Below, in pieces: positions 1 to 37,472 of a DNA stretch of 37,472 nt (position 1 is its first letter; each line of letters starts with the position of its first letter). This DNA comes from a virus. The stretch lies in the IMG/VR virus record IMGVR_UViG_3300030419_007750, positions 1 through 37,472 of that record; one strand, given 5' to 3'. The notes under the pieces were generated by a model. That model worked only from the letters and a program-made list of their open reading frames with translations. It searched no databases and was not told the DNA's origin. Position numbers and translations under genes: made by a program.

Positions 1-24
1 TGTATCGTATGCTGAATAATCCAT
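1..24 (-). CDS. Possible start of a further minus-strand gene (partial)
   Basis: An ATG at 24-22 on the minus strand opens a frame (MDYSAYDT...) that runs off the left edge. It lies 6 bases after the stop codon of the gene at 31-909, which matches the tight spacing of the other minus-strand genes here. Eight codons cannot show function; this is only a positional inference. Confidence 0.3.
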
Positions 25-30
25 ATCTTT

Positions 31-909
31 TTATATATCCCCGTCAGCCGCTCTATAACTTTGTTTAACTTTACCGCCACGTTTCATTTTTAAGAACATA
101 TTTACGCGAGCCATAGCCCAAGAGCCTCGACTCTGTCCTGGTCTATGAGAGCCCGAAAACGCCCCTGCTCCACGGCGGTAAACTTTTTTAAGTTGGGAGA
201 GAGTTACTTTCGTGGCAGACTTTGAATTATGTTCTTTGACCTTATTTTTTAAAGCCTGAGTTGTCTTTTCAGAAAAAGTTATAGATGATCCTGATTCTCC
301 AGCACTCCCTTTTTTATTTTTAGAAGAACCCCTGCGTCTTTCGCTAGGTTTAGAAGGGGTTTGCGCGGCAGACTTCGGTCCTGATCTTTTAGCAGCTTTG
401 TTTTGTTTTCTAGGTAGCGCCGCCTCACTCTTTTCTTCATGACATCCACATCCTTTACCGCAACAATCTTCTTCTTTTTCTTCTTCTTCGGCAATCTCTT
501 CTTCTACAAAAGCTAAAGAGGGGTTAATTGAAAGTAGCTCATCAAAATCAAAAAAAGTTTCTCCATCCCATTCGTAAGCTTCGGGAAGCATAACCACCTC
601 CTCTGAGCCGCTAGTATAATCTGTTACAGATTTTTTTCTTTCCCACATTTTACAGCTCCAATAACGTGCCTTAGTCTTGGGGCCAGGGTTATCGCAATTA
701 TGCCGTGCTCTGAAATTCTTACGACGATTAGGGTCGTCCCTTTTGATTTCCATATTAGGGTCTCCAAAGTTTATCTTAACTGTGTTCCCTTTTTCATTTT
801 TTACATACACCGAAAACTTTTTAGGCCCTTTTGGGGTCCGAAAAGGCTTATTTAAAGTTTTGTTTTCCTTAGCTTTAGCTAAATATTCGTTGTTAAATAA
901 CGAGCTCAT
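31..909 (-). CDS. Phage structural/assembly-associated protein with FGDPNM-type N-terminal and DUF5824-like C-terminal domains
   Basis: This 292-residue protein has two parts I recognise from myovirus hypothetical or virion-associated proteins. Residues 48-89 carry FGDPNMEIKRDDP, then FRARHNCDNPGPKTKARYWSC. Residues about 235-292 carry YRRGAGAFSGSHRPG, WAMARVNMFLKM and YRAADGDI, resembling DUF5824. Between them lie an acidic run (136-148), a Cys-rich patch DCCGKGCGCHEE (148-159) that could bind metal, and a long Lys/Ser/Pro linker (about 165-205) that is probably disordered. No enzyme motif is visible. Small prohead-associated families nearby (2262-3018) support a virion or assembly role, which is inference. 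The ATG at 909 lies 17 bases from a GTGTA promoter-like motif and has no clear Shine-Dalgarno sequence. Confidence 0.72.
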   Translation of the reverse strand: MSSLFNNEYLAKAKENKTLNKPFRTPKGPKKFSVYVKNEKGNTVKINFGDPNMEIKRDDPNRRKNFRARHNCDNPGPKTKARYWSCKMWERKKSVTDYTSGSEEVVMLPEAYEWDGETFFDFDELLSINPSLAFVEEEIAEEEEKEEDCCGKGCGCHEEKSEAALPRKQNKAAKRSGPKSAAQTPSKPSERRRGSSKNKKGSAGESGSSITFSEKTTQALKNKVKEHNSKSATKVTLSQLKKVYRRGAGAFSGSHRPGQSRGSWAMARVNMFLKMKRGGKVKQSYRAADGDI

Positions 910-950
910 TACTTAATAATATACACTTTTTTTGTGTAATATATAGAGAG
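910..950. promoter_or_regulatory. Divergent promoter region with mirrored GTGTA motifs
   Basis: The 41 bases between the divergent starts at 909 and 951 contain ATATACAC, seven T, then GTGTAATATATAG. Read on each strand this gives the same arrangement: an A/T tract, GTGTA, then an AT run. The first G of GTGTA is at 934 (plus) and 926 (minus), exactly 17 bases from each ATG. There is little or no room for an untranslated leader. The promoter call is inferred from recurrence of the motif in the window. Confidence 0.55.
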
Positions 951-1283
951 ATGAACTTAATAATTAACGCTAATTTAAGCTCTGACCCTCCATCAGAAGG
1001 GTTATATTTTAGGTTTTTAACAATGATAGCTCAAAAAGACTTAGATTATTGCGTTTTATTGGAAGCAAGAAAAGAAATGGTTGATGAATATTATCTATTT
1101 TTAAAAAGAAAAGGATGGTTTGATCACGTTAATGACATAGTTATACCCGAATGGGGAGAACAGGGCGTAAGATTAGACACCGAGTTGGTATATCCCTTAA
1201 CAGTTAAAACAAGCTATATAAGATGCGAAAATACCTTTAATTTGCTCGGACAACTTAAAACCCTAAGAAATATAAATTATTAA
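951..1283 (+). CDS. Hypothetical protein, 110 aa
   Basis: I do not recognise this 110-residue protein. It starts MNLIINANLSSDPPSEGLYF and has an internal stretch DYCVLLEARKEMVDEYYLFL followed by KGWFDHVNDIVIPEWGEQG. There is no signal peptide or membrane segment, and predicted content is mixed alpha/beta. The ATG lies directly after a GTGTAATATATAG motif, which supports this start. The TAA stop overlaps the stop codon of the convergent gene at 1280-1459. Its position among structural genes says little about function. Confidence 0.65.
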   Translation: MNLIINANLSSDPPSEGLYFRFLTMIAQKDLDYCVLLEARKEMVDEYYLFLKRKGWFDHVNDIVIPEWGEQGVRLDTELVYPLTVKTSYIRCENTFNLLGQLKTLRNINY

Positions 1284-1459
1284 TCATTAGAAATGATTTC
1301 ACAATTTATAGGAACTTTAGGGTTTAAAAAGCCTTCGTTATGTAAATACTCTAAAAGTAAAATAGCATGGTCGTCAGAGAGCTCGTCTTTCGGATCAAAA
1401 ATTTTTACCTTGGTCTTATAAACTACGATATCAATTCCCGTAACTTTTAATTTTTTCAT
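1280..1459 (-). CDS. Small hypothetical protein, 59 aa
   Basis: The likely start is the ATG at 1459 (MKKLKVTGIDIVVYKTKVKI), giving 59 residues; an upstream ATG would run through the promoter region and into the divergent signal peptidase gene. GTGTATATATAAG sits immediately upstream, with its first G 14 bases from the ATG. The N-terminal half looks beta-rich and the middle (ELSDDHAILLLEYLHNEGF) helical. Its stop overlaps that of the convergent gene at 951-1283. Function unknown. Confidence 0.55.
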   Translation of the reverse strand: MKKLKVTGIDIVVYKTKVKIFDPKDELSDDHAILLLEYLHNEGFLNPKVPINCEIISND

Positions 1460-1481
1460 ACTTATATATACACTAAAAAAG
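1460..1481. promoter_or_regulatory. Divergent promoter region, GTGTATATATAAG motif
   Basis: Twenty-two bases separate the divergent starts at 1459 and 1482. The minus strand reads a T-rich tract, then AGTGTATATATAAGT, then ATG. The alternating TATATATA core is self-complementary and could serve both directions. As at 910-950, almost no leader is possible. Confidence 0.45.
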
Positions 1482-2060
1482 ATGAACCTAATCAAAACAT
1501 GGCTAAACAAGATGAAAACCAAGTTGGATACGGCTCACATAAGAGACGTAAAAATAAAAGATATGAGAATTTTTTTATTAATATTAATATTAGGAATTAT
1601 TTTTCATATAGGTTTTGCAAATTTCAAAGTAGATGGGGAAAGTATGGAGTCTACTTATGAAAAAGGAGAAAGATTATTAGTAAATAAAATTGTTTATAAA
1701 TTTTCGCCTCCAGAATTAGGTGATGTAATTGTTTTTTACGATCCCAAAGATGACACTGTTTTAGTTAAAAGAATAATAGCACTACCCAAAGACATTGTAG
1801 AAATTATAGAAGGGGTAATATTTGTAAATGGAGTCCCCCTGTTAGATGAATACAGTAGTGGTTTAATTGGTGTGTTATTAGTTAACGCGGAAGGAAAACC
1901 TTATATAAATTGGAAAACAGGAGAGCTGGTTTATGAATACTCTAATCTAAGTAAGCAGTATTTAAGAGAGGACGAGTACTACGCCATTGGAGACAATAGA
2001 ACAGCCTCATGGTTTGGAATAGTAAAAGAAGAAAATATAATAGGTATAATAGTAGATTAA
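1482..2060 (+). CDS. lepB: Signal peptidase I (S26 family)
   Basis: Type I signal peptidases cut signal peptides from exported proteins on the outer face of the inner membrane, using a Ser/Lys dyad. This 192-residue protein has one membrane segment at about 29-46. It then shows family boxes: GESMESTYEKGERLLVNK with Ser54 as nucleophile, VKRIIALPKD with Lys96 as general base, and YAIGDNR (167-173). The last box is shortened: GDNR is followed by TASWFG rather than the usual longer SxDSR-containing stretch. The length matches small Gram-positive or organellar types and is much shorter than E. coli LepB. A cellular-type signal peptidase is unusual in a phage. Start choice rests on the adjacent promoter-like motif; an internal Met at 28 is possible. 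Confidence 0.9.
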   Translation: MNLIKTWLNKMKTKLDTAHIRDVKIKDMRIFLLILILGIIFHIGFANFKVDGESMESTYEKGERLLVNKIVYKFSPPELGDVIVFYDPKDDTVLVKRIIALPKDIVEIIEGVIFVNGVPLLDEYSSGLIGVLLVNAEGKPYINWKTGELVYEYSNLSKQYLREDEYYAIGDNRTASWFGIVKEENIIGIIVD

Positions 2061-2074
2061 TTGAGGTGATAAAA

Positions 2075-2248
2075 ATGCAAGAAGAACATAGAGAACCTTG
2101 GGAAGCTTTAAGTATAACAATCGCAGGATACTTATCTTTAGTATTGTGGCACTGCACAATTACAGCTATTGACTATGGAGTATCAATCATAAAATACACA
2201 GAGGAACTTAATCTAATAGATTGTATTGAAGTACCTTTTTTATCGTAA
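2075..2248 (+). CDS. Small single-span membrane protein, 57 aa
   Basis: The chosen ATG at 2075 (MQEEHREPWEALSITIAGYL) has a good ribosome-binding site, GAGGTG, six bases upstream, which is rare in this window. Translation from 2009 would overlap the signal peptidase gene out of frame and is less likely. Residues about 11-32 form one hydrophobic segment. It sits 14 bases after the signal peptidase stop, so the two are probably co-transcribed. Function unknown. Confidence 0.55.
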   Translation: MQEEHREPWEALSITIAGYLSLVLWHCTITAIDYGVSIIKYTEELNLIDCIEVPFLS

Positions 2249-2261
2249 TGTTTAAAGATAT

Positions 2262-2468
2262 TTAAAAAATAATTACATCGTAACTATCACTAACATAATC
2301 ACTCCATGTAGTAGAAGCTTTGGATTTAGTAGCTTTTTCGTACTGAGAATAACAAACAGCAGCCCGCTGTTTATCATTTGGAAACTCATTTAACATAGCT
2401 GTATCGTCCATACACTCATTAACGAAATCTTTTCGTTTCTGATTACTGTCTGGACGAGGTAAAGGCAT
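2262..2468 (-). CDS. Small phage protein of the prohead-associated MPLPxP / FVNxCM family
   Basis: The 68-residue product begins MPLPRPDSNQKRKDFVNECM and continues NEFPNDKQRAAVCYSQY. This pattern (MPxPxP, FxxxCM, EFPxxxQRxAVCxSQ) is a small family I associate with phage portal, protease and head-assembly regions, sometimes fused to larger proteins. Two conserved Cys are present. Function is unknown. It starts one base after the stop of the gene at 2470-3018, so the two form an operon, and it converges on the small membrane-protein gene. Confidence 0.72.
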   Translation of the reverse strand: MPLPRPDSNQKRKDFVNECMDDTAMLNEFPNDKQRAAVCYSQYEKATKSKASTTWSDYVSDSYDVIIF

Positions 2469-2469
2469 T

Positions 2470-3018
2470 TTACTCTTGCCCTACGTCTCCTTGATCTTCG
2501 ACTTTATCTTTTTTAAGACTTTTTATTTCTTGATCAATATTCTTAATAGCATCTTCGTGATGTTTGCGGAGCTCTTTTAATGTTTCATGCTTGACATCGT
2601 AAGAATCTTGATTTTGCATTTTTTGACGTAGACTTTCTCTCATACCCTTGAAGTGCTCTTCAATAGATTGAGAATCATAGTCATTGTGGCCAGCTTTAGA
2701 TTCTTCAGAAACCTCAATCCCAAATTCTTTAGCCTTAGACTTTAATTTTTTTAAGATTTTAGCTTTAATTGCTGGAGACAATTTAGATTGAGATAAACGA
2801 GCTAGAGCGTTACGCACATGAGCAGCATCTGGAATCGGGAAATGGCGCAAGCTACGAGGCTCAGTCTTTCCGTCCACCTTTTTACCACCTGGTTCAATGT
2901 AGGCAAAGTCTGAATCAGGAAGATTATTCCTATATTTAGTGGTAAATTTCTTAGCTAAAGCATCGTCTTGAATAATCTGCTCGCTAAAGTCAATCTCAGT
3001 GAAATATTTATTGCTCAT
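2470..3018 (-). CDS. Phage DUF6582-like protein with C-terminal coiled coil
   Basis: Residues 34-103 carry PDSDFAYIEPGGKK, then RSLRHFPIPDAAHVRNALAR and KAKILKKLKSKAKEFGIEV. This is a short conserved module (DUF6582-like) often seen inside or beside phage prohead proteases. The C-terminal third (about 115-178) is charged and heptad-like and probably a coiled coil. No protease motif is present, so I read it as the accessory module alone, 182 residues. A weak AGGA lies about 10 bases before the ATG, and a GTGTA motif lies 28 bases upstream. Confidence 0.7.
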   Translation of the reverse strand: MSNKYFTEIDFSEQIIQDDALAKKFTTKYRNNLPDSDFAYIEPGGKKVDGKTEPRSLRHFPIPDAAHVRNALARLSQSKLSPAIKAKILKKLKSKAKEFGIEVSEESKAGHNDYDSQSIEEHFKGMRESLRQKMQNQDSYDVKHETLKELRKHHEDAIKNIDQEIKSLKKDKVEDQGDVGQE

Positions 3019-3029
3019 ATCTTAAGTTT

Positions 3030-3060
3030 CCTGACTATCTTTACACTTTATTTAGATAAA
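3030..3060 (-). promoter_or_regulatory. GTGTA-type promoter-like motif upstream of head-associated operon
   Basis: On the minus strand AAATAAAGTGTAAAGATAG starts near 3053, with the first G of GTGTA at 3046. This matches the A/T-tract plus GTGTA pattern seen at 909, 951, 1459, 16472 and the tmRNA. Here the start codon is 28 bases away, leaving a short leader with a weak AGGA. Confidence 0.4.
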
Positions 3061-3084
3061 AAGGAAGAAAAAAGATACTTTAAA

Positions 3085-4257
3085 TTATTCCAATAAAGTA
3101 ATATTAGGGTCTTTTTCCAAGATATCCTTAAAAAACCCTTGGGCTTCTACCCTATAGTCAGGTAAAAAATCAAAAAGTAGATGGTTGCTTTTCTTCTGGC
3201 TTTTTATGGATTTAAGAGACTTCAACTCCGCTCTTTGAGCCGCTCCCTTATGAACAAATTTTACTACTCCATTATAAGCTTCATTTTTTAAAAAACTATT
3301 CTTAATTATATAAAGACGATGAGTGCCAAGGGTTTCATGTTTAACCTCTAGCTCCGTTTTCTTTTTAAGGGTAGCTGCAAAATAACAAAAATTTAAAATA
3401 TTAGGATCAATATTATTAAAAGTTAATTTGTTAAATTCACTCTCCTCAGAACTTTGGAGTGAGGGTTTTTTACTTTTAATAGTTGAAGTCGTTATGACAG
3501 CACAGTTGTATTTTATAGCAAGCTCCTTAAGATCATGTAAAAGATCAATACTCTGTACTCCGTTATAAAACAAAACATCTAGATTGGCCCCAATTGGAGT
3601 CTTACTAGGGTTACTGTTATCATCAAGCTTACCACTTAAATGTACTTCATACCACCCCCTTTGATGAGTTTGTCCCCAGCATTCATAATTTAAATTAGAG
3701 TAGGAATCAACTAATTCGTCAATCGGAAGATAAGAATCCTTATCTTCCATGTGGTCAAACGACCCTTTTTTTATCTCTTCAGCAAAAAAATCATTACTAA
3801 ATTCAGCTTGAGTCCTTTCTTTGTCTATAAAATAATAAGATGGCGTATACCCTAGATCGTGAACCTCCTCTGGGTCAGGATTTATACATATTTGTTTAGC
3901 TAAGTTAGTTATAAATCTAGTTGTACCCGAAAACTCCGCACCGAAAAATGAATAGACTTTACCTCTTTTTAAGCCACCTTCTAGAGCCGAAATTAAATTA
4001 GAAAATTTATAAGGACGATTAGGGACGAAAGGGGAGGCTACTTTACCAAAATTAGGATCATCTTTTACTATACTTGCAAGAGAAGTGGGTTGCGAATGTT
4101 TAGCGACAGCCTCTTTATCATAGCTCTTCTTTAAGAGTTCTTTACCCCACCCATGAGGGCGAATTACGTCTTTGTAATTATTAGAAAATTCCGCTGAATT
4201 TTCCTCAGTTTGAAGATTTTTTTTAGGCAACACCCATTTAACTCTATGATTTTTCAT
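3085..4257 (-). CDS. RecA/DnaB-fold protein with degenerate ATPase motifs
   Basis: This 390-residue protein has the layout of a RecA-fold (DnaB/KaiC-like) ATPase. After GGLKRGKVYSFFGAEFSGTT the P-loop position reads G106-AEFS-G111-T112-T113, so the essential Lys is replaced by Thr. The Walker B position reads LDVLFYN, with Asn232 where an Asp is expected. A later stretch HRLYIIKNSFLKNEAYNGVVKF (about 318-339) resembles the end of DnaB-type cores. Probably it no longer hydrolyses ATP, or does so differently; it could be a structural partner of a replicative helicase or recombinase. A canonical RecA-like protein is encoded at 36026-37123. The gene is preceded by CATATATATT and has no Shine-Dalgarno sequence. 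The exact family is uncertain. Confidence 0.6.
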   Translation of the reverse strand: MKNHRVKWVLPKKNLQTEENSAEFSNNYKDVIRPHGWGKELLKKSYDKEAVAKHSQPTSLASIVKDDPNFGKVASPFVPNRPYKFSNLISALEGGLKRGKVYSFFGAEFSGTTRFITNLAKQICINPDPEEVHDLGYTPSYYFIDKERTQAEFSNDFFAEEIKKGSFDHMEDKDSYLPIDELVDSYSNLNYECWGQTHQRGWYEVHLSGKLDDNSNPSKTPIGANLDVLFYNGVQSIDLLHDLKELAIKYNCAVITTSTIKSKKPSLQSSEESEFNKLTFNNIDPNILNFCYFAATLKKKTELEVKHETLGTHRLYIIKNSFLKNEAYNGVVKFVHKGAAQRAELKSLKSIKSQKKSNHLLFDFLPDYRVEAQGFFKDILEKDPNITLLE

Positions 4258-4272
4258 AATATATATGTTAGT

Positions 4273-4286
4273 GAATCGTTAGATTC
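4273..4286. repeat. Inverted repeat GAATC-GTTA-GATTC
   Basis: A perfect 5-bp inverted repeat with a 4-base spacer lies 16-29 bases upstream of the minus-strand start at 4257. It could be a small operator or part of a promoter. The short arms make chance occurrence possible. Confidence 0.3.
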
Positions 4287-4327
4287 GTTAATTTAACGTA
4301 GCACAATTTTTCTAAAAAGCAAATAAA

Positions 4328-5257
4328 TTATTCGCTTACGGCTCTACCTTTTTCTTGCTCCCAATCTTTTTCTGGACGATCTATTTTTTCGTTACGAACC
4401 TGAGCACTCTTTAATACCATTGTCTTCACTTTAGAAGTTTTCATTTGATGAAGAAGGGAAGATACATCTTTCGGGAAACATGTGCCTCCATACCCTCTCT
4501 TATTATCTGGTCCAGGAACTTGAGTATGACTTTCGCCTATTCTTGGGTCACAACAACTTAACTTTCTAATTAAATCATATTTTAAATCATTTTTTAAACA
4601 AAACTCCTCTATCTCGTTAAAGAAAGACACTTTTACAGCTAAAAAAGAATTTCTAACATATTTTACAAACTCTGCGTGTTTAGTCGAGGTAAAAGTAACG
4701 TTATCGCACTCGATTTTATCATGCTTTTTAGCTAACGCAAGCAAGCTTCTCATTTTATTTACAAAAGTATTGAATTCTAAAACTTCTCCAGTTTTTGTAA
4801 TATCTTCCATCTGGACCCTAAGACCACTCTTAGTCATTTCAGACATGTTATCCGTCCCGCATAACCATAAAGTATTTTTGTAAAAATCTTCTCTCCAGTT
4901 TTTCTCAGTAAGGAATTCAGGCATAAAATTAACTTTTAATTTTTTACAGGTTCCCACGGGGACTGTTGACCTTACGACTATCTTATTTTTTCTTATTCTA
5001 ACGGAGCCTAAATCTTTAATTACAGATTTTACTATGGAAAGATCACAATTTCCATTAGGCTTCATAGGCGTAGGAACACACACAAAAACTAAATCACAAG
5101 TTTTTAAATCCTGCAATGTAGTCCCTTGAGGAGAACACTTTTCGGGGTCTTTATCATACACAATACATTGTACAGAATCACACTCAAAAAGCTGCGTTGC
5201 TTTACCAACATACCCGTTGCCTACTACTCCTATTTTAAAATTTTTAATTTGCTTCAT
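4328..5257 (-). CDS. ugd: UDP-glucose 6-dehydrogenase-like protein lacking the C-terminal domain
   Basis: These enzymes oxidise UDP-glucose (or a related nucleotide sugar) twice with NAD to the uronate. The NAD site is GNGYVG (13-18), followed by CVPTPMKPNG (60-69), RSTVPVGT (96-103) and MPEFLTEKNWREDF (112-125). AVKVSFFNEI (207-216) holds the usual Lys and Asn, and GYGGTCFPKD (255-264) holds the catalytic Cys260. At 309 residues it ends soon after the central helical domain; cellular enzymes of about 390-450 residues have another C-terminal nucleotide-binding domain. All catalytic motifs are intact, so this may be a minimal enzyme rather than a pseudogene. It could act on another UDP- or GDP-sugar. 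A minus-strand terminator upstream (5294-5322) separates it from the gene at 5358. Confidence 0.88.
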   Translation of the reverse strand: MKQIKNFKIGVVGNGYVGKATQLFECDSVQCIVYDKDPEKCSPQGTTLQDLKTCDLVFVCVPTPMKPNGNCDLSIVKSVIKDLGSVRIRKNKIVVRSTVPVGTCKKLKVNFMPEFLTEKNWREDFYKNTLWLCGTDNMSEMTKSGLRVQMEDITKTGEVLEFNTFVNKMRSLLALAKKHDKIECDNVTFTSTKHAEFVKYVRNSFLAVKVSFFNEIEEFCLKNDLKYDLIRKLSCCDPRIGESHTQVPGPDNKRGYGGTCFPKDVSSLLHQMKTSKVKTMVLKSAQVRNEKIDRPEKDWEQEKGRAVSE

Positions 5258-5293
5258 CTCTTAAAATGATAATCTATTTTTTCAACATTTTCA

Positions 5294-5322
5294 ATAAAAA
5301 ACCCCCTCCAAAAGAAGGGGGG
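5294..5322 (-). terminator. Rho-independent terminator, minus strand
   Basis: Read on the minus strand, a run of five to six G/C pairs (CCCCCCTT...AAGGGGG type stem with a TTTT loop and one mismatch) occupies 5302-5322. It is followed by TTTTTTAT. It lies just after the small membrane-protein gene at 5358-5573 and before the dehydrogenase, so it ends transcription arriving from the minus-strand block. Confidence 0.8.
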
Positions 5323-5357
5323 TGTAAGAAACAAACAAACTTTACAATTACATATAT

Positions 5358-5573
5358 CTAAGGCAAAGCAACAGGAGCAAACATATTTGTCAACTTCGCA
5401 ACTACATACCCTGTGAAAAGCACGTTCAAGGCTAAAAGCACGAGAGCGACTCTAGCGTAATTAGTATTCACCGTTAAAGGCGTTGACGTGGTTCTTGTTT
5501 TTCTCTTAACACTCCTTGAAGAAGTTTTTCTAGAAGGGGCGCGTCTACTACTTTTCTTTGTATTTGTACTCAT
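5358..5573 (-). CDS. Small basic single-span membrane protein, 71 aa
   Basis: The first 35 residues are very rich in Lys, Arg, Ser and Thr (KKSSRRAPSRKTSSRSVKRK). They are followed by one hydrophobic segment at about 42-62 (VALVLLALNVLFTGYVVAKL). Such a protein would sit in the inner membrane with a positively charged cytoplasmic tail. The sequence does not identify a function; a lysis or membrane-remodelling role is only a possibility. It is followed by a strong terminator. Confidence 0.6.
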   Translation of the reverse strand: MSTNTKKSSRRAPSRKTSSRSVKRKTRTTSTPLTVNTNYARVALVLLALNVLFTGYVVAKLTNMFAPVALP

Positions 5574-5612
5574 ACGGTTTTTATTATAAAGTGTTTTGTG
5601 TATTAGTCAATA

Positions 5613-5792
5613 CTAAAGAGAGCGAATATCAAAAATATTAACCTCCTTAGTTTCTCCTGTGAAACAATCTTTAATTAAAAAAGTTTGAGAATCTACAATT
5701 TTATCCACTATGCCTGAAAAAGAGTAATCCTTATCCTCCACGAGAACCTTCTTTCCTAGCATTTTTTTATTATGATCAAGGGTTTTTTTCAT
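5613..5792 (-). CDS. Small hypothetical protein, 59 aa
   Basis: I choose the ATG at 5792 (MKKTLDHNKKMLGKKVLVED), which begins two bases after the upstream gene's stop codon. The alternative ATG at 5819 would overlap that gene by 26 bases. The product is predominantly beta-strand (GKKVLVED, SGIVDKIVDSQTFLIKD, KEVNIFDI), resembling a small SH3-like barrel, but no family is recognised. Confidence 0.55.
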   Translation of the reverse strand: MKKTLDHNKKMLGKKVLVEDKDYSFSGIVDKIVDSQTFLIKDCFTGETKEVNIFDIRSL

Positions 5793-5793
5793 T

Positions 5794-6303
5794 TTATACC
5801 GTTTTAAATCTATCGTCATGGTAATGGAAAATAATTTTAGATGCCCCTACGGAAGACTTAATATTTTTTACAAAAATCCAATCTGAATCACATTGATTGA
5901 CTAAATCCTCATAACAATGCCTACCTTCTTGATTTAAAGCCGCCCTCGTAGAACAACAAGCCCCGCCTTGAAGGGTGTCTCGAATCCTTTCTAAATTACT
6001 TATCCATGATTCTTCGCCTTCGGAGATAGTAATATTATTATTTCGAATAATGTATACTAATTCAACCCCATTCATGATTTCATAAACTTCATTATCTAAT
6101 TCAAATGAACTCCCAAGGCATTCTTCTATCTTACCTCTAAACTCTGGGTTAGAAGTAGCCTCACTAACTAATTGAGAAAAATGGACTTGAGATTCAGGTA
6201 ACGTCTGAACTGCACAATAAGCTTCAACTAACGGAAAATTAATAAAAATTTGCTTATTAGCGTTAAGAAGATTGGTTAAAGTTTTTCGAGTTAAAGTGAT
6301 CAT
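5794..6303 (-). CDS. Hypothetical protein with GGACCS motif, 169 aa
   Basis: I do not recognise this 169-residue protein. No membrane segment or signal peptide is seen. Residues about 113-135 carry GGACCSTRAALNQ and CYEDLVNQC, a Cys-rich patch reminiscent of short ACCS-type motifs in other marine phage hypothetical proteins. Four Cys in this stretch could bind metal. The start overlaps the end of the membrane-protein gene upstream by 4 bases (ATGA), so it is translated in the same operon. Confidence 0.6.
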   Translation of the reverse strand: MITLTRKTLTNLLNANKQIFINFPLVEAYCAVQTLPESQVHFSQLVSEATSNPEFRGKIEECLGSSFELDNEVYEIMNGVELVYIIRNNNITISEGEESWISNLERIRDTLQGGACCSTRAALNQEGRHCYEDLVNQCDSDWIFVKNIKSSVGASKIIFHYHDDRFKTV

Positions 6304-6674
6304 TTTTTTTCAACTAATGTTTTAAGAATGATTAATATATAATAAATTAATAAGGAAAATATAAAAGTAAAGGGCAAATTGTAAATAGAAAAACAATACA
6401 AATTAACTATTAAATTAATCCAAAAATTTATGCATATCGCGCAACAAATTAGTCTAGTAAAAAAACAATTATAATTAACTAAGAGATAGGGTACGAACAA
6501 GAGCGTTGCAAAGTCTTTCTTTCTATAATCAGTGTATCCATGAATAAATTTGCCTCCTAAATTAAAATACTTCAAATACTCGTAAATAGCATTAGTATCA
6601 AACCAAATAAACAAAAAAGAACTACAAGCAAAACTTAAAAAAATTATGCTATCCCAATCTAAAGGCATCATCAT
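6300..6674 (-). CDS. Multi-span membrane protein, 124 aa
   Basis: The product is strongly hydrophobic, with probable membrane segments near 9-26, 55-72, 75-95 and 100-118. A polar connecting loop NLGGKFIHGYTDYRKKDF lies near 38-55. Three consecutive ATG codons (6674, 6671, 6668) leave the precise start open. The gene overlaps the end of the dCMP deaminase gene by 26 bases. Function unknown; a membrane-modifying or superinfection role is speculative. Confidence 0.55.
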   Translation of the reverse strand: MMMPLDWDSIIFLSFACSSFLFIWFDTNAIYEYLKYFNLGGKFIHGYTDYRKKDFATLLFVPYLLVNYNCFFTRLICCAICINFWINLIVNLYCFSIYNLPFTFIFSLLIYYILIILKTLVEKK

Positions 6675-7146
6675 TAGGAATTTCTACTCTTCTGGGTTGA
6701 CTTAGACACTCGACTTCTTCTTGTTCGTCACAAATCTTAATCAATTTAATATCATTGAAATCAAAAATACCTTTTATTAAATCAAAGTCTTCTTGCTCGT
6801 ATTCTTTTTCATAAACCACGGTTTTTACGCCATAGGCTGAAATCATATTTGCACAATAAGAACATGGTAATAAAGTCACAGCTAGTATGTTAACTTCACC
6901 TCTTTTACATAAAGATAAACAATTAGTTTCAGCATGTACCATCAAGGGCCGACGCTCGTCTCGACTAAAGTTTTCCCACTCTAAATTCTTACCAGAAGGC
7001 AAGCCGTTATAGCCCACGCCTATTACCATATTTTGATAATTAAGAGCGCAAGCGCCAACCTTAACGAAAGGGTCTTCACTCCTGATGGAAGCGCTTTTAG
7101 CTAACTCAAGAGCGTACTCTTCCCAAGTAGGCCTTTGCTCACTCAT
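6649..7146 (-). CDS. dcd: Deoxycytidylate (dCMP) deaminase
   Basis: dCMP deaminase converts dCMP to dUMP, feeding thymidylate synthesis. The zinc and catalytic motifs are VHAETN (His71, Glu73) and LPCSYC (Cys95, Cys98). PFVKVGACAL and GVGYNGLPSG, also typical of phage and cellular dCMP deaminases, lie near 26-52. At 165 residues it is complete for the family. It belongs with the ribonucleotide reductase and dNMP-kinase-like genes as phage nucleotide-supply functions. Its start overlaps a possible 23-residue peptide upstream. Confidence 0.93.
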   Translation of the reverse strand: MSEQRPTWEEYALELAKSASIRSEDPFVKVGACALNYQNMVIGVGYNGLPSGKNLEWENFSRDERRPLMVHAETNCLSLCKRGEVNILAVTLLPCSYCANMISAYGVKTVVYEKEYEQEDFDLIKGIFDFNDIKLIKICDEQEEVECLSQPRRVEIPNDDAFRLG

Positions 7147-7210
7147 TAAAGGCTACGCCCCACAATACAGAAGCTACAAATCCAAACATTATTAAAGAAA
7201 CTACTAACAT
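7139..7210 (-). CDS. Possible 23-residue hydrophobic micropeptide
   Basis: Between the genes at 7218-7445 and 6649-7146 the minus strand holds ATG at 7210 and a 23-residue frame, MLVVSLIMFGFVASVLWGVA then FNE, ending TGA at 7139-7141. It fills the only gap in the operon and overlaps the deaminase start by 8 bases. The sequence is one membrane-spanning helix. It is too short for coding statistics, and it may instead be a leader that couples translation. Confidence 0.35.
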   Translation of the reverse strand: MLVVSLIMFGFVASVLWGVAFNE

Positions 7211-7217
7211 TTAAATT

Positions 7218-7445
7218 TCACTTCATTTTGTAAATGAAACATGGTCTCCCCATGCTACCATTGGTTTTCCTAACGACAGAAACTTCACCATTTTCTACCG
7301 CCTTGTTAATTTTGGAGTGAACCGAAACCCTAGACAATTTTCCTTGCATTTGATTAGCTACATCACTAGCTGTGAACTCATCAGTAGGCCAAGTTACTTG
7401 AACGGGTTTTCTACCTCTTTTGGTTTTATTTGAATTATCTTTCAT
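7218..7445 (-). CDS. Small basic protein, likely winged-helix DNA-binding
   Basis: This 75-residue protein starts with a basic tail (KTKRGRKPVQVTWP). It continues FTASDVANQMQGKLSRVSVHSKINKAVENGEVSVVRKTNG and ends RPCFIYKMK. The helix-turn-helix-like centre followed by a beta hairpin (GEVSVVRKTNG...FIYK) fits a minimal winged helix. It is the first gene of the minus-strand operon and lies next to a divergent promoter, so autoregulation is plausible. The fold is inferred from pattern alone. Confidence 0.6.
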   Translation of the reverse strand: MKDNSNKTKRGRKPVQVTWPTDEFTASDVANQMQGKLSRVSVHSKINKAVENGEVSVVRKTNGSMGRPCFIYKMK

Positions 7446-7456
7446 TTCTGTACTGA

Positions 7457-7485
7457 AGAGTAATAAGTTTTTTTTATTAAGTCAA
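7457..7485 (-). promoter_or_regulatory. Sigma-70-like promoter, minus strand
   Basis: On the minus strand TTGACT (7485-7480) and TACTCT (7462-7457) are separated by 17 bases. The ATG of the small DNA-binding gene (7445) is 11 bases after the -10 element, so the leader would be about 5 bases. Confidence 0.5.
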
Positions 7486-7492
7486 TTATTTT

Positions 7493-7521
7493 TTGCAAAA
7501 TATAGGCTACAGGGTTATTTT
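7493..7521 (+). promoter_or_regulatory. Sigma-70-like promoter, plus strand
   Basis: TTGCAA (7493-7498) and TATTTT (7516-7521) are 17 bases apart. The ATG at 7529 lies 7 bases after the -10 element, roughly where transcription would begin, so the message may be leaderless. Confidence 0.45.
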
Positions 7522-7528
7522 TTAAAAA

Positions 7529-7948
7529 ATGACAGTTTTAGACACATGCGTTGAGCTTTATAAATGGTTTCAAAATCATGATTCTTTAAGCGTAAAAAAG
7601 AACTTCAAGGATATTTTTTTGATTTCTGAAGACGAAACCACAGATAAAGCTAAGTTGATAGCAGGGTTAAAAAAACTCCAAGAACAAAAAATAATTACAG
7701 AAGTAATCGTAGGCGGTGAAAATATTTTTATTTTAAATCAAAAATTGGAAAGCCTAAATCAAGATATAACAATAGACAGAAATACTGCATTAAAAATCGC
7801 ACAAGTGATAAATAATTTTTGTGATAATATAGATGACCACGTAGATGTAGCCGACCCTAGCAATATCCGTCCTAAAGATATCTTGCATATTACTTTAATT
7901 TTAGAAGCCATGCAAAAAGACGGGATAACGCCAAAAAAAATTGACTGA
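7529..7948 (+). CDS. Hypothetical protein, possible winged-helix N-terminus, 139 aa
   Basis: The first 70 residues are helical with a wHTH-like pattern (KAKLIAGLKKLQEQKIITEV, then GGENIFIL). The second half (RNTALKIAQVINNFCDNIDD ... RPKDILHITLILEAMQKDG) is a separate helical domain. I recognise no named family. It is transcribed away from the minus-strand operon and directly precedes the non-coding RNA region. Its last codons contain the -35 element of the next promoter. Confidence 0.6.
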   Translation: MTVLDTCVELYKWFQNHDSLSVKKNFKDIFLISEDETTDKAKLIAGLKKLQEQKIITEVIVGGENIFILNQKLESLNQDITIDRNTALKIAQVINNFCDNIDDHVDVADPSNIRPKDILHITLILEAMQKDGITPKKID

Positions 7949-7969
7949 CCTCCAAAATGATATTACAGT
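7941..7969 (+). promoter_or_regulatory. Sigma-70-like promoter of the non-coding RNA
   Basis: TTGACT (7941-7946) and TACAGT (7964-7969) are separated by 17 bases. The predicted start, about 7975, coincides with the first hairpin of the structured region. The -35 element overlaps the stop codon of the upstream gene. Confidence 0.45.
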
Positions 7970-7974
7970 AGCAA

Positions 7975-8350
7975 AAAAGGGTAAGAGCCCCTTTTAAGCT
8001 CGCTGGGACAAATCAGTGGAGTTTTCCTAAGATAAACCACATAACGGTTGGGGACTTAAGTCTGGGTTCCATTCTCAAGGGATACAGCTTCCTATCAAAT
8101 ACTAGGAGTAAAAAACGCTTGGTTGATTACCAAGGCATTGCCCCGCGTGAGCGGTACATAGACGTAACTAGAGTTTTTCAAGCCGCAGTTTCTCTGGCCT
8201 CCCTAACAAGAGGTAGTCTGTGCCAAACATTAGTTTGGTTGTATTTTGTGTCTTGGAGTACCCCTCTCCAATCAAAACAATAAAAGGGCCGAAGAAAAGA
8301 ATAGACACACTTAAATACGATACCCCCTTTTGTGGGGGTATTGTGTCTTT
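7975..8350 (+). ncRNA. Candidate structured non-coding RNA, about 375 nt, class unknown
   Basis: No convincing gene lies between 7949 and 8421. This stretch holds a chain of hairpins: AAAAGGG/CCCTTTT (7975-7995); GGGAC/GTTCC (8051-8070); a 6-bp stem with one bulge (8088-8108); CTTGGT/ACCAAG with a 5-base loop (8118-8134); CCGC-GTGA-GCGG with a GNRA tetraloop (8143-8154); CGCAG/CTGTG (8184-8222) enclosing CCTC/GAGG; CCAAAC-ATTA-GTTTGG (8223-8238); TTGGAG/CTCCAA (8253-8271). A long terminal stem (8303-8348) closes it. The GNRA loop exists only on the plus strand, which also has the promoter and the 3' terminator. I do not see RNase P, 6S, SRP, tRNA or group I intron core sequences. It could be a large phage RNA of the GOLLD/ROOL kind, a leader for the gene at 8422, or something new. 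Confidence 0.6.
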
Positions 8351-8352
8351 AT
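8303..8352 (+). terminator. Two-tier stem-loop terminator of the ncRNA
   Basis: An inner perfect 8-bp stem ATACCCCC (8320-8327) / GGGGGTAT (8334-8341) has a 6-base loop. An outer perfect 7-bp stem AGACACA (8303-8309) / TGTGTCT (8342-8348) follows on directly at the 3' side. The stem is followed by TTATTT. The U-run is modest, but the stem is the strongest local structure in the region. Confidence 0.65.
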
Positions 8353-8386
8353 TTCCGTGAAAAGTATCCACACCCTCAGAAACGTA

Positions 8387-8414
8387 TTGATTTTGAATCA
8401 AAATATTATAATAT
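8387..8414 (+). promoter_or_regulatory. Promoter-like region with inverted repeat before the glycosyltransferase gene
   Basis: TTGATT (8387-8392) and TAATAT (8409-8414) are 16 bases apart, 7 bases before the ATG at 8422. The -35 element is one arm of the perfect inverted repeat TTGATT-TTG-AATCAA (8387-8401), a possible operator. Confidence 0.4.
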
Positions 8415-8421
8415 ATTTTAA

Positions 8422-9150
8422 ATGAGCTCACCCACAGCTTCCTTACCTCATGTTTTTATAGCTACTCCATGTTACGGAGGAATGGTATGTCAAGAATTCA
8501 TGCAGAGTACGTTACGCGTACTACATTCGTGTATGAATAATAATATATCTCTTCAAGTTTTTATGATAGGTAATGAGAGTTTGATAACTCGTGGTAGAAA
8601 TCAGTTAGTATCGGAATTCATGGCGTCAGGAGCTTCTCATTTATTTTTTATTGATTCAGACATAGAATTCCCTGAAGATTCTATTTCTAAATTATTATCA
8701 CACGATAAGCCTGTTACAGTTGGAGCGTACCCCTTAAAACAAGAACCTATTAAGTATGTTATCAACACTGAAGGCTCCTACACTATTCATGATGATCTCG
8801 TCGAAGTTAAAGATGCAGGAACTGGTTTTATGATGATAAAAAGAGAAGTTATTTCAAAAATGCAAGAAGCTTATCCTGAGTTGCATTATGTCGGAGACTT
8901 GGACGGAGACTCTTACAGGAAGGATTTAAGGGGGAGAGATGAGCACAGAGAAAAATTAAAAAATAATTTATATAGTTTATTTGATACGTCTCATGATAAA
9001 AATGATAATAATGCCTACTTGTCAGAAGACTACACATTTTGCAGGAGATGGCAAAAAATTGGCGGTAAGATATGGCTTGATACCACTATTTCATTAAATC
9101 ATGTAGGTAGAAAAAAATACAGAGGGGATGCTTCTAAAATTTTCAAATGA
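8422..9150 (+). CDS. GT-A fold glycosyltransferase, phage type
   Basis: The N-terminus VFIATPCYGGMVCQEFMQS and the motif SHLFFIDSDIEFPEDSI (72-88) define a GT-A glycosyltransferase family common in marine phages. Asp78-Ser-Asp80 is the metal/nucleotide-sugar binding DxD. AGTGFMMIKREV (about 133-144) and SEDYTFCRRW (about 200-209) are the acceptor-side and likely catalytic-base regions. No membrane segment is present, so it acts in the cytoplasm; donor and acceptor are unknown. Its stop overlaps the next start (ATGA). It follows the ncRNA terminator and has its own promoter-like sequence. Confidence 0.82.
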   Translation: MSSPTASLPHVFIATPCYGGMVCQEFMQSTLRVLHSCMNNNISLQVFMIGNESLITRGRNQLVSEFMASGASHLFFIDSDIEFPEDSISKLLSHDKPVTVGAYPLKQEPIKYVINTEGSYTIHDDLVEVKDAGTGFMMIKREVISKMQEAYPELHYVGDLDGDSYRKDLRGRDEHREKLKNNLYSLFDTSHDKNDNNAYLSEDYTFCRRWQKIGGKIWLDTTISLNHVGRKKYRGDASKIFK

Positions 9151-9764
9151 AAACTAAAATAATTGGGATAGCAGGGGTTGCTGGGTCAGGTAAGGATTTA
9201 TTTTTTGAATTATTATCTAAAGAAATAAAATGCAAAAGGTTTTCCCTAGGGGATGAATTAAAAAAAGAAATTAAACCGTATTGCTTACAGCATTTCGGCA
9301 TTGATCCTACTAATTGCTCTAGAAAAGATAAAAATTTAATAAGAAAATGCTTAGTATCTCATGCGTCCGTAAAAAGACAACTAACTCAAGGGAGATACTG
9401 GCTAAATAAAGTAGACCCTAAAATTAAAAATCACATCTTTGAGCAATTTTTACGAGACGAAAAGATAAACGAGTACTCCTGTATTACCGATATAAGATAC
9501 AACCAATATGAAAATGATGAAGTTTCGTGGTTAAAAAATGAATTAGGAGGAATACTGGTTCATATATCTCAATTTAAAATTATTAATTCAAAAAGAGTCT
9601 TCCTACAGCCCGCGAATGAAGATGAAAAATCCCAAGACGCGGGCTTGAAATCTAACGCGGATTATTCTTACGAGTGTCAATTTATCGAAGGGCCTTTAGA
9701 AAAAGTTAAAGAGAAGCTTTCTCGTAGCTTGATAAAAGATTTTCTGAAAATAATAAAAAAATGA
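9147..9764 (+). CDS. Deoxynucleoside monophosphate kinase-like P-loop protein
   Basis: Residues 9-16 are the P-loop GVAGSGKD. They are followed by FELLSKEIKCKRFSLGDELK, the pattern of phage dNMP kinases and related nucleotide kinases. A DIRYNQYENDEVSWL stretch (about 112-126) matches the substrate or lid region of T4 gp1-type enzymes. The likely reaction is ATP-dependent phosphorylation of dNMPs, consistent with the dCMP deaminase and ribonucleotide reductase in the window. The 205-residue length fits. Substrate range cannot be read from sequence. Confidence 0.75.
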   Translation: MKTKIIGIAGVAGSGKDLFFELLSKEIKCKRFSLGDELKKEIKPYCLQHFGIDPTNCSRKDKNLIRKCLVSHASVKRQLTQGRYWLNKVDPKIKNHIFEQFLRDEKINEYSCITDIRYNQYENDEVSWLKNELGGILVHISQFKIINSKRVFLQPANEDEKSQDAGLKSNADYSYECQFIEGPLEKVKEKLSRSLIKDFLKIIKK

Positions 9765-9765
9765 T

Positions 9766-9794
9766 TTGACAAAGAATCAATTTTTAATTATTCT
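9766..9794 (+). promoter_or_regulatory. Strong sigma-70-like promoter
   Basis: A consensus TTGACA (9766-9771) is 17 bases from TATTCT (9789-9794). Transcription would start near 9801, while the ATG is at 9802, so the transcript is probably leaderless. The element begins immediately after the upstream stop codon. Confidence 0.65.
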
Positions 9795-9801
9795 AAGTGT
9801 C

Positions 9802-10113
9802 ATGAGTGATTCAAACGAAAAAGGAAAAGGTGAATGGAGTAAGCGTGAGATCGGAGCTTTATGGCTAAAGAAGAGCCAAGCAGGTAACAAGTTCCTCTCA
9901 GGGCACGTAGAAACCTCTGAAGGTGAGGGTCTTGAAGAAAACAAGGAGAGAATTATGGTTTGGCCTAATAAGGATAAAAAAAATCAAAACGCTCCTGACT
10001 ACAGAATTTACAGGTCCGAACCTAGACAACAGGAATCGGATTCCAGTGTTAAAGCTAAAGAGGTAGAGGAAGAAAAAAACGAACAAACCGAAGAAGAACT
10101 AGACGTTCTATAA
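9802..10113 (+). CDS. DUF736-like small phage protein, 103 aa
   Basis: I start this gene at ATG 9802 (MSDSNEKGKGEW) rather than at the in-frame TTG at 9766, because the latter falls inside the promoter. The segment EIGALWLKKSQAGNKFLSGH, then IMVWPNKDKKNQNAPDYRIY, resembles DUF736-type proteins (APDYRI is typical). These look like small beta-barrel, possibly single-strand-binding, proteins. The C-terminal 35 residues are highly acidic, ending EEELDVL, as in many single-stranded DNA-binding proteins. The binding role is inference. Confidence 0.65.
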   Translation: MSDSNEKGKGEWSKREIGALWLKKSQAGNKFLSGHVETSEGEGLEENKERIMVWPNKDKKNQNAPDYRIYRSEPRQQESDSSVKAKEVEEEKNEQTEEELDVL

Positions 10114-10114
10114 A

Positions 10115-11197
10115 GTGAGTTTTACCGCTAATATACCTCTCAATGGAGTCTCTTTTGGGCAAGTCTCATCCTTGCTCATGAGAGGTTTCCATAAAAGAAA
10201 TCTGGAGCCCTGTGTATTTCCTATAGGGCAACCAGATTTATCTTCTCAAGGGAATGATAAAAATTTCTTAGATTATGTGTCAAAATGTACATCTAAGGCT
10301 GCCAAAGAGCATAGGAGAGATATCCCATCTTTCAAATTATGGCATTTAAATGGCGGTCTCGACTCTTTTTCTCACGTTCATAATTTTTTGACATTTTACG
10401 AGCTCGATCAACCTACTCCTACTGAGCTTAATATAGCAAAAAATGTTGATAAACTTTTTTTTACCAATAAGTATACTCAAAATGTTTTTGAGCAATACGG
10501 AGTAGAAAGCCACGTAGTACCCCTTGCATTTGATAGTTATAATTTTTCTAAAATAAATAAAAAATATTTTGATGATGATAGAATAGTTTTTAATCTTTGT
10601 GGGAAATTTGAAAAGAGAAAAAATCATTCTAAAACTATTAAAGCATGGGCGAAAAAATTTGGAAACGATAAGAGGTATTCTCTTCAGTGTTCTCTTTACA
10701 ACCCATTTCTAGATGAAAAAAGAAACAGGGATTCATTTATAGAAGCTTTAGAGGGGCAGAATTTTTTCAATGTTCAATTTCTCGGCTCAATGCCATTGAA
10801 TAAACTGTACAATGATTTCTTAAACTCAGGTAACATCATAATAGGTATGTCTGGTGCAGAAGGATGGGGGCTTCCTGAATTCCAATCTGTAGCACTAGGT
10901 AAACATGCTGTTATCTTAAATGCTCACGCTTATCAAGAATGGGCTAATTCAGAAAATAGCGTCCTAGTTGAACCAAGCGGAAAAATCGAAGCCTACGATG
11001 GAGTATTCTTTCACAAAGGTCAAGAATTCAATCAAGGAAATATATTTGATTTCAATGAAGACGATTTTATTTCTGGATGTGAAGAAGCAATTAAAAGAGT
11101 CGAAGAAAATAAAAACAATAAAAACGGCGAAAAACTTCAGCAAGATTTCTCCCTAGACAAAACCTTGGATACACTCTTGCCCCTCATTAATGAATAA
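10115..11197 (+). CDS. GT-B fold glycosyltransferase (GT4-like)
   Basis: This 360-residue protein uses a GTG start one base after the previous stop. FTNKYTQNVFEQYGVESHVV leads into the donor domain: FNLCGKFEKRKNHSKTIKAW (about 155-174), then SGAEGWGLPEFQSVALGKHA (about 246-265). The latter has the EX7E-like Glu pair typical of GT4 retaining transferases. It would transfer a sugar from a nucleotide donor in the cytoplasm; donor and acceptor are unknown. It overlaps the next gene by one base (TAATG). Confidence 0.82.
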   Translation: MSFTANIPLNGVSFGQVSSLLMRGFHKRNLEPCVFPIGQPDLSSQGNDKNFLDYVSKCTSKAAKEHRRDIPSFKLWHLNGGLDSFSHVHNFLTFYELDQPTPTELNIAKNVDKLFFTNKYTQNVFEQYGVESHVVPLAFDSYNFSKINKKYFDDDRIVFNLCGKFEKRKNHSKTIKAWAKKFGNDKRYSLQCSLYNPFLDEKRNRDSFIEALEGQNFFNVQFLGSMPLNKLYNDFLNSGNIIIGMSGAEGWGLPEFQSVALGKHAVILNAHAYQEWANSENSVLVEPSGKIEAYDGVFFHKGQEFNQGNIFDFNEDDFISGCEEAIKRVEENKNNKNGEKLQQDFSLDKTLDTLLPLINE

Positions 11198-11595
11198 TGC
11201 CTACATATCTCTATCAGCATCCTGAAACTAAAGAAATTATAGAGGTATCTCAAAAAATTTCAGAGACTCACGAGTACACCGACGAAAACGGATTACTTTG
11301 GAATAGAGTATTCACTGTCCCCCATGCGAGTGTACCAAACATGACGCGCATAGACTCGAGTTCAGAGCATGATTTCATGAAGAAAACTCAAGATTTTGAC
11401 GGTACTATAGGAGATTTAATGGATGCCTCTAAGGACTTGAGCGAGAAAAGAAAGCAAGAAAGAGGGCACGACCATGTTCAGCAGAAATTTTTTAAAAAAT
11501 ATTCCGAAGACCGTCAGGGCTTAAAACACAGGGAAGACACCTCTCATTTAAATTCTAAATACAAACCCAATTCTGACGGAGTGATTGAAATATGA
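11197..11595 (+). CDS. FmdB-like small protein lacking the zinc-ribbon cysteines
   Basis: The start MPTYLYQHPETKEIIEVSQK resembles FmdB/CxxC zinc-ribbon proteins (MPTYxYxC...), but the ribbon cysteines are absent. The C-terminal half is charged and helical (KDLSEKRKQERGHDHVQQKF) and probably extended. Related short proteins occur in other phages with unknown role, perhaps virion-associated. It overlaps both neighbours by 1-4 bases, so it is part of the glycosyltransferase operon. Confidence 0.6.
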   Translation: MPTYLYQHPETKEIIEVSQKISETHEYTDENGLLWNRVFTVPHASVPNMTRIDSSSEHDFMKKTQDFDGTIGDLMDASKDLSEKRKQERGHDHVQQKFFKKYSEDRQGLKHREDTSHLNSKYKPNSDGVIEI

Positions 11596-12857
11596 AGTTT
11601 AGTATTTTCACCCCTTCCCACTCCCTAAAAAGAATTGACCGCACTATAGAAAGTGTAGCTAATCAATCTTTCAAGGATTTTGAATGGATTATTTGTCTTA
11701 ATAACGATGCTTTAGACTCAGACATCGAGTTACAAGCAAAGTTAATGGGTAAAGAAATAAATTACAAAATATTAAAATGGGAAGGTGATACTGATAAAAT
11801 TGGAGCCCTTAAAAAATACTGTTGCGACGAATCCCAAGGGGAACTACTTGTAGAGCTAGATCACGATGATGAGTTATCACCAGACTGCCTAGAAGAAATA
11901 AATAAAGCTGACTCAGAGAATCAAGCGGATTTTTATTATTCTGACGATATAGATATAGTAGAGGCGACAGGTGAATCCATTGCTCCCTACCCTGAAGATG
12001 GAGGATGGAAATACTACACATGCCCGCGAAGTAATATGATAGCCACAAGGGCTTTTTCCCCCTCTCCTTTGGCTTTTGGGTATATATGGTACGCCCCTAA
12101 TCACGTCAGGGTATGGAAAAAAGAGTTTTACGACAGAATAGGGGGGCACGACGTGTCTATGGACGTGCTAGACGATCACGACTTGCTTTCTAGAACTTAT
12201 ATACATGGCTCTGTACATCATATAGAAAAACCTCTATATATTTATTGGAGACACGATGAGAATACATGTTATGGTGAAAAAAATGCTAAGATACAAGAAC
12301 TCACAAGAGAGCTTCATGACAAATACATCCAACAGTTGACAGTTAAATGGAGTGAGATTAATAATTTAAAAAAAGTAGATTTATGTTGTCATCAATATAA
12401 AGCTGAAGGGTTTCTAGGTGTAGATTACTATCCTTACGATAATGTGGATATTGTCTGTGACCTAGATAAACCGTACTGGCCCTTTGAGGACGGAAGCGTG
12501 GGGGTATTCAGAATGCAAGACGCGCTAGAACACTTAAAAGACCCCATTCAGACGATGAAAGAACTCTACCGCTGTTTAGCTCCCAATGGATGGGTTTTAA
12601 TCAACGTTCCAAATACAGACGGAAGAGGTGCTTACCAAGACCCTACTCATGTTTCTTTTTGGAATAGCAATAGCTTTTGGTACTACACTAAGGCTGCTCA
12701 AGCCCAATTTATTAACACGCCTGTAAAATTTAAATTAGCTCGTATAGCTAATTATTACCCCTCCGATTTTCATGAAACTCATTGGATAGGATATACTCGC
12801 GCCCATTTAATGAAATTAGAAGAAGGCGTAATTCCCCCTGGGGGAAGAGAAATATAA
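11592..12857 (+). CDS. Fusion of GT2 glycosyltransferase and SAM methyltransferase
   Basis: Residues 1-250 form a GT2 domain. It has the N-terminal strand FSIFTPSH, the RTIESVANQSFKDFEWII region, the DHDDELSPD metal site (Asp90-Asp93), and DDHDLLSR plus YIYWRHDENT near 190-225. Residues about 258-421 form a methyltransferase-11-like domain: VDLCCHQYKAEGFLGVDYYP, FRMQDALEHLKDP, then LYRCLAPNGWVLINVPN. The usual GxGxG glycine loop is degenerate in this domain (LCCHQYKAEG). Both activities in one chain suggest addition of a sugar that is then methylated, but target and order are unknown. An AT-rich intergenic region follows. Confidence 0.8.
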   Translation: MKFSIFTPSHSLKRIDRTIESVANQSFKDFEWIICLNNDALDSDIELQAKLMGKEINYKILKWEGDTDKIGALKKYCCDESQGELLVELDHDDELSPDCLEEINKADSENQADFYYSDDIDIVEATGESIAPYPEDGGWKYYTCPRSNMIATRAFSPSPLAFGYIWYAPNHVRVWKKEFYDRIGGHDVSMDVLDDHDLLSRTYIHGSVHHIEKPLYIYWRHDENTCYGEKNAKIQELTRELHDKYIQQLTVKWSEINNLKKVDLCCHQYKAEGFLGVDYYPYDNVDIVCDLDKPYWPFEDGSVGVFRMQDALEHLKDPIQTMKELYRCLAPNGWVLINVPNTDGRGAYQDPTHVSFWNSNSFWYYTKAAQAQFINTPVKFKLARIANYYPSDFHETHWIGYTRAHLMKLEEGVIPPGGREI

Positions 12858-12878
12858 TTCCTACACTTATTTTTTTTT

Positions 12879-12947
12879 GCAAAAATTATTTTTTGCTTAA
12901 AAGGACTTTTTTCTTTTCTTGAATTAAAAAAAATGTAATTATATGTA
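12879..12947 (+). promoter_or_regulatory. nrdA promoter region with AT-rich hairpin
   Basis: GCAAAAA (12879-12885) and TTTTTGC (12890-12896) form a 7-bp stem with a 4-base loop. This may end transcription from upstream or act as an operator. Downstream, TTGAAT (12919-12924) and TATGTA (12942-12947) are 17 bases apart. A GTAATTATATGTACAC run overlaps the -10 and partly matches the GTGTA motif. The nrdA start at 12963 leaves a leader of about 9 bases. No clear NrdR box is seen. Confidence 0.45.
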
Positions 12948-12962
12948 CACTCTAAAGAGATA

Positions 12963-15398
12963 ATGAATCCTTCGACTTTACAAGTAAAAAAAAGAAACAA
13001 TAGGCTAGAAAAACTTGATATATCTAAAATTAATACATGCGCCGAAAGAGCGTGTGAGAATTTAGATGATGTATCTGCCAGTGAAGTGGTTTTAGACGCA
13101 CATGTTCAACTTTATGATAAAATCACCACTAAAGAAATAGATCAAGCTCTAATTATGTCTGCTAGGCAGAAAATGGAGAAAGAGCCAAATTATTCTTTCG
13201 TAGCCGCAAGACTTCTACTGGGCAATATTCACAAGGAAGTATTCGGAAGTAGTGTTGATAAAGACGCATTTGATAATCAATACAGATTATCTTTCGTACA
13301 AAATATCAAACTACTAGTTAAAGAGGGTATCTTAGATGAAAAACTACTAGATTTTGATTTAAAAAAATTAGCCAACTCATTAGATTTAGAAAGAGATTAT
13401 AAATTTAAATATCTTGGTTTGCAGATTTTGCACGATAGATACTTTCATAAAATTAACGGCAGAAGGCTTGAGTCTCCTCAATCATTTTGGATGAGAGTAG
13501 CGATGGGCTTGGCCATAAACGAAGAAAATAAAAATGAAAAAGCTATTGAATTTTATAATACAATTTCTCAATTTCTGCTTTGTTGTTCTACTCCTACTTT
13601 GTTTAACAGTGGTAGTACTCATAGCCAGCTTTCCAGTTGTTATCTTAATACTTTTGATGATTCTATCGATGGAATCTTCGAGGGTGCTTGGCAAGAAGCT
13701 AGAAAATCTAAATACGCTGGAGGATTAGGTTTTGACGTGTCTAATTTTAGGTCTTCAGGCTCTCACATCAAGGGCACTAATGGTACTTCCAGTGGCCTAG
13801 TTCCTTGGTTAAAGATTTTCAACGATCTCCTCGTGGCAGTAAACCAAGGGGGCAAAAGACCAGGTGCGGGGTGCGCGTACCTTGAGCCGTGGCATCTAGA
13901 TATAGAAGACTTTCTGGACCTTAAGAAGAATACGGGAGACGAACGTAGACGTTGTCATGACTTAAATACTGCTAATTGGTTGAGTAATCTTTTTCTCGAA
14001 TACGTAAAAGCTGATAAAGAATGGTATTTATTTTCCCCCTCAGATACAAGCGATCTACATGATTTATATGGGGAAAAATTTGACAAAAGATACAAAAAGT
14101 ATTGCAAGATGGCTGATCAAGGTGAAATCAGTAATTATAAAATAGTTAAAGCTAAAGACTTATGGAAAAGAATGTTGAGAGTTCTTTTTGAAACAGGTCA
14201 TCCGTGGATGACTTTTAAGGATAACTCTAATCTTAGATACTCTAATTCGCACGAAGGCGTAATTCATAGCTCTAATCTTTGTACTGAAATCTTTCTTCAT
14301 ACAAAACCCTCCTTATTTAATGAAGGAGAAAAAATTGAAGTAGGGGAAACTGCCGTATGCAATTTAAGCTCTGTTAACTTAAAAGAGCATATTGGGAGTG
14401 ATGGTAAATTAGATTTCAATCTCCTAGCCTCCACAATCCAAGTTCAAATGAGAATGTTAGATAATGTTATCGATTTGAACTTTTACCCCACGGCTGAAGC
14501 CAAAAACTCTAACCTAAAACATAGACCCGTGGGCGCTGGATCAATGGGGTGGCACGATGTTTTTCATAGCTATGAATTAGATTACTCCTCTGATGAAGCG
14601 GTAAAACTTTCTGACGAGCTTTACGAGTTCATATCCTACCACTGTATTCTAAATTCCAGTAAGTTAGCTAAAGAAAAAGGAGCTTACTCAACCTATAAGG
14701 GGTCTCTATGGGATCAAGATATTTTGCCTATTGACACCTATAAAAACCTTATGAATTACATGGAGAAAAAGCCTATTATTCACAGAGGCAAAAAGTATGC
14801 TCCTGAAGTAGATTGGAAAACCGTTCGTTCTTCCATCTCTGAAAACGGTATGAGAAACAGTAATACTATGGCTATTGCGCCCACAGCAACTATCTCCTAT
14901 ATACAAGGGTGCTCTCCTTCAATTGATCCAGATTTTTCTACATTTTTTGTATACGAAAATAAAAGTGGCAATTTATTTATCACTAACGAATGGTTCGTTA
15001 AGGAATGTAAAAATTTAGGGATATGGGACAACACTTTTCGAGAAGCGCTCAAGATGGTAGACGGCGACGTTAATTTGTTGAGCGATGAGGTAATCCCCAC
15101 TCATCTAAAATCCAGATATAAAACAGCATTTGATCAAGATCAATTTAAATTAGTAGACTGCGCCGCAGCTAGGCAAAAATGGATCGACATGGGGCAATCA
15201 CTAAACCTTTTCAATAACTCTACTTCTTTAAAGTATTTAAATGATTTATATTTTCATGCTAAAGATAGAGGATTAAAAAGCACGTATTACCTAAGAAATA
15301 AAAGCGCTAGTAAAATTGAAAAATCTACAAGTACCGCAACAGAACAGGAGCCCAAGGCTTGCAGTATCCTTGATCCTGATTGTGAAAGCTGCCAATAG
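12963..15398 (+). CDS. nrdA: Ribonucleoside-diphosphate reductase, class I, large subunit
   Basis: The large subunit reduces ribonucleotides to deoxyribonucleotides using a radical passed from NrdB. The N-terminal 90 residues look like an ATP cone (VKKRNNRLEKLDISKI). The active site is complete: SSC with Cys226, SNLCTEI with Cys440 and the adjacent Glu, and CNLSS with Cys466. The radical-transfer Tyr775-Tyr776 lie in STYYLR, and PTATISYIQGCSPSID is also present. The C-terminus ends with a CESC pair for re-reduction by thioredoxin or glutaredoxin. At 811 residues it has one ATP cone, unlike the longer chlamydial enzyme. NrdB follows 13 bases downstream, so both are co-transcribed. Confidence 0.96.
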   Translation: MNPSTLQVKKRNNRLEKLDISKINTCAERACENLDDVSASEVVLDAHVQLYDKITTKEIDQALIMSARQKMEKEPNYSFVAARLLLGNIHKEVFGSSVDKDAFDNQYRLSFVQNIKLLVKEGILDEKLLDFDLKKLANSLDLERDYKFKYLGLQILHDRYFHKINGRRLESPQSFWMRVAMGLAINEENKNEKAIEFYNTISQFLLCCSTPTLFNSGSTHSQLSSCYLNTFDDSIDGIFEGAWQEARKSKYAGGLGFDVSNFRSSGSHIKGTNGTSSGLVPWLKIFNDLLVAVNQGGKRPGAGCAYLEPWHLDIEDFLDLKKNTGDERRRCHDLNTANWLSNLFLEYVKADKEWYLFSPSDTSDLHDLYGEKFDKRYKKYCKMADQGEISNYKIVKAKDLWKRMLRVLFETGHPWMTFKDNSNLRYSNSHEGVIHSSNLCTEIFLHTKPSLFNEGEKIEVGETAVCNLSSVNLKEHIGSDGKLDFNLLASTIQVQMRMLDNVIDLNFYPTAEAKNSNLKHRPVGAGSMGWHDVFHSYELDYSSDEAVKLSDELYEFISYHCILNSSKLAKEKGAYSTYKGSLWDQDILPIDTYKNLMNYMEKKPIIHRGKKYAPEVDWKTVRSSISENGMRNSNTMAIAPTATISYIQGCSPSIDPDFSTFFVYENKSGNLFITNEWFVKECKNLGIWDNTFREALKMVDGDVNLLSDEVIPTHLKSRYKTAFDQDQFKLVDCAAARQKWIDMGQSLNLFNNSTSLKYLNDLYFHAKDRGLKSTYYLRNKSASKIEKSTSTATEQEPKACSILDPDCESCQ

Positions 15399-15411
15399 AA
15401 AGTAAAATACA

Positions 15412-16422
15412 ATGAATAAGGATGGAATGTTATTAGGAGAGGAAATTGCTGGGGTAAATCAGATTTTACCTCATAAACATCAATTCGCATGGGACTTATT
15501 CCTCAAGGGCGTAGCTAATAATTGGTCTCCCTCTGAAATTAATATGTCCGATGATGTTGATCAGTGGAAAAATGACTCATTATCTAAAGATGAAAAACTA
15601 CTTGTTAAAAGATGTCTTGGTTTTTTTGCTGGAAGTGAATCGTTGGTTGGTAATAATTTACTTCTTACTGTTGCGAAATGGGTAACCGACCCAGAATGTC
15701 GTCAATACATTCTCAGACAGGCTTACGAAGAATCTCTTCATAACTGGACCGTTGTTACGTGTTGCGATAGTTTTAGCTTAAAAGTTTCCGAAGTCTATGA
15801 GGCTTACATGAATATCCCCTCTATAAAAGCTAAAGATGACTTCTTAATGGAAATCACCACCAACGTCAACAGACCCGACTTTTCGACCAAGAATGTGGAA
15901 GGTAAAAAAGAATTCTTAAGAAACTTAGTTTCTTACTATATCGTGTGCGAAGGCACGTTCTTTTTCAGCGGTTTTGCAATGCTTTTAGCTTTAGGGAGGC
16001 AAAATAAATTACCTGGTTTGTCCGATCAAATCAGATATACTCTCAGGGATGAAAGCCTTCATATTCAATTTGGTACTTATCTCATAAATACGTTAAAAGA
16101 ACAGTATCCTAATATTTGGACTAAAAAATTCGAAGAAGAAACCATAGAGCATATTAAAAAGGCTGTTGAACTAGAAATTGCATATGCCCACGACGTTTTA
16201 CCTAGGGGTATTTTAGGTTTAAATGCGGATATGTTTGTTGATTACATGCAGTATATAGGTAATCGCAGGTTGGAGGCTATTGGAATAGATTATAAATTCG
16301 AAAGCGATGAGAACCCATTTCCTTGGCTTTCTGAAGTAGTCGATACAGGTGCAATGACTAACTTTTTTGAAAGAAAAGTTAAAGATTACCAAAACTCTGG
16401 GGTTTTAGAAGATGATTTTTAA
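15412..16422 (+). CDS. nrdB: Ribonucleotide reductase small subunit, class Ic-like, tyrosine-less
   Basis: NrdB holds the dinuclear metal centre that starts the radical. Ligands are Glu76 (GFFAGSESLVGNN), Glu107 and His110 (EESLH), Glu180 (VCEGTFF), and Glu214 and His217 (RDESLH). Two residues differ from the standard di-iron Tyr enzyme: the first ligand is Glu, not Asp, and the radical-Tyr position four residues after His110 is Val114. The Chlamydia trachomatis class Ic protein likewise has Glu89 and Phe127, uses a Mn/Fe centre, and shares long identities here (ESLVGNN, RQAxEE, PRGILGL, NPFPW). I infer a Mn/Fe-type, Tyr-free R2. The acidic C-terminus (LEDDF) fits NrdA binding. It is complete at 336 residues. 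Confidence 0.95.
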   Translation: MNKDGMLLGEEIAGVNQILPHKHQFAWDLFLKGVANNWSPSEINMSDDVDQWKNDSLSKDEKLLVKRCLGFFAGSESLVGNNLLLTVAKWVTDPECRQYILRQAYEESLHNWTVVTCCDSFSLKVSEVYEAYMNIPSIKAKDDFLMEITTNVNRPDFSTKNVEGKKEFLRNLVSYYIVCEGTFFFSGFAMLLALGRQNKLPGLSDQIRYTLRDESLHIQFGTYLINTLKEQYPNIWTKKFEEETIEHIKKAVELEIAYAHDVLPRGILGLNADMFVDYMQYIGNRRLEAIGIDYKFESDENPFPWLSEVVDTGAMTNFFERKVKDYQNSGVLEDDF

Positions 16423-16448
16423 AAATAATATTTTATAATAAATATTAC

Positions 16449-16468
16449 AAAAAAATTGTGTATATAAT
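16449..16468 (+). promoter_or_regulatory. GTGTA-type promoter-like motif
   Basis: Seven A, TT, then GTGTATATAATAG precede the ATG at 16472. The first G of GTGTA (16458) lies 14 bases from the ATG, the same distance as at 1459. TATAAT at 16463-16468 could serve as -10, leaving no leader. Confidence 0.45.
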
Positions 16469-16471
16469 AGT

Positions 16472-16774
16472 ATGGACGACGCAGTGGATTTACAAACATT
16501 TGTAAATATAGCAATAGGTTTAATATCCTTCTTCGGTGGGTGGATTTTAAAAGTTATATGGGAAAAAACAAATATAAATGCAGACCACATAGAGGAGCTA
16601 CGGGATCATCACGAGGAAGACCTTAAAGAAGAAAGAGCTCGCTTAAACGCCCTAGCTCTAAGTTTACCTGAAAAATATGTTTCAAAAGGTGATTTTGACA
16701 ATCTAGTTAAGACAGTCCATCACCGCTTCGACAGGCTAGAAGAGAAGATAGATCATTTAACTGAAAGACGTTGA
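16472..16774 (+). CDS. Membrane-anchored coiled-coil protein, possible holin- or spanin-like
   Basis: This 100-residue protein has a hydrophobic segment at about 9-29 (TFVNIAIGLISFFGGWILKV) and then a charged helical tail. The tail contains ALSLPEKYVSKGDFDNLVKT and HHRFDRLEEKIDHL, a conserved pattern in many phage small membrane proteins. The tail is probably a coiled coil. Such architecture fits some holin-, spanin- or tail-associated proteins, but no endolysin gene is nearby, so the role is uncertain. It has its own GTGTA-type motif and lies between nrdB and the glycan cassette. Confidence 0.6.
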   Translation: MDDAVDLQTFVNIAIGLISFFGGWILKVIWEKTNINADHIEELRDHHEEDLKEERARLNALALSLPEKYVSKGDFDNLVKTVHHRFDRLEEKIDHLTERR

Positions 16775-16806
16775 CCTCATATCAAAAAACACCTAAAATA
16801 AGGTGT
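16771..16806 (+). promoter_or_regulatory. Promoter of the glycan cassette, with inverted repeat across the start codon
   Basis: TTGACC (16771-16776) and TAAAAT (16794-16799) are 17 bases apart, and the GTG start is at 16805. The perfect inverted repeat ACACCT-AAAATA-AGGTGT (16789-16806) spans the -10 element and the first bases of the gene. It could bind a repressor, or fold the 5' end if transcription starts upstream. A leaderless transcript is predicted. Confidence 0.55.
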
Positions 16807-17659
16807 GAGATATGTTATCGTAGCTGATTTTTGGCCTGAAGATTTTCGAGGAGGTGGTGGAAACCACTCTGGAGGCGCTGAACTTAGCGATGAAATTCTT
16901 TTTTCTATTTTTCAACAAAAAAATGAAGATGTTGCAAAATACAGCAGTTTTGACGTTAATATAGAATTATTAGAAAACGAAAAAGATTCTATTTTCATCT
17001 TATCGAACTTCTTTAATCTCCACCCTTTTTTGTTAGAAAAAATTCAAAACGAATTTAAATATATTCTATATTGTCATGATTATAAATTCGTAGGTCATAT
17101 GCAGCCCCAGAAATATGAAAACTTTATTGTCCCGAAGGAGCATTTGATTTTTACGGATTTATTTAAAAACGCTAAAGCTGTAATTTGTCAAAGTAGTCTT
17201 CAGGAAAAAATCCATTGCGATAATCTAGGCTTAAATAATCTAATTAATTTTTCTGGAAATTTATGGAGCAACGAGTCCTTAGATTTAATGGAAAGCTTAA
17301 TTGATGTAGAAAAAAAAGATAGATGTTCTATAGTAAAATCCCCTTATCCAGAAAAAGGCGTTCCTGAAGCTTTTAAATTTTGCATCGAAAATAAAATGGA
17401 TTATGATTTAATTGGCCACAAAGACTACCCAACCTTTTTGCGTCAATTAGCCTCAAATGCTGCTGTGGTTTTTTGGCCTCGTTTACCTGAAACTTGTGGC
17501 AGGATAGTTGTTGAAGCTAAGATGATGGGTGTTCATGTGCATACAAACCCCTTACTAGGCTCCTCTCACGAGCCTTGGTTTAACTTATCTGGAAAAGAAC
17601 TTATTAATGTTATGAGAGAAAAACATGATGAAGTTCACGAAATACTAACTAATGCATAA
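16805..17659 (+). CDS. GT-B fold glycosyltransferase (GT4-like)
   Basis: The 284-residue protein begins RYVIVADFWPEDFRGGGGNH. An N-terminal GGAELSD motif near 21-27 matches GT4-type acceptor loops. The donor domain contains WPRLPETCGRIVVEAKMMGV (about 223-242), with the Glu pair typical of GT4 enzymes. It is shorter than most GT4 enzymes. The GTG start is favoured by the promoter position, and an ATG at 16812 is out of frame. It is the first gene of the long glycan operon and overlaps the next by 8 bases. Confidence 0.78.
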   Translation: MRYVIVADFWPEDFRGGGGNHSGGAELSDEILFSIFQQKNEDVAKYSSFDVNIELLENEKDSIFILSNFFNLHPFLLEKIQNEFKYILYCHDYKFVGHMQPQKYENFIVPKEHLIFTDLFKNAKAVICQSSLQEKIHCDNLGLNNLINFSGNLWSNESLDLMESLIDVEKKDRCSIVKSPYPEKGVPEAFKFCIENKMDYDLIGHKDYPTFLRQLASNAAVVFWPRLPETCGRIVVEAKMMGVHVHTNPLLGSSHEPWFNLSGKELINVMREKHDEVHEILTNA

Positions 17660-18446
17660 CTTTAAATATATATGTGGTAACGCTTTTAAATCATTATGTC
17701 AGTACTCTTCTGGTTCTTATAGTGACGCACGTACTCATAATTTTGATTTCAAAGTAAGAAAAGATATAGATAATGATTATGTTTTTGTTAAATTGGAGTA
17801 TTTACCGACTTTTTTAGAGTATATTAAATTAGATTTTCCATTTACCCTCTTTACCCACAATACTGACGTATCAATAGTTGAAAATAATGATATTTTTCAA
17901 TCAGTATTAAATAACCCACAAGTAAAAAGATGGTATTCTCAAAATGTGTCTTATGAGCATCCTAAATTATTTTCCATACCCATTGGACTAGCTAACCCTA
18001 AATGGGCTCATGGTAATCCTGATAAAATGGACTTTGCTATAAATGAAAATTATAAAAAAAATAACATGGTGTATTGTAATTTTGACATAGGAACCAATCC
18101 TCCTGAAAGAACTAAATGCCTAGAAGAGACAGGGTTAAAACTACCAAAAAGAGTTCCTATTGAAAAATATCTAGAAGAAATGGGCAGATCATACTTTTGC
18201 CTTTCGCCAAATGGAAACGGAATTGATTGCCACAAACATTGGGAGGCGTTATATCTAAAAACTATCCCTATCGTAACAAAAAGTATTAACATAGATTGTT
18301 ATAGTCAATTTCCATTTCTAGTTATTGATGATTGGCAAGATTACAAAAACTTAAATTTATCAAAGGAGCTCTATGAAGATATATGGAAAGACTTTGATCC
18401 TTCAAGTATATATTTTGAAAATTACATAAAAAAAATAATATTATGA
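17652..18446 (+). CDS. Exostosin-like (GT47-type) glycosyltransferase
   Basis: Residues about 179-205 read SYFCLSPNGNGIDCHKHWEA then LYLKTIPIV. This is the donor-binding pattern of exostosin-type GT-B transferases (FxLxPxGxxxDxxRxxEAL). Earlier, FTLFTHNTDVSIVEN and LFSIPIGLANPKW are consistent. At 264 residues it is a compact version. A related gene lies at 22159-23028. Substrates are unknown. The stop overlaps the next start (ATGA). Confidence 0.72.
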   Translation: MHNFKYICGNAFKSLCQYSSGSYSDARTHNFDFKVRKDIDNDYVFVKLEYLPTFLEYIKLDFPFTLFTHNTDVSIVENNDIFQSVLNNPQVKRWYSQNVSYEHPKLFSIPIGLANPKWAHGNPDKMDFAINENYKKNNMVYCNFDIGTNPPERTKCLEETGLKLPKRVPIEKYLEEMGRSYFCLSPNGNGIDCHKHWEALYLKTIPIVTKSINIDCYSQFPFLVIDDWQDYKNLNLSKELYEDIWKDFDPSSIYFENYIKKIIL

Positions 18447-19198
18447 ATATAGTTCAAATTGGGGCTCATGTAGGCCGAGACGGAACGCTTAGGCTTATAC
18501 AACATAATCAAAATAAAATTAAAAAATGTGTGTTAATTGAGCCATTACAATCATCCCTAAGTAAATGTATAGATTTCTATAAAGAAAATCTTAAAAAGGA
18601 AGTTTTTGACAAAATAACCTTTTTAAACCAAGCAGTTGTGCCTGATGAATCCATCAATACGGTAGATTTTTTTGTACCCCAAAATGAACATGATAGCCCC
18701 AATGGATTATCTTACACCGCTTTCTGCTCTACTCGAAAAGACCATGTAGAGAAGCATCTTCGTAATAGCGGTGAAAAAATTAAAAAAATTACAGTGACCG
18801 CCTCTAGTCTAAATGCCATACTGAGGAACCACATTGGAACAGGGGTGACTATTGATAGGCTTTTTATAGACACAGAGGGGCTAGATGGAGAAATTTTATT
18901 ATCACTTAATTTAGATTTGTTTGACATTCCTTATATTTGCTTCGAAGGGCTACATTTAGATAGTGTGTTTACAGGAGTACATCAAAAAGTTCAGGAAAAA
19001 AACTCTATTTCAAATCGTCTTTTTTATGAAAAATTTATGCCTAATAATTATAATCTTTATACTTTCTTTGATACAGATGAAGGAGACTTTGATTATGATA
19101 ACTGGGCCATAAAATCTGACCGACAAGATTTAGTGCATGAAGTTGAGCGTTTATTTTTTAAAAAAAAGAACGGTCAATTTCAAAAATTCAATTGGTAA
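18443..19198 (+). CDS. FkbM-family SAM methyltransferase
   Basis: VQIGAHVGRDGT (4-15) is the SAM-binding loop. CVLIEPLQSSL follows, and ASSLNAILR with IDRLFIDTEGLDGEILLSLN (about 137-156) are the standard FkbM features. FkbM enzymes typically O-methylate sugars or polyketides. Here a glycan target is implied by the surrounding glycosyltransferases. The next gene starts directly after its stop. Confidence 0.82.
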   Translation: MNIVQIGAHVGRDGTLRLIQHNQNKIKKCVLIEPLQSSLSKCIDFYKENLKKEVFDKITFLNQAVVPDESINTVDFFVPQNEHDSPNGLSYTAFCSTRKDHVEKHLRNSGEKIKKITVTASSLNAILRNHIGTGVTIDRLFIDTEGLDGEILLSLNLDLFDIPYICFEGLHLDSVFTGVHQKVQEKNSISNRLFYEKFMPNNYNLYTFFDTDEGDFDYDNWAIKSDRQDLVHEVERLFFKKKNGQFQKFNW

Positions 19199-20131
19199 AT
19201 GAATAAATTAAAATTAAAATTTTCTTCTTTTTGGACTTCCCCCGAAGCTAATAATGAAAGAATGGTTTACAATTGGGGCGCTCCCCCTGAATGCTTTGAG
19301 CTAACCACAGGAGATGATTATGACTACTTAATAGTTCTTACTAGAAGCGATGAAATGCTTTCATCTCCAAGGGAAAAAAATGTAGCTGTCACAATGGAAC
19401 CTACGTGGAGCATAAACTCTTTAGCGAATTTAGATGATTACTGCAAATACATCATAACTAGCGATAGAAAAATAAAAGGTGAAAACGTTACCCACACACA
19501 CTCTTTTCTATTTACTCATGATTCTAGGAATAATCATGAGACTAATAATCTAAAAGGGCCGACAATTGAAGAGTATCTAAATAATGATTGTTTTCCTGAT
19601 AACGTTGACACCCCAGACTATCCTAAGAAAATGTCTTACATGGTGGCAAATCACGGGACTTTAAGTGGAACCCCCCAGCACCCCCTTACCAATTACAGTA
19701 TTAGAGAAAACCTTTTGGTAAAAATCTTAAACTCTGATTTAGATATTGATATTTATGGATTAGGTTGGAATATAAACGACTCTCGCTATAAAGGAGCTCC
19801 TGCATTAAAAAAGGATGCACTAAAGGATTATAAATACTCTATATGTATTGAAAATAGCTGTGAGGACTTATACCTTTCTGAGAAATTTTTTGATGTTTTT
19901 TTAAATAACTGCGTTCCTGTTTATTATGGTTGCACTACCGTCAAAAATGTATACAATGAAAAAGGGTTTATCATTTTTGATCCGAGGGCTGAAAATGTCA
20001 TAGAAGAATTGAGAAATATAATAAACCAGCCAATAACTGGAAGACTAGAAGCCCTCAAAGAATGCAAAGAAGATTATTTTAATAAATATAATTTATTTAA
20101 TTACTTAGAAAAATACCTATGCTCGATTTAG
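19199..20131 (+). CDS. GT10 alpha-1,3-fucosyltransferase-like protein
   Basis: The segment YKYSICIENSCEDLYLSEKF then FDVFLNNCVPVYYGC (about 212-246) matches the GT10 signature (FxxxFENSxxxxYxTEKxxxxxxxxxxPVYxG). This family uses GDP-fucose. GDP-fucose-type synthesis genes lie in the same block (30405 and 33297), so the donor can plausibly be made by the phage itself. Upstream, VAVTMEPTWS and DIDIYGLGWNI fit the family. At 310 residues it is complete. Fucose is inferred; another GDP-deoxysugar is possible. Confidence 0.78.
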   Translation: MNKLKLKFSSFWTSPEANNERMVYNWGAPPECFELTTGDDYDYLIVLTRSDEMLSSPREKNVAVTMEPTWSINSLANLDDYCKYIITSDRKIKGENVTHTHSFLFTHDSRNNHETNNLKGPTIEEYLNNDCFPDNVDTPDYPKKMSYMVANHGTLSGTPQHPLTNYSIRENLLVKILNSDLDIDIYGLGWNINDSRYKGAPALKKDALKDYKYSICIENSCEDLYLSEKFFDVFLNNCVPVYYGCTTVKNVYNEKGFIIFDPRAENVIEELRNIINQPITGRLEALKECKEDYFNKYNLFNYLEKYLCSI

Positions 20132-20778
20132 AGAAAATTTATGTAACTCATTACAAGCCCTTGGTTGAAAGAAAACAAAGGCTAATGGAGTATTTTGACA
20201 GGAAAAAAATATCAGTAGAATGGGTGGAAAATGAGGACGTAGAGGAAGGCTTTTATGACAATTCGCCAGATCAATGGACTAGGAAACTTAATATAGCATA
20301 CCCTAATGACCAAACTCCCCCAAGGGATTTATTAAAAACTGAAATCTCGGTAGCAGTTAAGCATTACGAATGCTTTAAAAAAATAGCCGCATCAGACTTT
20401 AAGTATGCAATGATACTAGAAGATGACGTTGTTTTTACAAAATCTTTTGTTGAAGATTACCCTAAATACATGAAAGACACCCCTCCTGAGTGGGATGTTA
20501 TTTTCTTTGGTAATGGATGCTTCGAAAGAGTGGCGGGTTTTAAAGAGGGTAAATTTGCATATATGTTAGAGCATCCCAAGACCAGATGCTTGGATTCGTA
20601 TATAATTAAAAAAACAGCATGTACTAAAATATTAAACACCTTGAAGCCGATAACTCTACCTGTAGATTTTGAGTTGACTTATTGCTTTATAAAAAACAAT
20701 TTAAAAACCTGCTGGTGGGAGCCCTCTCTCACCTCTCAAGGAAGTCAAATAGATTTGTATAAATCTTCCATAAGATGA
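20119..20778 (+). CDS. GT25-family glycosyltransferase
   Basis: The 219-residue protein shows the GT25 (LPS glycosyltransferase) layout. It has IYVTHYKPLVERKQRLMEYF at the start, KTEISVAVKHYECFKKIAAS near 75-94, then AMILEDDVVF with the Glu-Asp-Asp metal site at about 99-103. TLPVDFELTY near 178-187 is the second family motif. Family members include LPS beta-1,4-galactosyltransferases. The gene overlaps its upstream neighbour by 13 bases and the next by 4. Confidence 0.8.
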   Translation: MLDLEKIYVTHYKPLVERKQRLMEYFDRKKISVEWVENEDVEEGFYDNSPDQWTRKLNIAYPNDQTPPRDLLKTEISVAVKHYECFKKIAASDFKYAMILEDDVVFTKSFVEDYPKYMKDTPPEWDVIFFGNGCFERVAGFKEGKFAYMLEHPKTRCLDSYIIKKTACTKILNTLKPITLPVDFELTYCFIKNNLKTCWWEPSLTSQGSQIDLYKSSIR

Positions 20779-21428
20779 TGAAAAAAATAATAAGCTTTTG
20801 CTTATGGGGCGATAACCCCAAGTATACCATAGGTGCAGTAAAAAATGCCGATTTAGCCTTAGATATATACCCTGAATGGATATGCCGTTATTATATTGGC
20901 AAATCGACTCCATTTGAAATCATAAAACAGCTTTACGATAGAAAAAACACAGAAATTATAGTAATGAACGAGGGGGGCAATTGGAGTGGAATGTTTTGGA
21001 GATTTTCTCCTGCTTCTGATTTCGATGTAGAAGTTATGATATCGAGAGACACCGATAGTCGCTTAAGCTCAAGGGAAAAAAGTGCAGTAGATGAATGGTT
21101 GCAAAGTGATAAAGGGTTTCACATTATGCGAGACCACCCCGCTCACCAAACTGCTATACTTGGGGGGATGTGGGGAGCCAAAAAGGGCTGTATCTCAAAC
21201 ATGATTGAATTAATGTCTGAATACTCAAAGGGAGATTTCTGGCAGGTGGACCAAAACTTTTTAAAAGAAAAAATATACCCATTAGTCAAAGATGACTCTT
21301 TTATACATGATGAATTTTTTGACAGAAAACCTTTTCCTACACCACGCGACGGCGGGGTTGATCACGATGGTAATCCTAAAAACTTTATTGGTAAACCTGT
21401 TGACGAAAATGATAAAAGAATAAGGTAA
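20775..21428 (+). CDS. GT-A-like glycan protein, homologous to first half of the 23455 fusion
   Basis: KKIISFCLWGDNPKYTIGAV starts the protein, and FWRFSPASDFDVEVMISRDT then DSRLS (about 76-100) holds a DTD that may act as DxD. HIMRDHPAHQ and ILGGMWGAKKG follow. This family occurs in viral and bacterial glycan clusters; no activity is known to me. The C-terminus VGKPVDENDKRIR-type tail ends one base before the next gene. Together with 21429-22166 it aligns end to end with the single protein at 23455-24891. Start could be either of two tandem ATGs (20775, 20778). Confidence 0.7.
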   Translation: MMKKIISFCLWGDNPKYTIGAVKNADLALDIYPEWICRYYIGKSTPFEIIKQLYDRKNTEIIVMNEGGNWSGMFWRFSPASDFDVEVMISRDTDSRLSSREKSAVDEWLQSDKGFHIMRDHPAHQTAILGGMWGAKKGCISNMIELMSEYSKGDFWQVDQNFLKEKIYPLVKDDSFIHDEFFDRKPFPTPRDGGVDHDGNPKNFIGKPVDENDKRIR

Positions 21429-22166
21429 ATGAAAATATTACCGCAAAAGATGATAAAAAACAATTTATATATACATCATCATTTAGGACTAGGAGATCAT
21501 CTTGCTTGCAACGGGATGGTTAGATATATTTTGAAACAGTGGGAATATAATCAAATCACCGTTTTTGCTAAAGATAATTACTTTTCAATGGTTGATTTCA
21601 TGTATCGAGACAATGAGAAGATAAAAGTAATAAAAGTAGACAAGGATAAAGAATATGAATCTGTTCGCAAGGCTATCAATGCGGGGCTTTCTGAATCTGA
21701 AGGTAATGGTTCTTTGATAGTAGGACATCAAAATTATAACAAAAACGCAGAAAATAAAAATTGTTGGGAAATATTCTACGACCAAATAAATATACCTTAC
21801 AACGTCAGAAAAGATTTCTTTTATGTTGAGAGAGATTTAAAAGAAGAAGAAAGAGTCTTCTCTAAATTTAATCCCGCTAACGAACCTTTTTTGTTTCTTC
21901 ACGACGATAAAGAAAGAGGGTTCAATTTAAATAGAAATCATATATTAAATAAAGACCTGCGAATAATAGAAAATGATGTAACTGAAAATATTTTTTATTT
22001 CATTAAAATTTTACAAGAAGCTGAAGAGATTCATTGTATGGAAAGCTGTTTTAAAACTTTAATAGACCTTTATTGTAAACAGGATAACTTATTCTTTCAC
22101 GACTTTAGGGGCCATCCACTGGGGCAAAACAGTCTAAAACAATGGAGGGTAATTTCTTATGAGTGA
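21429..22166 (+). CDS. GT-B-like glycan protein, homologous to second half of the 23455 fusion
   Basis: After a short lead the protein reads NNLYIHHHLGLGDHLACNGM (about 11-30). This resembles the start of GT9- or GT-B-type transferases (GLGDxxxxxP), with NIFYFIKILQEAEEIHCMES near 189-208. RGHPLGQNSLKQW closes it. No catalytic assignment is secure. It starts immediately after the previous stop (TAAATG), so the pair is translationally coupled. The homologous module at 23455-24891 is fused to its partner. Confidence 0.66.
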   Translation: MKILPQKMIKNNLYIHHHLGLGDHLACNGMVRYILKQWEYNQITVFAKDNYFSMVDFMYRDNEKIKVIKVDKDKEYESVRKAINAGLSESEGNGSLIVGHQNYNKNAENKNCWEIFYDQINIPYNVRKDFFYVERDLKEEERVFSKFNPANEPFLFLHDDKERGFNLNRNHILNKDLRIIENDVTENIFYFIKILQEAEEIHCMESCFKTLIDLYCKQDNLFFHDFRGHPLGQNSLKQWRVISYE

Positions 22167-23028
22167 TTTTATTAATTATAATTGGATGCCAACCATTGCC
22201 GATCATTGCTTGGATGCTCCTGAAGAATTTTATATAAATGCTGGAGTTTCACGATTACATGACAAATGCGAATTTAACCCAGAGGACGTAAAAGAAGACG
22301 ACATTATTTTTGTTAAGACAGACTATATATATAACGGATATTTCATAAATCTACTTAATGCTATAAAAAATAAATTTACCTTAGTAAGCGGGATTTCTTC
22401 TTATAATGTTGGATTAGGACATCCTTCTTACATAGATGTTTTAAATAGCAACAAAGTAAACCATTGGTTTTGCACTAACCCTCCTGACGTAGACTCGAAA
22501 AAAATAACAGGTTTGCCCATTGGATTTGAGGAAAAAGAAAGAGAAGGTGGTAATCAGAAAGTTATAAGAAAGCACTGGAAAGATAAACCAAAGTGGCAAG
22601 ACAAAATTGATAAAATCTATTTATCTTATCATACTTCAGGAAATAACCCTAATAGAGATAAAAATACTAAATATCTTAGCTCTTTACCATGCGTTGTCAC
22701 CGAGAAGAGCAAGCTTTCATTCGATAAATATCTGGAAAAAATGAGGCAATACAAATATGTTATTTGTCTGGAAGGATCAGGGTTTGATACTCATAGAAAT
22801 TACGAAGCTCTACTCGTAGGCTCTATTCCTATAATGATAAATAGTACAATTAAAAAAATATACGATGATTGGAATTTACCGTCGATTTTCGTTGGCAATT
22901 GGACACAAATAGACTCTAATTTTATCCCCGAAGAGAGCGAAAAGCTAACGATTCTGAATAGCAATATTGAATCTTTTTTAAGTATCAAATCTCATAAAGA
23001 AAGAATTTTACAATATGCCAAAGATTGA
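22159..23028 (+). CDS. Exostosin-like (GT47-type) glycosyltransferase
   Basis: The C-terminal half contains YKYVICLEGSGFDTHRNYEA then LLVGSIPIMINSTI (about 199-232), the exostosin-type donor motif. KITGLPIGFEE near 114-124 parallels IPIGLANPKW of the relative at 17652-18446. The 289-residue protein would be a cytoplasmic inverting glycosyltransferase of unknown specificity. It overlaps the previous gene by 8 bases and the next by 14. Confidence 0.72.
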   Translation: MSDFINYNWMPTIADHCLDAPEEFYINAGVSRLHDKCEFNPEDVKEDDIIFVKTDYIYNGYFINLLNAIKNKFTLVSGISSYNVGLGHPSYIDVLNSNKVNHWFCTNPPDVDSKKITGLPIGFEEKEREGGNQKVIRKHWKDKPKWQDKIDKIYLSYHTSGNNPNRDKNTKYLSSLPCVVTEKSKLSFDKYLEKMRQYKYVICLEGSGFDTHRNYEALLVGSIPIMINSTIKKIYDDWNLPSIFVGNWTQIDSNFIPEESEKLTILNSNIESFLSIKSHKERILQYAKD

Positions 23029-23428
23029 AGTCTCAAACGGTGAAATAATAGATAAATTCACCATATTATTGATAAAAAAAGATAAAATAAAAGACGCATC
23101 TAAGCTTAAACATATAGAAAATGAATTGAAGGTATTTTTAAATATTTTAAACTCTGAATCAGGCCAAGATGGAGTAGATAAATTAAAGAATGTCCCTGAC
23201 ACCCTTATAAACGATTTGAAAGAGATTAACTCCAAGCTATGGAATATAGAGGATCAAATAAGATTAAAAGAGCAAGATAAAGATTTTGGAGAGCAATTTA
23301 TAAAGCTCTCAAGATCAATTTACACACTCAATGATAAAAGGTTTAGAATTAAGAATAAAATCAATGAAGTAACTAAATCAGCTCTTAGAGAGCAAAAAGA
23401 TCATAAAACTTGTGAAGGAACGATATAA
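23015..23428 (+). CDS. DUF6165 family protein
   Basis: The sequence VSNGEIIDKFTILLIKKDKI at the start, the mid-protein INSKLWNIEDQIRLKEQ, and LNDKRFRIKNKINE with a REQK end match DUF6165. This helical family is found in bacterial LPS and capsule clusters; its function is unknown. A second copy is encoded at 27192-27590. No enzyme motif is visible, so it may be a scaffold or regulator for the glycosyltransferases. Confidence 0.75.
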   Translation: MPKIEVSNGEIIDKFTILLIKKDKIKDASKLKHIENELKVFLNILNSESGQDGVDKLKNVPDTLINDLKEINSKLWNIEDQIRLKEQDKDFGEQFIKLSRSIYTLNDKRFRIKNKINEVTKSALREQKDHKTCEGTI

Positions 23429-23454
23429 TTTAATATTACGAAAAATCCAAACTG

Positions 23455-24891
23455 ATGAATTGTTCAAATTTGAAAAAAATAATAAGTTTTTGCCTTTGGG
23501 GCGATAATCCTAAATATAATAAAGGAGCTATAGAAAACGCTGACATCGCTCTAGAATTGTACCCATCTTGGGTATGTAGATATTATATAGGTAAATCTAC
23601 CCCTTCAAAAACTATAACCGAATTATCTAAAAGGGAAAATACAGAAATATTTATAATGAATGAAGAGGGCAACTGGAGTGGTATGTTTTGGAGATTCCTG
23701 CCAGCTTCAGAACCCAATGTTGAAGTAATGATTTCGAGGGATACCGATAGCCGTTTATCCTTGAGGGAAAGATGGGCTGTTGAAGAATGGGTAAATAGTG
23801 ATAAAAATTTTCACGTTATGAGAGATCACCCTGCTCACGCAACTGAAATACTAGGCGGTATGTGGGGTGCTAAACATGGAATTCTTCGTGTTATGAGCGA
23901 ATTAATTTCTAAATATCCTAAAGGTGAATTCTGGCAAGTTGATCAAAACTTTTTAAGGGAAAAAGTCTGGCCGTTAGTCAAAGATGATTGTTTTGTTCAT
24001 GATGAGTTCTTTGAAAGAAAGGGCGCAAACGCGATTGCCAAAAAATTCCCCACACCACGTCTTGGCGGGTTGGATAAAGAAAAAAATCCCATCAACTTCG
24101 TGGGAAAACCTATAGAAATAAAAAAGAAAAAACCTCGTGTAAAAAAAGAAACTCCTGCACCCCCGCCTGAACCAGTTAAAAAAACTAATCTTTTTGTTTA
24201 TCATCACCTAGGCTTAGGGGATCATTTGGATTGCAATGGAATGATTAGATATTTTTTAGAAAAACTAGATTACGAGACTATTACCGTTTTTGGTAAAAGT
24301 AATTATTTCGATATGATAAAATTTATGTATCGAGATGAGCCGAGAATAAAGGTAGTTAAAATAGATAAAAATAAAGAGAGGGAAGAGGTGCAAAGGGTTG
24401 TTAACGGCCCCGAATCCAGTATAAGCGACCTTTTAACTATTGGGCACGGAACCTATCATGATAGAGATGAAACTAAAAATTGCTGGGAGCTCTTTTATGA
24501 TCAGGTAAATGTTCCCTATTCAGTAAGAAAAAAATATTTTAAATTACAAAGAGATGTTAAAGAAGAAAATAGGGTGTTTAAAAAACTAAACCCCAAAAAC
24601 AAACCTTATATTTTTGTGCATGAAGACAAGGATAGAGGCTTTGAACTAAATAGAAAACATTTTTTAAAGAAGAGACTTCATATAATAGAAAATGATATTT
24701 CTGAAAATATTTTTTATTTTATAAAAATTTTAAAAAACGCACAGGAAATTCACGCTATGGAAAGTTCATTTAAGACTTTAATAGATTTATATTGCAAACA
24801 GGAAAATTTATTTTTTCATGATTTCAGGGGACACCCCTTGGGTAAACGTAGCAATAAAAACTGGAAAACTGTAAAATATGAGGATAAATAA
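23455..24891 (+). CDS. Fused two-domain glycan protein (GT-A-like + GT-B-like)
   Basis: Residues 1 to about 217 closely match the protein at 20775-21428 (FCLWGDNPKY, GNWSGMFWRF, SRDTDSRLS, HDEFFERK). Residues about 244-478 match 21429-22166 (YHHLGLGDHLDCNGMIRYFL, ENIFYFIKIL, LFFHDFRGHPLG). A Lys-rich then Pro-rich linker (KKKKPRVKKETPAPPPEPVK) at about 220-242 replaces the stop-start junction of the split pair. The fusion implies that the two modules work together, with donor or acceptor passed between them. Activity is not known. A gap of 26 bases precedes it. Confidence 0.75.
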   Translation: MNCSNLKKIISFCLWGDNPKYNKGAIENADIALELYPSWVCRYYIGKSTPSKTITELSKRENTEIFIMNEEGNWSGMFWRFLPASEPNVEVMISRDTDSRLSLRERWAVEEWVNSDKNFHVMRDHPAHATEILGGMWGAKHGILRVMSELISKYPKGEFWQVDQNFLREKVWPLVKDDCFVHDEFFERKGANAIAKKFPTPRLGGLDKEKNPINFVGKPIEIKKKKPRVKKETPAPPPEPVKKTNLFVYHHLGLGDHLDCNGMIRYFLEKLDYETITVFGKSNYFDMIKFMYRDEPRIKVVKIDKNKEREEVQRVVNGPESSISDLLTIGHGTYHDRDETKNCWELFYDQVNVPYSVRKKYFKLQRDVKEENRVFKKLNPKNKPYIFVHEDKDRGFELNRKHFLKKRLHIIENDISENIFYFIKILKNAQEIHAMESSFKTLIDLYCKQENLFFHDFRGHPLGKRSNKNWKTVKYEDK

Positions 24892-24899
24892 TATTTAAT

Positions 24900-25475
24900 A
24901 TGGACGTTTCGATGTCAGTGGCCGAAATCGGTAAGTTTAAAGAATATCTACAGAAAAGCACTGATGTTTTTGAATTTGGCTGTGGCGGTAGTACTGTTTT
25001 AATTTCACATCTTGAAAATATTAAAAATTTGCATTCTGTGGATTCTGATTTAAACTGGATAAATAAAATAAAAGAAAAAGTTAAAAAAAACGTTGTATTT
25101 CATTTCGTAAATATCGGTGAACTTACCTATTGGGGACATCCTAAAGATGAATCTCAAAAAACAGAGTGGCCCAAATATTCTAACGTTTTAAAAGACTTAC
25201 ATGATTATTTTCCCGATTTAGTTTTTGTAGATGGCAGGTTCAGGGTAGCGTGCGCGTTAAAGTCTATAGAAAAAATGAAAAAAGAGTCTTATTTGATAAT
25301 GCATGACTACGCCCCCTCTTTCTTTCACGTACAAGATAGGAGTTATGGTGTCATAGAAAAATGGTTCAATAAAATTGATTCAGCAGATACTTTGAGCGTT
25401 TTTAAGAAAAAGGAAAATATTGACACTCAAGAGGTGCAAAAAATTTTAAAACAATACGAATACGACGATAGTTAA
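24900..25475 (+). CDS. SAM-dependent methyltransferase
   Basis: DVFEFGCGGSTVLISHL (about 22-38) is a class I SAM-binding loop. HSVDSDLNWI and DLVFVDGRFRVACALKSIEK (about 103-122) follow, as in Methyltransf_24-like enzymes. YLIMHDYAPSF is near 133-143. It is 191 residues and apparently complete. The substrate is probably a sugar or glycoprotein, judged from the neighbours. Confidence 0.72.
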   Translation: MDVSMSVAEIGKFKEYLQKSTDVFEFGCGGSTVLISHLENIKNLHSVDSDLNWINKIKEKVKKNVVFHFVNIGELTYWGHPKDESQKTEWPKYSNVLKDLHDYFPDLVFVDGRFRVACALKSIEKMKKESYLIMHDYAPSFFHVQDRSYGVIEKWFNKIDSADTLSVFKKKENIDTQEVQKILKQYEYDDS

Positions 25476-25476
25476 A

Positions 25477-26409
25477 ATGATAAATCTAACCATAGAAAAT
25501 AATCCTTCTTTTTATTTTGATTATAGGGAAGGCTTAAAGTATTTAAGAGAGCTAAATGAAGATAATTATGAATATCCCGAAGAAAAAACCATCTTTCATG
25601 TATATTCTGAATTCAAAAATCCCAAAGAGCTCATGGTTCTTAAGTCCTATTTGGCTACGCAAAATTTAGAAAAAACTAAATTAATAGTATGGTCAGATTA
25701 TGATATATCTAACCAAGAAAACATACAACCTTATAAGCATTTAGTAGATTTAAGAGTTTATAATTGTCAGGAGCTTGCTAAAGGAACACCTCTTGAAAAC
25801 TCTCAGCTTCATTTTTCACTAAATTCAGACCAAAATCATTGGATGCATAGTGGTATAATGAGATTTTTAGTTCTTTATAAATTTGGAGGTATTTATGTGG
25901 ATATGGATACAATCTTGTTAAGAGATTTTAAACCTATACTCAATCAAGATTTTGCTTATCAATGGGGTGGCGCTACAGATTTTCCGAAAGAAAGAAGAGA
26001 CCTTCCCGACTGTCACGGTCCATGCGCGGCAATAATCGGATGTAGCTATAAAAGCAGCTTTATTGAAGAGTGCATGCAAAGATTACTTGTTACACCGCCC
26101 TCGGGTGGAACTTGCTATGATGAGGACATGCTTTCTTATGTTTACAGGAAAGTAAAATTTACCGTATTTCCATCTTCCTTTTTTGATACCCAGTGGTTAA
26201 TTAGCAAAGTTAACGTTGAGGACTCTATTACGGCTACGGAGGAAATGTTCGATATCCCTGTGCAAGATAAATCTAGATTATTTTTAGAGGCTTTCGCATG
26301 GCACTGGCACAACTCCTCAAATAAAAATAAAATACCTGTAGAAAATAGTAAATTTGATTTGCTAGAAAAACTGATTAATGAAAAACTAAAAACCAAAAAA
26401 ATATCGTGA
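25477..26409 (+). CDS. GT32-like glycosyltransferase (DXD sugar-binding)
   Basis: The motif RFLVLYKFGGIYVDMDTILL (about 129-148) is the Gly_transf_sug DxD signature of GT32 and related capsular transferases. IFHVYSEFKNPKELMVLKSY lies near 40-59, and AFAWHWHNSSNKN close to the C-terminus provides the family's terminal His motif. At 310 residues it is complete. Alpha-galactosyl or mannosyl transfer is typical of the family; specificity is unknown here. The next gene starts with GTG in a 4-base overlap. Confidence 0.82.
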   Translation: MINLTIENNPSFYFDYREGLKYLRELNEDNYEYPEEKTIFHVYSEFKNPKELMVLKSYLATQNLEKTKLIVWSDYDISNQENIQPYKHLVDLRVYNCQELAKGTPLENSQLHFSLNSDQNHWMHSGIMRFLVLYKFGGIYVDMDTILLRDFKPILNQDFAYQWGGATDFPKERRDLPDCHGPCAAIIGCSYKSSFIEECMQRLLVTPPSGGTCYDEDMLSYVYRKVKFTVFPSSFFDTQWLISKVNVEDSITATEEMFDIPVQDKSRLFLEAFAWHWHNSSNKNKIPVENSKFDLLEKLINEKLKTKKIS

Positions 26410-27149
26410 AAACTTTAGAAAGAATTTGCGAAGACAATAAAACTGATAAATTTCAACATGGCTACTGTCCTGTATATGATAAATATTTTAACAAATACAG
26501 GGATCAAGAAATAAATTTTGTAGAAATAGGAGTATTCGAAGGCAACTCTATTCGTGCATGGCTTGAATATTTTCCTAAAGCTCAAATATTTGCTTTAGAT
26601 GTTTATGAAAAATCCCATTTATTTAATGATCCCAGAATTCATTTTTTTCACATGGACGCCTCACAAGAGGATTGCATAAATAACTTAATGGCAGAGATAG
26701 CAAAAATAACTAACAGAAAAAAGATAGATTTACTAGTAGATGACGGCTCTCATTTTCAATACGACCAAATGAACAGCTTGGGCTATATTTTTCCGTTTAT
26801 AGAAAGCGCTGGAATTTACGCTATAGAAGATATAGTATATGAGAGAGACCTTAAATCAGGCTCTCAATGGTGGGGTCACTCAGGTGAGCCTCATCACAGC
26901 GTGGCGGGTGAATGTCATCTAGGCTCCCAAATAAGAACCGATAAAGAATGGCTTGCTGGGGATGAAATTAACTACGAAAACTGCACCGACGCAACCCTTG
27001 GTAGATTTCTAGAAAACAAAACTCTGGATAGCAGATATTTAACTAAGTCTCAAAATCAATATATATCTAAAAATACTAAGCATATATCTATATATGATGA
27101 TTCTACATTAACATGCCCAAGTAAATTATGTTTTATTTCTAAAAAATAA
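26406..27149 (+). CDS. SAM-dependent methyltransferase (MycE/TylF-like sugar O-methyltransferase)
   Basis: VEIGVFEGNSIRAWLEYFPK then AQIFALDVYE (about 39-68) is the SAM site. DLLVDDGSHFQYDQMNSL (about 115-132) and AGIYAIEDIVYERD (about 138-151) match macrolide sugar O-methyltransferases of the MycE/TylF type. A metal-dependent sugar O-methyltransferase is the best guess. The GTG start is in a GTGA overlap. A 42-base gap with AATATTATTTATT follows. Confidence 0.76.
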   Translation: MKTLERICEDNKTDKFQHGYCPVYDKYFNKYRDQEINFVEIGVFEGNSIRAWLEYFPKAQIFALDVYEKSHLFNDPRIHFFHMDASQEDCINNLMAEIAKITNRKKIDLLVDDGSHFQYDQMNSLGYIFPFIESAGIYAIEDIVYERDLKSGSQWWGHSGEPHHSVAGECHLGSQIRTDKEWLAGDEINYENCTDATLGRFLENKTLDSRYLTKSQNQYISKNTKHISIYDDSTLTCPSKLCFISKK

Positions 27150-27191
27150 AGTTGCTTTAATTTCAAAAAAAAAATATTATTTATTTCAATA

Positions 27192-27590
27192 ATGAAAGTA
27201 GAAGTAGCACTAGGGGAAATATTTGACAAGATAACTATTCTAGATATTAAACTCGAAAGAATTAGTGATCAGTCTAGACTGAAATACATAAGAGCCGAAA
27301 AGAAAGAACTAACTTCAGCTTTAATGTACGATGGAATAGAGGTGGACGAAAAGCTGTATGAAGAACTAAAAAATATTAATATTAAAATTTGGGATACCGA
27401 AGCTGGTTTTCGAGAAAAAGAGTCCAAAAAAGAATTTGATGAAGAGTTTATTCAATTTGCTAGACTCAACGCTAAATTTAATGATGAAAGATTCTTGGTT
27501 AAAAAAAGAATCAATGAACATTACGACTCCCCTGTGAGAGAACAAAAATCCTATGATAGACTTTATACCTCAGATTCAGCCTTGGATTGA
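27192..27590 (+). CDS. DUF6165 family protein, second copy
   Basis: VEVALGEIFDKITILDIKLE, INIKIWDTEAGFREKE and NDERFLVKKRINEHYDSPVR match DUF6165 and parallel the copy at 23015-23428. The 132-residue protein is helical with no catalytic motif. Its last 38 bases overlap the aminotransferase gene in another frame, which is a longer overlap than elsewhere in this operon. The C-terminal residues (TSDSALD) may therefore be a recent read-through extension. Confidence 0.74.
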   Translation: MKVEVALGEIFDKITILDIKLERISDQSRLKYIRAEKKELTSALMYDGIEVDEKLYEELKNINIKIWDTEAGFREKESKKEFDEEFIQFARLNAKFNDERFLVKKRINEHYDSPVREQKSYDRLYTSDSALD

Positions 27591-28656
27591 CGAAAAAGAA
27601 TTACTTCAGTTACAGCGCGTTGTTGACTCTACTTACGTTACTGAACATAAGCTAACAGAAGAATTTGAATCGTTAATTAAAAAATTAACTGGAACTAAAC
27701 ATGCCGTTGCTGTTACTAATGGCACTGTGGGACTTTTTTCCGCTTTAAAAGCTTTAGGTATAGGAGAGGGTGATGAAGTAATTGTCCCAAACTTAACCTT
27801 CATAGCTTCTTCAAACGCAATATTAATGGCGGGCGCAAAGCCTGTGTTATGTGAAATAAATGATGATAATTTTTGCATAGATGTAGAAAAAATTGAAAAT
27901 TTAATTTCTCCAGCTACTAAGGCAATCATGCCTGTTCATTTATACGGCCAAAGCTGCAATATGACAGCTTTATGTAGTTTAGCTGAAAAACATAATTTAT
28001 ACATAGTTGAAGATGCCGCCCAAGGAGTAGGAGTTAAATATAACTCTAAACATGTAGGTACTTTTGGGGACGTAGGCGTTCTCTCATTTTACGGGAATAA
28101 AACAATAACCTGTGGAGAAGGGGGTGTTATCCTTACCGAGTGTGATAAAATAAGGGATGAGGTTTATAGCTTAAAAAATCACGGCAGATTAGAAAAAGGC
28201 AAATTTAAACATGAAAAAATAGGATTTAATTTTTCTTTTACTGAAATGCAAGCCGCGATAGGCATTGCCCAGTTACATAAACTACCCTCGGTGATAGAAA
28301 TTAAAAATAATATACATAAAAAGTACCATGACTCTTTAGAACATTTAAATGACAAGATAACTTCTATTAATCTAGACCAAAACTGCGATCCAGTTTGGTG
28401 GTTTACTTCTTTTTTAACAGATTACAAATCGGAGCTTAAAGAATATTTATTTAAAAATAATATTCAAACTAGAGATTTCTTTTACCCCCTGCATCTCCAA
28501 CCCTGTTATAAAGATTATCATTTTGCTGACCATAAATTTCCTGTGAGTGAAAATATATACTCAAAAGGTATTTCATTGCCGTCATCGTGCGGGTTGACTA
28601 ATGAGCAGCAAGATTATATAATTGAAAATATTATTAATTTCTTTAAATCTAAATGA
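27553..28656 (+). CDS. DegT/DnrJ-type PLP aminotransferase, perosamine-synthase-like
   Basis: The fold-type I sugar aminotransferase motifs are complete: TNGTVGLFSAL near 55-65, EDAAQGVG with Asp154, and SFYGNKTITCGEGG with the PLP Lys183. The GNKTITxGEGG form is typical of GDP-perosamine synthases, which aminate GDP-4-keto-6-deoxymannose at C4 with glutamate. The gene for that substrate's producer, a GDP-mannose dehydratase, lies at 33297. Other DegT enzymes act on UDP- or dTDP-sugars, so the donor is inference. At 367 residues it is full length. Confidence 0.82.
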   Translation: MIDFIPQIQPWIDEKELLQLQRVVDSTYVTEHKLTEEFESLIKKLTGTKHAVAVTNGTVGLFSALKALGIGEGDEVIVPNLTFIASSNAILMAGAKPVLCEINDDNFCIDVEKIENLISPATKAIMPVHLYGQSCNMTALCSLAEKHNLYIVEDAAQGVGVKYNSKHVGTFGDVGVLSFYGNKTITCGEGGVILTECDKIRDEVYSLKNHGRLEKGKFKHEKIGFNFSFTEMQAAIGIAQLHKLPSVIEIKNNIHKKYHDSLEHLNDKITSINLDQNCDPVWWFTSFLTDYKSELKEYLFKNNIQTRDFFYPLHLQPCYKDYHFADHKFPVSENIYSKGISLPSSCGLTNEQQDYIIENIINFFKSK

Positions 28657-29807
28657 TACCCCTAGTTAAAGATACTATCTCAAAAAAAGAGATAGACGAA
28701 CTAGTTAAATGGTTGCAAACCTACCCTCACCTTACTAAAGGGGAGGTGACTTTGGAGTATGAAAATACATGGTCAAAATTTTTAGGGTGCAAAAACTCTA
28801 TTTTTGTAAATTCTGGTTCTTCTGCGAATTTATTAATGCTTTATGCGTTAATTGAGCTAGGTCGGCTAAAGTCGGGTGATAAAGTAGCGGTTCCCGCACT
28901 ATCTTGGGCTACAGACTTAGCGCCAGTAGTTCAATTAGGCTTACAACCCGTATTGTGCGATTGCAATCTTGAAGATTTATCAATAGATATAAATCATTTA
29001 GAACAATTAATACTCAAAGATAAACCTAAAGCATTAATTTTAGTTTCGGTATTAGGGCTAGTGCCTGAAATGAAAAAAATTGTTGAAGTATGTAAAAACA
29101 ATAATATTATTTTATTAGAAGACGCCTGTGAATCATTAGGGTCAGAGTACAAAGGCGATAAGTTAGGAACTTTTGGTTTATGTTCCTCTTTTTCTACCTA
29201 TTTCGGCCATCACCTTTCCACTATTGAGGGAGGCATGGTTTGTACTGACGATGATGAAATCGCCAATGTATTAAAGTCGCTAAGGAGTCATGGCTGGGAT
29301 CGTGACATGGATAAAATCCCTAGGGATAACCTTAGACAAGAATTTAAAATAGACAACGATTTTGAATCTTTATATAAATTTTATTATATGGGATTTAATC
29401 TTAGGTCAACCGACCTCCAAGCCTTCATTGGTATAAATCAACTTAAAATAGCAAATAAGGTAGTAAAAGCTCGTAATTATAATTATAACATTTATCAATC
29501 TTTAGTAAAAAATGAATTATGGAAAGCTCCAGATTCTACAAATGAAAAATACGTGTCTAATTTTGCATATCCTGTTATTTCTAAAAATAGAGCTAAAGTT
29601 GTTGACACTCTAAAACGTAAAGAAATACAGTGTAGACCTTTAATTTGCGGATCGTTAGGCAGACAGCCTTTCTGGATTAAAAACTTTGGAGAATGCCGTT
29701 TAAAAAATGCAGATTTTGTAAATGACTACGGGTTTTATCTACCAAATAATCACGAACTTACAGAACCCGAAATTAACTTAATAACTAGCAACTTAAAGGA
29801 TTTATAA
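28653..29807 (+). CDS. ColD/RfbH-like nucleotide-sugar 3-dehydratase (PLP lysine replaced by His)
   Basis: This 384-residue protein has the DegT fold: NSGSSANLLML near 53-63 and EDACESLGS with Asp157. Where aminotransferases have Lys it reads SFSTYFGHHLSTIEGG, with His186 at the Lys position. That swap defines sugar 3-dehydratases such as ColD (GDP-4-keto-6-deoxymannose to the 3,6-dideoxy sugar) and the E1/RfbH enzymes. The length matches ColD. Its presence beside a GDP-mannose dehydratase and an epimerase/reductase fits a GDP-colitose-type route. CDP-sugar use cannot be excluded. Confidence 0.82.
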   Translation: MIPLVKDTISKKEIDELVKWLQTYPHLTKGEVTLEYENTWSKFLGCKNSIFVNSGSSANLLMLYALIELGRLKSGDKVAVPALSWATDLAPVVQLGLQPVLCDCNLEDLSIDINHLEQLILKDKPKALILVSVLGLVPEMKKIVEVCKNNNIILLEDACESLGSEYKGDKLGTFGLCSSFSTYFGHHLSTIEGGMVCTDDDEIANVLKSLRSHGWDRDMDKIPRDNLRQEFKIDNDFESLYKFYYMGFNLRSTDLQAFIGINQLKIANKVVKARNYNYNIYQSLVKNELWKAPDSTNEKYVSNFAYPVISKNRAKVVDTLKRKEIQCRPLICGSLGRQPFWIKNFGECRLKNADFVNDYGFYLPNNHELTEPEINLITSNLKDL

Positions 29808-30403
29808 TGGACGAATGGCATATTAAACAGCTCAATACTCTTTCAAAATTAATTAAACCTAACTGGCATTTCGCAGACGTAGGCGTTGCACGCGGAGAAA
29901 TGACTGACCTATTATCCCCTTTAATGGATAAAGGGTATTTATTTGAGGCTGATCCTTCCACTTACTCTCAATTAGAAAAAAAATATGCATCTTTTGATAA
30001 ATTAACATTAAATAATAATGCGGTTTATAGCGAGGAAGGTTTTGTTGATTTTTCTGTAAATGGTGAATTCATTGGAGGTATAGCCAAGCACACCCAGAAT
30101 AAGTCAGTTGAAAGTGTTAAAGTAAAAACAATTACTTTAGATAAATACTTTAAAGATAAAAAAATAAATTTAATAAAAATAGATGTTGAAGGAGCGGAAT
30201 TTGAAGTTCTCAAAGGCGCAAAAGAATTAATGAATTCTCAATCTCCCATATTTCAAGTTGAATTTCACTGGGATGAAGATTGGACTGATGAAAATCTTGA
30301 ATTTATTAAAAAATCAGAATACTATATCTATGATTTAAACCTTAAAAAAATAAACCTTAAAAATAGACCATATCAAGCGATTTTATTAAAAGGAGAATTG
30401 TAA
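29807..30403 (+). CDS. FkbM-family SAM methyltransferase
   Basis: FADVGVARGEMTDLL (23-37) is the SAM loop. LFEADPSTYSQLEKKYASF follows, and NLIKIDVEGAEFEVLKGAKE (about 120-139) is the FkbM signature. It is 198 residues, a compact form. A sugar O-methyltransferase role is inferred from its place between nucleotide-sugar enzymes. It begins inside the upstream stop (TAATG). Its last codons supply an AAGGAG ribosome-binding site for the next gene. Confidence 0.82.
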   Translation: MDEWHIKQLNTLSKLIKPNWHFADVGVARGEMTDLLSPLMDKGYLFEADPSTYSQLEKKYASFDKLTLNNNAVYSEEGFVDFSVNGEFIGGIAKHTQNKSVESVKVKTITLDKYFKDKKINLIKIDVEGAEFEVLKGAKELMNSQSPIFQVEFHWDEDWTDENLEFIKKSEYYIYDLNLKKINLKNRPYQAILLKGEL

Positions 30404-30404
30404 A

Positions 30405-31382
30405 ATGTTTTTATTAGAAAAAAATCATAAAATTTTTGTCGCGGGTCATAACGGTATGGTAGGCTCCGCGATTGTCAGAGCTCTAGAATCTCAGGGGTAC
30501 TCTAATATCTTAACTAAAAATCGATCCTATTTAGACTTATTAAGTCAAAGTCAAGTAGAAGAATTTATTTTTCATGAAAAACCTGATGTTGTAATCGATT
30601 GTGCCGCCAAAGTAGGGGGAATACATTCTAATAACATTTATAGGGCTGATTTTATATATAGTAACCTGCAAATTCAAAATAACTTAATACATTACTCTCA
30701 TAAACATGGGGTTAAAAAATTATTATTCTTAGGAAGTAGCTGTATTTATCCTAAATTTACTGACCAGCCGATAAAAGAAGAATATTTACTAAGGTCTCCA
30801 CTAGAAGCTACTAACGAACCTTACGCTTTGGCTAAGATAGCTGGTATAAAAATGTGCGAAAGTTATCACAAGCAATATGGCAGCAATTTTCTTTCAGTAA
30901 TGCCTTGTAATCAATATGGGCCTAATGATAATTACCATCTTGAAAACTCTCATGTTTTACCTGCATTAATTAGAAAATTTCACGAAGCCGTTATAAACGA
31001 CAAAAAAGAACTACAGGTTTGGGGTACTGGAAGGGCCAAGAGGGAATTTTTACATGTAGACGATTTAGCTGATGCTTGCGTTTTTATTCTACAGGATATA
31101 GATGCTTCCCATGTTTATGACTTAAATATATCCCATTTGAATATAGGAAGCGGCACAGATATTTCAATACATGATTTAGCATATCTACTTGCTGAAATTA
31201 CAGGTTATACTGGTAATATAAAATTTGAGCTTGATAAACCTGACGGAACCTTAGAGAAATTAATGAGCTCAAAAAGGATAAACATGATGGGCTGGAAACC
31301 TAAGATTTCTCTCATAGATGGTATAAAAAACACATACGAAGATTTTAAAAATAAATACCCAGAGAATATAAGGTCGTTTTAA
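30405..31382 (+). CDS. fcl: GDP-L-fucose synthase-type epimerase/reductase
   Basis: GDP-fucose synthase epimerises C3 and C5 of GDP-4-keto-6-deoxymannose and reduces C4 with NADPH. The protein shows GHNGMVG (14-20), SSCIYP (111-116) with the catalytic Ser and Cys, and Tyr140-x3-Lys144. It also has PCNQYGPNDNYHLENSHVLP then ALIRKF, the family signature. At 325 residues it is full length. ColC, the colitose-pathway enzyme, is homologous and could be the true activity because a ColD-like gene is adjacent. A good AAGGAG lies upstream of the ATG. Confidence 0.88.
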   Translation: MFLLEKNHKIFVAGHNGMVGSAIVRALESQGYSNILTKNRSYLDLLSQSQVEEFIFHEKPDVVIDCAAKVGGIHSNNIYRADFIYSNLQIQNNLIHYSHKHGVKKLLFLGSSCIYPKFTDQPIKEEYLLRSPLEATNEPYALAKIAGIKMCESYHKQYGSNFLSVMPCNQYGPNDNYHLENSHVLPALIRKFHEAVINDKKELQVWGTGRAKREFLHVDDLADACVFILQDIDASHVYDLNISHLNIGSGTDISIHDLAYLLAEITGYTGNIKFELDKPDGTLEKLMSSKRINMMGWKPKISLIDGIKNTYEDFKNKYPENIRSF

Positions 31383-32323
31383 TGAAAAATATTATTGTTA
31401 CAGGTGGCTGCGGATTCATAGGAAGCACTCTAGTAGACACTTTAGTTTCTAAAAATTACAACGTGCGGGTAATTGACAATCTTTCCGCAGAATCTAATCC
31501 ACAGTTCTACAAAAATCCTAACGCCGAATACTATGAAATTGGAATTGAAGAAAAAGAAAAGCTTCAAGAGTCTGGAGTCTTTGAGGAAGTAGACACTTTA
31601 TTTCATTTAGCTGCCGAATCTAGAATTCAACCCACTCTAGAAAGACCTTCTCAAGCTTGCTTTACTAATTTTTATGGAACCGCTGTTATACTAGAGCTTT
31701 GTAAAGAATATGGCGTGGAAAAGGTCATGTATTCGGGAACCTCTTCGGCTTACGGTTTAAAAAATACAAATAATATAAAAAAAGCTCTTGGACTTGAACA
31801 TGATTCATCTCTAAAAGAAGATATGCCTAGGGACTGCTTAAACCCCTACTCAGTTTCGAAAACCGCCGCAGAAGATTTATGTAAAATGTATTATAGTTTA
31901 TGGGGGCTCAAGACGGTAATATTTAGATATTTTAACGTCTATGGAGAAAGGCAACCCGTGAAAGGTCAATATGCTCCTGTAATTGGCTTATTCCTACGAC
32001 AGAGGGCTAATAATGAGCCTATGACTATAGTTGGAGACGGATTGCAAACTCGTGATTTTACCCATGTAAAAGACATAGTTCAGGCTAATATTTTAGCAGC
32101 GCTTTCCAACAATGAGCAAAGTTATGGAGAAATTTTTAATGTTGGCACTGGTAGAAGCCATTCGGTTTTAGATATTGCTAAATATATGGGCGGCGAATAT
32201 ATTCATATCCCTGCTAGAAAAGGTGAGTCTAGGGAAACTTTAGCCAATATTGATAAAATTTCTGAAATATTAGGCTATGAACCTTCCGTTAAGCTAGAAG
32301 AATGGCTTGATCAAAATAAATGA
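31382..32323 (+). CDS. NAD-dependent nucleotide-sugar epimerase (GalE-like)
   Basis: This extended short-chain dehydrogenase has GGCGFIGS (8-15), FHLAAESRIQPTLERP, SGTSSAYG, and NPYSVSKTA with the catalytic Tyr and Lys (about 155-160). RYFNVYGERQ and TRDFTHVKDIVQA follow. It is probably a 4-epimerase for UDP-glucose, UDP-glucuronate or an N-acetyl form. Next to UDP-galactopyranose mutase, UDP-galactose supply is the simplest reading. At 313 residues it is slightly short. Its substrate is uncertain. Confidence 0.8.
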   Translation: MKNIIVTGGCGFIGSTLVDTLVSKNYNVRVIDNLSAESNPQFYKNPNAEYYEIGIEEKEKLQESGVFEEVDTLFHLAAESRIQPTLERPSQACFTNFYGTAVILELCKEYGVEKVMYSGTSSAYGLKNTNNIKKALGLEHDSSLKEDMPRDCLNPYSVSKTAAEDLCKMYYSLWGLKTVIFRYFNVYGERQPVKGQYAPVIGLFLRQRANNEPMTIVGDGLQTRDFTHVKDIVQANILAALSNNEQSYGEIFNVGTGRSHSVLDIAKYMGGEYIHIPARKGESRETLANIDKISEILGYEPSVKLEEWLDQNK

Positions 32324-33300
32324 AAGCCGTCATTGTCGGATGCGGTCTTAGTGGTATAACTTCAGCTCTCTTATTAAAAGAAAAAGGGTATGAAGTAGAA
32401 ATATTTGATACTCGCCATCATGTAGGTGGCAATTGTTACGATAAAAAAATAGAAGGTATAATGGTCCATCAGTATGGACCCCACGGCTTCCATACTAATA
32501 ACACAAAAGTATGGAATTTTTTAAACCGATATTCAAGGTTTAACGATGTTTGCTTAAAGGTAAAAGCTAACACCAAAGAAGGTATAATACCTCTCCCCTA
32601 CTCACCTAAAACAGAGAGATTAATAGGGCACAAAACTTCAGAACAGATAAAAGATTTAATATTCAAAGATTACAGCGAAAAAATGTGGGGCATACCGTGG
32701 GAAAAATTACCTTCGTCAATTAGCGGTAGAGTACCCACTAAAAGAGACGATCCCAGTTTGTGTTTTCACGTAGATAAATATCAAGGTATACCTATAAACG
32801 GTTATACTGCGATGTTTAATAATATGCTTGATGGAATTAAAATTAATTTAAATTGCGATAAAGAAGAATATAAAAAACAAAAGTATGATTTATTAATTTA
32901 TACAGGTAAAATTGATGAATTTTTTAATTACAAATACGGATGGCTAGAATATAGATCACTAAAAATACAATTCGAAACCGCTAAACGCAGAGCTTTTTTA
33001 TTTCAGCTAAATGAATGTAATAATTACAATAAGTGGACTCGTAGTGTGGATCATTCTCATTGGCATAGACAAGAGTTGGAGCAAACTGTTATTTCTAAAG
33101 AATATCCTTGTGAGCATACCAAAAATAATATACCATTTTACCCTAAGCCATTTGGAGATAATCAAGAAAAATACAAAAAATATAAAATAATTGCAGACTC
33201 CTTATCTAATGTTATATTTGTCGGAAGGTTAGCAACTTACAAATACTTAGACATGGATGATGCTATATCTCAAACTTTTAGTAAATTAAAAAAAATATGA
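32320..33300 (+). CDS. glf: UDP-galactopyranose mutase
   Basis: The enzyme interconverts UDP-galactopyranose and UDP-galactofuranose using reduced FAD. The protein shows GCGLSGITSA (8-17), HVGGNCYD, and HQYGPHGFHTNN (about 50-61). PYSPKTERLIG, YTGKIDEFFNYKYGWLEYRS (about 205-224) and FVGRLATYKYLDMDDAI near the C-terminus complete the family set. At 326 residues it is a bit shorter than the usual 365-390, with the missing part in the middle domain. The key family motifs remain. Confidence 0.9.
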   Translation: MKAVIVGCGLSGITSALLLKEKGYEVEIFDTRHHVGGNCYDKKIEGIMVHQYGPHGFHTNNTKVWNFLNRYSRFNDVCLKVKANTKEGIIPLPYSPKTERLIGHKTSEQIKDLIFKDYSEKMWGIPWEKLPSSISGRVPTKRDDPSLCFHVDKYQGIPINGYTAMFNNMLDGIKINLNCDKEEYKKQKYDLLIYTGKIDEFFNYKYGWLEYRSLKIQFETAKRRAFLFQLNECNNYNKWTRSVDHSHWHRQELEQTVISKEYPCEHTKNNIPFYPKPFGDNQEKYKKYKIIADSLSNVIFVGRLATYKYLDMDDAISQTFSKLKKI

Positions 33301-34334
33301 AAAAAATTTTAATAACTGGTACGCTGGGGCAAGATGGGGCCAATATGTGCGAATTTTTGCTCGAAGACCCAAACAACAAAGTTTTTGGGATGATACGTCG
33401 TGCATCTTGTCCAAATTTTGAAAATTGTCAAAAATTCTTGGATCATCCAAATTTTCAATTAGTATACGGAGATTTAACTGATGAAATTAGCATTTTTAGA
33501 TTAGTAAAAGAAATACAACCTGATTATTTCATTAATTTTGCAGCCAACAGTTTTGTCGGTTGTAGTTGGGATATGCCCATGCAAGTTTTTGACACAAATG
33601 CCGTTGGCGTTCTAAGGTGTCTAGAGGCAATAAGAGCCTATCAACCCAAATGTAGATTTTACAGCGCAGGAAGTAGTGAAGAATTTGGCGACGTAGATTA
33701 CTCACCCCAAGACCTTAAACACCCACTTAAACCGAGAAGTCCATATGGCGCGTCCAAATGCGCCGCCAGACATTTAGTGAAAGTTTATAGAGAGTCTTAC
33801 GATATATTCGCTGTTCACGGTACTCTATTTAATCATGAAGGCATAAAAAGGGGTGAAGAATTTGTTACAAGAAAAATCACTAAAGGGGTGGCTAAAATTA
33901 AAAAAGCCATAGACAATGGTGAATCTGTAGAGCCTATAGAATTAGGGAATATTTACTCCAAAAGAGATTGGAGTGATTCTGAAGACTTTGTTAAAGGGGT
34001 ATGGTTAATGCTAAACAAAGATACCCCTAAAGACTACTTATTAGCCAGTGGAGAAACTCATACCATTAAAGAATTCGTGGACAGAGCTTTTTGTGCTGCT
34101 GATATTAGTGGGAATTGGACAGAAAACGAAAATGATCCTTTGCAGACTAAATTTTATAGAAATTCCCCAAAAGGAGAGGTCCTTGTAAAAATTAACCCTA
34201 AATTTTACAGACCAGCTGAAGTAGAATTACTCCTTGGTGATCCTACAGATATAAAATTAGAACTTGGATGGAAACCAGAAGTTTCTTTTCCTGAATTGGT
34301 GAAAAAAATGGTACATAACGATTTAAATGAGTAG
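33297..34334 (+). CDS. gmd: GDP-mannose 4,6-dehydratase
   Basis: GMD converts GDP-mannose to GDP-4-keto-6-deoxymannose, the common precursor of GDP-fucose, GDP-perosamine and GDP-colitose. The protein has GTLGQDGANM (8-17), SAGSSEEFG with Ser127 and Glu128, and YGASK with Tyr150 and Lys154. LFNHEGIKRGEEFVTRKIT, SKRDWSDSEDFVKG, ASGETHTIKEFV and NPKFYRPAEVELLLGDP are all typical of GMD. At 345 residues it is complete. GDP-mannose must come from the host or another part of the phage genome. Confidence 0.93.
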   Translation: MKKILITGTLGQDGANMCEFLLEDPNNKVFGMIRRASCPNFENCQKFLDHPNFQLVYGDLTDEISIFRLVKEIQPDYFINFAANSFVGCSWDMPMQVFDTNAVGVLRCLEAIRAYQPKCRFYSAGSSEEFGDVDYSPQDLKHPLKPRSPYGASKCAARHLVKVYRESYDIFAVHGTLFNHEGIKRGEEFVTRKITKGVAKIKKAIDNGESVEPIELGNIYSKRDWSDSEDFVKGVWLMLNKDTPKDYLLASGETHTIKEFVDRAFCAADISGNWTENENDPLQTKFYRNSPKGEVLVKINPKFYRPAEVELLLGDPTDIKLELGWKPEVSFPELVKKMVHNDLNE

Positions 34335-34758
34335 CTCTGGTTTTGAAATAGGTAGAAAAATTGTTTCTCGCTCTACTAATAAACAAGTAAAACCTAAAAA
34401 TGAATTCTGGGTTTTAATTTGGCAATTAATCAAAGACCCCAATGATTTTTCTCAAGTAGATTGGGCTAGAGAAACGAAAGCGTCTAAAGAATTATTTAAT
34501 CATTACCCTAATGTTAAATTCTGGAGTCAGCTAAATTTAGGCTTTTACTTGAACTCATTAAACTTTTTTAATAGTGCAGACGGCGTAAAACACTTAAGAA
34601 AAGCAATTAATGAATTTGAAAATGCAAATAAGATTCAATTCCAACAAGTGGTTGGTGAAAAATTTGACGAGTCTAAAAGTTTTGATAAAAAAATAGATAA
34701 AAAGACCAAACCTCTTAATTATAAAGATTTTTTTAAAAATGGCAAAAAAACAAAATAA
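34327..34758 (+). CDS. Hypothetical protein, 143 aa
   Basis: I do not recognise this protein. It starts MSSSGFEIGRKIVSRSTNKQ, has a tryptophan-rich middle (EFWVLIWQLIKDPNDFSQVD, then KFWSQLNLGFYLNSL), and ends with a very basic tail (KSFDKKIDKKTKPLNYKDFF). It overlaps the GMD gene by 8 bases and the next glycosyltransferase by 20 bases, so it is tightly embedded in the operon. No membrane segment is seen. Confidence 0.55.
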   Translation: MSSSGFEIGRKIVSRSTNKQVKPKNEFWVLIWQLIKDPNDFSQVDWARETKASKELFNHYPNVKFWSQLNLGFYLNSLNFFNSADGVKHLRKAINEFENANKIQFQQVVGEKFDESKSFDKKIDKKTKPLNYKDFFKNGKKTK

Positions 34759-36013
34759 AGTAAAAATTTGTTTATGGACGCACGTTCAAAACGAGGCTTC
34801 TATCATCGAAAAAATGTTAGAAAGTGCAGTTGATTATATTGATTATTGGGTTCTGGTAGACAATGGTTCAACTGATGGAACTCAAGATATTATTAAAAAT
34901 TTTTTTGAAAAACACAAGGTTGAGGGAAAGCTTTACCAAAGTGAAATTGGCTGGAAAGGGCACGGCATAAATAGACAACATTCTTGGGATTTCTTAAAGA
35001 AAACCGATCATGGTTGCGATTATATTTTACGTATTGACGCTGATGAAGGAATTAAAGTTGAAGAAGATTTTGATTGGTCTATTATCCCGTCTCAAGAAGC
35101 ATGGTCTATAATTTATCAATCAGGTAGCCATTGCGTTCCAAGAATGTGGATGTGGAAATGGGGTTTGCCTTGGTATTGGGCTGATGACGTAGCGCATGAA
35201 ACAATTCACCTAGAAGATGGGAGACAACCCAAAGAATTAAGAACTATGCCTTCAGGATTCAAGCATATTTCTTTGGGTAATGGCAATAGTTATGTAAATC
35301 CCATAAAATATATACAAGATATTTTAAGGCTAGAAAATCAACTTCACGAAAGATTCAGGGATGGAAGCGATACCGAAAAAGAAAGATATCATCTATTTTA
35401 TTTATGTAAATCTTTTAATTATACAGGGTATTCTTTAAGTGATAATAGCAGTTATAAATATTTCCCTTATGGAAAAGACCATTTAAAGTCTTTTTTAGAA
35501 AGAGGGGTATTTTATTATGATAAATTTTTATCAACCTTTGGAGACTCAGGGGAAGAGTGGTATATACGATACTTAAAAGGAGACCTCCTTGAAAAAGTTA
35601 ACAGAACTGAAGAAGCTATAAAAGAATACTTTCTTTCTTACGATTATCGCCCTGATAGAGCTGAAGCATTGTTTAGACTGTTTTGGCATTTTTACAGAAA
35701 AGAAGATTGGAGGCAAACATTCGCGTTAGCAATACAGATAAAAAAAGTAAAATGCCCCATAGACCACGACCCGTGGCAACTTGAAATAGATACATATTAC
35801 GAAAATAACTGGCTATTAAGAGATGCAGTTGCGGTAACCCTAGAAAGATGGGGCTCCATAAATAACAATGTTGACTTACTAAAAGAATCTTATGAAGATT
35901 TTAAGAGGTTATATTCAACTGTTGATAAAAATAGCCACAACTTTGAAGACGAAAGAAAAAGACTAAAGGGCAACTTAGATTACGTAAAATCTAAGATAAA
36001 ACAATTAATTTAA
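34739..36013 (+). CDS. GT2 glycosyltransferase with C-terminal TPR-like region
   Basis: The N-terminus KICLWTHVQNEASIIEKMLE, VDNGSTDGTQDII (about 40-52) and ILRIDADE (about 97-104) define a GT2 family member. The DAD acts as the metal site. Later, WADDVAHETIHLEDG supplies the usual second acidic region. The C-terminal 160 residues are helical and repeat-like (LKGDLLEKVNRTEEAIKEYF, then DRAEALFRLFWHFYRKEDW), resembling TPR units. GT2-TPR proteins include glycopeptide transferases of the SunS type, so a protein or peptide acceptor is possible. It is the last gene of the glycan block. Confidence 0.8.
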   Translation: MAKKQNKVKICLWTHVQNEASIIEKMLESAVDYIDYWVLVDNGSTDGTQDIIKNFFEKHKVEGKLYQSEIGWKGHGINRQHSWDFLKKTDHGCDYILRIDADEGIKVEEDFDWSIIPSQEAWSIIYQSGSHCVPRMWMWKWGLPWYWADDVAHETIHLEDGRQPKELRTMPSGFKHISLGNGNSYVNPIKYIQDILRLENQLHERFRDGSDTEKERYHLFYLCKSFNYTGYSLSDNSSYKYFPYGKDHLKSFLERGVFYYDKFLSTFGDSGEEWYIRYLKGDLLEKVNRTEEAIKEYFLSYDYRPDRAEALFRLFWHFYRKEDWRQTFALAIQIKKVKCPIDHDPWQLEIDTYYENNWLLRDAVAVTLERWGSINNNVDLLKESYEDFKRLYSTVDKNSHNFEDERKRLKGNLDYVKSKIKQLI

Positions 36014-36025
36014 TATATAATTGAT

Positions 36026-37123
36026 ATGAGAAAAAAGAAAAAAGACATTAGTGAGGGATATAGTTCAGTTAATCAAATTCAAGACTATTTAAAACAAAAT
36101 CAATCTGATCATTACAATTTTGAAGAAGAAAGAGATTACACTGTATCAAGTGGAAGTCTTAAATTAGATATTGAAATGGGGGGAGGAATCAAACCAGGAG
36201 TGATTAGGGCATCTGGCGTAACCGAAGGCGGTAAAACTTCATGCGCCTTAGCTTTTGCTAGGAATTTTCAAAAAATAGACAACTCTATGATAGTATATGT
36301 AAAATCAGAAGGAAGACTTTCTGATGAGTTACTTGAACGTTCAGGAGTAGATACCAGCGAAGAAAAATTCTTCATTTATAAATGTAATATTTTTGAATCT
36401 GTAATTGATTTATTAAGACAGTTAGTTCACGATAACCCCAATGATACACGCTATATGTTCATTATTGATTCAATGGACGCTTTAGTGCCAAGGGGAGATT
36501 TAGAAAAAGGTTCAGACGAAGCTGTTAAAGTAGCTGGAGGCTCTTTACTAACCTCGGACTTCTTAAAAAGAATGGCCTTATCCTTTGCAAGTAAAGGGCA
36601 CATTTGTTACATGATCTCTCAAGTTAGGAGTAATATTAAAATCAATCCCTACGAAAAAGGTGACCCTCAAATAACGAACGCCTCGGGCGGTAATGCTGCA
36701 TTACATTATAGTGATTGGATTCTAGAATTTCAGCCTCGCTTCAATAAAGATATAATTTCCACTCAGCCTAATGGAAAAGGTGAACAATTAGGTCATTGGT
36801 GTAAAATTATTTTTAGAAAAACAGCCAACGAAAAAACAGGCATAGAAGTTAAATACCCAATTAGATACGGCAGAATCAATGGGCAGAGTATCTGGGCAGA
36901 GTATGAAGTAGTAGAAATGCTTCAAATGTTCGATATGGCTCAAGCTAAGGGCGCTTGGGTTACTATAAGCGATGAAATTATAGAAGAAGTTAAAGAAAAA
37001 TTAAAATTAGAGTTTAAAAAACAACATCAAGGTATTGATAATTTAAGGAAATATTTTGAAGAAAACGAAGAAATAGGCAAGTATCTTTTCAAAAAATTTA
37101 GAAATGTCTTAAAGAAGTCTTGA
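36026..37123 (+). CDS. RecA/UvsX-like recombinase
   Basis: The Walker A motif is GVTEGGKTS (64-72) and Walker B is YMFIIDSMDALVPRGDLEKG (143-162). The L2-like region NASGGNAALHYSDWILEFQP (about 219-238) follows, as do SQVRSNIK and KIIFRKTANEKTG. These match RecA/UvsX proteins that form filaments on single-stranded DNA for recombination and repair. At 365 residues it fits phage members. An N-terminal basic and helical lead of about 35 residues precedes the core. TATAAT lies 4 bases before the ATG with no clear -35. It is probably the phage homologous-recombination protein. Confidence 0.86.
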   Translation: MRKKKKDISEGYSSVNQIQDYLKQNQSDHYNFEEERDYTVSSGSLKLDIEMGGGIKPGVIRASGVTEGGKTSCALAFARNFQKIDNSMIVYVKSEGRLSDELLERSGVDTSEEKFFIYKCNIFESVIDLLRQLVHDNPNDTRYMFIIDSMDALVPRGDLEKGSDEAVKVAGGSLLTSDFLKRMALSFASKGHICYMISQVRSNIKINPYEKGDPQITNASGGNAALHYSDWILEFQPRFNKDIISTQPNGKGEQLGHWCKIIFRKTANEKTGIEVKYPIRYGRINGQSIWAEYEVVEMLQMFDMAQAKGAWVTISDEIIEEVKEKLKLEFKKQHQGIDNLRKYFEENEEIGKYLFKKFRNVLKKS

Positions 37124-37132
37124 TCAAGATTC

Positions 37133-37152
37133 AAAAAAAGTGTAAATATATC
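37133..37152 (+). promoter_or_regulatory. GTGTA-type promoter-like motif of the tmRNA
   Basis: Seven A (37133-37139) are followed by GTGTAAATATATC. The first G of GTGTA (37140) is 17 bases from the likely 5' end of the tmRNA. This is the same offset as between the motif and the ATG at both 909 and 951. Confidence 0.5.
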
Positions 37153-37156
37153 ATAA

Positions 37157-37472
37157 GGGGGCGTACTGGATTCGATTTAGGGTCTTACGCCGAATTGCAA
37201 GCAGAGGATGACAGTTGGCCTCTTAAATCATCTGTCTAGGTAATTCAACTGCCAATGATAATGTTGATATGGCTCCTTCCTTGGCCGAAGCTGACGCGAT
37301 TCTCGCTAAGTTTGGCTGGGCTGAAGAAGCTGCTGTAGCTGCGTAAGCTACCCGTCCTACTCTGGATGCTCGTTAAGGAGCTAGGGCGTCGATAACGAGC
37401 AAAAAAAACTAGGAAGGGTGAGGAGTCTAGTCTAAATAAAGTGCCTCCAACCTCGTGTGTAGTTGTTAGTGA
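37157..37472 (+). ncRNA. ssrA: tmRNA (SsrA), 3' end beyond the window
   Basis: tmRNA rescues stalled ribosomes and tags the unfinished protein for proteolysis. The 5' end GGGGGCG then TACTGGATTCGAT matches the tRNA-like half of one-piece tmRNA. GAGGATGACAGTTGGCCTC near 37204-37222 matches pseudoknot PK1. The tag frame begins with GCC at 37251 and stops at TAA 37344-37346. It encodes 31 residues, starting ANDNVDMAPSLAEADA and ending AEEAAVAA. This is much longer than the 10-residue E. coli tag but keeps the AND start and the VAA end. The window ends at GTTGTTAGTGA, which aligns with E. coli GTTTGTTAGTGG, so roughly 70-80 bases (T-arm and 3' acceptor strand) are missing. Confidence 0.93.

Follow-up and report, generated by a model that had tools for sequence, protein, structure and literature searches.

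Positions 7970-8355 of the window (the whole stretch of DNA analysed here, an IMG/VR virus record of 37,472 bases) hold a new structured RNA family, which we call type 1. The assignment follows from base-pair covariation beyond that expected from phylogeny, the absence of coding conservation and the presence of a promoter of its own. The RNA probably extends to about 8376. We found 41 distinct homologues, all in viral contigs of uncultured marine phages, and the RNA is a family trait characteristic of this phage group. Our main reading, to which we give even odds (a probability of about 0.5), is that it would be a stand-alone early RNA gene of the sigma-70 type, with a 3′ domain acting as a strand-exchange switch between two mutually exclusive pairings, R*:A and R*:B.

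To our knowledge, it is rare to find a large structured RNA that has no relative in Rfam, and we know of no functions assigned so far to the phage RNAs GOLLD and ROOL. The many diverged homologues mean that the type 1 fold can be modelled now, and the concerted repeats A and B, together with R*, offer a precise mechanistic handle.

Structure and covariation of the RNA

The RNA lies in a gap of 473 bases (7949-8421) between two open reading frames of the same direction (7529-7948 and 8422-9150), with no convincing frame inside, as a sequence-only reading of this DNA had described. That reading had proposed an unclassified, hairpin-rich non-coding RNA of about 375 nt, which is borne out by very strong covariation and by the lack of an Rfam match for the region and its homologues. 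Relatives were fetched via the phage ribonucleotide reductase, where blastn with the 473-base gap gave matches of 67-91% identity, and the set of 41 was then obtained from iterated nhmmer searches and DNA-pattern scans. Protein coding was rejected for either strand because the homologues carry stops and indels; no protein frame is conserved among the 41, and the lengths of their segments spread over all residues modulo 3. The minus-strand frame of 87 codons, whose conservation had been named as a possible refutation of the RNA, is broken by stops in 39 of the 41 homologues.

When the window sequence was folded alone, the predicted hairpins were present but the stability was only slightly above that of shuffled sequences (z -1.7, with 5 of 100 shuffles equally good), so a single window would not prove structure, whereas the comparative data do. 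In alignment A1, which contains 35 sequences, a structure of 58 pairs was paired in 93.6% of 1,983 cells, against 40-49% after sliding the partners by 1-3 columns, a control that is biased toward the structure since the structure was drawn from A1 itself. Double changes filled 317 cells, compared with 99 (sd 9) in shuffles, and none of 500 shuffles reached any of the five measures. The tree-based test, which is independent of how the structure was chosen, used a null in which substitutions were reshuffled along a FastTree tree (40 simulations), and nine Watson-Crick pairs reached E ≤ 0.025 against it. Base pairs thus covary strongly among the homologues, which is the outcome in favour of an RNA that the sequence-only reading had left to be checked.

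The support extends along the molecule (Table 1). P6 is paired in all 35 sequences, with double changes at 6 of 6 pairs, three of them at E 0.000 and one at E 0.025. Two pairs of P8 (8160-8219 and 8162-8217) also reach E 0.000 in the tree-based test, and in PK5 the pair 8114-8190 is 100% Watson-Crick at E 0.025. Double changes are found at all 4 pairs of P3b and at 4 of 5 pairs of P12, which is 90% paired; judged by eye, the closing stem of P3 is perfect in L180, L110 and L124. At least three pseudoknots are present (PK5, PK7 and PK12, 96-100% paired), with PK7 at 95.8-100% and double changes at 3 pairs, and the CCC/GGG helix of PK12 at 97%. Because the two halves of the P9 loop each pair with another part of the RNA, the core is compact.

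Two further details foreseen from the sequence fared differently. The GNRA hairpin CCGC-GTGA-GCGG (8143-8154) is present in the window but atypical, as most homologues have CCCCGGCGUGUUGUGG at P7, with a GUGUU loop that forms a pseudoknot with AGCAC in a second loop. The two-tier terminal stem was confirmed, with a conserved inner part and an outer part, GACACA/TGTGTC, that involves one of the two strands competing for motif A.

Table 1. Positions of the type 1 RNA elements and their surroundings in the window, with type 2 loci in other records
Feature	Positions	Strand	Basis or remarks
P0002, usual upstream neighbour, 139 aa, winged-helix N-terminus	7529..7948	+	marks the slot
Promoter TTGACT-17-TACAGT	7941..7969	+	sequence; overlaps the stop codon of the upstream gene
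P1, 5′ hairpin AAAAGGG..CCCTTTT	7973..7996	+	fold; L180 and L154 have AAACGG..CCGTTT
P2, hairpin in the most conserved stretch, AAGCTCGCTGaGAGnAAtCAGTgGAGTTT	7997..8024	+	9 pairs, 91% paired, double changes at 5
P3, stem CCUnAGAU / AUnCAAGGG closing hairpins P3a and P3b	8026..8081	+	alignment
P4, hairpin TTCCTA..TAGGAG	8089..8108	+	fold, alignment
PK5, 8113-8116 (RRAC) with 8188-8191 (GUYY)	8113..8191	+	97% paired, double changes at 3 of 4 pairs
P6, hairpin CTTGGT-TGATT-ACCAAG, conserved UAAUU-type loop	8118..8134	+	
P7 (CC/GG) and loop-loop PK7, P7 loop GUG[UU] with P9 loop [AG]CAC	8143..8186	+	
P8, 8156-8162 with 8217-8224, encloses P9 and P10	8156..8224	+	98% paired, double changes at 6 of 7 pairs
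P9, CTAGAG / CTCTGG	8168..8197	+	94% paired; loop halves in PK5 and PK7
P10, hairpin CCTC..GAGG	8198..8213	+	sequence, alignment
P11, hairpin CCAAAC-ATTA-GTTTGG	8223..8238	+	8223-8238 and 8225-8236 at E 0.000
R*, strand able to pair with motif A and motif B	8239..8258	+	unbiased scan
P12/PK12, H-type pseudoknot TTGGAG-(taCCCCT)-CTCCAA ... AGGG	8253..8288	+	
Motif A, CCGAAGAAAAGAATAGACACACT	8289..8311	+	box 1 self-complementary, box 2 pairs with R*
P13, terminator-like hairpin CCCCC..GGGGG, then TATTGTGTCTTTATTT	8318..8349	+	92% paired
Motif B, CCGTGAAAAGTATCCACACCCT	8355..8376	+	second copy of motif A, beyond P13
Type 2 RNA, L140	5155-5668		
Type 2 RNA, L096	2896-3413		
Type 2 RNA, L146	5877-6384		and 21 other loci

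Gene slot, promoter and known RNA classes

The promoter proposed from the sequence, with boxes at 7941-7946 and 7964-7969, is conserved: promoter-like sequence precedes the RNA in 36 of 41 homologues, with the 17-nt spacer in 33, compared with 16% of shuffled sequences. A homologue of P0002 lies directly upstream in 34 of 41. The AlphaFold2 model of this protein has a pLDDT of 86 and gives weak winged-helix matches, the best PDB match being at E 0.02, and P0002 was rejected as a partner of the RNA because it is a generic winged helix only.

Downstream, the neighbouring gene varies and can encode a glycosyltransferase, a dNMP kinase or cluster 2; it is antisense in L169, L097, L124, L175 and L191, and no fixed downstream gene of the same orientation was found among the homologues. 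In six genomes the RNA has been relocated as a unit, between dUTPase and cluster 2. This relocation and the antisense neighbours indicate that the RNA is not the leader of one gene. A leader (5′ UTR) RNA or riboswitch of the downstream gene would fit with the upstream promoter and with the same-direction gene that follows in many phages, but we consider it very unlikely given the variable or antisense neighbour, the terminator-like P13 and the separate promoter-like sequence that precedes the next gene in the window.

Rfam 15 contains 4,227 models, including tmRNA, RNase P, 6S, SRP, group I and II introns, GOLLD and ROOL. At gathering thresholds, the whole window matched only a tmRNA at 37157 and nothing at 7970-8355, consistent with the earlier failure to place this RNA in a known class from its sequence. 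At E ≤ 10 the region gave chance matches only (best 19.6 bits against a cut-off of 100), and the type 1 homologues matched no family, permissive thresholds adding only chance matches. Identity with RNase P, 6S, SRP or an intron was rejected, as the models found no match, and so was GOLLD or ROOL, with no match to either covariance model. A tmRNA was likewise rejected, with no RF00023 match, no ARAGORN match and no conserved frame. Like the phage tmRNA (RF00023) of the same phages, type 1 is phage-borne, about 400 nt long and pseudoknotted; unlike it, type 1 is a separate gene without a tmRNA model match, the tmRNA being located at 37157-37472.

GOLLD and ROOL, large ornate RNAs of phages and prophages with pseudoknots (PMC12286853), are nearest in kind, without type 1 being a member of either. 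Type 1 is similarly phage-encoded, independently placed, pseudoknotted and supported by covariation, but it is about half their length and shares no sequence or covariance-model match with them. It lies in a nucleotide-metabolism or early region instead of a tRNA island, and it has concerted direct repeats with one common partner strand. RNA-only homo-oligomeric cages are a further mark of GOLLD and ROOL.

Matched repeats and their partner strand

A and B are imperfect direct repeats of about 22 nt, one on each side of P13, which differ in their middle 4-6 nt. They diverge between phages yet match within each, as in L150, which has CTTCAAAGAAGCGTgcgCATAC and CTTAAAGAAGCGTtaaCATAC. The score of a phage's own A-B pair was higher than its score with distant phages in 41 of 41 homologues (12.8 vs 7.0), an excess of 5.8, whereas 649 other segment pairs in the RNA gave a mean of 0.02 (sd 0.22, maximum 0.74). 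In the tree-based test, the A-B column pair 8290/8357 reached E 0.000 with same-base rather than complementary changes. Gene conversion between A and B is unlikely for imperfect repeats of 12-22 nt. A type III toxin-antitoxin RNA, a CsrA sponge and a target-site duplication were dropped as explanations, as there are just two repeats, changing in concert at a fixed place.

We scanned the whole RNA without bias for strands that prefer their own box 2 over the box 2 of other phages. R* was the best external partner for box 2 of A (z -6.2) and of B (z -3.9). For box 2 of A, a preference was also seen for the strand on the 3′ side of P13 (8334-8355, z -3.5), in which TTGTGTC (8341-8347) is a second possible partner. 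With whole-segment duplex energy the preference for R* is weaker (p 0.03 for A and 0.14 for B), and the complementarity of R*:A and R*:B is partial and missing in some phages (L159/L110 group). If two strands had to pair with a common partner, each pairing excluding the other, they would have to stay matched to each other while both drift, as A and B do.

In the switch that we favour, the RNA would be transcribed independently and early from its own promoter, and the folded transcript would consist of P1-P4 on its 5′ side, a core in which P6-P9 combine with the pseudoknots PK5 and PK7, and a 3′ domain. R* would pair either with A, before P13, or with B, after it, and A, when freed, could extend P13 through TTGTGTC. 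Such an exchange may couple folding of the 3′ domain to 3′-end formation or to the binding of a partner. We infer that B lies within the RNA, that the switch operates and that it has a biological output. P13 may instead end transcription before B and leave B as a DNA element only, which counts against the switch.

The main rival reads A and B as two sites bound by a single coevolving protein of the phage or its host; each site would combine a mini-hairpin with a specificity box, and the RNA would be a scaffold or decoy. Box 1 of each copy has itself as its best partner, forming a mini-hairpin (z -5.7 and -6.8), and although box 1 does not pair with R*, it also varies in concert between A and B, so their concert could equally stem from the binding of both copies by one protein or RNA. 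The spacing between the boxes also differs between copies (0 vs about 6 nt in the type 2 RNA described below), which suits separate recognition. On the other hand, the unbiased scan finds an internal partner strand for box 2 of both copies, and there is no obvious RNA-binding protein among the genes neighbouring the RNA. We regard this explanation as a serious one but rather improbable.

The proposed strand exchange has likenesses elsewhere. In attenuators and riboswitches, too, one strand has competing partners, one of which extends a terminator-like hairpin; type 1 differs in having two near-identical partner strands and in not being tied to one downstream gene. DRT10 ncRNAs and telomerase RNA (PMC12632851) also keep two matched repeats beside a hairpin or pseudoknot despite sequence drift, and by analogy a reverse transcriptase could use the type 1 RNA as its template or cofactor, A...B then being the A-B-A′ pair for realignment. 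This is the least probable of the readings that we weighed. The repeats are spaced by about 65 nt in type 1 and about 200 nt in type 2, far beyond a 9-nt template, box 2 pairs with an internal strand, and a search for RVT_1 (PF00078), positive in its E. coli control, had no match in 15 partial records of the group with lengths of up to 178 kb; a DRT10-like or telomerase RNA was rejected on this last point. In our view type 1 is a new family; the broad kind to which it belongs is known, and one feature of its design is new.

A second RNA in sister phages and the phage group

About 20 related phages without type 1 hold, in the same slot, a gene-free stretch of about 480 bases. It contains a second structured RNA (type 2) of about 440 nt, with 24 distinct members, its own promoter and covarying helices. 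In the helix UUGGCC/GGCCAA double changes were found at all 6 pairs, and the best type 2 pairs reach only E 0.13-0.23 in the tree-based test. Type 2 has no Rfam match beyond chance ones at permissive thresholds, and the two RNAs were never found in one locus. Nor was there cross-detection between them, either by nhmmer profiles or by the covariance models R1 and R2.

Type 2 also carries repeats, which are exact over 12-16 nt in 23 of 24 members (shuffles gave a mean of 8.5 and a maximum of 13). They lie about 180-240 nt apart, both inside the RNA, and their sequence is phage-specific (AAAGGATAAGCAGTCA, AAAAGGCTGGCAGACA, AAAGCTAAGAGTCAGT and others). Since the matched-repeat design recurs in this unrelated-looking RNA, the A/B pair is very unlikely to have arisen by chance, and the occupation of one gene slot by two different RNAs built alike suggests a function needed by the phage group. 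In the partner scan of type 2, the strand just before repeat B ranked second, with another window on top. This second rank, the partial complementarity of R* in type 1 and the lack of cross-detection were weighed against the switch. It is a tentative proposal, with the odds somewhat against it, that one internal strand with two near-identical partners, kept matched in two unrelated-looking RNAs of one slot, would be a new principle for a natural RNA, serving as a strand-exchange switch or for domain-swapped multimers and required by the entire uncultured marine phage group.

Repeated phage-specific segments of 12-16 nt on a conserved scaffold could also be the guide segments of an RNA that directs a nuclease or recombinase. 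We consider such a guide highly improbable, as no nuclease or recombinase gene is linked to the RNA, the four type 2 records searched contain no further copies or complements of the repeat, and the spacing is unlike that of an array. A role in priming or controlling replication is unlikely, although less so. RNA-based phage replication origins exist (PMC7157519), and A in the RNA with B in the DNA could, for example, form an R-loop at B. In the window, the cumulative GC-skew minimum at about 7.5 kb adjoins the RNA, together with a divergent switch in gene direction, from mostly minus to plus, at about 7450-7530; the RNA of record G001 (17.8 kb) is likewise near a skew minimum. However, the skew follows the coding strand and gives no clear signal in G003, the difference between A and B in their middle nucleotides is poorly suited to an R-loop, both type 2 repeats are inside the RNA, and type 1 has moved by several genes in the six genomes mentioned above. 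The origin, reverse transcriptase template and guide readings are thus less likely than the switch or the two binding sites.

The type 1 RNA had no relatives among the 50,697 named phage records of INPHARED when three different members were used as queries. Two exact DNA patterns, which are a weak test, had no match in 84,980 GTDB species genomes, so a host origin of the RNA was not seen. Each of two long records (178 and 158 kb) holds one copy of type 1. The large terminase of one group member (L230 1282-3111) is at most 26% identical to that of any INPHARED phage, and the group therefore looks like an undescribed deep marine phage lineage. A search for the T4-like capsid protein Gp23 gave no match in the group, and its positive controls were likewise without a match.

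Other genes of these phages were noted. A sigma-70-region-2-like protein (PF04542, E 9e-5, slightly short of the cut-off), encoded by cluster 8, is found near the RNA in 19 relatives (for example L150, L180, L099, L109 and L141) and is a possible candidate for a phage sigma factor, judging from its domain match. The window encodes a phage signal peptidase I at 1482-2060 (PF10502, E 5e-29), and several glycosyltransferase, methyltransferase and UDP-glucose dehydrogenase genes at 4328-5257 and 8422-37000, suggesting that the phage builds its own glycans. The tmRNA at 37157-37472 is of the one-piece type (RF00023, 48 bits) and is cut by the contig end, with a tag frame, read by eye, of ANDNVDMAPSLAEADAILAKFGWAEEAAVAA*. 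tmRNA models scored above the cut-off in 12 of 17 long records of the phage group, and this tmRNA of their own makes the group a good one in which to study phage RNA biology.
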